This document shows positions 1-35,221 of a stretch of 35,221 bases of DNA, in pieces. The position numbers were made by a program, and so were the translations under genes. The first letter of the stretch is position 1, and each line of letters begins with the position of its first letter. The DNA is from Paracoccus sp. IB05 (lineage in GTDB: Bacteria > Pseudomonadota > Alphaproteobacteria > Rhodobacterales > Rhodobacteraceae): positions 1 to 35,221 of the forward strand of contig NZ_JAEFCF010000051.1 of NCBI RefSeq assembly GCF_016405985.1, in the 5' to 3' direction. The notes under the pieces are model-generated. The model was not told where the DNA came from and did not search any database. It saw nothing but the letters and a program-made list of their open reading frames with translations.

Positions 1-1296
1 CTGTCAGGGGAAAGGGGAACTCCGGACATAACCGGATTTGCTCAACAAAGCCCCCATCAGCTGTCAAAGTATCTGATCGAGATGATCCATCGGCTTGAGG
101 CTGCTGGTCTCGTGCGGGTATCAGCTTATAGCTACGCGGGACCGGGCGTGAAGACAAATCGGAACTCGCGAGTCCAGGCAAGCCATTGGATGCAGGAGAA
201 ATTCCGGGGGCTGAAGATCGAGCCGGGAGCCATCTGGGAGGTTCCGAGAGAGCCGATCATCCTTAAGTCAGCATCCAGGGAAGATGAGGCAGAAGGGCCG
301 ATCGAGAAAGCCGGTAAGCCGATAGACTATGACGATACCGATGAAACCCGTCGGATGCGGGGGCAGTTGTAGGCTTATAATGAGCTGCTGGGACGGACCT
401 TCATCGACATTCCGATACTGGACCGGCCTTGGGTCACGCGCAACGATAAGACCGGCAAGGAAATCCGGGTCGCAATCGGCCCGCGTAATCAATTCGTCAG
501 GCGGATCTTCAGCAGGGGATCATGGTCGATGAATGAGCGGTTCTATGGCCCTTGGTGGCAGGGCATAAACAGCAAGCTTCGGTCCCAGATCTTCATCAAC
601 GATACCCCAACGGTCGAGATAGACTTCAGGTCCTTGCATATTCAGATCCTTGCAGCACGCGAGGGGATGGAGGTGATCACTGATCCTTACGTCTTGCCAC
701 CGGGGCAGTTTCCGGGGTTCGATGAGGCTGAGCAGAGGAAGCTGGTGAAGCTGCTGGTGCTGACTGCCCTGAATGCCAGAAACCTCAGAACCGCTTGCTC
801 TGCCTTCAGGAATGGTCTGGAGAATGGGCATTCCGGCAAACATCTGAAAGACTCCCAGCTGAAGAAGGCATTGCTGGTGCTGAAGCGGCAGGTGCCTTGG
901 CTGCATAAATACCTCTGCAACGATGAGGGTATCGGCCTGATGTTCGACGACTCGCAGATCGTCGAGCGGGTCATCAAGCGCTGCACTGACGCCGGGCTTC
1001 CGGTGCTGACGGTGCATGACAGTGTGATCGTACCCTATACGCATAGCAGGTTGCTCAAAGCCATAATGGTTCAGGCAGCAGAGGAGGTGGTTGGTCGACC
1101 TTTGCCTTTGGAGGCTGAGCATGCTGGTCTGGATGATATGCGGGATAAGCCTTTGGAGATTCAACAGGATTTCGAGTGGTGGAGGGAAACGGCTCGCTGC
1201 GAGGGATATTTGCAGAGGCTAAAGGCTTGGGAAGAGTCTCATGGGCAGGTGGTTGTTTCTCTGGGGATGAAGCAGCGTAAGGCAAGGGCAGGCTAA
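1..1296 (+). pseudogene. Polymerase-palm-like protein of a mobile-element type, interrupted by an in-frame amber stop
   Basis: One reading frame is open from the first base of the window to a TAA at 1294-1296, except for a single TAG at 370-372. The gene starts left of the window. The part before the stop has a winged-helix-like stretch (LIEMIHRLEAAGLVRV, from about position 73). After the stop the frame resumes at once with AYNELLGRTFIDIP, which shows that both halves belonged to one protein. The second half contains VEIDFRSLHIQILAAREG (Asp codon 622-624), which resembles motif A of family A DNA polymerases and T7-like RNA polymerases. A basic helix RKLVKLLVLTALNA near 736-777 could be motif B, and LTVHDSVIVP (His-Asp codons 1015-1020) resembles motif C. 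Assignment rests on these motifs only; the biochemical role is unknown. The downstream half could be translated from ATG 529, which lacks a convincing Shine-Dalgarno sequence. Base composition is less GC-rich than the rest of the window, which fits acquired DNA. Confidence 0.6.
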
Positions 1297-1539
1297 TCCC
1301 CTTGAATCAGCAGCAACAGCCTTGTCTTTTGCAGGCTCTCTCCATCCCTTGTCCCCCATATTTATACCTATTGATCCCCCTGTCCCCATCCCTCCATGCA
1401 CCCAGTCAGCTCAATATTCCGGTAAGATAACATGCTGATAGATATTGGTTTTTATCAGGTATTTTTATGCAGTAACTGAGGGCGCGCTGGTCTGCTTCCT
1501 GACCGCATCTGCCTGACCTGACCCTTTTAGAGGCTTCCC

Positions 1540-1656
1540 ATGATCGCTAATGCCCACCTCGGCCCCCAGCTTGACGCCTATGTTGCCCTGAAGAAACCCG
1601 GCTTCGCGCTGATGGTCGATGCGCCTTGGGGGGGCGGTCGGGTCAGCCGATGGTAA
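1540..1656 (+). pseudogene. Remnant of a KAP-type P-loop NTPase N terminus
   Basis: Starting at ATG 1540, 38 codons read through LDAYVALKKPGFALMVDAPW and then GGGRVSRW before a TAA. The phrase hydrophobic-DAPWG-x-G is the beginning of a Walker A loop as found in KAP-family NTPases, where GKT would follow. Here Lys-Thr is lost, the sequence changes character immediately after the glycines, and the frame ends. The most economical reading is a 5' fragment of an NTPase gene whose remainder was deleted or replaced. KAP NTPases are frequent in mobile islands and antiphage modules. The flanks 1297-1539 hold no other gene that I can see. The fragment is short, so chance resemblance cannot be excluded. 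Confidence 0.4.
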
Positions 1657-1667
1657 ATTCGTGATCC

Positions 1668-1817
1668 TCAGAACACCGCTGCTAAGTAAGCGAAAGCATA
1701 AGTGATCGCTGATTTTATGTGTGACCATAAGATAAAACCCACGCCGCCGAACGCAGCAATGGTGAGGCCACGCCGGGACTGCCGCCTGAGTTTGTCATCG
1801 TATTCTTTCGGCGTCAT
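1668..1817 (-). CDS. Small membrane protein, unrecognised
   Basis: From ATG 1817 the frame gives 49 residues: a charged N terminus (MTPKEYDDKLRRQSRRG) followed by one long hydrophobic segment rich in Ala, Ile and Phe up to the C terminus. The positive-inside pattern suggests a single-pass membrane protein with a cytoplasmic N terminus. A longer frame exists upstream to 1958, but that extension looks like random translation and would overlap the end of the next gene. The Shine-Dalgarno match is weak. The gene lies next to a broken NTPase remnant and may be part of the same acquired block. I do not recognise a family. Confidence 0.4.
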   Translation of the reverse strand: MTPKEYDDKLRRQSRRGLTIAAFGGVGFILWSHIKSAITYAFAYLAAVF

Positions 1818-1936
1818 GCTCTGGTCCCCGGGCGTGAATGCGAACCAATAGTCGTGTATTCTGTCGGAAGTTTGACGATGAGCTGGTCCTAACCCACTGG
1901 CGCATTCCGTCCCTGCCTGCCGACCCCGCGAAGGCG

Positions 1937-2614
1937 TCAACGGTACCAGAGGCTGCAATGGCTCACATCCTGCTCAGCCTCAGGGGTCAGGATCATCCAT
2001 CTTCGATTTGATGACTTAAACTCCATGACGTCGATCAACTGCACCTGCCCGGAGCGCTTGTTCAGCAGAATGATCGGGGGTGTTGGACGGGTCATGCGCA
2101 GGATGTCTCGGGCGTAGGGCCAGCGTTCCAAGGGGTTCAGATTCTCGTCGTAGATTATCAGGTTGGATGGGGGTGGGACCAACCCCTGCAGAAATTTTTC
2201 CCTAGAGAAGACCGTGTCCACCGCATAAAGCATGAACCTGTGTTCGGGAGATGCGTCATGGTTGATGATCCCGACCAGTCTGACATCGCCTGAAGCCTCG
2301 CGTTGCCAGTAAACGGTCTTTTGCCAGGACGGGTCTATCTCCAGCCGCTCAAAGTGGTCAGGGCTGGTCAACAGCCAGTCACCGTCCCTTGATCTGCCCA
2401 GCAGGATCTCCGCATCTTCGAGGGTCCGACCTTGCGTGGTCCAACTGCCGTTCTCAATCTCAGCGGGTGTCAGACCGGAGGCGAGTTCGATAGCCGCCGC
2501 ACACTCAGGCTGGTCTCTCCCGGTGGAAACATCAAATGCGGGTTCCGCAGACAGAGGCAGCGCCGAAAGAAGGAATATGGAGGCGATGAAGAATGAGAGC
2601 CGGGGAAATGACAT
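1937..2614 (-). CDS. Secreted protein of unknown function
   Basis: The start ATG at 2614 gives 225 residues beginning with a clear signal peptide (MSFPRLSFFIASIFLLSALP, predicted cleavage after LSA at 21-23). The frame is open further upstream to 2866, but that extension runs through the tRNA gene and is not credible. The mature part is mixed alpha/beta in character with two cysteines, one early (PEC) and one three residues from the C-terminal WYR, which could form a disulfide in the periplasm. There is no motif that I can assign. It lies between a tRNA-Gln and island-like debris, so it may be cargo of an integrated element. Function is open. Confidence 0.6.
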   Translation of the reverse strand: MSFPRLSFFIASIFLLSALPLSAEPAFDVSTGRDQPECAAAIELASGLTPAEIENGSWTTQGRTLEDAEILLGRSRDGDWLLTSPDHFERLEIDPSWQKTVYWQREASGDVRLVGIINHDASPEHRFMLYAVDTVFSREKFLQGLVPPPSNLIIYDENLNPLERWPYARDILRMTRPTPPIILLNKRSGQVQLIDVMEFKSSNRRWMILTPEAEQDVSHCSLWYR

Positions 2615-2790
2615 TTGTAGCCTGCTACGCTTAACACGATACGGACAGTAGCACGTTCGGCTTCCTGGCAAAACGTGGGGCACCCCTTGGGGCATTCCGT
2701 CCCCGCCTCCCCAACCCGTCAACAGCCCAACCCCTTGCCCGCACAAGGTTTCCCGCTTGCGGCTGGTCTTCTCAACTGTCACAGGAAGAT

Positions 2791-2865
<75 letters not shown>

Positions 2866-2940
2866 ACCGTGAGCGGGTGTTTAGCGAAGGCTCTTGCAGG
2901 CTGCAAGAGGGGATATGAAGGAAATTTGGCAGGAGTTTGT

Positions 2941-4128
2941 ATGGCCGGGATCTGGGATGTCATCGTGCTTGGCGCTGGTGCGGCGGGGATGCTCGCCGCT
3001 GTTGAGGCGGGACGGCGCGGGCGGCGGGTGCTTGTGATCGAACATGGCGCGAATCCGGGCGAGAAGATCCGCATTTCGGGTGGCGGAAGATGCAATTTCA
3101 CCAATAGCGGGATCGGGGTCGGGAATTACCTTGGGGCCAATCCGCGTTTCGCGCTTTCGGCGCTGAAGCGGTTCAGTCAGTGGGATGTTGTGTCGCGATT
3201 CGATCAGGCCGGCATCGCCTGGCATGAAAAAACACTGGGGCAGCTTTTCTGCGACGGATCGGCGAAACAGGTTGTGGCCTGGCTGGTGGGGGACATGCGC
3301 GATGCCGGGGTCGAGCTCTGGCTTGCGACCGAACCCGGAGAGGTGAGCCGGTCGGGCGCTGGCTTTCGGGTTGCCACGCCGCGCGGGGTGCAGGAGACGC
3401 GGTCGCTTGTGCTGGCCACCGGCGGCAAGTCGATCCCGAAAATGGGGGCGAGCCCCTGGGGATACCGGGTGGCGGAAAGCCTCGGGCTGAAGGTGACGGA
3501 TACGCGGCCGGCGCTGGTGCCGCTGACATTTGCGGAACAGGAACTGGCCTGGATCGCGCCTCTGGCCGGGGTCTCGGCATCGGTGCAGATCAGCTGCAGG
3601 GGCGGGCGGTTCGATGAGGCGATGCTCTTTACCCATCGCGGGCTGTCGGGGCCGGCTATATTGCAGATCTCGAGCTATTGGCGCGAGGGCGACCGGATCT
3701 CGGTCGACCTGCTGCCGGGGCGGGGGCGGGATGCAGGCTTTGCCGCCTTGCTGAAAGCCGCGAAACGTAAGGGCGGGCGGGGGACGCTGACCCAGGCGCT
3801 GAGCCCGGTGCTGCCGGAGCGGCTCGCGAAACATCTCGGCCAGGGCGAGCCGGGGCCTCTGGCGGAAATGGCGGATGCAAAGCTCGATCAGCTGGCGGCG
3901 GGGCTGCATGACTGGCAGCTGGTGCCGGTGGGCTCAGAAGGGTATCGCACGGCCGAGGTCACGCTGGGCGGCGTCGACACCGACGGGCTGGACGCAAAGA
4001 CCATGGCGGCAAAGGCGGTGCCGGGTCTTTATGTGGTGGGCGAGTTGGTGGATATCACCGGCTGGCTTGGCGGGTATAATTTCCAATGGGCCTGGTCTTC
4101 GGGCTGGGCGGCGGGGCAGGTGGCCTGA
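2941..4128 (+). CDS. HI0933/YhiN-type FAD-binding protein (aminoacetone oxidase family)
   Basis: This 395-residue flavoprotein has the N-terminal dinucleotide-binding glycine motif GAGAAG (residues 11-16). The family signature GEKIRISGGGRCNFTN follows at residues 40-55. The C-terminal FAD-contact segment has GGYNFQWAWSSG at residues 377-388. Length and motif order match the YhiN/BaiN-like group of cytosolic flavoproteins, whose physiological substrates are poorly defined. ATG 2941 is chosen because AGGAG at 2931-2935 is well spaced. The frame is open upstream to 2821 but that part covers the tRNA. It is followed by a strong bidirectional terminator and is transcribed alone. Confidence 0.9.
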   Translation: MAGIWDVIVLGAGAAGMLAAVEAGRRGRRVLVIEHGANPGEKIRISGGGRCNFTNSGIGVGNYLGANPRFALSALKRFSQWDVVSRFDQAGIAWHEKTLGQLFCDGSAKQVVAWLVGDMRDAGVELWLATEPGEVSRSGAGFRVATPRGVQETRSLVLATGGKSIPKMGASPWGYRVAESLGLKVTDTRPALVPLTFAEQELAWIAPLAGVSASVQISCRGGRFDEAMLFTHRGLSGPAILQISSYWREGDRISVDLLPGRGRDAGFAALLKAAKRKGGRGTLTQALSPVLPERLAKHLGQGEPGPLAEMADAKLDQLAAGLHDWQLVPVGSEGYRTAEVTLGGVDTDGLDAKTMAAKAVPGLYVVGELVDITGWLGGYNFQWAWSSGWAAGQVA

Positions 4129-4159
4129 GCCTCGCCGGCAGCCAGAGCAGATTGAAAAA

Positions 4160-4184
4160 GGGCGGCCTTCAGGCCGCCCTTTTT
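4160..4184. terminator. Bidirectional intrinsic terminator
   Basis: GGGCGGCC pairs with GGCCGCCC around a TTCA loop, with a T run on the right and an A run on the left. It sits between the convergent flavoprotein gene and the capsule export gene and can serve both. Confidence 0.85.
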
Positions 4185-4216
4185 GCTGCTGTTGAAAGGT
4201 CAGGACGAGGGAAGGA

Positions 4217-5968
4217 TCATGAGGAGACCTGTTCGCGCAGGATCGCCACCGTCATCGAAATCATCAGATAGATACCGATCAGAATCAGCAGCGTCACGAG
4301 GGTATTCTCGAAGACACGCGGATAGGTCGGCACATCGGGCGGCACCGGCGCCACCGAGATCGAGAGATAGCGGGTCTGGCTGTTCGCGGCGATCCGTGCG
4401 GTTTCCTTGGCCTGAAGCGACTGCGCCAGCATCATCTGACGCGTCTCGACCTCGGCCTGGGCAAGCCGCAGCTGGCCCTGGATCTGCGCCAGCGAGCTCT
4501 CGCCGCCCTGGCCTTCGGTCAGCCGGGTGCGCAATGTCGCGATCTCGGCCTCCAGCGTGATGATCCGGCGCTTGACCGGCTCCAGCCGGGCGGCGTTCGG
4601 ATTCGGGTTCGCCTCCATCTGCGCCAGGGACAGCCGTTCCTGGATCAGCTGATTGTCGAGAGTGCCGATCTGGGTTGTCAGCAGCGTCAGCTCGGTCTCG
4701 GAATTGAGAACCTTGAACTGTTCCTGCAGCGCGATGACTTTCTGCTGCGCTTCGAGCAGCTTGACCTCGGCATCCGTGTAACCTTCGTCCGAGGACTGCA
4801 TCGCATCTTCGCGCAGCCGGTGGGTGAGCTGGTCGACCTGTTCCTCGGCATAGGAAATCAGCTGCTTCGACCATTCGACCGAAAGCTGCGGATCCGGGGC
4901 AATCGCTTCCATCCGGATGATGCCCTCGGAGGGGTCATAGGAAATCAGGATATGGGATTTATAAAGCTTATATGCGTCTTCCAGCGAGGCCTCGGGTGGC
5001 AGGCGCAGAATCGGGTCGATCGCCGCGCCCATAAATGCCTCGCGGAACCCGACATCGCCTTCCAGCCGCATCATCGCCTCGCGCGATTGCAGATAGCCCT
5101 GCACCGCGATGGAATCCTGCGAGGTGGCCAGCGACGTGCCCTGCAACATGCCGCCAAGCGCGCCCCCGGCCTGCGGGCTTTCCGCCTTATGCACCGCGAA
5201 TTCCGATTTTGTGCCATATTGCCGCGTCGCGACCGACGAGAAATACCAGCCCGCGATCAGCGTCGGCAGCAGGACAAAGATGAACATCCGCACGAAGAGA
5301 AGCGCCAGCTTGCGGCGGCGTCGTTTGGCGATGTCCTGCTGCATGCGCAGGATCTCGGCGGCGTGATTCACCTCGATCCGCTGTTCGGTCGAGGGCACCT
5401 GGATCGGCTTGATGGTCTGGGGCAGTTGCACGCCGTCGCCGGGCAGGGGTGAGAGCGCCCGCCCGGTTACGCCCCCCGCCTTGCCGCCGCCCCCCTCGCC
5501 GGCAGCCGCCGCCGCAGTGCCGGGTTCGGCCGCGACCATATCCAGCATCGATCCGCGTTCAAACGGGTTGATCCCGGCGGCACGCAGCAGGCGCACCGCA
5601 TCGTGATCCGAGGTCGCGGGCATGTTGTGGCTTTGCGCAAGGCGGCGGGCGGTGCGCAGCTGGCGCCCGGTCAGCCCTTCCTTGCGGATCGCTGCCAGCT
5701 CATGCGCGACCGGATCATGCGCCTCCGGACCGGCAGCGGGCTCTGCTGGCTGATTGCTGCCGGCCTTCCCGGCCCTGGCCCCGGATGCGGCCGCGACCGG
5801 GCCACCCGCCGTTTCGAATTTCTGATCGCCGAATCCGTCTTCGGGATTGTCGAACAGCATCTCGCCCGGCGTCGTCGTGGCAACAAGCACAGGCGCCGGC
5901 CGCGGGGCCGGTGCTGCAGGCGTCTCCTGGCGGCGAATGTTGAACCGCGCGGCCTTAAGCATAGTCAT
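4217..5968 (-). CDS. kpsE: Capsule polysaccharide export inner-membrane protein, KpsE/CtrB type
   Basis: The 583-residue product has a proline- and alanine-rich cytoplasmic N terminus (about 1-215). It contains a conserved-looking helical patch LTGRQLRTARRLAQSHNM near residue 100. A basic stretch then leads to a first membrane helix at about 220-245, followed by a large periplasmic region with long coiled-coil predictions and a second membrane helix at about 556-576 ending in REQVSS. This is the layout of KpsE/Wzz-like polysaccharide co-polymerase/adaptor proteins that link the ABC exporter to the outer-membrane channel. The start overlaps the end of kpsT. ATG 5968 is chosen over ATG 5962 because a weak GAAG is better placed for it. 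The extended N terminus compared with E. coli KpsE is typical of alphaproteobacterial members. A KpsM permease gene is not in the window. Confidence 0.85.
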   Translation of the reverse strand: MTMLKAARFNIRRQETPAAPAPRPAPVLVATTTPGEMLFDNPEDGFGDQKFETAGGPVAAASGARAGKAGSNQPAEPAAGPEAHDPVAHELAAIRKEGLTGRQLRTARRLAQSHNMPATSDHDAVRLLRAAGINPFERGSMLDMVAAEPGTAAAAAGEGGGGKAGGVTGRALSPLPGDGVQLPQTIKPIQVPSTEQRIEVNHAAEILRMQQDIAKRRRRKLALLFVRMFIFVLLPTLIAGWYFSSVATRQYGTKSEFAVHKAESPQAGGALGGMLQGTSLATSQDSIAVQGYLQSREAMMRLEGDVGFREAFMGAAIDPILRLPPEASLEDAYKLYKSHILISYDPSEGIIRMEAIAPDPQLSVEWSKQLISYAEEQVDQLTHRLREDAMQSSDEGYTDAEVKLLEAQQKVIALQEQFKVLNSETELTLLTTQIGTLDNQLIQERLSLAQMEANPNPNAARLEPVKRRIITLEAEIATLRTRLTEGQGGESSLAQIQGQLRLAQAEVETRQMMLAQSLQAKETARIAANSQTRYLSISVAPVPPDVPTYPRVFENTLVTLLILIGIYLMISMTVAILREQVSS

Positions 5969-6605
5969 AGAGGCGTTTCGCTTCTTCGAGGGTGTCGAAC
6001 ATATAAAGCTGCCCATTGCGCAGCACCGCCGCCTGGCGGCAGAATTTTTCCAGCGTTTGCGCCGAATGCGACACGATGACAACCGTCGCGTTCTTCAGTC
6101 TTTCGCGCAGGATGCCACCGGCTTTGCGGTTGAACTCCACATCGCCGGTCGAGGGCATGCCCTCGTCGATCAGGTAAATGTCGAATTCCAGCGCCAGCAA
6201 GAGTGAAAAGTTGAAACGCGATTTCATCCCCGAGGAATAGGTCGCATAGGGCATGCGGAAATAGTCGCCAAGATCACAGACCCAGCGGCAGAAGCTTTCG
6301 ACATAATCGGGGTCAAGCCCGTAGAGCCGGGCGATGTAGCGGCTGTTTTCCAGGGCCGACATCTTGCCCGAGACCCCGCCCATGAAGCCCAGCGGAAACG
6401 AGACGCGGCTGGTTTTGGTGATGCGGCCTTCATCGGGTTTCTCCAGCCCGGCCATCATCTGGATCAGGGTGGTCTTGCCGGTGCCATTCGGGGCAAGGAT
6501 CCCCAGAGAGCGGCCCTGTTCGACACGGAAAGAGGCGCGGTCAAGGATCACCTTGCGCCTTGTGCCGGTCCAGAAGGATTTGGAAACACTGTCGAACTCG
6601 ATCAT
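5955..6605 (-). CDS. kpsT: Capsule polysaccharide ABC exporter ATPase, KpsT type
   Basis: The 216-residue ABC ATPase has Walker A APNGTGKT (residues 38-45), the signature YSSGMKSR (123-130), Walker B FDIYLIDEG (141-149) and the H-loop His180. The short length and the SSGMKSR form of the signature are characteristic of the KpsT/Wzt group, which powers export of capsular polysaccharide across the inner membrane. Its last codons overlap the start of kpsE by 14 bases, which implies translational coupling. An inverted repeat lies about 75 bases upstream of the start. The partner permease KpsM would normally be encoded next to it and is absent here. Confidence 0.9.
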   Translation of the reverse strand: MIEFDSVSKSFWTGTRRKVILDRASFRVEQGRSLGILAPNGTGKTTLIQMMAGLEKPDEGRITKTSRVSFPLGFMGGVSGKMSALENSRYIARLYGLDPDYVESFCRWVCDLGDYFRMPYATYSSGMKSRFNFSLLLALEFDIYLIDEGMPSTGDVEFNRKAGGILRERLKNATVVIVSHSAQTLEKFCRQAAVLRNGQLYMFDTLEEAKRLYDYA

Positions 6606-6678
6606 ATTGTAACCTGCTCCGGGCTATTGGCCCTCTGTCCTTCCGTCTCACGGCCTCTGGCGCCCGGGGGCGGCAAAG

Positions 6679-6701
6679 TTATCCACGGACCAGGTGGATA
6701 A
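6679..6701. promoter_or_regulatory. Perfect inverted repeat TTATCCAC-N7-GTGGATAA upstream of kpsT
   Basis: Two 8-base arms match exactly around a 7-base spacer, 73 bases upstream of the kpsT start. Each arm is 8 of 9 bases of a DnaA box (TTATCCACA) with a different last base. The site could be an operator for capsule export or a DnaA-binding pair. The rest of the 218-base gap 6606-6823 shows no gene. Confidence 0.45.
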
Positions 6702-6823
6702 TCCGGCATTTGCATTAACGCGTCCGGATCAGTGTCGCTGCACATTCTGGCCGCATTATGTCTGCGGCGACAGTCCTGTGACACAGAATTGTGAGCCCCG
6801 CGATTTTACGGGGAACGGGCGGG

Positions 6824-8062
6824 TCACGGCGTCGGGGCAGAGGGTCCCTGACCGCGGCGCAGCAGGGCACGCGCGACGAGCACGGCAATCGGGCCGGCAA
6901 GAAGACTGATCGCCATGCCCATCCGCGCCGCCTCCCGCATGGCGCCACCGGGCAGACTGGCCTCGATCGCAACAGCGGGCACGGTGAAGCCGATTGACAG
7001 CAGCATTACCGATAACACCAGATCGCGCACCCGGAGCCCGCGCGGCAGGCGCGAGCCGAAGATCGCCGCCAGCATAAGGACCACCAGCGCCATCCCCACA
7101 GGTCTTCCGACCCAGAGCGCACCAAGCATCACCAGCGTGGTCGGGGCAAAGGCGGCGAGGTCAACGCCCCCCCGGATCAGGCCAAAAAGGAAGAGAATGA
7201 GGATGACCGGCCATACGAGGAGCCGGATCAGCCGGTTCAGCGGGTCATGCAGGAAACTCTCGGCCTCGGCGAAAAGCCCAAAGCTGCGATCGGCATGGGC
7301 GATGGCCGGCAAGAGCGGCAACAGCCCAAGCGTTGCCGGCAAGCCTGCGGCAGCTACCCCGAACCAGCAGAAGGCGCCCGCGATCGCATAGGGCCAGAGC
7401 GCCGCCGCCGCGCGCCGCTCGCGCTCGGTGGCGCCCGCGCCGGGGCTGCGGCCGAAGAAACGGTGCACCACCAGCGCCGAGGCCAGCGTAACCAGGAGCC
7501 ACATCAGCCGCGGTGAGAAGGCAAGATTGCTGAGCCCAAGGATCACCAGCGCGAGGATATCGGTGGCAATCGCCAGAAGCATCACCAGATGCAGCGCCGG
7601 CCGCCGGCCAAAAACCATGCGGCCAAAAAGGCAGACCAGCAGCGTATCACTGCCCAGAGGCGCCTGCCATCCGCCACCTCGCACCGCTTCCTCTGCGGTC
7701 TCAAGCAGCGCAGACAGGATCAGCCAGCCCGCGCCTGCCCCGATCAGCCCGCCCGCAGTCATGCCCAGCGGCAGGATCGCACGCCGGCCCGAGAGGGAGC
7801 CACGCTCCAGCGTCATCGCTTCCCAGAGCTCTTTGCCGATCAGGAAGAAAAACAGCGCCATCAGAATATCGGCAACGATCATGAAAGGCGTAAGGCTGAC
7901 CGAGCCGGCCCAGACCCAGTCCGGCAGGACCAGATCAGAGATCCGCCATTCGATGAAATCGTAATAGCTGCCTGGATCCAGGTTGACCCAAAGTGTCGCC
8001 AGCCCGGCACCGGCAAGGAGGGCCAGGGCAAAGGTGCGGATATGGGGCGAGATTCGATACAT
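6824..8062 (-). CDS. Divergent NhaA-family Na+/H+ antiporter-like membrane protein
   Basis: The 412-residue protein has about twelve hydrophobic segments and the NhaA landmark FFFLIGKELWEA (residues 71-82). It aligns with E. coli NhaA through the C-terminal part: GVDL, then WVGRPVGMALV, then LLSIGFTVPAVAIEASL. Three functional positions can be compared. D133 is kept (D139 in GSD). D163 is replaced by Thr (T167) while D164 is kept (D168, in AIATDILAL). K300 is replaced by Arg (R320). In canonical NhaA the D163/D164 pair is central to ion exchange, so activity, ion choice or stoichiometry may differ. The ATG at 8062 is chosen because the upstream extension covers an intergenic repeat. Nothing adjacent suggests an operon. 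Confidence 0.8.
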   Translation of the reverse strand: MYRISPHIRTFALALLAGAGLATLWVNLDPGSYYDFIEWRISDLVLPDWVWAGSVSLTPFMIVADILMALFFFLIGKELWEAMTLERGSLSGRRAILPLGMTAGGLIGAGAGWLILSALLETAEEAVRGGGWQAPLGSDTLLVCLFGRMVFGRRPALHLVMLLAIATDILALVILGLSNLAFSPRLMWLLVTLASALVVHRFFGRSPGAGATERERRAAAALWPYAIAGAFCWFGVAAAGLPATLGLLPLLPAIAHADRSFGLFAEAESFLHDPLNRLIRLLVWPVILILFLFGLIRGGVDLAAFAPTTLVMLGALWVGRPVGMALVVLMLAAIFGSRLPRGLRVRDLVLSVMLLSIGFTVPAVAIEASLPGGAMREAARMGMAISLLAGPIAVLVARALLRRGQGPSAPTP

Positions 8063-8206
8063 GGCGGGCAGGACTTCGGGCAGCTGACCCCACCGGATTA
8101 GCCATGCCCGCCCTGGCCCGCAACCGTGGCGCCCCCGATCACCCCTGGCCTGTTGCAACCTTGCCCTCTTACAGGCGGAGCCTGCGCCCGGTGGTATGTC
8201 GGGTAA

Positions 8207-8280
8207 GCCTCCGGCGGGGATATTTAGAGACAGAAAATATACCTTTTTCTGCTCATTTTCTGTCTCTAAATATCCCGGGG
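8207..8280. repeat. Intergenic dyad repeat, copy 1
   Basis: A perfect 22-base inverted repeat has its left arm at 8217-8238 and right arm at 8255-8276, with a 16-base pyrimidine-rich loop. The left flank reads GCCTCCGGCGGGG. The same element recurs at 10978-11047 with one changed base in the arms and a similar loop, and half copies occur at 28060, 25030 and 33424. It lies between divergent genes (NhaA-like and the glycosylase). Confidence 0.85.
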
Positions 8281-8360
8281 GTGAGTCTCCGCAGGAGACG
8301 AGGGGGCTGGCCCCCTCAGCCGGGCTGGCCAAAGAGGACCACAGTTCCTATTTTCACCCC

Positions 8361-8963
8361 ATGGATCTGACCGACGAAATCCGGGCCTGCCGCCTTTGTG
8401 AGGTGCGATTCCAGACGACCGCCACCGCGCATGAGCCGCGACCTGTGGTCTGGTTCCGCCCGGCGCCGGCCGGGCAGGGGCCGCGCCTGCTGATTGCGGG
8501 CCAGGCGCCGGGCGCGCGGGTGCATCTTTCGGGGCGCCCCTTTACCGATCCGAGTGGCGACAGGCTGCGTGCCTGGACCGGGCTGGAGGCGGCGCAGTTC
8601 TATGATCTCTCGCGCATCGCCATTGTGCCGATGGGCTTCTGCTTTCCGGGCTATGACGCTAAAGGGTCCGATCTGCCACCACCCGCAGTTTGTGCCCGGA
8701 CCTGGCGGGCGCGTGTGATCGCCAGTCTCCCCGATCTGCGGCTTACCCTGCTGGTCGGAGGCGCTGCGATCCGCTGGCATCTCGGGGCGCGCGATGTCAC
8801 CGCCACAGTCCGTGCCTGGCGCGATTTCGGGCCGCGCGGGATCTTTCCCTTGCCCCATCCCTCCTGGCGCAATACGGGATGGCTGAAACGCAACCCCTGG
8901 TTCGGGGACGAGCTGCTGCCGGAGCTGCGCGCCCGGATCCGCAGCGTGATGGAGATGCCATGA
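8361..8963 (+). CDS. Uracil-DNA glycosylase superfamily protein with a probable Fe-S cysteine set
   Basis: The 200-residue product carries the superfamily's first active-site motif as GQAPG (residues 47-51), followed by GRPFTDPSGDRLR (58-70), and the second motif as HPS (166-168). Four cysteines, C10, C13, C94 and C111, have the CxxC...C-x16-C arrangement that binds a 4Fe-4S cluster in family 4 enzymes. It probably acts on damaged or deaminated DNA bases, but the first motif lacks the usual acidic residue after GQAPG (ARVH follows), so substrate and activity are uncertain. ATG 8361 avoids the upstream repeat. The stop overlaps the next start (ATGA), so it is cotranscribed with the SseB-family gene. 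Confidence 0.8.
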   Translation: MDLTDEIRACRLCEVRFQTTATAHEPRPVVWFRPAPAGQGPRLLIAGQAPGARVHLSGRPFTDPSGDRLRAWTGLEAAQFYDLSRIAIVPMGFCFPGYDAKGSDLPPPAVCARTWRARVIASLPDLRLTLLVGGAAIRWHLGARDVTATVRAWRDFGPRGIFPLPHPSWRNTGWLKRNPWFGDELLPELRARIRSVMEMP

Positions 8964-9766
8964 GCGAGTCCACGCTTCCCAGTCTGCTAGACGAGGCCCA
9001 TGCGGCCCTCAGCGCCGATTCCGGCAATGAGGCGGCGCTTTTGCGCTTCTATGACCGGCTTGCGGATGGCGAGCTGTATCTTTTGCTGGAACGCGAGGCG
9101 GCGGGAGAGACCCTCGACCCGAAGGTGTTCGACCTGGAATCCGGCCCAGTCGTTCTGGTCTTTGACCGCGAAGAGCGGCTGGCGGATTTCACCGGCGGTA
9201 TTGCGCCCTGGGCGGCGCTGCCGGGCCGGGTGATTGCGGGGCTCTTGCGCGGTCAGGGGATCGGGCTGGGCGTCAATCTGGGGGTCGCGCCGTCTGAGAT
9301 GCTCTTGCCTCCCGAAGCGATGGACTGGCTGTCTGAGGCGCTGGACCCCGCGCCGGAAGAAGCGCTTGGCTGCCCGGCGCGGTTCTTCGCGCCTTCCGTC
9401 CCGGCGGGGCTGGGCCTGGCGCTTCAGGACAAATTCGCCTCGGCCCGCGGGCTGGCCCGGACCGCGCTTCTGACCGGCGTCGAATATGATGACGGGCGGC
9501 GTGGCCATCTCCTCGCCTTCATTGGTGCAAGACCCGAGGCAGAGCCGGCGCTGGCGCGCGCCGTGCAGGAAGCGCTGGTGTTCTCGGGCCTCGACGCGGC
9601 GGCGCTGGATGTTGCCTTTTTCGAACCGGATGACAGGGCGCTGACCGCCTTTGCGGCTGAGGCGCAGCGGTTCGACCTTCCCGAACCCGAAGCGCCGGTC
9701 CCACAAGAGCGGCAGGCCTCGCCCGGGCCCGGGATGAATCCGGAAAAACCACCTTATCTGCGCTGA
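8960..9766 (+). CDS. SseB-family protein
   Basis: The 268-residue acidic protein resembles the SseB family, with an N-terminal SseB domain (about residues 10-125, including LYLLLE and VLVFDREERLADF) and a C-terminal half with AGLGLALQDKFA and a helix-strand arrangement typical of SseB_C. A proline-rich tail ends in PPYLR. SseB of E. coli is linked to serine sensitivity, and the family's biochemical role is not defined. The ATG overlaps the stop of the glycosylase-like gene by four bases. A different start far upstream would overlap that gene entirely and is rejected. Confidence 0.75.
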   Translation: MSESTLPSLLDEAHAALSADSGNEAALLRFYDRLADGELYLLLEREAAGETLDPKVFDLESGPVVLVFDREERLADFTGGIAPWAALPGRVIAGLLRGQGIGLGVNLGVAPSEMLLPPEAMDWLSEALDPAPEEALGCPARFFAPSVPAGLGLALQDKFASARGLARTALLTGVEYDDGRRGHLLAFIGARPEAEPALARAVQEALVFSGLDAAALDVAFFEPDDRALTAFAAEAQRFDLPEPEAPVPQERQASPGPGMNPEKPPYLR

Positions 9767-9835
9767 GAATGGGGTATTATTAAACCCCATAGTTCAAGAC
9801 ATTGATTTTATTATATTTTATATGAAATCAACCGC

Positions 9836-9864
9836 TTGACCATGTCGGTATCATCAGCGATAAG
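9836..9864 (+). promoter_or_regulatory. Candidate promoter for rplM-rpsI
   Basis: TTGACC at 9836-9841 and GATAAG at 9859-9864 are separated by 17 bases, just downstream of an unusually AT-rich stretch (9790-9830) that could be an UP-like element. It lies 57 bases before the L13 start. It is a pattern match only. Confidence 0.5.
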
Positions 9865-9920
9865 CCCCCATCCGAATTCGCGGGGGGATTCCCTCGCCTC
9901 TATCCTTGATGGAACCACCG

Positions 9921-10385
9921 ATGAAAACCTTCACCGCTACCCCGGCGGATATCGAGAAGAAGTGGATCCTGATCGACGCTGAGGGCGTCGTTCTGGGTCG
10001 CCTCGCCACGATCGTCGCCAATATCCTGCGCGGCAAAAACAAGCCGACCTTCACGCCCCACATGGACATGGGTGACAATGTCATCGTGATCAATGCGGAC
10101 AAGGTCCAGCTGACCGGTAACAAGCGCGAAGACAAGCGCTACTACTGGCACACCGGCCACCCGGGCGGCATCAAGTCGCGCACCGTGCGCGAAGTGCTGG
10201 AAGGCAACCACCCCGAGCGCGTCGTGATCAAAGCTGTCGAGCGCATGATCACCCGCAACAGCCTGGGCCGTCAGCAAATGTCGAATCTGCGCGTCTATGC
10301 CGGCGCAGAACATGCCCATGAAGCTCAGCAGCCCACCGTCCTCGACGTCAAGCCGCTGAACCCGAAGAACACCCGGAGCGCGTGA
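9921..10385 (+). CDS. rplM: 50S ribosomal protein L13
   Basis: The 154-residue product begins [20 protein letters not shown] and continues with VLGRLAT, the L13 family signature around NPEK-like positions, and [12 protein letters not shown]. It is a large-subunit protein needed early in 50S assembly. ATG 9921 is preferred over the in-frame ATG 9909 because family members begin with MKTF. It is followed after 5 bases by rpsI, the standard L13-S9 operon. Confidence 0.97.
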
Positions 10386-10390
10386 TTTAA

Positions 10391-10894
10391 ATGGCCGATA
10401 TCAAGTCTCTCGACGATCTGAAGGCCGCTGTGGGCACCGCTGCTCCGGCCGCCGCTGCCGAGGCTGCTGTGCGCGCCCCGGTGCGTGACAAGCTGAACCG
10501 CTCCTATGCGACCGGCAAGCGTAAGGATGCGGTTGCCCGCGTCTGGATCAAGCCGGGTTCGGGCAAGTTCCTGATCCGCAACAACAAAGGCGAGTATATC
10601 GATTACACCGCCTATTTCGCGCGCCCGGTGCTGCAGATGATCCTGCGTCAGCCCTTCCAGGTGGCGAATGTTGAAGGCCAGTATGACGTCATGGCGACTG
10701 TCGCCGGTGGCGGTCTCTCGGGTCAGGCTGGTGCGGTGAAGCACGGCATTTCGAAAGCGCTGCAACTGTTCGAGCCGTCGCTCCGTGGTGCTCTGAAAGC
10801 CGCGGGCTTCCTGACCCGCGACAGCCGCGTCGTGGAACGTAAGAAATACGGTAAGGCCAAAGCCCGCCGCTCGTTCCAGTTCTCGAAGCGCTGA
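10391..10894 (+). CDS. rpsI: 30S ribosomal protein S9
   Basis: The 167-residue product has an alanine-rich N-terminal extension (about 1-35) seen in Rhodobacter-type S9. The core reads [20 protein letters not shown] and includes [19 protein letters not shown], and the protein ends with [11 protein letters not shown]. The basic C-terminal tail reaches into the P-site tRNA in known ribosome structures. A strong terminator follows. Confidence 0.97.
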
Positions 10895-10913
10895 TCCGTT
10901 TCACATTACACGA

Positions 10914-10944
10914 AAGGCGCGGGGGGGAAACCTCCGCGCCTTTT
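10914..10944 (+). terminator. Intrinsic terminator after rpsI
   Basis: GGCGCGGGGG pairs with CCTCCGCGCC (one G-T pair) and is followed by TTTT. It lies 20 bases after the rpsI stop. Confidence 0.8.
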
Positions 10945-10977
10945 GCGTTCAGCCGCCGCTTCTGGCTGGCTGTGGAA

Positions 10978-11047
10978 GCCTCCGGCGGGGATATTTAGAG
11001 ACAGAAAATGAACTCTTTTTCTGCTATTTTCTGTCTCTGAATATCCC
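10978..11047. repeat. Intergenic dyad repeat, copy 2
   Basis: Left arm 10988-11009 and right arm 11026-11047 pair over 22 bases with one G-T-type change and a 16-base loop. Arms, flank (GCCTCCGGCGGGG) and part of the loop (CTTTTTCTGCT) are shared with copy 1 at 8207-8280. It lies between the convergent rpsI and M48 protease genes. Confidence 0.85.
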
Positions 11048-11084
11048 GGGGTGAGCGGCGACGCCGCGAGGGGCAGCGCCCCTT

Positions 11085-11810
11085 TCAGCGCCTGGGATCA
11101 GTCCCCTGAGGCGCGGGCAGGGCGGGCCGGGTCCAGCGCGCCTCATTGGCCTCTATAGCCGCAATGCGGTCGGTGGTTTTCGGGTGGCTGCGCAGCCAGA
11201 CCGGCACTTCGCCTCCTCCGCCGCCGGTAAGGGTCTCGAGCTTGCGGAACAGGCTGATCTGCGGCCCGGAGCCGTAACCCGCGCGGATCATCAGGGCAGT
11301 GGCCCAGGCATCCGCTTCGAATTCATCGCGCCGCGACAGCCTGGCCAACAGCGTGCGTGACAGCAGATTGGCGATCATGCCGCCAATGCCGGGGAGAAAT
11401 CGGTTAAGGACGCCCGCGAGCAGGATGCCGACCGCATTCTGGCCGGTGAAATCGATCATGCGCCGCCGCGTATGGCCATGTGCCACATGCCCAAGCTCAT
11501 GCGCGATCACCGAAGCCAGTTCTTCTGGCGTCACATGGCCCTGTTGCTTTTTCGTCAGAAATCCCCGCGTCAGAAAAATGCGACCATCATGTGCGGCAAT
11601 CCCGTTCACCGGCTCGATGTCGAGGAGGTTCACTTTGACCTCTGGCAGGTCGAGGGCCCGGGCAAGCCGCGCCGCAACCGCCTGGATTTCAGGATCATCC
11701 AGCGGGCGCGATTGCTGATCCAGCATCCGTTTCGAGCGCCAGACCGAAAAGCGCATCATCAGGAAGCCATAGGCAATCAGCAGCAAAAAGGGCATGAGGC
11801 GCAGGATCAT
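11085..11810 (-). CDS. Membrane-anchored M48 family metalloprotease
   Basis: The 241-residue product has an N-terminal membrane helix (about 2-20) and the zinc motif HELGH (residues 104-108). The third-ligand motif EFEADAWA is at 163-170, as in HtpX/Oma1-type peptidases. A hydrophobic stretch at about 125-155 may form a second membrane-associated helix pair. It ends with the SHPKTTDRI motif common in this family. The likely role is quality control of membrane or envelope proteins. It is shorter than HtpX (about 290 residues) and lacks the four-helix layout, so it is not called htpX. The gene is 38 bases downstream of the Rieske oxygenase gene on the same strand. Confidence 0.85.
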   Translation of the reverse strand: MILRLMPFLLLIAYGFLMMRFSVWRSKRMLDQQSRPLDDPEIQAVAARLARALDLPEVKVNLLDIEPVNGIAAHDGRIFLTRGFLTKKQQGHVTPEELASVIAHELGHVAHGHTRRRMIDFTGQNAVGILLAGVLNRFLPGIGGMIANLLSRTLLARLSRRDEFEADAWATALMIRAGYGSGPQISLFRKLETLTGGGGGEVPVWLRSHPKTTDRIAAIEANEARWTRPALPAPQGTDPRR

Positions 11811-11848
11811 GCGCTGAATATAGGGCAGTCGGGCGGTTTGAACAGCCC

Positions 11849-12898
11849 TCAGGCGGCAAGTGCCCGCGCAACCCGCTCCTGGAAATACTGCACGCCCCGT
11901 TCATGGTGGCCGGAGAGCGGGCCGGAAGTATAGGCGCCGGCGGCGTAATTGCGATGGGTTTCCACGCAGACCTGGTAATCCTCGCGCACCACCGCAAGCG
12001 TGCCCTGTACCGATTTCTGCCGCGCCTCCTCGGCCCCGGCTGCGGTATCGGCGAAGAAGAAATGGTAATGCTGATCGGTATGGCCGACCGAGGTCGGGTT
12101 GATCCGGCTGACATTCATGCCGCCGTCAAACAGCGACAGCGTCCAGTTCGGCCACATCCAGAGCCATTTGCCGCGGTAGAACAGCCCGTCTTTCGGCGGC
12201 GCGGTCATCTTCACATAGCCTTTATGGGCGGTGGTGACGAAGGCCTCGAACTCTATCGCCGCGAAGAACCCCGGATGGGTGCCGGGGATATGGTAGCCTT
12301 CGACGAAATTGTCGGTATAGACCTTCCAGTTCGCGTCGAAACTGACCGTGGCGGTGTCGGTGGCCCGGTAGCTCTCCATCGGCTCATCCGCCAGCTCTTC
12401 GGGCAGATCGCCCAGCTGGTCCGGCAGGCTTTCCACCGGGTCAATCGCGGCAAAGAGCAGCCCGCGCCATTCCGACAGCGAGACCGGCTCCAGCGGCCAG
12501 TCTTCGGGGATGATGGCGGGGTCCTTACCATACCATGGCGCCTGAACCAGCCGGCCCGTGTCGGCGAACGACCATTTGTGATAGGGGCAGACGATCAGCC
12601 CGCATTTGCCGGCTCCATCCGCGAGGAGCTTCGCTCCGCGATGGCGGCAGACGTTTCTGAACCCTCGCAGCACCCCGTCGCGGCCCCGGATCGCAAAGAC
12701 CGGGATCCCGGCAATGTCGATCGCCAGATAATGCCCGCTTGCCGCAACATCCGAGACCGGCCCCATCAACTGCCAGGAGCGGTTGAAGATCCTGGCGCGT
12801 TCCTCCTGAAACACTTCGGGCCGGACATAAAGGCCCGGGTCGAGGTTCAGATATTGCTGGCCTGGAAGGACGTCATCATGGCGGGTATCGGCTGGCAT
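11849..12898 (-). CDS. Rieske non-heme iron oxygenase, choline/carnitine-monooxygenase-like alpha subunit
   Basis: The 349-residue product has a Rieske 2Fe-2S motif C84-x-H86 and C104-x2-H107 (CRHRG, CPYHKW). Its C-terminal catalytic domain carries E200, H203 and H208 (NFVEGYHIPGTHPG) and D307 (VREDYQ). The Glu at the bridging position and the GYHIP..HPG wording resemble choline monooxygenase, CntA carnitine oxygenase and GbcA-type betaine demethylases rather than ring dioxygenases. The expected reaction is O2-dependent hydroxylation or N-demethylation of a quaternary amine, with electrons from a separate reductase that is not encoded nearby. A good GGAGG precedes ATG 12898. The exact substrate cannot be read from the sequence. 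Confidence 0.85.
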   Translation of the reverse strand: MPADTRHDDVLPGQQYLNLDPGLYVRPEVFQEERARIFNRSWQLMGPVSDVAASGHYLAIDIAGIPVFAIRGRDGVLRGFRNVCRHRGAKLLADGAGKCGLIVCPYHKWSFADTGRLVQAPWYGKDPAIIPEDWPLEPVSLSEWRGLLFAAIDPVESLPDQLGDLPEELADEPMESYRATDTATVSFDANWKVYTDNFVEGYHIPGTHPGFFAAIEFEAFVTTAHKGYVKMTAPPKDGLFYRGKWLWMWPNWTLSLFDGGMNVSRINPTSVGHTDQHYHFFFADTAAGAEEARQKSVQGTLAVVREDYQVCVETHRNYAAGAYTSGPLSGHHERGVQYFQERVARALAA

Positions 12899-12975
12899 CG
12901 GCTTGCCTCCATTCGTGCCATCACTGGTGTTTGTACGAATGTGCCATCCTGCCCCGCGCCTGGCAAGAGGCGCGT

Positions 12976-14157
12976 TCAGCGCAGCGCTTTCACGCCGCGC
13001 GTGATGCCGTCCAGGGTCATCGGCACCATGCGACCCTCGAAAATGGCGTCAATCATCCGGGTGGACTGGCTGTAGCTCCATTGTCCTTCGGGCACCGGGT
13101 TGATCCAGAGATGATGCGGCCATTGTTCGGTGGCGCGGGTCAGCCAGGTCTGGCCGGATTCGCGGTTCCAGTGCTCATTGGCGCCGCCTGGATGGCTGAT
13201 CTCATAGGGTGACATGGCGGCATCGCCGACAAAGATCGCGCGCCAGTCAGGCCCGTGGCTGCGCAGAATATCCCAGGTGGGCGTCTGATCCGTCCAGCGC
13301 CGCTGATTGTCTTTCCAGACGCCCTCATAAAGGCAGTTGTGGAAATACCAGGTCTCGAGATGGCGGAATTCGGATTTCGCTGCCGAAAACAGCTCTTCCA
13401 GCACTTTCACATGCGGGTCCATCGAGCCGCCAATGTCGAGGAACAACAGCACCTTGACCGCATTGCGGCGCTCTGGCCGCGTCTGTACATCCAGCCAGCC
13501 CTGTTTCGCCGTGGCGCGGATGGTGCCGGCAAGGTCGAGCTCTTCCACCGCGCCATCCCGCGCCCAGCGGCGCAGCGCGCGCAAAGCCAGCTTGATATTG
13601 CGCGACCCGATCTCGGCTTTGTCATCAAGGTTGCGGAATTCGCGCCTGTCCCAGACCTTGACCGCGCGGCGGTGGCGGCTCTCGTTCTGGCCGATGCGGA
13701 TGCCTTCGGGATTGTAGCCATAGGCGCCGAAGGGCGAGGTGCCGGCGGTGCCGATCCATTTATTGCCGCCCTGATGGCGGCCTTTCTGTTCTTCCAGCCG
13801 CTGGCGCAGCGTTTCCATCAGCTTGTCGAAGCCGCCAAGCGCCTGGATTTCGGCTTTTTCTTCTGCGGTCAGGAATTTCTCGGCCAGCTTTTCCAGCCAG
13901 TCGCCGGGCAGGTCCAGCGCTTCGATCACCGCCTCATCCGGGATCTGATCGAGGCCTGCAAAGGTCGCGGCAAAGGCGCGGTCATAACGGTCGAGATGAC
14001 GCTCATCCTTGATCAGAGTGATCCGGCCAAGATGGTAAAAGGCGTCGATATCATTGGTCGCAAGCCCCGCCTCCAGCGCCTCGAGAAAGGCGAGAAATTC
14101 GCGCGGGCTGACCGGCACAGCTTCGCGGCGCAGCGTCTCGAAAAAGGGCAGGAACAT
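12976..14157 (-). CDS. VWA (CoxE-like) domain protein, MoxR partner
   Basis: The 393-residue product has an N-terminal helical region (1-120), a basic linker with GGNKWIGTAGTSPFGAYGYN, and a C-terminal von Willebrand A domain starting at about 234. The metal-site loop reads DIGGSM (241-246) instead of the usual DxSxS, so the first Ser is Gly, which may weaken metal binding. CoxE-like proteins act with MoxR AAA+ ATPases in the activation or metal loading of other proteins. The matching ATPase is encoded upstream on the same strand (16519-17358). ATG 14157 lies 17 bases after the small membrane gene. The client protein is unknown; the downstream Rieske oxygenase gene is a possible one by position only. 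Confidence 0.85.
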   Translation of the reverse strand: MFLPFFETLRREAVPVSPREFLAFLEALEAGLATNDIDAFYHLGRITLIKDERHLDRYDRAFAATFAGLDQIPDEAVIEALDLPGDWLEKLAEKFLTAEEKAEIQALGGFDKLMETLRQRLEEQKGRHQGGNKWIGTAGTSPFGAYGYNPEGIRIGQNESRHRRAVKVWDRREFRNLDDKAEIGSRNIKLALRALRRWARDGAVEELDLAGTIRATAKQGWLDVQTRPERRNAVKVLLFLDIGGSMDPHVKVLEELFSAAKSEFRHLETWYFHNCLYEGVWKDNQRRWTDQTPTWDILRSHGPDWRAIFVGDAAMSPYEISHPGGANEHWNRESGQTWLTRATEQWPHHLWINPVPEGQWSYSQSTRMIDAIFEGRMVPMTLDGITRGVKALR

Positions 14158-14174
14158 CGCGCCGCCCCCTGGTG

Positions 14175-14342
14175 TCAGCCGAAGAAGCGCAGGAGGATGA
14201 CTTGCGCGAAGAGGCCGGTCACCCCCAGCAAAAGCCCGATCCCAAAGGCATATTGCGCCATATCTGCCGCTTTGCCGCCCAGCTGGCGGGCGCGGATCGC
14301 GCCGATCACTGCCCCCAGAAGGAACCCCCCGATTGCCAGCAT
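14175..14342 (-). CDS. Small two-helix membrane protein, 55 residues
   Basis: The minus-strand frame starting at ATG 14342 gives MLAIGGFLLGAVIGAIRARQ, then a hydrophilic turn, a second hydrophobic segment, and the end LRFFG. Two hydrophobic helices separated by a positively charged loop (RARQLGGK) make a hairpin membrane protein. It fits tightly between the DUF2927 lipoprotein gene (57-base gap) and the VWA gene (17-base gap), all on the same strand, which supports it being a real gene. An AGGACGGGGG stretch lies upstream at moderate distance. I cannot name the function. Confidence 0.65.
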   Translation of the reverse strand: MLAIGGFLLGAVIGAIRARQLGGKAADMAQYAFGIGLLLGVTGLFAQVILLRFFG

Positions 14343-14399
14343 TCTGTTCGCCCCCGTCCTGCCTGTCTGGGCCGGTCGGGGGCTGCCTCAGCCCGGCGA

Positions 14400-15779
14400 T
14401 CAGCCGCGGAAGAGGCCGCGCAGCCCGAGCGCGCTGATTTCACGCGTCCGCGCCCGGATATTGGCCTCAGAGCCGAAGCCATAGCGCGCAAGCGGCTGGC
14501 TGTCCACTCGCAGCCGGTCAGCCTCGGCCTTGCGGCCCAGCATGTCGAGCGCCTCCGCGTGGATCAGCTGGGTGGTGGCCAGGAGTCCGTGGTTTTGCGA
14601 CTGACGGATCACCGGGATCGCCCGTTCGGTGAAGCGCAGCGCCTGGTCGGGCTGGCCATTGGCCAAAGACAGCGCGGCCAGTTGCATGTCGATATGCGCG
14701 ACATAGACGGCGCCGGCCGGCTGGGTCCGCCAGATCGCAGCGGCTTTGGTGAATTCCGACACGGCTGCGACACGGTCCGATCCGACCAGCAGCCGCGCAT
14801 GGGCGAAATAGGCAAAGGCGAGGCGGCTGTCTTTCCAGCCCTGGGCATGGGCCATCGCAATCGCCTTCTCGGCGGCGGTTTTGCGGCGTGCAGTGCCATA
14901 GCCCGGGTTCAGCGCAACCGCGATAAGTTCCTTCCAGGCCGGCGACGTGATCGAGATGTCCTGGGTCAGCGGCCCGCCGGTTCCGAAAATTGCCGGCATC
15001 TGGGCGGTAACCTCGGCCTTCGACATGCCAGAGCGCAGCTTTGGCGAATACCAGGCGCGCAGGATCTTCATGTCGAAATCGGTCAGCACGGCCTGGAAAT
15101 TATCGTCATTAAAGACCGAATCGGTCAGCCGGTACATGTCGTTCAGGGGGCCCATCGCCTGGGCCAGTTCCTCATGCAGGCAGTCGCGCACTTCCTGCGG
15201 GCTGGCATCCGAGGGCGCGAAAATACCGACGGTCTTACGCTCGGTCACGCGGGTCCAGTCGACGCGGTAGGTGCCGCGATTGGCCTGGTATTCCGCGAGG
15301 CTGGAGACATTGGGGACCACGAAACAGGCGGCATTCGGAGCGGCACGGCTGAGCTCGCGGCGGGTGCTGAATTCGATGGTGACGGAAGCGGGTTCCGAGG
15401 CGCTCACTCGGCGCACATTGATGCCGGCCTCGCTGCGAAACCGCTGCAGCAGGCGGTCGAGATCGGCGCCGGCGGTGGCGGGAACAGTGCCGGTGAGGGA
15501 CACGGTGACCGGCCCTTCAAAGCGGCTGAAATACGGAAGCTCGCGCCCGCTTTCCAGCCGGAAGCCAAGCCCGAGGAAGGCGGCTGTCATATCGGCGGGG
15601 CTGTGACGCACCGAGGCAACCGGCGCCAGACCCGCAACGGGGTCTACGAAAGCCGGGGCTGAAAGGGTGCCTGCCTCGGTGGCCGGAAGCAGCCGTCCCT
15701 TGGTTACATCGGCATTGGGCGCGGGTGCGCAGGCGGTAAGGGCCGCCAGGGCGGCGGCAAGCAGCGGAATGTGTCGCAT
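14400..15779 (-). CDS. DUF2927-type lipoprotein
   Basis: The 459-residue product begins with a lipoprotein signal peptide with lipobox LTAC (C17), so it should be anchored in the periplasm. The middle region (about 55-290) matches my memory of DUF2927, including CLHEELAQAMGPLND with a protease-like HEE (202-204) and SVFNDDNFQAVLTDFDM. Residues about 300-430 are helical repeats like TPRs (AFAYFAHARLL, ALSLANGQPDQALRF). ATG 15779 is taken because it gives the signal peptide; upstream extension is not credible. It sits between the MoxR and VWA genes on the same strand. Whether the HEE motif is catalytic is not known. Confidence 0.8.
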   Translation of the reverse strand: MRHIPLLAAALAALTACAPAPNADVTKGRLLPATEAGTLSAPAFVDPVAGLAPVASVRHSPADMTAAFLGLGFRLESGRELPYFSRFEGPVTVSLTGTVPATAGADLDRLLQRFRSEAGINVRRVSASEPASVTIEFSTRRELSRAAPNAACFVVPNVSSLAEYQANRGTYRVDWTRVTERKTVGIFAPSDASPQEVRDCLHEELAQAMGPLNDMYRLTDSVFNDDNFQAVLTDFDMKILRAWYSPKLRSGMSKAEVTAQMPAIFGTGGPLTQDISITSPAWKELIAVALNPGYGTARRKTAAEKAIAMAHAQGWKDSRLAFAYFAHARLLVGSDRVAAVSEFTKAAAIWRTQPAGAVYVAHIDMQLAALSLANGQPDQALRFTERAIPVIRQSQNHGLLATTQLIHAEALDMLGRKAEADRLRVDSQPLARYGFGSEANIRARTREISALGLRGLFRG

Positions 15780-16518
15780 TGAGTGGCAGCTCGATCTTTG
15801 CGTGCGGGGGTTTGCCCCCGGCTGTTGCATTGGCCTCCGGCCAGGCCAGCACGCGATGCCCCCGCATCACATGCTGGCCTGAGCCGATGGTGGTCCGTGA
15901 CGAGCGCATCCGACGGCGCGGTAACGGGGGGGCGAGCAGACATATGGGTGCCCCCCGGAACCGCGTCGTTCACAGCCGTCCCAGGGACCTTCCGGGCAGC
16001 GATGCGCGATATCTCTGACGGCAGGGCGATCCGGGCAGGGATGCGCTGGCGGTCAGAGAATGCTGGTGAAGAGGGATGGAGTGCGGCAAGACCCGCCGGT
16101 TGCGACCGGTTGGACCAGACATTGTCCGGGCCGCCGGTACGTCCGGTCGCGGTCAGAACGATGTCCATTGTTGCCGACATATAGGTTGAGTCTCCATCAC
16201 CAAAGCTTCTGTGTTTCTATTCAACACAATCCCTTTGTCGTGATCGGGGCCTGTATGTGTCAATTGCGCGGAATCTGCGTGTTCAGCGAGTCACTAGCCA
16301 TCGCGGTCACTTTTGCTTCAGGAACCAGATATGGCCCAAAATTGTCACACAATATTTCAATATGTTTCAGAAATTGCAATGTCGTGATGTGATTGTGGCA
16401 AGATCGTGGCGTAATCGGGGCAAAGTCGCCCGAATCGTCCCTCAGGCTGGATACAACACAGGGGCAGGATTCGGGCAAAAGCAATTCGGGGTTGATCCGC
16501 TGTCGCGCGACCCGGGCC
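15780..16518. other. 739-base gap without a convincing gene
   Basis: No reading frame here has a signal, motif or ribosome site that I trust. The left part is GC-rich and contains CGGGGG-TTTG-CCCCCG at 15805-15820 and a nested hairpin at 15843-15880. The part from about 16185 to 16400 is much more AT-rich than the surroundings and probably holds promoters for the lipoprotein gene to its left. Confidence 0.6.
15843..15880. other. Nested hairpin in the leader of the DUF2927 gene
   Basis: AGGCCAGCA (15843-15851) pairs with TGCTGGCCT (15872-15880). Inside a 3x3 internal loop, GATGC pairs with GCATC around CCCC. The structure can form in either transcript. On the minus strand it would sit 64 bases upstream of the lipoprotein start. 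There is no T run, so it is not a standard terminator. Confidence 0.5.
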
Positions 16519-17358
16519 TCAGCGATTCCCCCGTGACATGAAGGCCAGCCGCTCGAAAAGCTGCACATCCTGTTCGTTCTTCAAAAGCGCGCCATGCAGT
16601 TTCGGCAGCAGGTGCCGGGGATCCCGCGCGAGGTCTTCGGGCGCCAGATCTTCCGCGAGGATCAGCTTCAGCCAGTCCAGCACCTCCGAGGTCGAGGGCT
16701 TCTTCTTCAGCCCCGCTGTCTCGCGGATGGCAAAGAACTCGGTCAGGGCGGCGGTCAGCAGGGTTTCCTTGATATCGGGGAAATGGACACGGATGATCGC
16801 GGCCAGGGTCTCGGCATCGGGGAAGCGGATATAGTGAAAGAAACAGCGGCGCAGAAAGGCGTCGGGCAGCTCTTTCTCATTGTTCGAGGTGATGATCACC
16901 ACCGGCCGTTGCCGGGCCTTCACCGTCGCGCCGGTTTCATAGACGTGGAACTCCATCCGGTCGAGCTCCTGCAGCAGGTCATTCGGGAATTCGATATCGG
17001 CCTTGTCGATCTCGTCGATCAGCAGCACGACCCGCCCGGGCGCGTCGAAAGCCTGCCAGAGCTTCCCGCGCCGGATGTAATTCTGCACGTCATGGACCCG
17101 GGCATCGCCAAGCTGGCTGTCTCTGAGCCGGCTGACCGCGTCATATTCATAGAGCCCCTGCTGGGCGCGGGTGGTGGATTTCACATGCCATTCGATCAGC
17201 TCCATGCCGAGGCTGGCCGAGACCTGACGCGCGAGCTCGGTCTTGCCGGTCCCGGGCTCTCCCTTGACCAGCAGCGGGCGGCCCAGAACCACTGCCGCAT
17301 TCACCGCCACGGCGAGGTCGGGAGCCGCGATATATCCTGTGGTTGACTGGAATTTCAT
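16519..17358 (-). CDS. MoxR family AAA+ ATPase
   Basis: The 279-residue product has Walker A GEPGTGKT (residues 33-40), Walker B LLIDEID (112-118), a sensor 1 TSNNEKELPDAFLRRC, and the short AAA+ lid found in MoxR proteins. MoxR ATPases are cytosolic chaperones that work with VWA-domain partners. The CoxE-like VWA gene at 12976-14157 is the obvious partner, although a 739-base gap, a lipoprotein gene and a small membrane gene lie between them. The start is ATG 17358, and the 183-base divergent region to dksA must contain its promoter. Confidence 0.9.
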   Translation of the reverse strand: MKFQSTTGYIAAPDLAVAVNAAVVLGRPLLVKGEPGTGKTELARQVSASLGMELIEWHVKSTTRAQQGLYEYDAVSRLRDSQLGDARVHDVQNYIRRGKLWQAFDAPGRVVLLIDEIDKADIEFPNDLLQELDRMEFHVYETGATVKARQRPVVIITSNNEKELPDAFLRRCFFHYIRFPDAETLAAIIRVHFPDIKETLLTAALTEFFAIRETAGLKKKPSTSEVLDWLKLILAEDLAPEDLARDPRHLLPKLHGALLKNEQDVQLFERLAFMSRGNR

Positions 17359-17541
17359 GTGTTCACACGCCCTTGCCGGATTGGGTGGCCAATGGGCCTC
17401 GCGGACCCTATCGGCGCGGTGAATTTATCGCAACTGCTAGTGACATTGCTGCCCACATGGGCTAAATGCCGCGCCAACAGGAGTGCGCATATGACAGAAG
17501 CCCACCTGTCGGCGCCCGCCGGCGACAAGGAGAGATCTGCG

Positions 17542-17964
17542 ATGAAGGCCGAAGTTTTCCTGCCCGACGATTACCGCCCCGCCGAGGGCGAGCCCTTTAT
17601 GAATGATCGTCAGCTGGAGTATTTCCGTCGCAAGCTGATCATCTGGAAGCAGGAACTGCTTGGCCAGTCCGCCGAGACCCTGGGCAACCTGACCGAAAGC
17701 GGTCGCAATGTGCCCGATCTCGCTGACCGCGCCTCGGAAGAGACCGACCGCGCGCTGGAACTGCGCACCCGCGACCGGCAGCGCAAGCTGATCTCGAAGA
17801 TCGACTCGGCGCTGCGCCGCATCGAGAACAACGAATATGGCTATTGCGAAATGACCGGCGAGCCGATCAGCCTCAAGCGGCTGGATGCGCGCCCGATCGC
17901 GACCATGACGCTCGAGGCGCAGGAAAAGCACGAACGCCGTGAAAAGGTACATCGCGACGACTGA
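17542..17964 (+). CDS. dksA: RNA polymerase-binding transcription factor DksA
   Basis: The 140-residue product starts MKAEVFLPDDYRPAEGEPFM and has the coiled-coil tip motif DLADRA (D59, D62, A64) that contacts the RNA polymerase secondary channel. The globular end keeps one cysteine (C102 in EYGYCEMTGEP); the other three zinc ligands of E. coli DksA are Thr, Thr and Ala. This zinc-free form is known for Rhodobacter DksA. AGGAGA at 17528-17533 supports ATG 17542. A second in-frame ATG at 17491 also has CAGGAG, so a 17-residue longer form is possible. It mediates ppGpp-linked control of transcription and is followed by a strong terminator. Confidence 0.93.
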   Translation: MKAEVFLPDDYRPAEGEPFMNDRQLEYFRRKLIIWKQELLGQSAETLGNLTESGRNVPDLADRASEETDRALELRTRDRQRKLISKIDSALRRIENNEYGYCEMTGEPISLKRLDARPIATMTLEAQEKHERREKVHRDD

Positions 17965-18039
17965 GGGCGGTCATAGGCCCGTTCCGGGACTGCGCCAGCT
18001 GCGGCAAGGCTTGCAACCAGGCCGCTGACACAGGAAAAG

Positions 18040-18063
18040 AAAGCCGGGCTTTTGCCCGGCTTT
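18040..18063. terminator. Intrinsic terminator after dksA
   Basis: AAAGCCGGGC and GCCCGGCTTT form a perfect 10-base stem around TTTT. It lies about 75 bases after the dksA stop. Confidence 0.88.
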
Positions 18064-18106
18064 GTCATTGCCGGCGGGCTGACCGGTTTCTCAGGATCAG
18101 GACAGA

Positions 18107-19288
18107 ATGGCGCTCAAAGACCAGGCGGTGACCATACTCGGGGCGGGGGTTGCGGGTCTTGCGCTGGCGCGGGCGCTGGCGCTGAAAGGCGCGCGGGTGA
18201 TCGTGATGGAACAGGCCGATGCCATCCGCGAGGTCGGCGCCGGTTTGCAGATCAGTCCGAATGGCGCGCGGGTTTTGCAGGCGCTTGGCCTTGGGCCCGC
18301 GCTGGAGGCCGCTGCGCTGCGTGCCGGGGCGGTCGAGCTCTGCGACGGCTTTGATGGCAGCCTGGTGACGCGGCTCGATGTGGCGCGGCTCCGCCCTGAT
18401 CAAGGCTGGCATTTCCTGCATCGCGCCGATCTGATCTCGCTTTTGCTTGATGGCGCCAAAGCCGCCGGCGCCGAGCTGCGGCTGTTGCAAAAGGTGCGCC
18501 GCGTCGATCTGAGCGGGGCGCAGCCGGTGGTTGAGACCTGCACCGGTGCGCTGGAACCCGCCTCGATCCTGATCGGGGCAGATGGGCTGCAATCCCATAC
18601 CCGCGCCGCGCTGAATGGCGAGGCGAAACCGGTTTTCACCAGGCAGGTTGCCTGGCGCTGCCTTGTGCCCTGCGATCCGTCCGAGCCGAAGGTTGCCGAG
18701 GTCCATATGGGGTCTGGGCGGCATCTTGTCAGCTATCCGCTGCGTGGCGGCACGCTGCGCAATATCGTCGCCGTCGAAGAGCGCGACCGCTGGACCGAAG
18801 AGGGCTGGTCTATCCGCGATGATACGATGGAGATGCGACTGGCCTTTGCCGATTTCAGCCCGCGGGTGAAGGGCTGGCTCGACCAGGCCGAGGATGTCTG
18901 GCTCTGGGGGCTTTTCCGCCATCCGGTCGCGAAGACCTGGGTCCGGGTGCTGCCCGAAGGTGCGGTCGCGCTCATTGGCGATGCCGCGCATCCGACTTTG
19001 CCCTTCCTCGCCCAGGGCGCGAATATGGCGCTGGAGGATGTCTGGACCCTGGCGGCGATCCTGGAACGCCACGGCACGGCCGGGCTGGTGGCCTATCAGG
19101 TGGCGCGGGCACGGCGCACGCAGCGCATCGTGACGGCGGCCAGTCGCAATGCGCGCGCCTATCACCTTTCAGGCCCATTGCGGGCGGTGGCGCATCTGGG
19201 GCTGCGGCTTGGTGGCCGCATCGCGCCAGGTGCCGCGTTGTCGCGGTTCAACTGGCTTTACGATTACGATGTGACGAAGATCGGCTGA
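18107..19288 (+). CDS. FAD-dependent aromatic monooxygenase (salicylate/3-hydroxybenzoate hydroxylase-like)
   Basis: The 393-residue product has the FAD-binding GAGVAG (12-17) with an acidic residue at E35 for the ribose, the DG motif GADGLQS (157-163), and the second FAD motif GDAAHPTLPFLAQGAN (291-306). GAGLQISPNG near residue 44 is typical of the salicylate hydroxylase/6-hydroxynicotinate group. It should insert one oxygen into a phenolic or heteroaromatic ring using NAD(P)H. There are no other catabolic genes beside it, so the substrate is unknown. ATG 18107 follows a CAGGA at a reasonable distance. It converges with xthA with a 6-base gap. Confidence 0.85.
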   Translation: MALKDQAVTILGAGVAGLALARALALKGARVIVMEQADAIREVGAGLQISPNGARVLQALGLGPALEAAALRAGAVELCDGFDGSLVTRLDVARLRPDQGWHFLHRADLISLLLDGAKAAGAELRLLQKVRRVDLSGAQPVVETCTGALEPASILIGADGLQSHTRAALNGEAKPVFTRQVAWRCLVPCDPSEPKVAEVHMGSGRHLVSYPLRGGTLRNIVAVEERDRWTEEGWSIRDDTMEMRLAFADFSPRVKGWLDQAEDVWLWGLFRHPVAKTWVRVLPEGAVALIGDAAHPTLPFLAQGANMALEDVWTLAAILERHGTAGLVAYQVARARRTQRIVTAASRNARAYHLSGPLRAVAHLGLRLGGRIAPGAALSRFNWLYDYDVTKIG

Positions 19289-19294
19289 GGCTGC

Positions 19295-20074
19295 TTACGC
19301 CGCCAGGCGCACCCAGACCGGCACATGGTCTGACGGCTTGTCCCCGGCGCGCACATCCTTGTCGATGCCGGTCTCTTCCAGCAGGTCCGCCGCCTGGGGC
19401 GTCATCAGCACATGGTCGATGCGGATCCCGTTGCCGCGCTCCCAGGAATTGGCCTGGTAATCCCAGAAGGTATAGACGCCAGGGCGCGGGTCGCGGGTGC
19501 GGATCGCTTCGGTCAGGCCGAGGTTCAGAAGCCTGCGGAACGCAGCCCGGCTTGCGGGCAGGAAAAGCGCATCCTCCAGCCAGGCCTCGGGCTTTGCGGC
19601 ATCCTCGGACTGGGGGATCACATTGTAATCGCCTAAGAAAAGCGTCGGCTCTTCCAGCGCCAGCAGATCGCGCGCGCGGGCCTCAAGCCGTTCCATCCAG
19701 GCGAGTTTATAGTCATATTTCGGCCCAGGCGCAGGGTTCCCGTTCGGCAGATAAAGCCCGCAGACCCGGACCACACGCGGGCCTTCGACCACGGCCTCGA
19801 TCCAGCGCGCCTGTTCGTCGCTGTCATCCCCCGGCAGGCCCCGTGTCACGTCGGAAAGCGGGTATTTCGACAGGATCGCCACCCCGTTGAAGCTTTTCTG
19901 GCCATGGGTTTCGACCTGATAGCCCATCTCCTCAAAGAGCTCGCGCGGGAAGCCCTCATCGACGGATTTGATCTCTTGCAGACAGACCACATCGGGTTCG
20001 GCCTCGCGCAGCCAGCGCGGCAGTGCCTCGATCCGGGCCTTGATGCCGTTTATGTTGAAGGTGGCGATCTTCAT
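19295..20074 (-). CDS. xthA: Exodeoxyribonuclease III
   Basis: The 259-residue product starts MKIATFNINGIKAR and has LQEIK (E34, metal ligand), GDYNV (D149, N151) and a C-terminal SDHVPVW (D249, H250), the complete catalytic set of the ExoIII/AP endonuclease family. The IRIDHVLMTP segment and the length match bacterial XthA. It repairs abasic sites and removes 3' blocking groups. A GGGAGAA precedes ATG 20074. It lies 55 bases downstream of the pheT end on the same strand. Confidence 0.93.
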   Translation of the reverse strand: MKIATFNINGIKARIEALPRWLREAEPDVVCLQEIKSVDEGFPRELFEEMGYQVETHGQKSFNGVAILSKYPLSDVTRGLPGDDSDEQARWIEAVVEGPRVVRVCGLYLPNGNPAPGPKYDYKLAWMERLEARARDLLALEEPTLFLGDYNVIPQSEDAAKPEAWLEDALFLPASRAAFRRLLNLGLTEAIRTRDPRPGVYTFWDYQANSWERGNGIRIDHVLMTPQAADLLEETGIDKDVRAGDKPSDHVPVWVRLAA

Positions 20075-20129
20075 GGCATTCTCCCGGAGAGGTGAGCGGC
20101 GCGAGGAAAGGCCCCCGCGCCGGAAGGGG

Positions 20130-22550
20130 TTACGAGCGCAGCGCGCCGCCGGTCGCCTTGGTGACCTTTTCGATGACCTTTGCCGAGACGGCTTCGATAT
20201 CTGCGTCGGTCAGCGTGGCGGCGGTCGGTTGCAGCCGGACGGTCAGCCCGAGCGATTTCTTGCCCGCGCCCATCTGTGCCTCGGCCTTGTCGCCGGTGAA
20301 GTGGTCAAAGACGCGGACAGATTCGATCAGGGCCTTATCGGCACCAAGGGCGGCGTTGACGGCGACCAGCGCCTCGGTCCTCGCATCGACCACAAAGGCG
20401 AAATCGCGCTCGACGGCCTGGAGGTCGCTGATCACCAGCGCCGGGCGGGTCGGTGTCTTCACCTTGGGCGCCGGGATATTGGCGATCTGCACGGTGAAGC
20501 CGACCGCCGGGCCTTTGACCCCCATTGCGGCCAGCACGCGCGGATGGATCTCGCCGTAAGTCGCAAGCGTGTTCGGCCCAAGGCCAATCACGCCCGAGCG
20601 GCCGGGATGCCACCAGGCATCGACCTTGCGGGTGATCTGCACCTTGGCGGGCGCGCCAAGCGTGGCCAGCACCGCCTCGACATCGGCCTTCGCATCGAAC
20701 AGATCGACCGGTCGGCGCGAGGCCCATGGATCGCGCGGGGCCGAGGCGCCGACCAGAAGTCCCGAGGCCAGCAGCACCTGTTCCCCGGGCTCGCCGCCAG
20801 AGAAAACCGGGCCAACCTCGAAAAGCGCCATATCCTGGAAGCCGCGCGCCTGATTGCGCGCCGCCGCCGCCAGCAAACCCGGCAGCAGGTCGGGGCGCAG
20901 ATGGCTCATCTCGGACGAGATCGGATTGTCGACTTTCACCGCATCCGTGCCACCCCCGAACAGGGCCGCAGAAGCGCCGTCGATAAAGCTGTAGGTCACG
21001 CATTCATTATAGCCGAGGCCGGCGATCTGGCGCCGCGCCGCTTTCTCGCGGATCTGCATCGGCGTCAGGATCGGCTTCGGCACGCCCGGGAGCGCGCGGG
21101 TCAAAGGCGCGCCGACCAGTTTGGTCAGGCTGGCGATCCGCGCGACTTCCTCGACCAGATCCGCCTCGCCCTGGACATCGGGCCGCCAGGAGGGGGGCGC
21201 GGCCATCAGCCCGTTCATCGTGAAGCCAAGGGCTTCCAGCGTGCGGATCTGTTCGGCCTCGGGGATCTCCATGCCGACAAGGCTGATCAGCCGTGCCGGG
21301 TCCAGCCGGTAGGCACGGGTGGTGTCGGGGGCGGCGCCATCGCTCACAACATGGCTGGCCTCGCCGCCGCACAGATCCAGCACCATCTGCGTCGCCAGTT
21401 CCAGCCCCGGCAGGGTGAAAGCCGGGTCAACGCCGCGCTCGAACCGATAGCGCGCATCCGAGTTGATCTTGAGCGCGCGCCCGGTGGCGGCGACGGTGAT
21501 CGCATCCCAGAGGGCGGATTCCAGAAAGACCGTGGTGGTCGCGTCGGTGCAGCCCGACTCCTCGCCGCCCATGATGCCGGCCAGGCTTTCCGGCCCGCGC
21601 GCATCTGCGATGACCATATCACCGGCGCGCACAGCATAGGTCTTGCCATCCAGCGCCAGCAGGGTCTCGCCGGCTGCTGCCGGGCGGATATGCAGCGCGC
21701 TGCCCTCCATCCGGTCGACGTCAAAGACATGCAGCGGGCGGTTCAGCGCGAAGGTGAAATAGTTGGTGATATCGACAAGCGTCGAGATCGGGCGCAGCCC
21801 GATGGCTTTCAGCCGGTTTTGCAGCCAGGCGGGCGAGGGCCCGTTCGTCACCCCCCGGATCACGCGGCCCGCGAAATGCGGCGCGGCTTTGGCTTTCAGC
21901 GCAGGCTCGATCCTGACCGTCACCGGGCTGTCGAACGTGCCGGCAACCGGCGTGATTTCCAGCGGTTTCAGTTGGCCCAGACCCCGCGCGGCCAGATCAC
22001 GCGCCACACCCCGGATGCCGAGCGCATCGGGGCGGTTCGGGGTGATCTTGATCTCGATCACCGGGTCATTCACGCCCTTATAGTCGATGTAGCGCGCGCC
22101 CAGCGGCGCATCCGCCGGCAGTTCGATAATGCCGTCATGATCGTCTGACAGCTCCAGCTCGCGTTCGGAACACAGCATCCCGTTTGAATCGACGCCGCGG
22201 ATATTGCCGGGTTTCAGATCAACCCCGGTGCCGGGCACATGGGTGCCCACCGGCGCGAATACACCCACCAGCCCGGTTTTCGCATTGGGCGCGCCGCAGA
22301 CCACCTGGACCTCAACCGGATCCGATCCCGGCCCGCCCGGATAGGTCGCAACACGGCAAACACGGAGCCGGTCGGCATTGGGGTGCTGCACCGCCTCGAT
22401 CACGCGGCAGATGCGGAAGGCCCCGAGCCGTGCCGCCGGGTCTTCGATCCCCTCGACCTCAAGCCCCAGATCGGTCAGCGCATCGGCGATTTCTGTGACG
22501 GAAGCGCCGGTTTCCAGATGGTCTTTGAGCCAGGAGAGGGTGAATTTCAT
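20130..22550 (-). CDS. pheT: Phenylalanyl-tRNA synthetase beta subunit
   Basis: The 806-residue product begins MKFTLSWLKDHLETGASVTE and has the usual order. First is an N-terminal tRNA-binding (EMAP-like) domain at about 40-150, with VVCGAPNAKTGLVGVFAPVG. The B3/B4 editing region includes PNRPDALGIRGVARDL. The B5 domain and catalytic-like core contain YRFERGVDP. A C-terminal ferredoxin-fold anticodon-binding domain ends the protein. It forms the alpha2-beta2 synthetase with PheS. The frame is open upstream to 22706, but ATG 22550 gives the family N terminus. pheS is not adjacent; the next gene is on the opposite strand. The gap 22551-22848 holds no gene that I can support. Confidence 0.96.
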   Translation of the reverse strand: MKFTLSWLKDHLETGASVTEIADALTDLGLEVEGIEDPAARLGAFRICRVIEAVQHPNADRLRVCRVATYPGGPGSDPVEVQVVCGAPNAKTGLVGVFAPVGTHVPGTGVDLKPGNIRGVDSNGMLCSERELELSDDHDGIIELPADAPLGARYIDYKGVNDPVIEIKITPNRPDALGIRGVARDLAARGLGQLKPLEITPVAGTFDSPVTVRIEPALKAKAAPHFAGRVIRGVTNGPSPAWLQNRLKAIGLRPISTLVDITNYFTFALNRPLHVFDVDRMEGSALHIRPAAAGETLLALDGKTYAVRAGDMVIADARGPESLAGIMGGEESGCTDATTTVFLESALWDAITVAATGRALKINSDARYRFERGVDPAFTLPGLELATQMVLDLCGGEASHVVSDGAAPDTTRAYRLDPARLISLVGMEIPEAEQIRTLEALGFTMNGLMAAPPSWRPDVQGEADLVEEVARIASLTKLVGAPLTRALPGVPKPILTPMQIREKAARRQIAGLGYNECVTYSFIDGASAALFGGGTDAVKVDNPISSEMSHLRPDLLPGLLAAAARNQARGFQDMALFEVGPVFSGGEPGEQVLLASGLLVGASAPRDPWASRRPVDLFDAKADVEAVLATLGAPAKVQITRKVDAWWHPGRSGVIGLGPNTLATYGEIHPRVLAAMGVKGPAVGFTVQIANIPAPKVKTPTRPALVISDLQAVERDFAFVVDARTEALVAVNAALGADKALIESVRVFDHFTGDKAEAQMGAGKKSLGLTVRLQPTAATLTDADIEAVSAKVIEKVTKATGGALRS

Positions 22551-22848
22551 CGTCAGGTTCCGCTGAGGCGAGGCTATAGGGCAGCCGGTGGTGTCGCAGG
22601 TGGGCAGTCGCTTGTATCGCAAGGGCATTAGCGCAACGGCGCTCAAAGGGAAAGGCGGCAGCGGCATTTGCCCTGTAACGGGCAGCAGGAATGACCCGGA
22701 CGGCAAGCCCGGCGCCGCGACAGAATGCTTGCCCGGAAGGGCCGGGCGATTTAACCATCATTGGACCGTTACCCGCCCGAAAATATGCCGGAGCACATGA
22801 CTGACAGTATGACAGGCGGCGGGCCGGGCAGTGTGAAGGAAAAGTGCT

Positions 22849-23601
22849 TTGTATGACGCGCCTCTGATTTCAACCTCGACGATTTCCCGGACTAAGCAGA
22901 TTGCGGCCCCGACCAGGCCCCCAAACAGGCCCGGGGCCAGATCCGGGGCCAGATCCGGGGCCAGATCCGGGAGCAGAGGCCCGCGCCTCTTCGCCTGGCT
23001 TGCCTGCGCCGCGCTGCTCTCGGCCTGTGTCGCGCCCGGTGGAACGGGCGGTGGCACAGGGGGCGGTATGGCCAGCAAAGGCGGCGCGATGAGCTTTATC
23101 GGCGGCGAGATCCGGATCGAGCCACCCGCCGGCTATTGTATCCATCCCGGTGCCAGCAGCGATTCGTCCGATAGCGCGGTGGTGCTGATCGGTGAATGCG
23201 CGACGAAAGGCGCCGTGGTCCCGGCGGTGATCAGCGTGACCATCGGCGGCGAGGGATCGGCCGAGATCCTGCAATCCGGCGCCAAAGCGCTGTCGGATTA
23301 TTTCATGTCGCGCCCCGGTCGCGCCGCCCTTGCACGTGATGGCAACCCTGCCTCGGTCGTCGTGCGCCAGACCGCGCTGTCGGGAGGCGCGCTGGTCATG
23401 CGGATGTTTGACCGCCAGGTGGGGGAATACTGGCGCGCGGTGCTGGGGCTGCGGGGGCGTCTGGTCTCGGTCTCGGTCATGGCGCCCGAGACGAGCAGCC
23501 TGTCCCCCGACCAAAGCCGCGCGCTGCTGGAAAAATCCATCACTTCGATCCGCGCCGCCAATGGCTCGACGGTGAAAAAGCCAGCGGTTGCGGCACCCTG
23601 A
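22849..23601 (+). CDS. Lipoprotein of unknown function with a repeat-rich N-terminal extension
   Basis: Translation from TTG 22849 (AAGGA at 22836-22840) gives 250 residues. No in-frame ATG precedes the signal region, so TTG is the plausible start. The first 47 residues are unusually long and basic for a signal n-region and include GARS repeated three times (29-40), encoded by a 12-base tandem repeat. A hydrophobic core LFAWLACAALLSAC follows with lipobox cysteine C60. The mature part starts with a glycine-rich linker and then an alpha/beta domain (GGEIRIEPPAGYCIHPGA) that I cannot assign. A truer start inside the region cannot be excluded. Confidence 0.6.
   Translation: MYDAPLISTSTISRTKQIAAPTRPPNRPGARSGARSGARSGSRGPRLFAWLACAALLSACVAPGGTGGGTGGGMASKGGAMSFIGGEIRIEPPAGYCIHPGASSDSSDSAVVLIGECATKGAVVPAVISVTIGGEGSAEILQSGAKALSDYFMSRPGRAALARDGNPASVVVRQTALSGGALVMRMFDRQVGEYWRAVLGLRGRLVSVSVMAPETSSLSPDQSRALLEKSITSIRAANGSTVKKPAVAAP
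22931..22966 (+). repeat. 12-base tandem repeat inside the lipoprotein n-region
   Basis: CCGGGGCCAGAT occurs three times perfectly, followed by a decayed fourth unit. Units are in frame and add GARS to the protein. Copy number may vary between strains. Confidence 0.85.
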
Positions 23602-23680
23602 AAAGGGCGCCAGGGATCTGGCCCGCAGCGGGGGCGATGTTTTCTGCTGCAACACCCGGCCCGGCCTGCTAACCAGGGCA

Positions 23681-23710
23681 TGGGCCAGATGTGGGCCAGA
23701 CATGGGCCAG
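23681..23710 (+). repeat. Three TGGGCCAG units at 11-base spacing
   Basis: TGGGCCAG starts at 23681, 23692 and 23703, 77 bases before the DUF6478-like gene. It shares the GGGCCAGA core with the 12-base repeat at 22931. It could be an operator or a slippage product. Confidence 0.6.
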
Positions 23711-23786
23711 GGACTGTTCCGGCGGGCGGCGCACAACGCGGCATCCGGCCCCGGGAATTTTGGCCAGACAGACGAAACGGAAAGCA

Positions 23787-24560
23787 ATGGCAGGGCGACT
23801 GAGAGAGAAACTTGACCGGCTCATCTTCCGCCGCGCGCTGGCGCGCTGGTCGGAAAACGCCGGCGCAGCCGCCACCACCCCGCTTGACCGCCTGCGCAGC
23901 CTGCGCGGCCTTGCTCGCCAGACCCGCCGCGAGGTCGACCGCGTGCTGTTCGAGGCCGAATACCGCCTGACCCTGCCGCTGATCGGTGCCGGATCCTTCC
24001 GCCGCCTGCCGGGCACCGACTGGGCCTGGCGCCCGGATCTGTGGAAAGGCCCGATCCCCGTCCCGGGCATGACGGCGGTCGAGGGCAAATCGCTGATCTG
24101 CGAGGGCACCACGCTGTTCCATGACTGCCGTCGTTCGGAACTGACCGTTCGCCAGCTGCGCAATACCCGCGAAGAGGATGTGGCGCCTTTTGGTTTTCGT
24201 ATGGATGTCTTCCGCTTTGACGGCAGTTTCCTGTCACTGGTGCTGGATCTGCCCGATGCGGCGGCGCAGGGGCTGCGGCTGCGGCACCTGATCCGGCTTG
24301 ACGCCATCATCGAGGTGGAAAAGCCGCTCGAAGTCTTTGCACGGCTGAACATCCGCCATGGGCCGAATGTCGAACAGGTGGTGCGCGAGCTGCCGCTGAA
24401 CGGCAAAGACGCCTGTGTCGAATTCGACCTCGCCTATACGAGGGTCAATGAGAAACGGATCGAAAAGCTCTGGATCGACCTGATTTTCGAAGGGCCCGAA
24501 ATGAACCAGGTGACGCTGCGCGATCTGACGATCAGCCGGCGCCCCAGGGCCGAACTGTAA
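23787..24560 (+). CDS. DUF6478-like protein restricted to Rhodobacteraceae
   Basis: The 257-residue product begins MAGRLREKLDRLIFRRALARW, with a basic helical N terminus (1-60) followed by a beta-rich domain with GTDWAWRPDLWKGPIP, then FDGSFLSLVLDLPD and NIRHGPNVEQV. I recall this arrangement as a family confined to Rhodobacterales (DUF6478), with no known function; this naming is from memory. No signal peptide or membrane segment is seen, so it is probably cytosolic. ATG 23787 follows a GGAAA. It is followed after 10 bases by another small gene, so the two form an operon. Confidence 0.65.
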   Translation: MAGRLREKLDRLIFRRALARWSENAGAAATTPLDRLRSLRGLARQTRREVDRVLFEAEYRLTLPLIGAGSFRRLPGTDWAWRPDLWKGPIPVPGMTAVEGKSLICEGTTLFHDCRRSELTVRQLRNTREEDVAPFGFRMDVFRFDGSFLSLVLDLPDAAAQGLRLRHLIRLDAIIEVEKPLEVFARLNIRHGPNVEQVVRELPLNGKDACVEFDLAYTRVNEKRIEKLWIDLIFEGPEMNQVTLRDLTISRRPRAEL

Positions 24561-24570
24561 GGAGTCGACC

Positions 24571-24963
24571 ATGCCGGACGCCGTCACCCTGACCCGCACC
24601 CGCATCCGCGCCGGCACCTGGGAGGGGATCCTCTCGGGCGCAGGCGACACCGCCCCGACCCTTGAAGTCACGCTGGATGGCGCCCTGCAACCTGGCGTCA
24701 CCGTCACCCCGATCCCCGGCCGCTCCGGCGATTACGCGGTGAAAGTGCCGGTCCGGTCCGAGATGCTGTCGGAAGGGGTCCAGACCTTCCTGATCCGGCG
24801 CAAAGGCGCCCCGGCCGAGCCGGTGCTTGCCCATTTCACCATCATCACCGGCGTCGCCATGGAAGACGATCTGCGCGCCGAATTCGACCTCCTGCGCGCC
24901 GAGCTCGATATGCTCAAACGCGCCTTCCGCCGCCATTGCCTGGAAGCCGCCGGACAAGGCTGA
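24571..24963 (+). CDS. Hypothetical protein with C-terminal coiled coil
   Basis: The 130-residue product follows an excellent AAGGAG and lies 10 bases after the DUF6478-like gene. Residues 1-90 look like a small beta-sandwich (alternating T/V/R strands, GTWEGILSG, YAVKVPVRSEML). Residues 95-125 form an amphipathic helix with a heptad pattern (LRAEFDLLRAELDMLKRAF) suggesting oligomerisation or binding to its neighbour. I do not recognise the family. Joint conservation with the preceding gene would point to a complex. Confidence 0.6.
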   Translation: MPDAVTLTRTRIRAGTWEGILSGAGDTAPTLEVTLDGALQPGVTVTPIPGRSGDYAVKVPVRSEMLSEGVQTFLIRRKGAPAEPVLAHFTIITGVAMEDDLRAEFDLLRAELDMLKRAFRRHCLEAAGQG

Positions 24964-25029
24964 CTTCCGGCTGAGCCCGCGCGGGCGGACAGTTCCGGGA
25001 CTGAAGCATCCCGGGCTTCCTCTTGACGT

Positions 25030-25050
25030 AAATACTCCCCCGCCGGAGGC
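25030..25050 (+). repeat. Half copy of the intergenic repeat family
   Basis: AAATACTCCCCCGCCGGAGG plus one base lies between convergent genes, preceded by CTTGACGT. It matches the arm-end consensus AAATAYYCCCGCCGGAGGC with two extra C. Confidence 0.7.
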
Positions 25051-25052
25051 GC

Positions 25053-25075
25053 TTCGCCCCCTGAACGGGGGCGAA
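25053..25075. terminator. Hairpin between convergent genes
   Basis: TTCGCCCCC and GGGGGCGAA form a perfect 9-base stem around TGAAC, 5 bases beyond the CoA-transferase stop. No T run is present, so termination is only suggested. Confidence 0.4.
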
Positions 25076-25079
25076 ACCG

Positions 25080-26564
25080 TCACATCCGGCCGGTTTTCCT
25101 GAGCCGGACATGCCAGGACAACGCATCTTCCAGAATATGCGGCGTATGGCCGCCAAAGCTCAGCGCCCGCTCATAGTAATCCGCAAGGCCCGCCCGCCAG
25201 TCGGGATGGGCGCATTCGGCGATGATTCGCACCGCCCGCTCGCGCGGCGCCAGCCCGCGCAGATCCGCAAGCCCCTGTTCCGTCACCAGAATATCCACGT
25301 CATGTTCGGTGTGATCGACATGGCTGACCATCGGCACCACCGAGGAAATCGCGCCCGCTTTCGCGATCGACTTGGTCACAAAGACCGAAAGCATGGAATT
25401 TCGCGCGAAATCCCCCGACCCGCCGATCCCGTTCATCATATTCGTCCCCATCACATGGGTTGAATTCACATTGCCGTAAATGTCGAATTCCAGCGCGGTA
25501 TTGATCGCGATCAGCCCCAGCCGGCGCACCACTTCGGGATGGTTCGAGATCTCCTGCGGCCGCAGGATCAGCTTTGGCTTATAACGGTCGAACTGCGCCA
25601 TCACCCTTGCATTGCAGTCGGCTGACAGGGTGATCGACGAACCCGAGGCGAAACTCAGCTTGCCTGCATCCATCAGGTCGAACGTGCTGTCCTGCAGCAC
25701 TTCGGAATACATCCGCATGTCTTCAAACGGGCTGTCGATCAGCCCATGCAGCACCGCATTCGCAATCGTCCCGATCCCGGCCTGTAAGGGCGCGAGCCGT
25801 TTCGTCAGCCGTCCCGCCGCCATCTCGCCCTCGAAAAACCGGATCAGATGGCCGGCAATCGCCCGCGTCTCATCATCCGGGGGCGAAATCGCCGCCGCCG
25901 AATCCTGTTTCTCGGTGATCACAATCGCGGCGATCTTCTCGGGCGGAATGGCGATCCAGGGCGTGCCGATCCGGCTGTCCACCGTCACCACCGGAATCGG
26001 CATCCGGTTCGGTGCATAGGTCGGGATGAACACGTCATGCAGCCCCTCGAACCCCAAAGGCTGCGAGAGGTTGATCTCGACGATCACCTTATCCGCCAGA
26101 ATGGCGAAACTCGCGGAATTGCCGATCGAGGTCGTGGGAATGATGCCGCCCTCCGCAGTGATTGCCACCGCCTCGATCACCGCGACATCCACCCCCGGGA
26201 TCTGGCCACGCCGGAGCTGTTCCACGGTTTCCGACAGATGCTGGTCGATGAACATCACTTCGCCCGCATTGATCGCCCGGCGCAGCCCCGGATCCGACTG
26301 GAACGGCATCCGCCGCGCCGTCACCTTCGCTTCCGCCAGGATCTTATCTAGGTCATGGCCGAGGCTCGCCCCGGTCAGCAGCGTGATCTTCAGCGGATCG
26401 GATTTTGCCCGTTCCGCCAGCGCCAGCGGCACCGCCATCGCCTCACCCGCGCGGGTAAAGCCCGACATGCCGACCACCATCCCGTCCCGGATCAGGCTTG
26501 CCGCCGCAGCGGCAGAGACCACCCTGTCGCGCAGGGCCCCGTGGCGGATCCGGTCCTCATACAT
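25080..26564 (-). CDS. Succinyl/acetyl-CoA:carboxylate CoA-transferase (acetyl-CoA hydrolase family)
   Basis: The 494-residue product belongs to the Cat1/AarC-type family. It has GSSITL and GIGGSGDFARN (379-389), the oxyanion-loop-like motif of this group, DIYGNVNSTHVMGT (361-374), and YSEVLQD with E288 in the position of the catalytic glutamate that forms the CoA thioester. It would exchange CoA between acetate, succinate or propionate and their thioesters in short-chain acid metabolism. CAGGAG precedes ATG 26564. It is downstream of map-ybaK on the same strand, but a 134-base gap with clustered octamers suggests its own promoter and regulator. Confidence 0.9.
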   Translation of the reverse strand: MYEDRIRHGALRDRVVSAAAAASLIRDGMVVGMSGFTRAGEAMAVPLALAERAKSDPLKITLLTGASLGHDLDKILAEAKVTARRMPFQSDPGLRRAINAGEVMFIDQHLSETVEQLRRGQIPGVDVAVIEAVAITAEGGIIPTTSIGNSASFAILADKVIVEINLSQPLGFEGLHDVFIPTYAPNRMPIPVVTVDSRIGTPWIAIPPEKIAAIVITEKQDSAAAISPPDDETRAIAGHLIRFFEGEMAAGRLTKRLAPLQAGIGTIANAVLHGLIDSPFEDMRMYSEVLQDSTFDLMDAGKLSFASGSSITLSADCNARVMAQFDRYKPKLILRPQEISNHPEVVRRLGLIAINTALEFDIYGNVNSTHVMGTNMMNGIGGSGDFARNSMLSVFVTKSIAKAGAISSVVPMVSHVDHTEHDVDILVTEQGLADLRGLAPRERAVRIIAECAHPDWRAGLADYYERALSFGGHTPHILEDALSWHVRLRKTGRM

Positions 26565-26634
26565 GGCAGTGCTCCTGTGGCATCATGGCTGGCTGACCCC
26601 TGCTAGGGGCTGCGCGCCTGTCACGCAACTTTTG

Positions 26635-26697
26635 TATGCGAAAGTATGCGAAGACCTGATATGCAAAATATGCATACACGCATCAATAAATGCATAT
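26635..26697 (-). promoter_or_regulatory. Array of TATGCxxA octamers upstream of the CoA-transferase gene
   Basis: TATGCGAA occurs at 26635-26642 and 26645-26652, TATGCAAA at 26660-26667, and the palindromes TATGCATA at 26669-26676 and ATGCATAT at 26690-26697. They occupy an AT-rich stretch 70-133 bases before the CoA-transferase start. On the minus strand they read TTCGCATA/TTTGCATA, close to the TTTGCAAA half-sites known for short-chain-fatty-acid regulators (PccR/ScfR type) of Rhodobacter relatives. Identity of the regulator is inference. Confidence 0.55.
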
Positions 26698-26698
26698 C

Positions 26699-27169
26699 TC
26701 AGGCGATCAGAGCCGCCGCTTTGCCACCGCTCACCGTCAGCGCATCCCCGGGCGCAATCCCCAGCAATAGCCCGCGCTGGCCGGCATTGATCCAGACCTT
26801 TTCCGCCGTCGAGACCGTCACTTCCAGCGCAACCGGCACCGCTTTGCGCTGCCCGAAAGGCGATATGCCGCCGGTATGATAGCCGGTCAGCTTCTCGGCC
26901 TTTGCCGGCAGCATCATCGCCGCCTGTTTGCCGCCAAATGCCGCCGCCACCTTCTTCATCGAGAGGCTCGCATCCGACGGGATCACACAGCAGGCGGGCT
27001 TGCCATCCACTTCGACCATCAGGCATTTCAGCGCGAGATGCGGGTCAAGACCAAGCGCCTCAGCCGCCGCCATGCCGATCTTTTCCGCCCCCGGATCATA
27101 ATCATAAGGGTGGAGCGTGAATACCACACCTGCGCGCGTCAGCTGATCGGTGCCGCGCGTCGCCGCCAT
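26699..27169 (-). CDS. ybaK: Cys-tRNA(Pro)/Cys-tRNA(Cys) deacylase, YbaK type
   Basis: The 156-residue single-domain protein has GMAAAEALGLDPHLALKCLMV with K48 at the position of the essential lysine of YbaK, and GYHTGGISPFGQRK, the family's substrate-binding loop. It hydrolyses Cys-tRNA(Pro) mischarged by prolyl-tRNA synthetase. Its ATG shares one base with the TAA stop of map (TAATG), so translation is coupled. Confidence 0.9.
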   Translation of the reverse strand: MAATRGTDQLTRAGVVFTLHPYDYDPGAEKIGMAAAEALGLDPHLALKCLMVEVDGKPACCVIPSDASLSMKKVAAAFGGKQAAMMLPAKAEKLTGYHTGGISPFGQRKAVPVALEVTVSTAEKVWINAGQRGLLLGIAPGDALTVSGGKAAALIA

Positions 27170-27990
27170 TATGCTGCCGCCTGGTCCCAGGTCCGGAAAA
27201 AGGTGCCCGCAGGCGAGAGGGTAAAGATCTCGCAGCCGGTGGCGGTCACCCCGATCGAATGCTCATATTGCGCCGAAAGCGATTTGTCGCGCGTCACGGC
27301 GGTCCAGTCATCGGCCAGTGTCTTGGTCTCGGGGCGGCCCAGATTGACCATCGGTTCGATGGTAAAGAACATGCCTTCCTCGAGGATGATCTTATCGGCG
27401 CTGCGGGTATGGTAATGCAGCACATTCGGCGGCGCATGGAACACCAGCCCCAGCCCGTGGCCACAGAAATCGCGCACCACCGACATGCGCTGCGCCTCGA
27501 CATGGGTCTGGATCGCGCGGCCGATATCGCCAAAGCTCGCGCCGGGCTTCACCTCGGCAATGCCGCGCATCAGGCTTTCATGCGTGACCTCGATCAGCCG
27601 CTCGGCCTTGCGCGGCATCTTGCCGGCCGCATACATCCGGCTGCTGTCGCCATACCAGCCATCGACAATCACCGTCACGTCGATATTGGTGATATCGCCT
27701 TCGGCCAGCACCTTCGGCCCCGGGATCCCGTGACAGACGACATGGTTGATCGAAATGCACGAGGCATGCTGATAGCCCTTATAGCCGATGGTCGCCGAAA
27801 TCAGCCCGCGTCGCCGGATCTCTTCGCGGATGAAATCGTCGATGGATGCCGTGGTCACCCCCGGCTGCACCAGAGGCGCAACCATGTCGAGGATCTCGGC
27901 CACCTGCCGCCCCGCCGCACGCATCCCCGCAAAATCCGCCTCTTCATAGATGCGAATACCGTCCTTTGTGATCCGTCCGCGCGTGTCCAT
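27169..27990 (-). CDS. map: Type I methionine aminopeptidase
   Basis: The 273-residue product carries all five metal ligands in the right order: D104 (TNIDV), D115 (YGDSS), H178 (CGHGLG), E212 (IEPM) and E243 (YEHS), plus the substrate histidine H87 (VCHGIP). It removes initiator methionine from new proteins. The N terminus is slightly longer than in E. coli (263-264 residues). It is the first gene of a two-gene unit with ybaK. Confidence 0.95.
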   Translation of the reverse strand: MDTRGRITKDGIRIYEEADFAGMRAAGRQVAEILDMVAPLVQPGVTTASIDDFIREEIRRRGLISATIGYKGYQHASCISINHVVCHGIPGPKVLAEGDITNIDVTVIVDGWYGDSSRMYAAGKMPRKAERLIEVTHESLMRGIAEVKPGASFGDIGRAIQTHVEAQRMSVVRDFCGHGLGLVFHAPPNVLHYHTRSADKIILEEGMFFTIEPMVNLGRPETKTLADDWTAVTRDKSLSAQYEHSIGVTATGCEIFTLSPAGTFFRTWDQAAA

Positions 27991-28059
27991 CGCCCCTCGC
28001 TTTCAAGGCTTTAGATAGGCAATCGCAAATAAAAACACCAGAGCCACCGGGGCCCTGCC

Positions 28060-28088
28060 ATTTTCTGTCTGTAAATATCCTCCGGGGG
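28060..28088 (+). repeat. Half copy of the dyad repeat (right arm only)
   Basis: ATTTTCTGTCTGTAAATATC followed by CTCCGGGGG equals the right arm of the elements at 8207 and 10978 with a C-to-G change. No left arm is present upstream. It lies between the divergent map and cinA-like genes. Confidence 0.75.
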
Positions 28089-28155
28089 TGTGGGGGTGGA
28101 AAACCCCCACCGCCGCGCTATACCTCTATGCGCAACGCATATGAGGAAGCCCCGC

Positions 28156-28875
28156 ATGGCCAATCCCAAAGCCGCAATGCTGGTGATCGGGGACGAGATC
28201 CTCTCCGGCCGCACCCGCGATTCCAATCTCTGGCACCTGGCGGGCGAACTGACCCGCGCCGGGATCGATCTGACCGAGGCCCGTGTGGTCGGTGACGCGC
28301 ATGCCACCATCGTCGCCGCGGTCCGGGCGCTTTCGACCTCGCATGACTATGTCTTCACTTCGGGCGGCATCGGCCCGACCCATGACGATATCACCGCCGA
28401 TGCGGTGGCCGAGGCGATGGGGGCCGCGATCTCGCACCGCGCGGATGCGATGGCGCTGCTCAGGGCGCATTATGACCGCCAAAGCCTCCCCTTCAACGAG
28501 GCCCGCCAGCGCATGGCCCGGATCCCGGATGGCGCGGTGCTGATCGACAATCCGATCTCGGTCGCGCCCGGCTTCATCCTCGGCAATGTCCATGTCATGG
28601 CAGGGGTGCCGAATATCTTCGAATCCATGCTGGCCTCGGTCCTCCCACGCCTCACCGGCGGCGCGCCGCTTTTGTCGCAAAACCTGCGTGTCATGCGTGG
28701 CGAGGGCGAGATTGCCGGCGATTTTGGCCGTCTGGCCGAAGAGTACCCCGATCTCAGCATGGGCTCTTACCCGTTCCAGCAGAACGGCGCCTTCGGCACC
28801 AATCTGGTGATCCGTGGCACCGATCCGGGGCGGCTTGATCAGGCGATGATGCGTCTTGTGGGGATGTTTGGATGA
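28156..28875 (+). CDS. CinA N-terminal / molybdopterin-binding domain protein
   Basis: The 239-residue product has AMLVIGDEILSGRTRDSN at the N terminus and TSGGIGPTHDDIT near residue 70, the MoCF_biosynth motifs shared by MoaB/MogA and the N-terminal domain of CinA. The C-terminal nicotinamide-nucleotide amidase domain of full CinA is absent, so it is a stand-alone version. Such proteins are linked to pyridine-nucleotide recycling (ADP-ribose pyrophosphatase) or molybdopterin binding. GAGGAAG supports ATG 28156 over ATG 28141. The stop overlaps the following start (ATGA). Confidence 0.85.
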   Translation: MANPKAAMLVIGDEILSGRTRDSNLWHLAGELTRAGIDLTEARVVGDAHATIVAAVRALSTSHDYVFTSGGIGPTHDDITADAVAEAMGAAISHRADAMALLRAHYDRQSLPFNEARQRMARIPDGAVLIDNPISVAPGFILGNVHVMAGVPNIFESMLASVLPRLTGGAPLLSQNLRVMRGEGEIAGDFGRLAEEYPDLSMGSYPFQQNGAFGTNLVIRGTDPGRLDQAMMRLVGMFG

Positions 28876-29579
28876 ACTGGCCGGGAAAACTCATAGCCGA
28901 TGTGATGGAGGCCACCTGGCCGCCCTTTGCGACCCATGATCTGGGGCCGTTCCACCTGCGCGACGGGGCAGGGGGCGGCAAACGCGTCTCGGCGGCCACC
29001 GTGCATGGCCCCTTGAGCGAGGCGACGCTCAGCGCTGCCGAGGCCGCGATGGCCGAGCCGCTTTTCACGATTTACGATGGTGACGCAGCCCTTGACGCCG
29101 CGCTGGAGGCGCGCGGCTATGAGGTGATCGACCCGGTGGTGATCTATGCGGCTCCGGTCGCGGATCTGCAAAAGGACCTGCCGCCGCTCGCCGCTTTCCC
29201 GCATTGGCCGCCGCTGGAGACCGCGCGCGAAATCTGGGAACAGGGCGGGATCGGCCCCGCCCGGATCCGGGTGATGGAGCGCGTGACCGGCGCGAAGACC
29301 GCGATTCTCGCGCGGCACAGCGACCGCCCGGCCGGCGCCTGTTTCGTGGCGCTTTCCAGGCATCATGCGATGATCCATGCGATCGAGGTCGCGCCGCATA
29401 TGCGCCGCCAGGGCGCAGGCGCCAGTCTTCTGGCTGCGGCGGCAAACTGGGCCGCAGATGCGGGGGGCCATTCGCTCAGCCTCGCGGTGACAGAGCAGAA
29501 CACCGCCGCCCGCGCGCTTTATGATCGCGCCGGCATGTCGATTGTGGGAAAATACCATTACCGGATCCGGAAGGGCTGA
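28872..29579 (+). CDS. GNAT family N-acetyltransferase
   Basis: The 235-residue product has a C-terminal GNAT fold with the acetyl-CoA pyrophosphate loop RRQGAG (178-183), preceded by IHAIEVAPHM and followed by LAVTEQNTAARALYDRAGM. The N-terminal 130 residues form a second, degenerate domain of GNAT-like size, as in proteins with tandem GNAT folds. The substrate is not predictable. The start overlaps the cinA-like gene by four bases, so the pair is cotranslated. Confidence 0.85.
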   Translation: MNWPGKLIADVMEATWPPFATHDLGPFHLRDGAGGGKRVSAATVHGPLSEATLSAAEAAMAEPLFTIYDGDAALDAALEARGYEVIDPVVIYAAPVADLQKDLPPLAAFPHWPPLETAREIWEQGGIGPARIRVMERVTGAKTAILARHSDRPAGACFVALSRHHAMIHAIEVAPHMRRQGAGASLLAAAANWAADAGGHSLSLAVTEQNTAARALYDRAGMSIVGKYHYRIRKG

Positions 29580-29633
29580 TTTCAGACTCTTCGGTCCGGT
29601 CTGACCGAGGTCGTTACAGGGTTTCCGTTCGCC

Positions 29634-30677
29634 GTGACCTTCCGCTTGCCCCTGCCGGCCCTTGTGCTGGTTCTTGTCCCTGTGCTGCCCTTCGCCGCGC
29701 CGCAGCCCTTGCGCGCGGCAGAGCCATTTCAGCCGCTGTTCTCTTATCCTGTGGCCGGGGCCACCGCGCAGCCTGCGGCCTATGACAGCTATGATCTGCC
29801 GGTGGCGCCCTGGCAGAATGACGAGCTGACCGTGGAAACCTTCGAGGGCCAGGTCGACCGCCGCGCCTGGCAGCTGGAAAGCGCCGGCGCCTCGCCCCTG
29901 GAATTGCTGGCGCCGTTGCGCGACCAGCTTCAGGCGCTTGGCTACGAGGTTGTGCTGGATTGCGAGGCGCGCAGATGTGGCGGCTTTGATTTCCGTTTCG
30001 CAACCGAGGTGCTGCCAGAGCCGGGGATGCATGTCGATCTGAACGAATTCCGCTTTCTTTCTGCCCGCCGGGGCGGTGAGGCCGTGGGGCTGATGGTCAG
30101 CCGCTCGGCCAGCGCGGGATTTGTGCAAATGATCTCGGTCGGACGTGAGGCGCTGCCGGCGCCAATCCCGGGTATTGGGGGCCCGGGTATTGGGGCCCCG
30201 GGTAATTTGGAGCCGGCTATTTCGGGCACAAGCCCCGGTCGGCCAGATCCTGTGGCGGTTCCCCTGATCAAACCCGTGACGCCTGCCGCCCCCGGGGCTG
30301 AGGCAGACGGGCAGTCGCGGCTTGATGCCGGTCTGCCTTTCGCGCTGGATGATCTGGTGTTCGAGACCAGCTCCGCCGCGCTCAGTGATCGTGACTACGG
30401 CTCGCTCGCGCTGGTCGCGGCCTGGTTGCAGGCCGATCCGGCCCGGCGTCTCATCCTGGTCGGGCATACCGATCTCTCGGGCGCGCTTGGTGCCAATATC
30501 GCGCTGTCGAAGCGGCGGGCCGAGGCGGTGCGTCAGGCCCTGATCACCGATTTCGGCATTCCGGCCGCCCGGATGACTGCCGAAGGTGCCGGCCCGCTTG
30601 CGCCGCGCGCCAGCAATGCGAATGATGACGGGCGCCAGAAAAACAGAAGGGTCGAGGCCATTCCGGCCCCGACCTGA
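29634..30677 (+). CDS. OmpA-domain envelope protein
   Basis: Translation from GTG 29634 gives 347 residues with a signal peptide (cleavage near LRAAEP, about 29). An N-terminal domain covers about 30-180, with a close cysteine pair in LDCEARRCGG. A proline/glycine linker at about 178-225 is built on a 15-base repeat. The C-terminal OmpA peptidoglycan-binding domain (about 230-347) has LVGHTDLSGALGANIALSKR and ends with NDDGRQKNRRVE. It is probably a periplasmic protein that binds peptidoglycan. No ATG fits, and the Shine-Dalgarno before GTG is weak. Confidence 0.85.
   Translation: MTFRLPLPALVLVLVPVLPFAAPQPLRAAEPFQPLFSYPVAGATAQPAAYDSYDLPVAPWQNDELTVETFEGQVDRRAWQLESAGASPLELLAPLRDQLQALGYEVVLDCEARRCGGFDFRFATEVLPEPGMHVDLNEFRFLSARRGGEAVGLMVSRSASAGFVQMISVGREALPAPIPGIGGPGIGAPGNLEPAISGTSPGRPDPVAVPLIKPVTPAAPGAEADGQSRLDAGLPFALDDLVFETSSAALSDRDYGSLALVAAWLQADPARRLILVGHTDLSGALGANIALSKRRAEAVRQALITDFGIPAARMTAEGAGPLAPRASNANDDGRQKNRRVEAIPAPT
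30167..30211 (+). repeat. 15-base tandem repeat in the OmpA-protein linker
   Basis: Three units beginning CCCGGGTA (30167, 30182, 30197) encode PGIGG, PGIGA and PGNLE. The third unit has diverged. Confidence 0.75.
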
Positions 30678-30725
30678 GTTTGGCTTCCCGACAAGGCGTG
30701 TAACGGGAAAGCGGAATTTCAGATT

Positions 30726-30747
30726 CCGGGGCACTCAGCCGCCCCGG
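30726..30747. terminator. Possible hairpin between convergent genes
   Basis: CCGGGG and CCCCGG pair around a 10-base loop between the OmpA-protein and LysR genes. No T run is present. Confidence 0.3.
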
Positions 30748-30777
30748 GAGGTACCTGTGCGGCTCACCTTTGCGGAG

Positions 30778-31683
30778 TCACCACTTATCCGGCCCTTTGT
30801 CGATAAAGCGGCGCGCGAGGAAGTCGATGAAGGCGCGCACTTTCGGCTGGGTGAACCGGCCCGGCGGGTAGACGGCATAGATGCCCAGAACTTCGGTCGG
30901 CAGGCCGGGAATGGCCTCTTCGACCTGGCCCTGACGCATCGAATCCGCATAGAGGAACGAGGGCAGATAAGCGATCCCAAGCCCCGCCAGCGCGGCGTTC
31001 AGCAGGCTCTGCCCGTCATTCACCGTCAGCCAGCCATTCGAGCGCACCTGGCGGCGTTCCCCCGAGGGCGCGGTGAGCTTCCAGACATTGCCATTGGCCT
31101 GGTTGGAGTAATGCAAAAGCTTGTGTTCGTTCAGATCGTCGATCTTCATCGGGCGGCCGTAGCGCTGGAAATAGCTCGGCGAGGCGATCATGCGCTTGGT
31201 GGTCTCGGTCAGTTTGCGGGCGCGCAGGGAACTGTCTTCCAGCTCACCCACCCGGATCGCCATGTCGAACCCTTCCGAGATCAGCTCTACATAACGGTTG
31301 TTGAGCACCATATTCACGGTGATATCGGGGTATTCCAGCAGGAAATCTCCCAGAATGGGCGAAAGCAGGTTCACCCCGAAATCGGTCGCAACCGAAATCC
31401 TGAGCAGCCCCGAAGGGGCCGATTGCATCGACGTCACCAGCGCATCCGCTTCGCCGGCGTCATTCAGCACACGGCGGGCGCGGTCGTAATAGGCAAGGCC
31501 AATCTCGGTCGGTGAGACGCGTCTGGTGGTCCGGTTCAGCAGCCGCGCACCAAGCCGTGCCTCAAGCGAGGAGACATGTTTCGAGACGGCGGATTTCGAG
31601 ATCCCCATCTTCTTGGCCGCATCTGTGAATCCGCCCTGATCCACAACGGTGGCAAAAGCTTCCATCTCGGTCAGTCGATCCAT
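30778..31683 (-). CDS. LysR family transcriptional regulator
   Basis: The 301-residue product has an N-terminal winged helix-turn-helix (GGFTDAAKKMGISKSAVSKH, 17-36, followed by SSLEARLGARLLNRTTRRVSPTE) and a C-terminal effector-binding domain (about 90-295). The TTRRVSPTEIG wording belongs to the DsdC/AaeR-like subgroup. LysR regulators usually control a divergent neighbour. Here the 479 bases upstream hold no gene before the EF-hand gene at 32163, so the target is not obvious. Confidence 0.9.
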   Translation of the reverse strand: MDRLTEMEAFATVVDQGGFTDAAKKMGISKSAVSKHVSSLEARLGARLLNRTTRRVSPTEIGLAYYDRARRVLNDAGEADALVTSMQSAPSGLLRISVATDFGVNLLSPILGDFLLEYPDITVNMVLNNRYVELISEGFDMAIRVGELEDSSLRARKLTETTKRMIASPSYFQRYGRPMKIDDLNEHKLLHYSNQANGNVWKLTAPSGERRQVRSNGWLTVNDGQSLLNAALAGLGIAYLPSFLYADSMRQGQVEEAIPGLPTEVLGIYAVYPPGRFTQPKVRAFIDFLARRFIDKGPDKW

Positions 31684-32162
31684 CGGGTTCCTCGGCAGCA
31701 GAATTGAGGGCAGAAAACAGGGGTAGCGTCGCAGCCATCGGGTCCGGAGGTCCGGGCAGCGCAGTCAGCGCATCTTTGCCCGGGAAAGACCCTCCAGATC
31801 CTGGGCCTTCGCTCTCTTTGCCCCCCAATTCGGGCGGGATCGGGGCAGAGACGCGACCTATCCGGGGAATTTGCGGGGATCGTTGAAGGCACGGAAACGG
31901 CGACCCTGGTCCGGATGGCCGGTTCGCCTCTGCCCATCCGACAGGCAGGGCCTTGCGCAAAGCGCGGGCCGGCCCTGGCGGGAAAAGGGCGCAAAACCGC
32001 TCCTGGCGGAGAAAATCCGCGTGCAGGGGCGGTTTCAGCGGGCGATCCCCGCCGGTTGGCAGCAGCTCTTTACCCTGCCGCGATCCTGCCCAGATTGGAG
32101 CTCGGGGCCGGTAATGCCGCGCCCCGTCAGACTGAAAACGGAAATACCGAAAGGATGACCCG
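31684..32162. other. 479-base gap without a gene
   Basis: The stretch between the divergent LysR and EF-hand genes is GC-rich. The frames open through it are shadows of neighbours or lack motifs. It must contain both promoters, but I see no clear -35/-10 pair or LysR palindrome. Confidence 0.5.
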
Positions 32163-32426
32163 ATGAAACGCCCGATGAAACGGATGGCTCTCTTCGCAAT
32201 GTCCCTTGGCCTTTTTGCAGGCGCGGCAGTCGCGCAGACCGCGCTTCCCATGATCGAGGACCTGGATGCCAGCGGTGACTGGTCGCATGCCGAGCTGCAA
32301 TCGGTCTGGCCCGATCTGACCGCAGAGGGCTTCGCTGCCATCGATACCGATGCCAATGGCGCGGTCTCGCCAGAGGAATTGCAGGCCGCAGTTGATGCGG
32401 GCCTCGTGCAGCTGCCCGCGCAGTAA
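32163..32426 (+). CDS. Small periplasmic protein with two EF-hand loops
   Basis: The 87-residue product has a signal peptide (MKRPMKRMALFAMSLGLFAG, cleavage after AVA at 22-24). Two EF-hand-like loops follow: DLDASGDWSHAE (33-44) and the more canonical DTDANGAVSPEE (61-72). It should bind Ca2+ in the periplasm. AAAGGA precedes ATG 32163. A GC-rich hairpin follows the stop. Similar small EF-hand exports are common in Rhodobacterales, with unknown roles. Confidence 0.8.
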   Translation: MKRPMKRMALFAMSLGLFAGAAVAQTALPMIEDLDASGDWSHAELQSVWPDLTAEGFAAIDTDANGAVSPEELQAAVDAGLVQLPAQ

Positions 32427-32441
32427 CGCGGCAGACAGGGA

Positions 32442-32463
32442 GGGGCGGCGTCCGGGCCGCCCC
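32442..32463 (+). terminator. Hairpin after the EF-hand gene
   Basis: GGGGCGGC and GCCGCCCC form an 8-base stem, 15 bases after the stop, followed by a pyrimidine-rich stretch rather than a pure T run. Confidence 0.5.
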
Positions 32464-32495
32464 CGAGGCCTTTCTTCTCCCTTCGCGGCGCGTGA

Positions 32496-33244
32496 AAGTG
32501 GTGCCGCCAGCCGCATGGCCTGTTCAATGGCGCGTTTTGCATCCGGCCCGTCGGGGCCATCCGGGTCGCCAATCAGATGATTTGATATCCCGGCTCCTGC
32601 CAGCTGCGCGGCCAGACTGCCCGCTGTCCTGCCCGCTGTCCTGCCGCGCGACAGCACCCTGTTGGCAGAGATCACCGCGTCAGTCTCCGCGCGCTTCGGG
32701 ACCACGGCCCGGATGCCGCCGCGCCACGCGATCCCGGGCCGGTCGGGCAATGCCCTCAGGGCTCTTCCTTCTGCGGTACCCGTTTCGCGAAGTTCGGCTG
32801 GTTGTGGCCTCGCCCTCTTCCCGCAAGACCACCTGATGGCCATGTTTCGCCAACATCATGGCGCCAACCACCCCGCCTCGCGCGTCAAGGCGGCCGATAC
32901 CGGTGCTCAGCTCATCTGTCCCCGCCGGCGCGGGCGATGGCAGTGGCGATATCTGCGGTCTGCTTCCCGCTCGCGTCTTCATCCGGCTCGCGCGGTGAAC
33001 AGGGGGACATCGGCCCATAGACCTGGCGCCCGGCAAGGGAGGATCTGCCTGGCGATAGGTCCGGCCTCGACAGGAGCAGCAGCGGTCACCGGGCAATGCG
33101 TCGCGCTATCCTGGTCGGCAACCACCCCGGGGCGCCGGGCAACACGCGGTCCTCCGGGTTTGGCGTCGTGCCGTCGGTGACAATCATTCCGGTGCCGCCC
33201 CATCCCTGCGCCGCCCCGCGCCCGCCCCGGTATGCCTCGTATTT
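32496..33244 (-). pseudogene. Possible decayed NADH:flavin oxidoreductase-like gene in a 1.1-kb gene-free stretch
   Basis: Between 32427 and 33574 no intact gene is visible. On the minus strand, fragments in different frames look protein-like, in this order: GTGMIVTDGTTPN (about 33150-33190), RGGVVGAMMLAKHGHQVVL (32824-32877 and just above), and GAGISNHLIGD followed by AIEQAMRLA (about 32514-32597). The second resembles the Rossmann strand-helix of the C-terminal half of trimethylamine-dehydrogenase/FadH-type flavoproteins. The third resembles their terminal FAD motif (GI..hxIGD..AP..I..A). Frameshifts separate the pieces. This is a reading by eye and could be chance similarity in GC-rich DNA. 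Confidence 0.3.
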
Positions 33245-33423
33245 GCAGCCCGCCCGTCTGCGCGGTTTCCGCGCCTGAGGCCGGCAAGTTCCTGCGGCTC
33301 CGGGAGAGGGAACCAGCCTGTCATGGCCGCCCTGCCTCAGCGCGGGTGCTGGTGCCACGCGGGGAAGGTCACCCGCAACGCCGCGGCACTCCACAGGCGT
33401 CAGGCCGCTTTTCCTCTTGACTG

Positions 33424-33442
33424 AAATACTCCCGCCGGAGGC
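33424..33442 (+). repeat. Half copy of the intergenic repeat family
   Basis: AAATACTCCCGCCGGAGGC, preceded by CTTGACTG, matches the copy at 25030 and the reverse complement of the outer arms at 8207 and 10978. Confidence 0.7.
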
Positions 33443-33574
33443 ATCCGCCGCTTCCACCCGCGCGCCCGCAGGCATGTTCACGCCGCTGTGAAGCCGGCCG
33501 GGATCACCCCGCTATCGCCGTGCCCGGACACATGCTTAACTCCACCCATCCATGTCCAGCACCGGAGCCAGACC

Positions 33575-34006
33575 ATGAGACCCGTCACCGCCGCGCTCTT
33601 AACCTCACTCCTGTTCGCAACCGCCGCCTTTGCTGCCGATCCGACCCAGCCCGAAGCCATTGAACGCGCAAAGCTGATGAAAGAGATCGGCCTTACCTCG
33701 AAGATCCTTGGCGAGATGGCCAGCGGCAAAGCACCCTATGAGGCCGCTGCCGCCGAAGCTGCCAAAACCGTCCTGATTGCCGCAGCCGGCCAGATCGACA
33801 CGGTTTTCGCAACCGCAGGCGCAGATGACCCGGTCTCCGAGGCCCTCCCTGCGATCTGGACCAGCTGGGAGGATTTCACCACGAAATCCGCGGGTTTCGG
33901 GCAGGCGGCCGCAGCGCTTGACACCAGTTCGGCCGAGACGATCAAGGCCGGTATGGGCACGATCGGCGCAAGTTGCAAAGCCTGCCATTCGGTCTATCGC
34001 GAATAA
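33575..34006 (+). CDS. Cytochrome c' (class II c-type cytochrome)
   Basis: The 143-residue product has a signal peptide (cleaved after AFA, 18-20) and a four-helix-bundle-like mature part. The heme-binding CKACH sits at residues 134-138, near the C terminus, the hallmark of class II cytochromes c'. These are periplasmic and bind NO or CO. CCGGAG supports ATG 33575. The frame is open upstream to 33488, but that part has no signal peptide logic. It is followed by a bidirectional terminator. Confidence 0.9.
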   Translation: MRPVTAALLTSLLFATAAFAADPTQPEAIERAKLMKEIGLTSKILGEMASGKAPYEAAAAEAAKTVLIAAAGQIDTVFATAGADDPVSEALPAIWTSWEDFTTKSAGFGQAAAALDTSSAETIKAGMGTIGASCKACHSVYRE

Positions 34007-34030
34007 TCCCCTTTGGCCTCTTGCCCTGAA

Positions 34031-34064
34031 AAAAGCCGCGCCGGATCGCTCTGGCGCGGCTTTT
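34031..34064. terminator. Bidirectional intrinsic terminator
   Basis: AAAAGCCGCGCC and GGCGCGGCTTTT form a perfect 12-base stem around a 10-base loop, between the convergent cytochrome c' and I78-like genes. Confidence 0.88.
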
Positions 34065-34082
34065 CTGGCTTAAAGCACAGGG

Positions 34083-34385
34083 TCAGGCGCAGCTCATACG
34101 GATGATCTTGCCGGCCGCATCCAGTTCGACATTCAGCCGCGTCTGGATGTAATCCATCGTCACCGCCTGGCCCGGCGAAATCACCCGCATCGGATCGCGG
34201 CGCCCCGCAAGGCTCGCGAGCATGGCCTGATCCTGACCGATCAGATGGCCGGCGGCGCGGGCGCCGCATGTGTCATCGCCAGGCGCGGGCAGGCTCGGCG
34301 TGCTATCCGCAGGGGGCGCAGGGACGCAGGCGCTCAGGGCAAGCCCCGCGCAAAGCGGCAGCAGAATCAGAGGTGACAGGGTCAT
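34083..34385 (-). CDS. I78-family peptidase-inhibitor-like lipoprotein, copy 1
   Basis: The 100-residue product has a lipoprotein signal (LALSACVP, C20) and a short proline-rich linker. A compact domain follows: CGARAAGHLIGQ, RVISPGQAVTMDY, and RLNVELDAAGKIIRMSCA. The phrases hLIGQ, PG..xTxDY, RLNv..D and a terminal Cys match the potato-inhibitor-I-like I78 family, small inhibitors of serine proteases. Two cysteines may form a disulfide. It is the last of three related genes transcribed leftward. Confidence 0.8.
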   Translation of the reverse strand: MTLSPLILLPLCAGLALSACVPAPPADSTPSLPAPGDDTCGARAAGHLIGQDQAMLASLAGRRDPMRVISPGQAVTMDYIQTRLNVELDAAGKIIRMSCA

Positions 34386-34422
34386 TGCTTTCTTCCTTCC
34401 GTCCGGCGAACCGGGACTGGTG

Positions 34423-34728
34423 TCAGCCGCAGGTTAGGCTGGTGATGTGATCCTGCGCATCCAGCGCGACATTCAGGCGCGCAGGGTTGAAATCTTCGGT
34501 GACCATATCGCCGGGGCGGATCAGGCGCAGCGGGCCGTCCACCTCGTCCCCGGGCAGCGAGGTTGCCGGGCCGCCGGTCAGATGCGCCATGCGATCCGCG
34601 CCGCAAAGCGCCGGGTCAGCGACCTGGCGCAGGGCCGGGCTGCCTCCGCCTCCGCCGCTTCCGCCGCAGCCCGCAAGGCCAAAGCCCGCAAGCAGCATCA
34701 GTCCAAGTCCAAAGGCGCGGTTTCGCAT
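34423..34728 (-). CDS. I78-like exported protein, copy 2
   Basis: The 101-residue product begins MRNRAFGLGLMLLAGFGLAG, with lipobox cysteine right after (LAGC) and a poly-Gly linker. The domain keeps LCGADRMAHLTG, LIRPGDMVTEDF, and RLNVALDAQDHITSLTCG, with the same Cys and PG positions as the neighbours. GGAGG supports ATG 34728 over the adjacent ATG 34731. It is 37 bases upstream of copy 1, in the same operon. Confidence 0.75.
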   Translation of the reverse strand: MRNRAFGLGLMLLAGFGLAGCGGSGGGGGSPALRQVADPALCGADRMAHLTGGPATSLPGDEVDGPLRLIRPGDMVTEDFNPARLNVALDAQDHITSLTCG

Positions 34729-34756
34729 CATCTTCCTCCCGGCGGTGTCGGTCGAT

Positions 34757-35095
34757 TTAACCACATTCCAGCCGGGTTATGATCCCCTGATTGTCGATAT
34801 ACGCATTGATCCGCTGAGGGTTGTAATCACCCTGATCGACGATGCCGCCTGGCGGGATGATCCGTGACGGGCCGGCAAGGCGCACGGTGCGCAGATTGCC
34901 GGAGGGCTGGCCAGGGAGCGCGCTGAGGCTTGCGAGGCGGCAGGTATCTGGCTCGCGTTCGGTCAGAACAGGCTCCGTTATGGCGGGCTGGGCCGCTGCC
35001 GGGGCTGCGGGGCGCGAGGGCGGGCGGACAGGCTGAGGCGTACAGGCCGCGAGGCACAGAGAGGCTGCGGCAAACCGGGAAACCAGGCGAAACAT
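34757..35095 (-). CDS. I78-like exported protein, copy 3 (most divergent)
   Basis: The 112-residue product has a lipoprotein signal (MFRLVSRFAAASLCLAACTP) and a proline/alanine linker to about residue 45. The domain keeps DTCRLASLSAL, RIIPPGGIVDQGDYNPQRIN and ITRLECG. The HLIGQ segment is replaced, so inhibitor function is less certain than for copy 1. AGGAAGAGA precedes ATG 35095. The 28-base gap to copy 2 indicates one operon, and this gene is its first. Confidence 0.75.
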   Translation of the reverse strand: MFRLVSRFAAASLCLAACTPQPVRPPSRPAAPAAAQPAITEPVLTEREPDTCRLASLSALPGQPSGNLRTVRLAGPSRIIPPGGIVDQGDYNPQRINAYIDNQGIITRLECG

Positions 35096-35168
35096 ATCTC
35101 TTCCTGCGTTGCTTTCCGCCCCAGTCTGGCCCAGGTTGCGCGCGATTGTTAAGGGAGAAATATCAGCC

Positions 35169-35221
35169 ATGCGTACCCGTGCCGCCGTTGCTCTTGCCGC
35201 AGGCAAACCGCTGGAAATCAT
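35169..35221 (+). CDS. Start of a class III alcohol dehydrogenase / S-(hydroxymethyl)glutathione dehydrogenase (cut by the window edge)
   Basis: GGGAGA precedes ATG 35169, and the first 17 codons read MRTRAAVALAAGKPLEI, the N terminus typical of glutathione-dependent formaldehyde dehydrogenases in this bacterial group. The frame continues past the window. It is divergent from the I78-like operon with a 73-base shared upstream region. The call is based on a short but distinctive N terminus. Confidence 0.7.
   Translation, partial: MRTRAAVALAAGKPLEI

Follow-up and report, generated by a model that had tools for sequence, protein, structure and literature searches.

Two sets of described polymerases bear on the locus analyzed here. 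In the part of their study that concerns it, Yutin et al. (2024, PMC11348598) describe divPolA2 from barbaviruses and other phages as a protein with an active palm, no homologous thumb and an N-terminal globular domain, and propose that it serves the phage as a repair polymerase or as an RNA polymerase. The TV-Pols were described from mobile elements by Iyer et al. (2008, PMC2579912), with Paracoccus denitrificans included in the legend of their Figure 2; primase plus polymerase activity was proposed, a conserved hairpin Arg was described as contacting the template, and TV-Pols were stated never to be linked to nuclease domains. With its partner MP, CcPol, which Iyer et al. count as a TV-Pol, synthesizes new strands in vitro in the absence of a primer, according to the sections of PMC10061031 that deal with the pair, and the corresponding passage of Bebel (2020, PMC7581432) calls it the sole characterized TV-Pol to the knowledge of those eLife authors.

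The locus considered here lies at the beginning of the window, that is, the whole stretch of 35,221 nucleotides that was analyzed, which is an entire contig of Paracoccus sp. IB05 (NZ_JAEFCF010000051.1); the upstream part of the polymerase gene lies beyond the contig start.

An Interrupted Polymerase Gene

Positions 373–1293 of the forward strand (stop codon 1294–1296) encode the part of a divPolA2/TV-Pol-like polymerase that comprises palm and fingers, in a frame that matches phrog_4756 of the PHROGs collection with an E-value of 8e-35 (function there: unknown) and is 65% identical to an intact Paracoccus protein. The first-pass annotation had taken this frame for a compact, stand-alone protein of about 300 residues with its start at 373, and in this it was mistaken. 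Codon 373 is no start codon and directly follows an in-frame TAG stop (370–372, forward strand, from reading the frame) that interrupts the gene, while positions 1–369, open on the same strand, in frame with 373–1293 and cut by the contig start, encode the preceding part of the same protein (a winged-helix-like segment and a linker). The stretch 43–411, which spans that one TAG, is 54% identical (E 7e-26) to residues 105–218 of an intact relative (L002:7386–8906). The segment 373–1293 is the C-terminal part of a protein of about 510 residues, the length of the close intact copies (about 500–535); more distant intact relatives have about 430 to 570 residues.

A genuine two-gene arrangement, with the N-terminal part and the polymerase part split, was also considered, the idea being prompted by a P. 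denitrificans copy broken at the same place and by three Paracoccus plasmid copies that match the N-terminal part only. It was rejected; the three plasmid copies share one truncation (more than 99% identity downstream) and the frames are disrupted.

Judged from its sequence, the window copy is most likely a pseudogene, because it carries one in-frame stop as well as a Glu in place of the Gly that precedes the hairpin Arg in all other aligned rows with letters there. A sequencing error at 370–372 is conceivable, but the window copy probably no longer yields an enzyme. Comparison of the window with four relatives (L002, L001, L084 and L004) gave dN/dS values of 0.15–0.19, with dS saturated, and therefore the frame evolved as a protein.

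Downstream, ARAGORN places a tRNA-Gln(TTG) gene at 2791–2865 on the reverse strand. Between the polymerase remnant and this tRNA lies a 309-residue open frame on the reverse strand (1937–2866) with a signal-peptide-like stretch, whose start overlaps the tRNA gene.

Family Identity and Conservation of Catalytic Residues

The polymerase family is not new: phrog_4756 and divPolA2 (Yutin et al., 2024) are one and the same. AUR84708, the published representative, matches phrog_4756 with an E-value of 2e-91 and scores 120 bits with the family profile built here, while the intact relative matches phrog_4756 at 2e-46 and AUR84708 itself by BLASTP with an E-value of 6e-7 (24% identity). Seventeen of the 18 alignment members match phrog_4756, two of the 18 being pieces of the window. 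The window protein was assigned to no family by Pfam or NCBIfam, and Pfam hits to Pol I or a 3'-5' exonuclease were lacking both in it and in the 18 alignment members, in agreement with the earlier reading that an exonuclease domain is missing. The closest named relatives, at 64–65% identity, are found in two Paracoccus genomes, as an intact protein of 507 residues in P. kondratievae (the L002 copy) and as a copy with a broken frame in P. denitrificans DSM 413.

To describe conservation we reduced 91 matched rows to 49 distinct ones that are at least 75% complete over the core (42 were dropped); these 49 include the window row and some interrupted copies, and they are not independent because some are close kin. 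The motif A Asp (codon 622–624, in VEIDFRSLHIQ at 613–645; all positions in this paragraph are on the forward strand) is present in all 49 rows, with a Glu two residues earlier in 45. The hairpin Arg of the GRFYG motif (538–540) is kept in 48 rows with one gap, the fingers Asp (682–684) in 47, and the fingers motif RKLVKLLVLTALN (736–774), with its RxxxK at 736–750, has the Arg and the Lys in 48 rows each and an Asn at Lys+8 in 39. The motif C His-Asp (1015–1020) shows His in 45 rows and Asp in 48. Family A palm motifs in this order and frame had been proposed from the outset, and the phrog_4756 match, the relatives at 64–65% identity, the low dN/dS and the conservation across the 49 rows set them well clear of a chance resemblance.

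Two alignment positions, which we take to be the sites of deoxyribose/ribose selection in Pol I and T7 RNA polymerase, are mostly His (34/49) and Asn (39/49) and match neither enzyme; sequence alone therefore does not tell a DNA product from an RNA product. In AUR84708 (L081:25469–26758) the His of motif C is replaced by Phe, and the Glu of motif A is missing. Proteins from genomes of about 1.4 Mb (L070–L073) match only about the first half of the profile, and the L073 row is without several of the catalytic motifs.

Predicted Structure

The structural model of the intact relative was built on only eight rows and has a mean pLDDT of 68, with values of 75–94 (in blocks of ten) over residues 271–450. 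A Foldseek comparison with the PDB returned 84 matches at E≤1e-3, the best 50 of which belong either to DNA polymerases of family A or to the mitochondrial RNA polymerase of yeast, a few of the listed matches being put to a family by what we take to be their identity and the rest by title; the best match reaches 2.5e-6 with a TM of about 0.3. Against BFVD the eleven top proteins lie between 8e-23 and 6e-18, and the three of them that are named come from Aeromonas phages 2L372X and 4L372D, whose proteins were also matched in the phage tblastn search described below, and from Rheinheimera phage Barba31A (a DNA polymerase); the replication protein of the Zamilon virophage was matched at 1.3e-5. 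With best matches to family A polymerases and with the catalytic residues conserved, 373–1293 of the window encodes a palm and fingers of the family A type, and neither a fold lacking the palm nor a lack of conservation at the motif A Asp or the motif C His-Asp was seen. The thumb of TV-Pols is a two-helix coiled coil; the model has one long helix (195–212) before the palm, followed by low-confidence stretches, and the hairpin with the conserved Arg falls in a low-confidence part.

Modeled alone, the N-terminal part (mean pLDDT 68) shows the order helix-strand-helix-helix-hairpin. None of its PDB matches reaches E≤1e-3; those at the top of the list are mostly LmrR/PadR-type winged-helix regulators (best E 0.036), and a profile search returned MarR regulators at E of about 0.2. 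The winged-helix-like N terminus of the first-pass annotation thus draws weak support from two sources, fold and profile, and we consider it likely but not established because the LmrR/PadR fold matches are below threshold and the MarR profile matches stand at E of about 0.2.

Distribution

At E≤0.001, with fragments included and the window's own genome counted each time, the polymerase family is matched in 14 of 100 relatives; among genomes of the class the figure is 30 of 385, and within the taxonomic family 42 of 295. Among phages, tblastn found it in 222 of 50,697 records, always below 60% identity and never over as much as 80% of the query. Early viral scans with single proteins had given nothing or one near-copy, while a pattern gave three loci and closer alignment four; a later pattern search gave six matches, three of them the earlier loci and L076 a short fragment, with the pattern matches L077 and L078 covered by the profile sweep only. 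A quick tree of 62 rows groups the window with three Paracoccus copies (SH-aLRT 100).

Association with Integrases and tRNA Genes

Copies related to that of the window adjoin a tRNA-Gln(TTG) gene in L001, L002, L023–L026, L083 (truncated), L084 and L130–L132. In the P. kondratievae locus (L002), a 21-bp direct repeat of the tRNA end delimits an element of about 6.4 kb in which an integrase, a small conserved open frame and the polymerase follow one another. By analogy with these related elements at the same tRNA, the window remnant would belong to a mobile element at tRNA-Gln, as proposed at first, and it is on the analogy that this part of the proposal stands; in the window itself no repeat of its tRNA end was found. 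A search of the window's own genome for the integrase and the small upstream gene likewise found neither, and an empty answer of such a search proves little.

The association was then measured on further Alphaproteobacteria copies. Of 36 polymerase copies, 28 have a tyrosine integrase within 8 kb, vs. 0 of 40 control regions, where the integrase profile was built from the integrases of the first loci, the 36 copies are those on contigs of at least 60 kb (two genomes gave two each, and five regions are cut by contig ends), and the controls stand at chosen round-number positions rather than random draws, some of them in genomes of the first set rather than the test set. For the same copies and controls, the figures within 8 kb are 24/36 vs. 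4/40 for a tRNA gene and 10/36 vs. 1/40 for a resolvase. When neighbors were clustered over 54 loci, integrases occurred at 37 and resolvases at 15, the next largest cluster reaching 6. Direct repeats (at least 18 bp) of the tRNA 3' end accompany 12 of the 35 tRNA genes at the polymerase loci and inverted ones five of the 35, the control figure of one direct repeat among five tRNA genes being too small for comparison. A search of the 66 polymerase-bearing genomes, which would miss links across contig breaks, found a D5_N domain at most 5 kb from the polymerase in only one (G511) and no SSB gene (PF00436) near the polymerase, the nearest on the same contig being about 28 kb away.

Several further observations concern the architecture of these elements. 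The five inverted copies of the neighboring tRNA 3' end (L024:9284–9325, L029:13025–13065, L115:6634–6677, L118:11733–11777 and L131:10356–10397) are 41–45 bp long, 91–100% identical and 1.3–3.5 kb from the tRNA, and in L024 and L131 the inverted copy and the tRNA together bracket the polymerase gene. Att sites for excision are expected as direct repeats, which leaves these inverted copies unexplained. A conserved protein of about 95 residues, with no Pfam or PHROG match, is encoded between integrase and polymerase at L002:7002–7286 and occurs also in L001, L023 (two copies), L037 (in part), L082 and L084. Tandem partial copies of the integrase-small frame(-polymerase) unit near tRNA-Gln (L023:4627–7860 and L084:169–7479) suggest repeated insertion and decay at one site. 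In L113:5591–12304 a polymerase gene with one TGA interruption and an integrase lie between two tRNA-Gly genes, with an exact 54-bp direct repeat and an element size of about 6.6 kb, and in similar elements in L085, L134 and L043 the polymerase is followed directly by type III restriction-modification genes.

RNase HI Genes beside the Polymerase

In three elements of different genera, which are few cases, the polymerase has an RNase HI gene next to it on the same strand, 39–230 bp away (L116:8816–9334, L124:8781–9275 and L127:8616–9095); the L116 protein was identified with Pfam, and the genome search places all three. That search, based on Pfam and covering 66 genomes, gave 70 matches with at least one in 65 genomes, and the five extra copies are these three genes and two in G043. 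Around the latter two, no polymerase lies within the 9.0 and 5.2 kb surveyed, and one of them has an integrase nearby. If we take the RNase HI active site to be D-E-D-D, L116 and L127 keep all four residues, while L124 has Asn at two of them and seems to be without two catalytic Asp. Our literature search for the combination of RNase HI with this polymerase found no account of it. The RNase H neighbors hint that RNA primers are involved.

Proposed Role and Alternatives

The reading we favor, with a probability of roughly 0.6, is that the window holds what is left of a mobile element at tRNA-Gln, with a broken divPolA2/TV-Pol-like polymerase gene in it, and that the intact enzyme primes and/or extends DNA synthesis on the excised element. 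From the computed homology, palm and fingers, catalytic conservation, interruption and link to integrases and tRNA genes, we infer how such an enzyme might act, including its activity and substrate, priming, DNA binding by the N terminus and replication of a circle. Intact elements would be excised by their own tyrosine integrase, in some cases with a resolvase; the winged-helix-like N terminus may contact the element DNA, and the polymerase would prime and/or extend synthesis on the excised circle. Copying of the circle could then keep the element from being lost before reinsertion.

A repair or gap-filling polymerase, which mends element or phage DNA or fills DNA around the insertion and does not start replication, appears unlikely to us. 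Repair is one of the roles proposed for divPolA2 in phages, and in barbaviruses the protein occurs together with a regular PolB according to the relevant part of Yutin et al. (2024, PMC11348598); integrases and resolvases are the only common partners of the polymerase here. Tyrosine recombinases need no gap filling, however, and the DNA-binding-like N terminus and the RNase H neighbors would suit initiation better.

Somewhat less likely again is a single-subunit RNA polymerase, an enzyme that would transcribe genes of the element or phage or supply RNA primers. The matches that point this way are RNA_pol (PF00940) in 4 of the 18 members, below significance (best 0.012), the phage families phrog_414 (2/18, best 4e-4) and phrog_2051 (2/18, best 0.039), mitochondrial RNA polymerase in the Foldseek comparison and weakly in a PDB profile search (E of about 1.2), and an HDSF at motif C which we take to be like that of T7 RNA polymerase. 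Unrelated families appear at similar E-values in the same scans, though (Skp1_POZ at 0.0064 and phrog_2088 at 2e-4), the position of the presumed ribose-discriminating Tyr of T7 RNA polymerase is mostly Asn here, the best structural matches are DNA polymerases, and T7 RNA polymerase was not reported by the family profile.

The RNase HI genes open a further and quite improbable reading, in which a module of resolvase, polymerase, RNase H and integrase, present in some elements, would replicate by way of an RNA:DNA hybrid. In its boldest form the polymerase would copy element RNA and RNase H would remove the RNA, a retroelement-like cycle without a reverse transcriptase, whereas in a milder form the polymerase would extend or make RNA primers which RNase H removes. 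We give a slightly smaller chance to a defense or counter-defense enzyme among the element cargo: the neighbors do include type III restriction-modification genes, a pPIWI-associated nuclease, a KAP NTPase and an AbiE annotation, but such neighbors vary among elements while integrase and resolvase recur. The terminal, template-independent nucleotidyltransferase raised in the first-pass annotation, for which the small size and the lack of a recognized thumb would speak, is the least probable of all because the hairpin Arg (template-contacting, Iyer et al.), the motif A and C Asp and the RxxxK are conserved as in templated polymerases.

These results connect a polymerase known from phages (divPolA2) with bacterial mobile elements of the TV-Pol kind and, by comparison with controls, associate its gene in Alphaproteobacteria with tyrosine integrases and tRNA genes. 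Small named elements with an intact polymerase frame, such as that of about 6.4 kb in Paracoccus kondratievae, allow the idea of priming or copying to be examined, and the RNase H neighbors are a new clue to mechanism.

Comparison with Known Systems

Compared with T7-like RNA polymerases, the family shares palm and fingers motifs and weak matches, but the window protein has no significant Pfam RNA_pol match. With the PolA-SSB primases (CcPol-MP), as presented in the relevant sections of Rice (2023, PMC10061031), it has in common a family A polymerase core carried by a mobile element; CcPol is described there with an SSB-like partner, whereas near the polymerases studied here a search for the PF00436 type found no such gene.

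The resemblance to TV-Pols goes further and includes the hairpin Arg, the two metal-binding catalytic Asp in an RRM-like palm, the fingers Asp and RxxxK, the lack of a nuclease domain in the protein, and mobile elements with a lambda-type integrase or a gamma-delta resolvase. It differs in that no D5 helicase link is found here, D5 being a feature of one TV-Pol subset only, and in the RNase H neighbors, as opposed to the absence of nuclease linkage stated for TV-Pols (PMC2579912). The bacterial copies fit the TV-Pol subset in which an N-terminal domain goes together with an integrase or resolvase, a likeness by hallmarks rather than by a clear match to a named member. MAP_030 of Microcystis phage LMM01 scores a marginal 4 bits against the family profile; we presume it to be the TV-Pol of that phage from its place beside a transposase.

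To divPolA2, as set out in the portion of the published account that covers it, the bacterial copies are joined by membership of the same sequence family, by a palm with motifs A, B and C, by an N-terminal globular domain (in models of moderate confidence), and by having no exonuclease and no recognized thumb. The published phage copies are described in variable neighborhoods, in contrast to the copies found here, which belong to bacterial elements beside tRNA genes with integrases.
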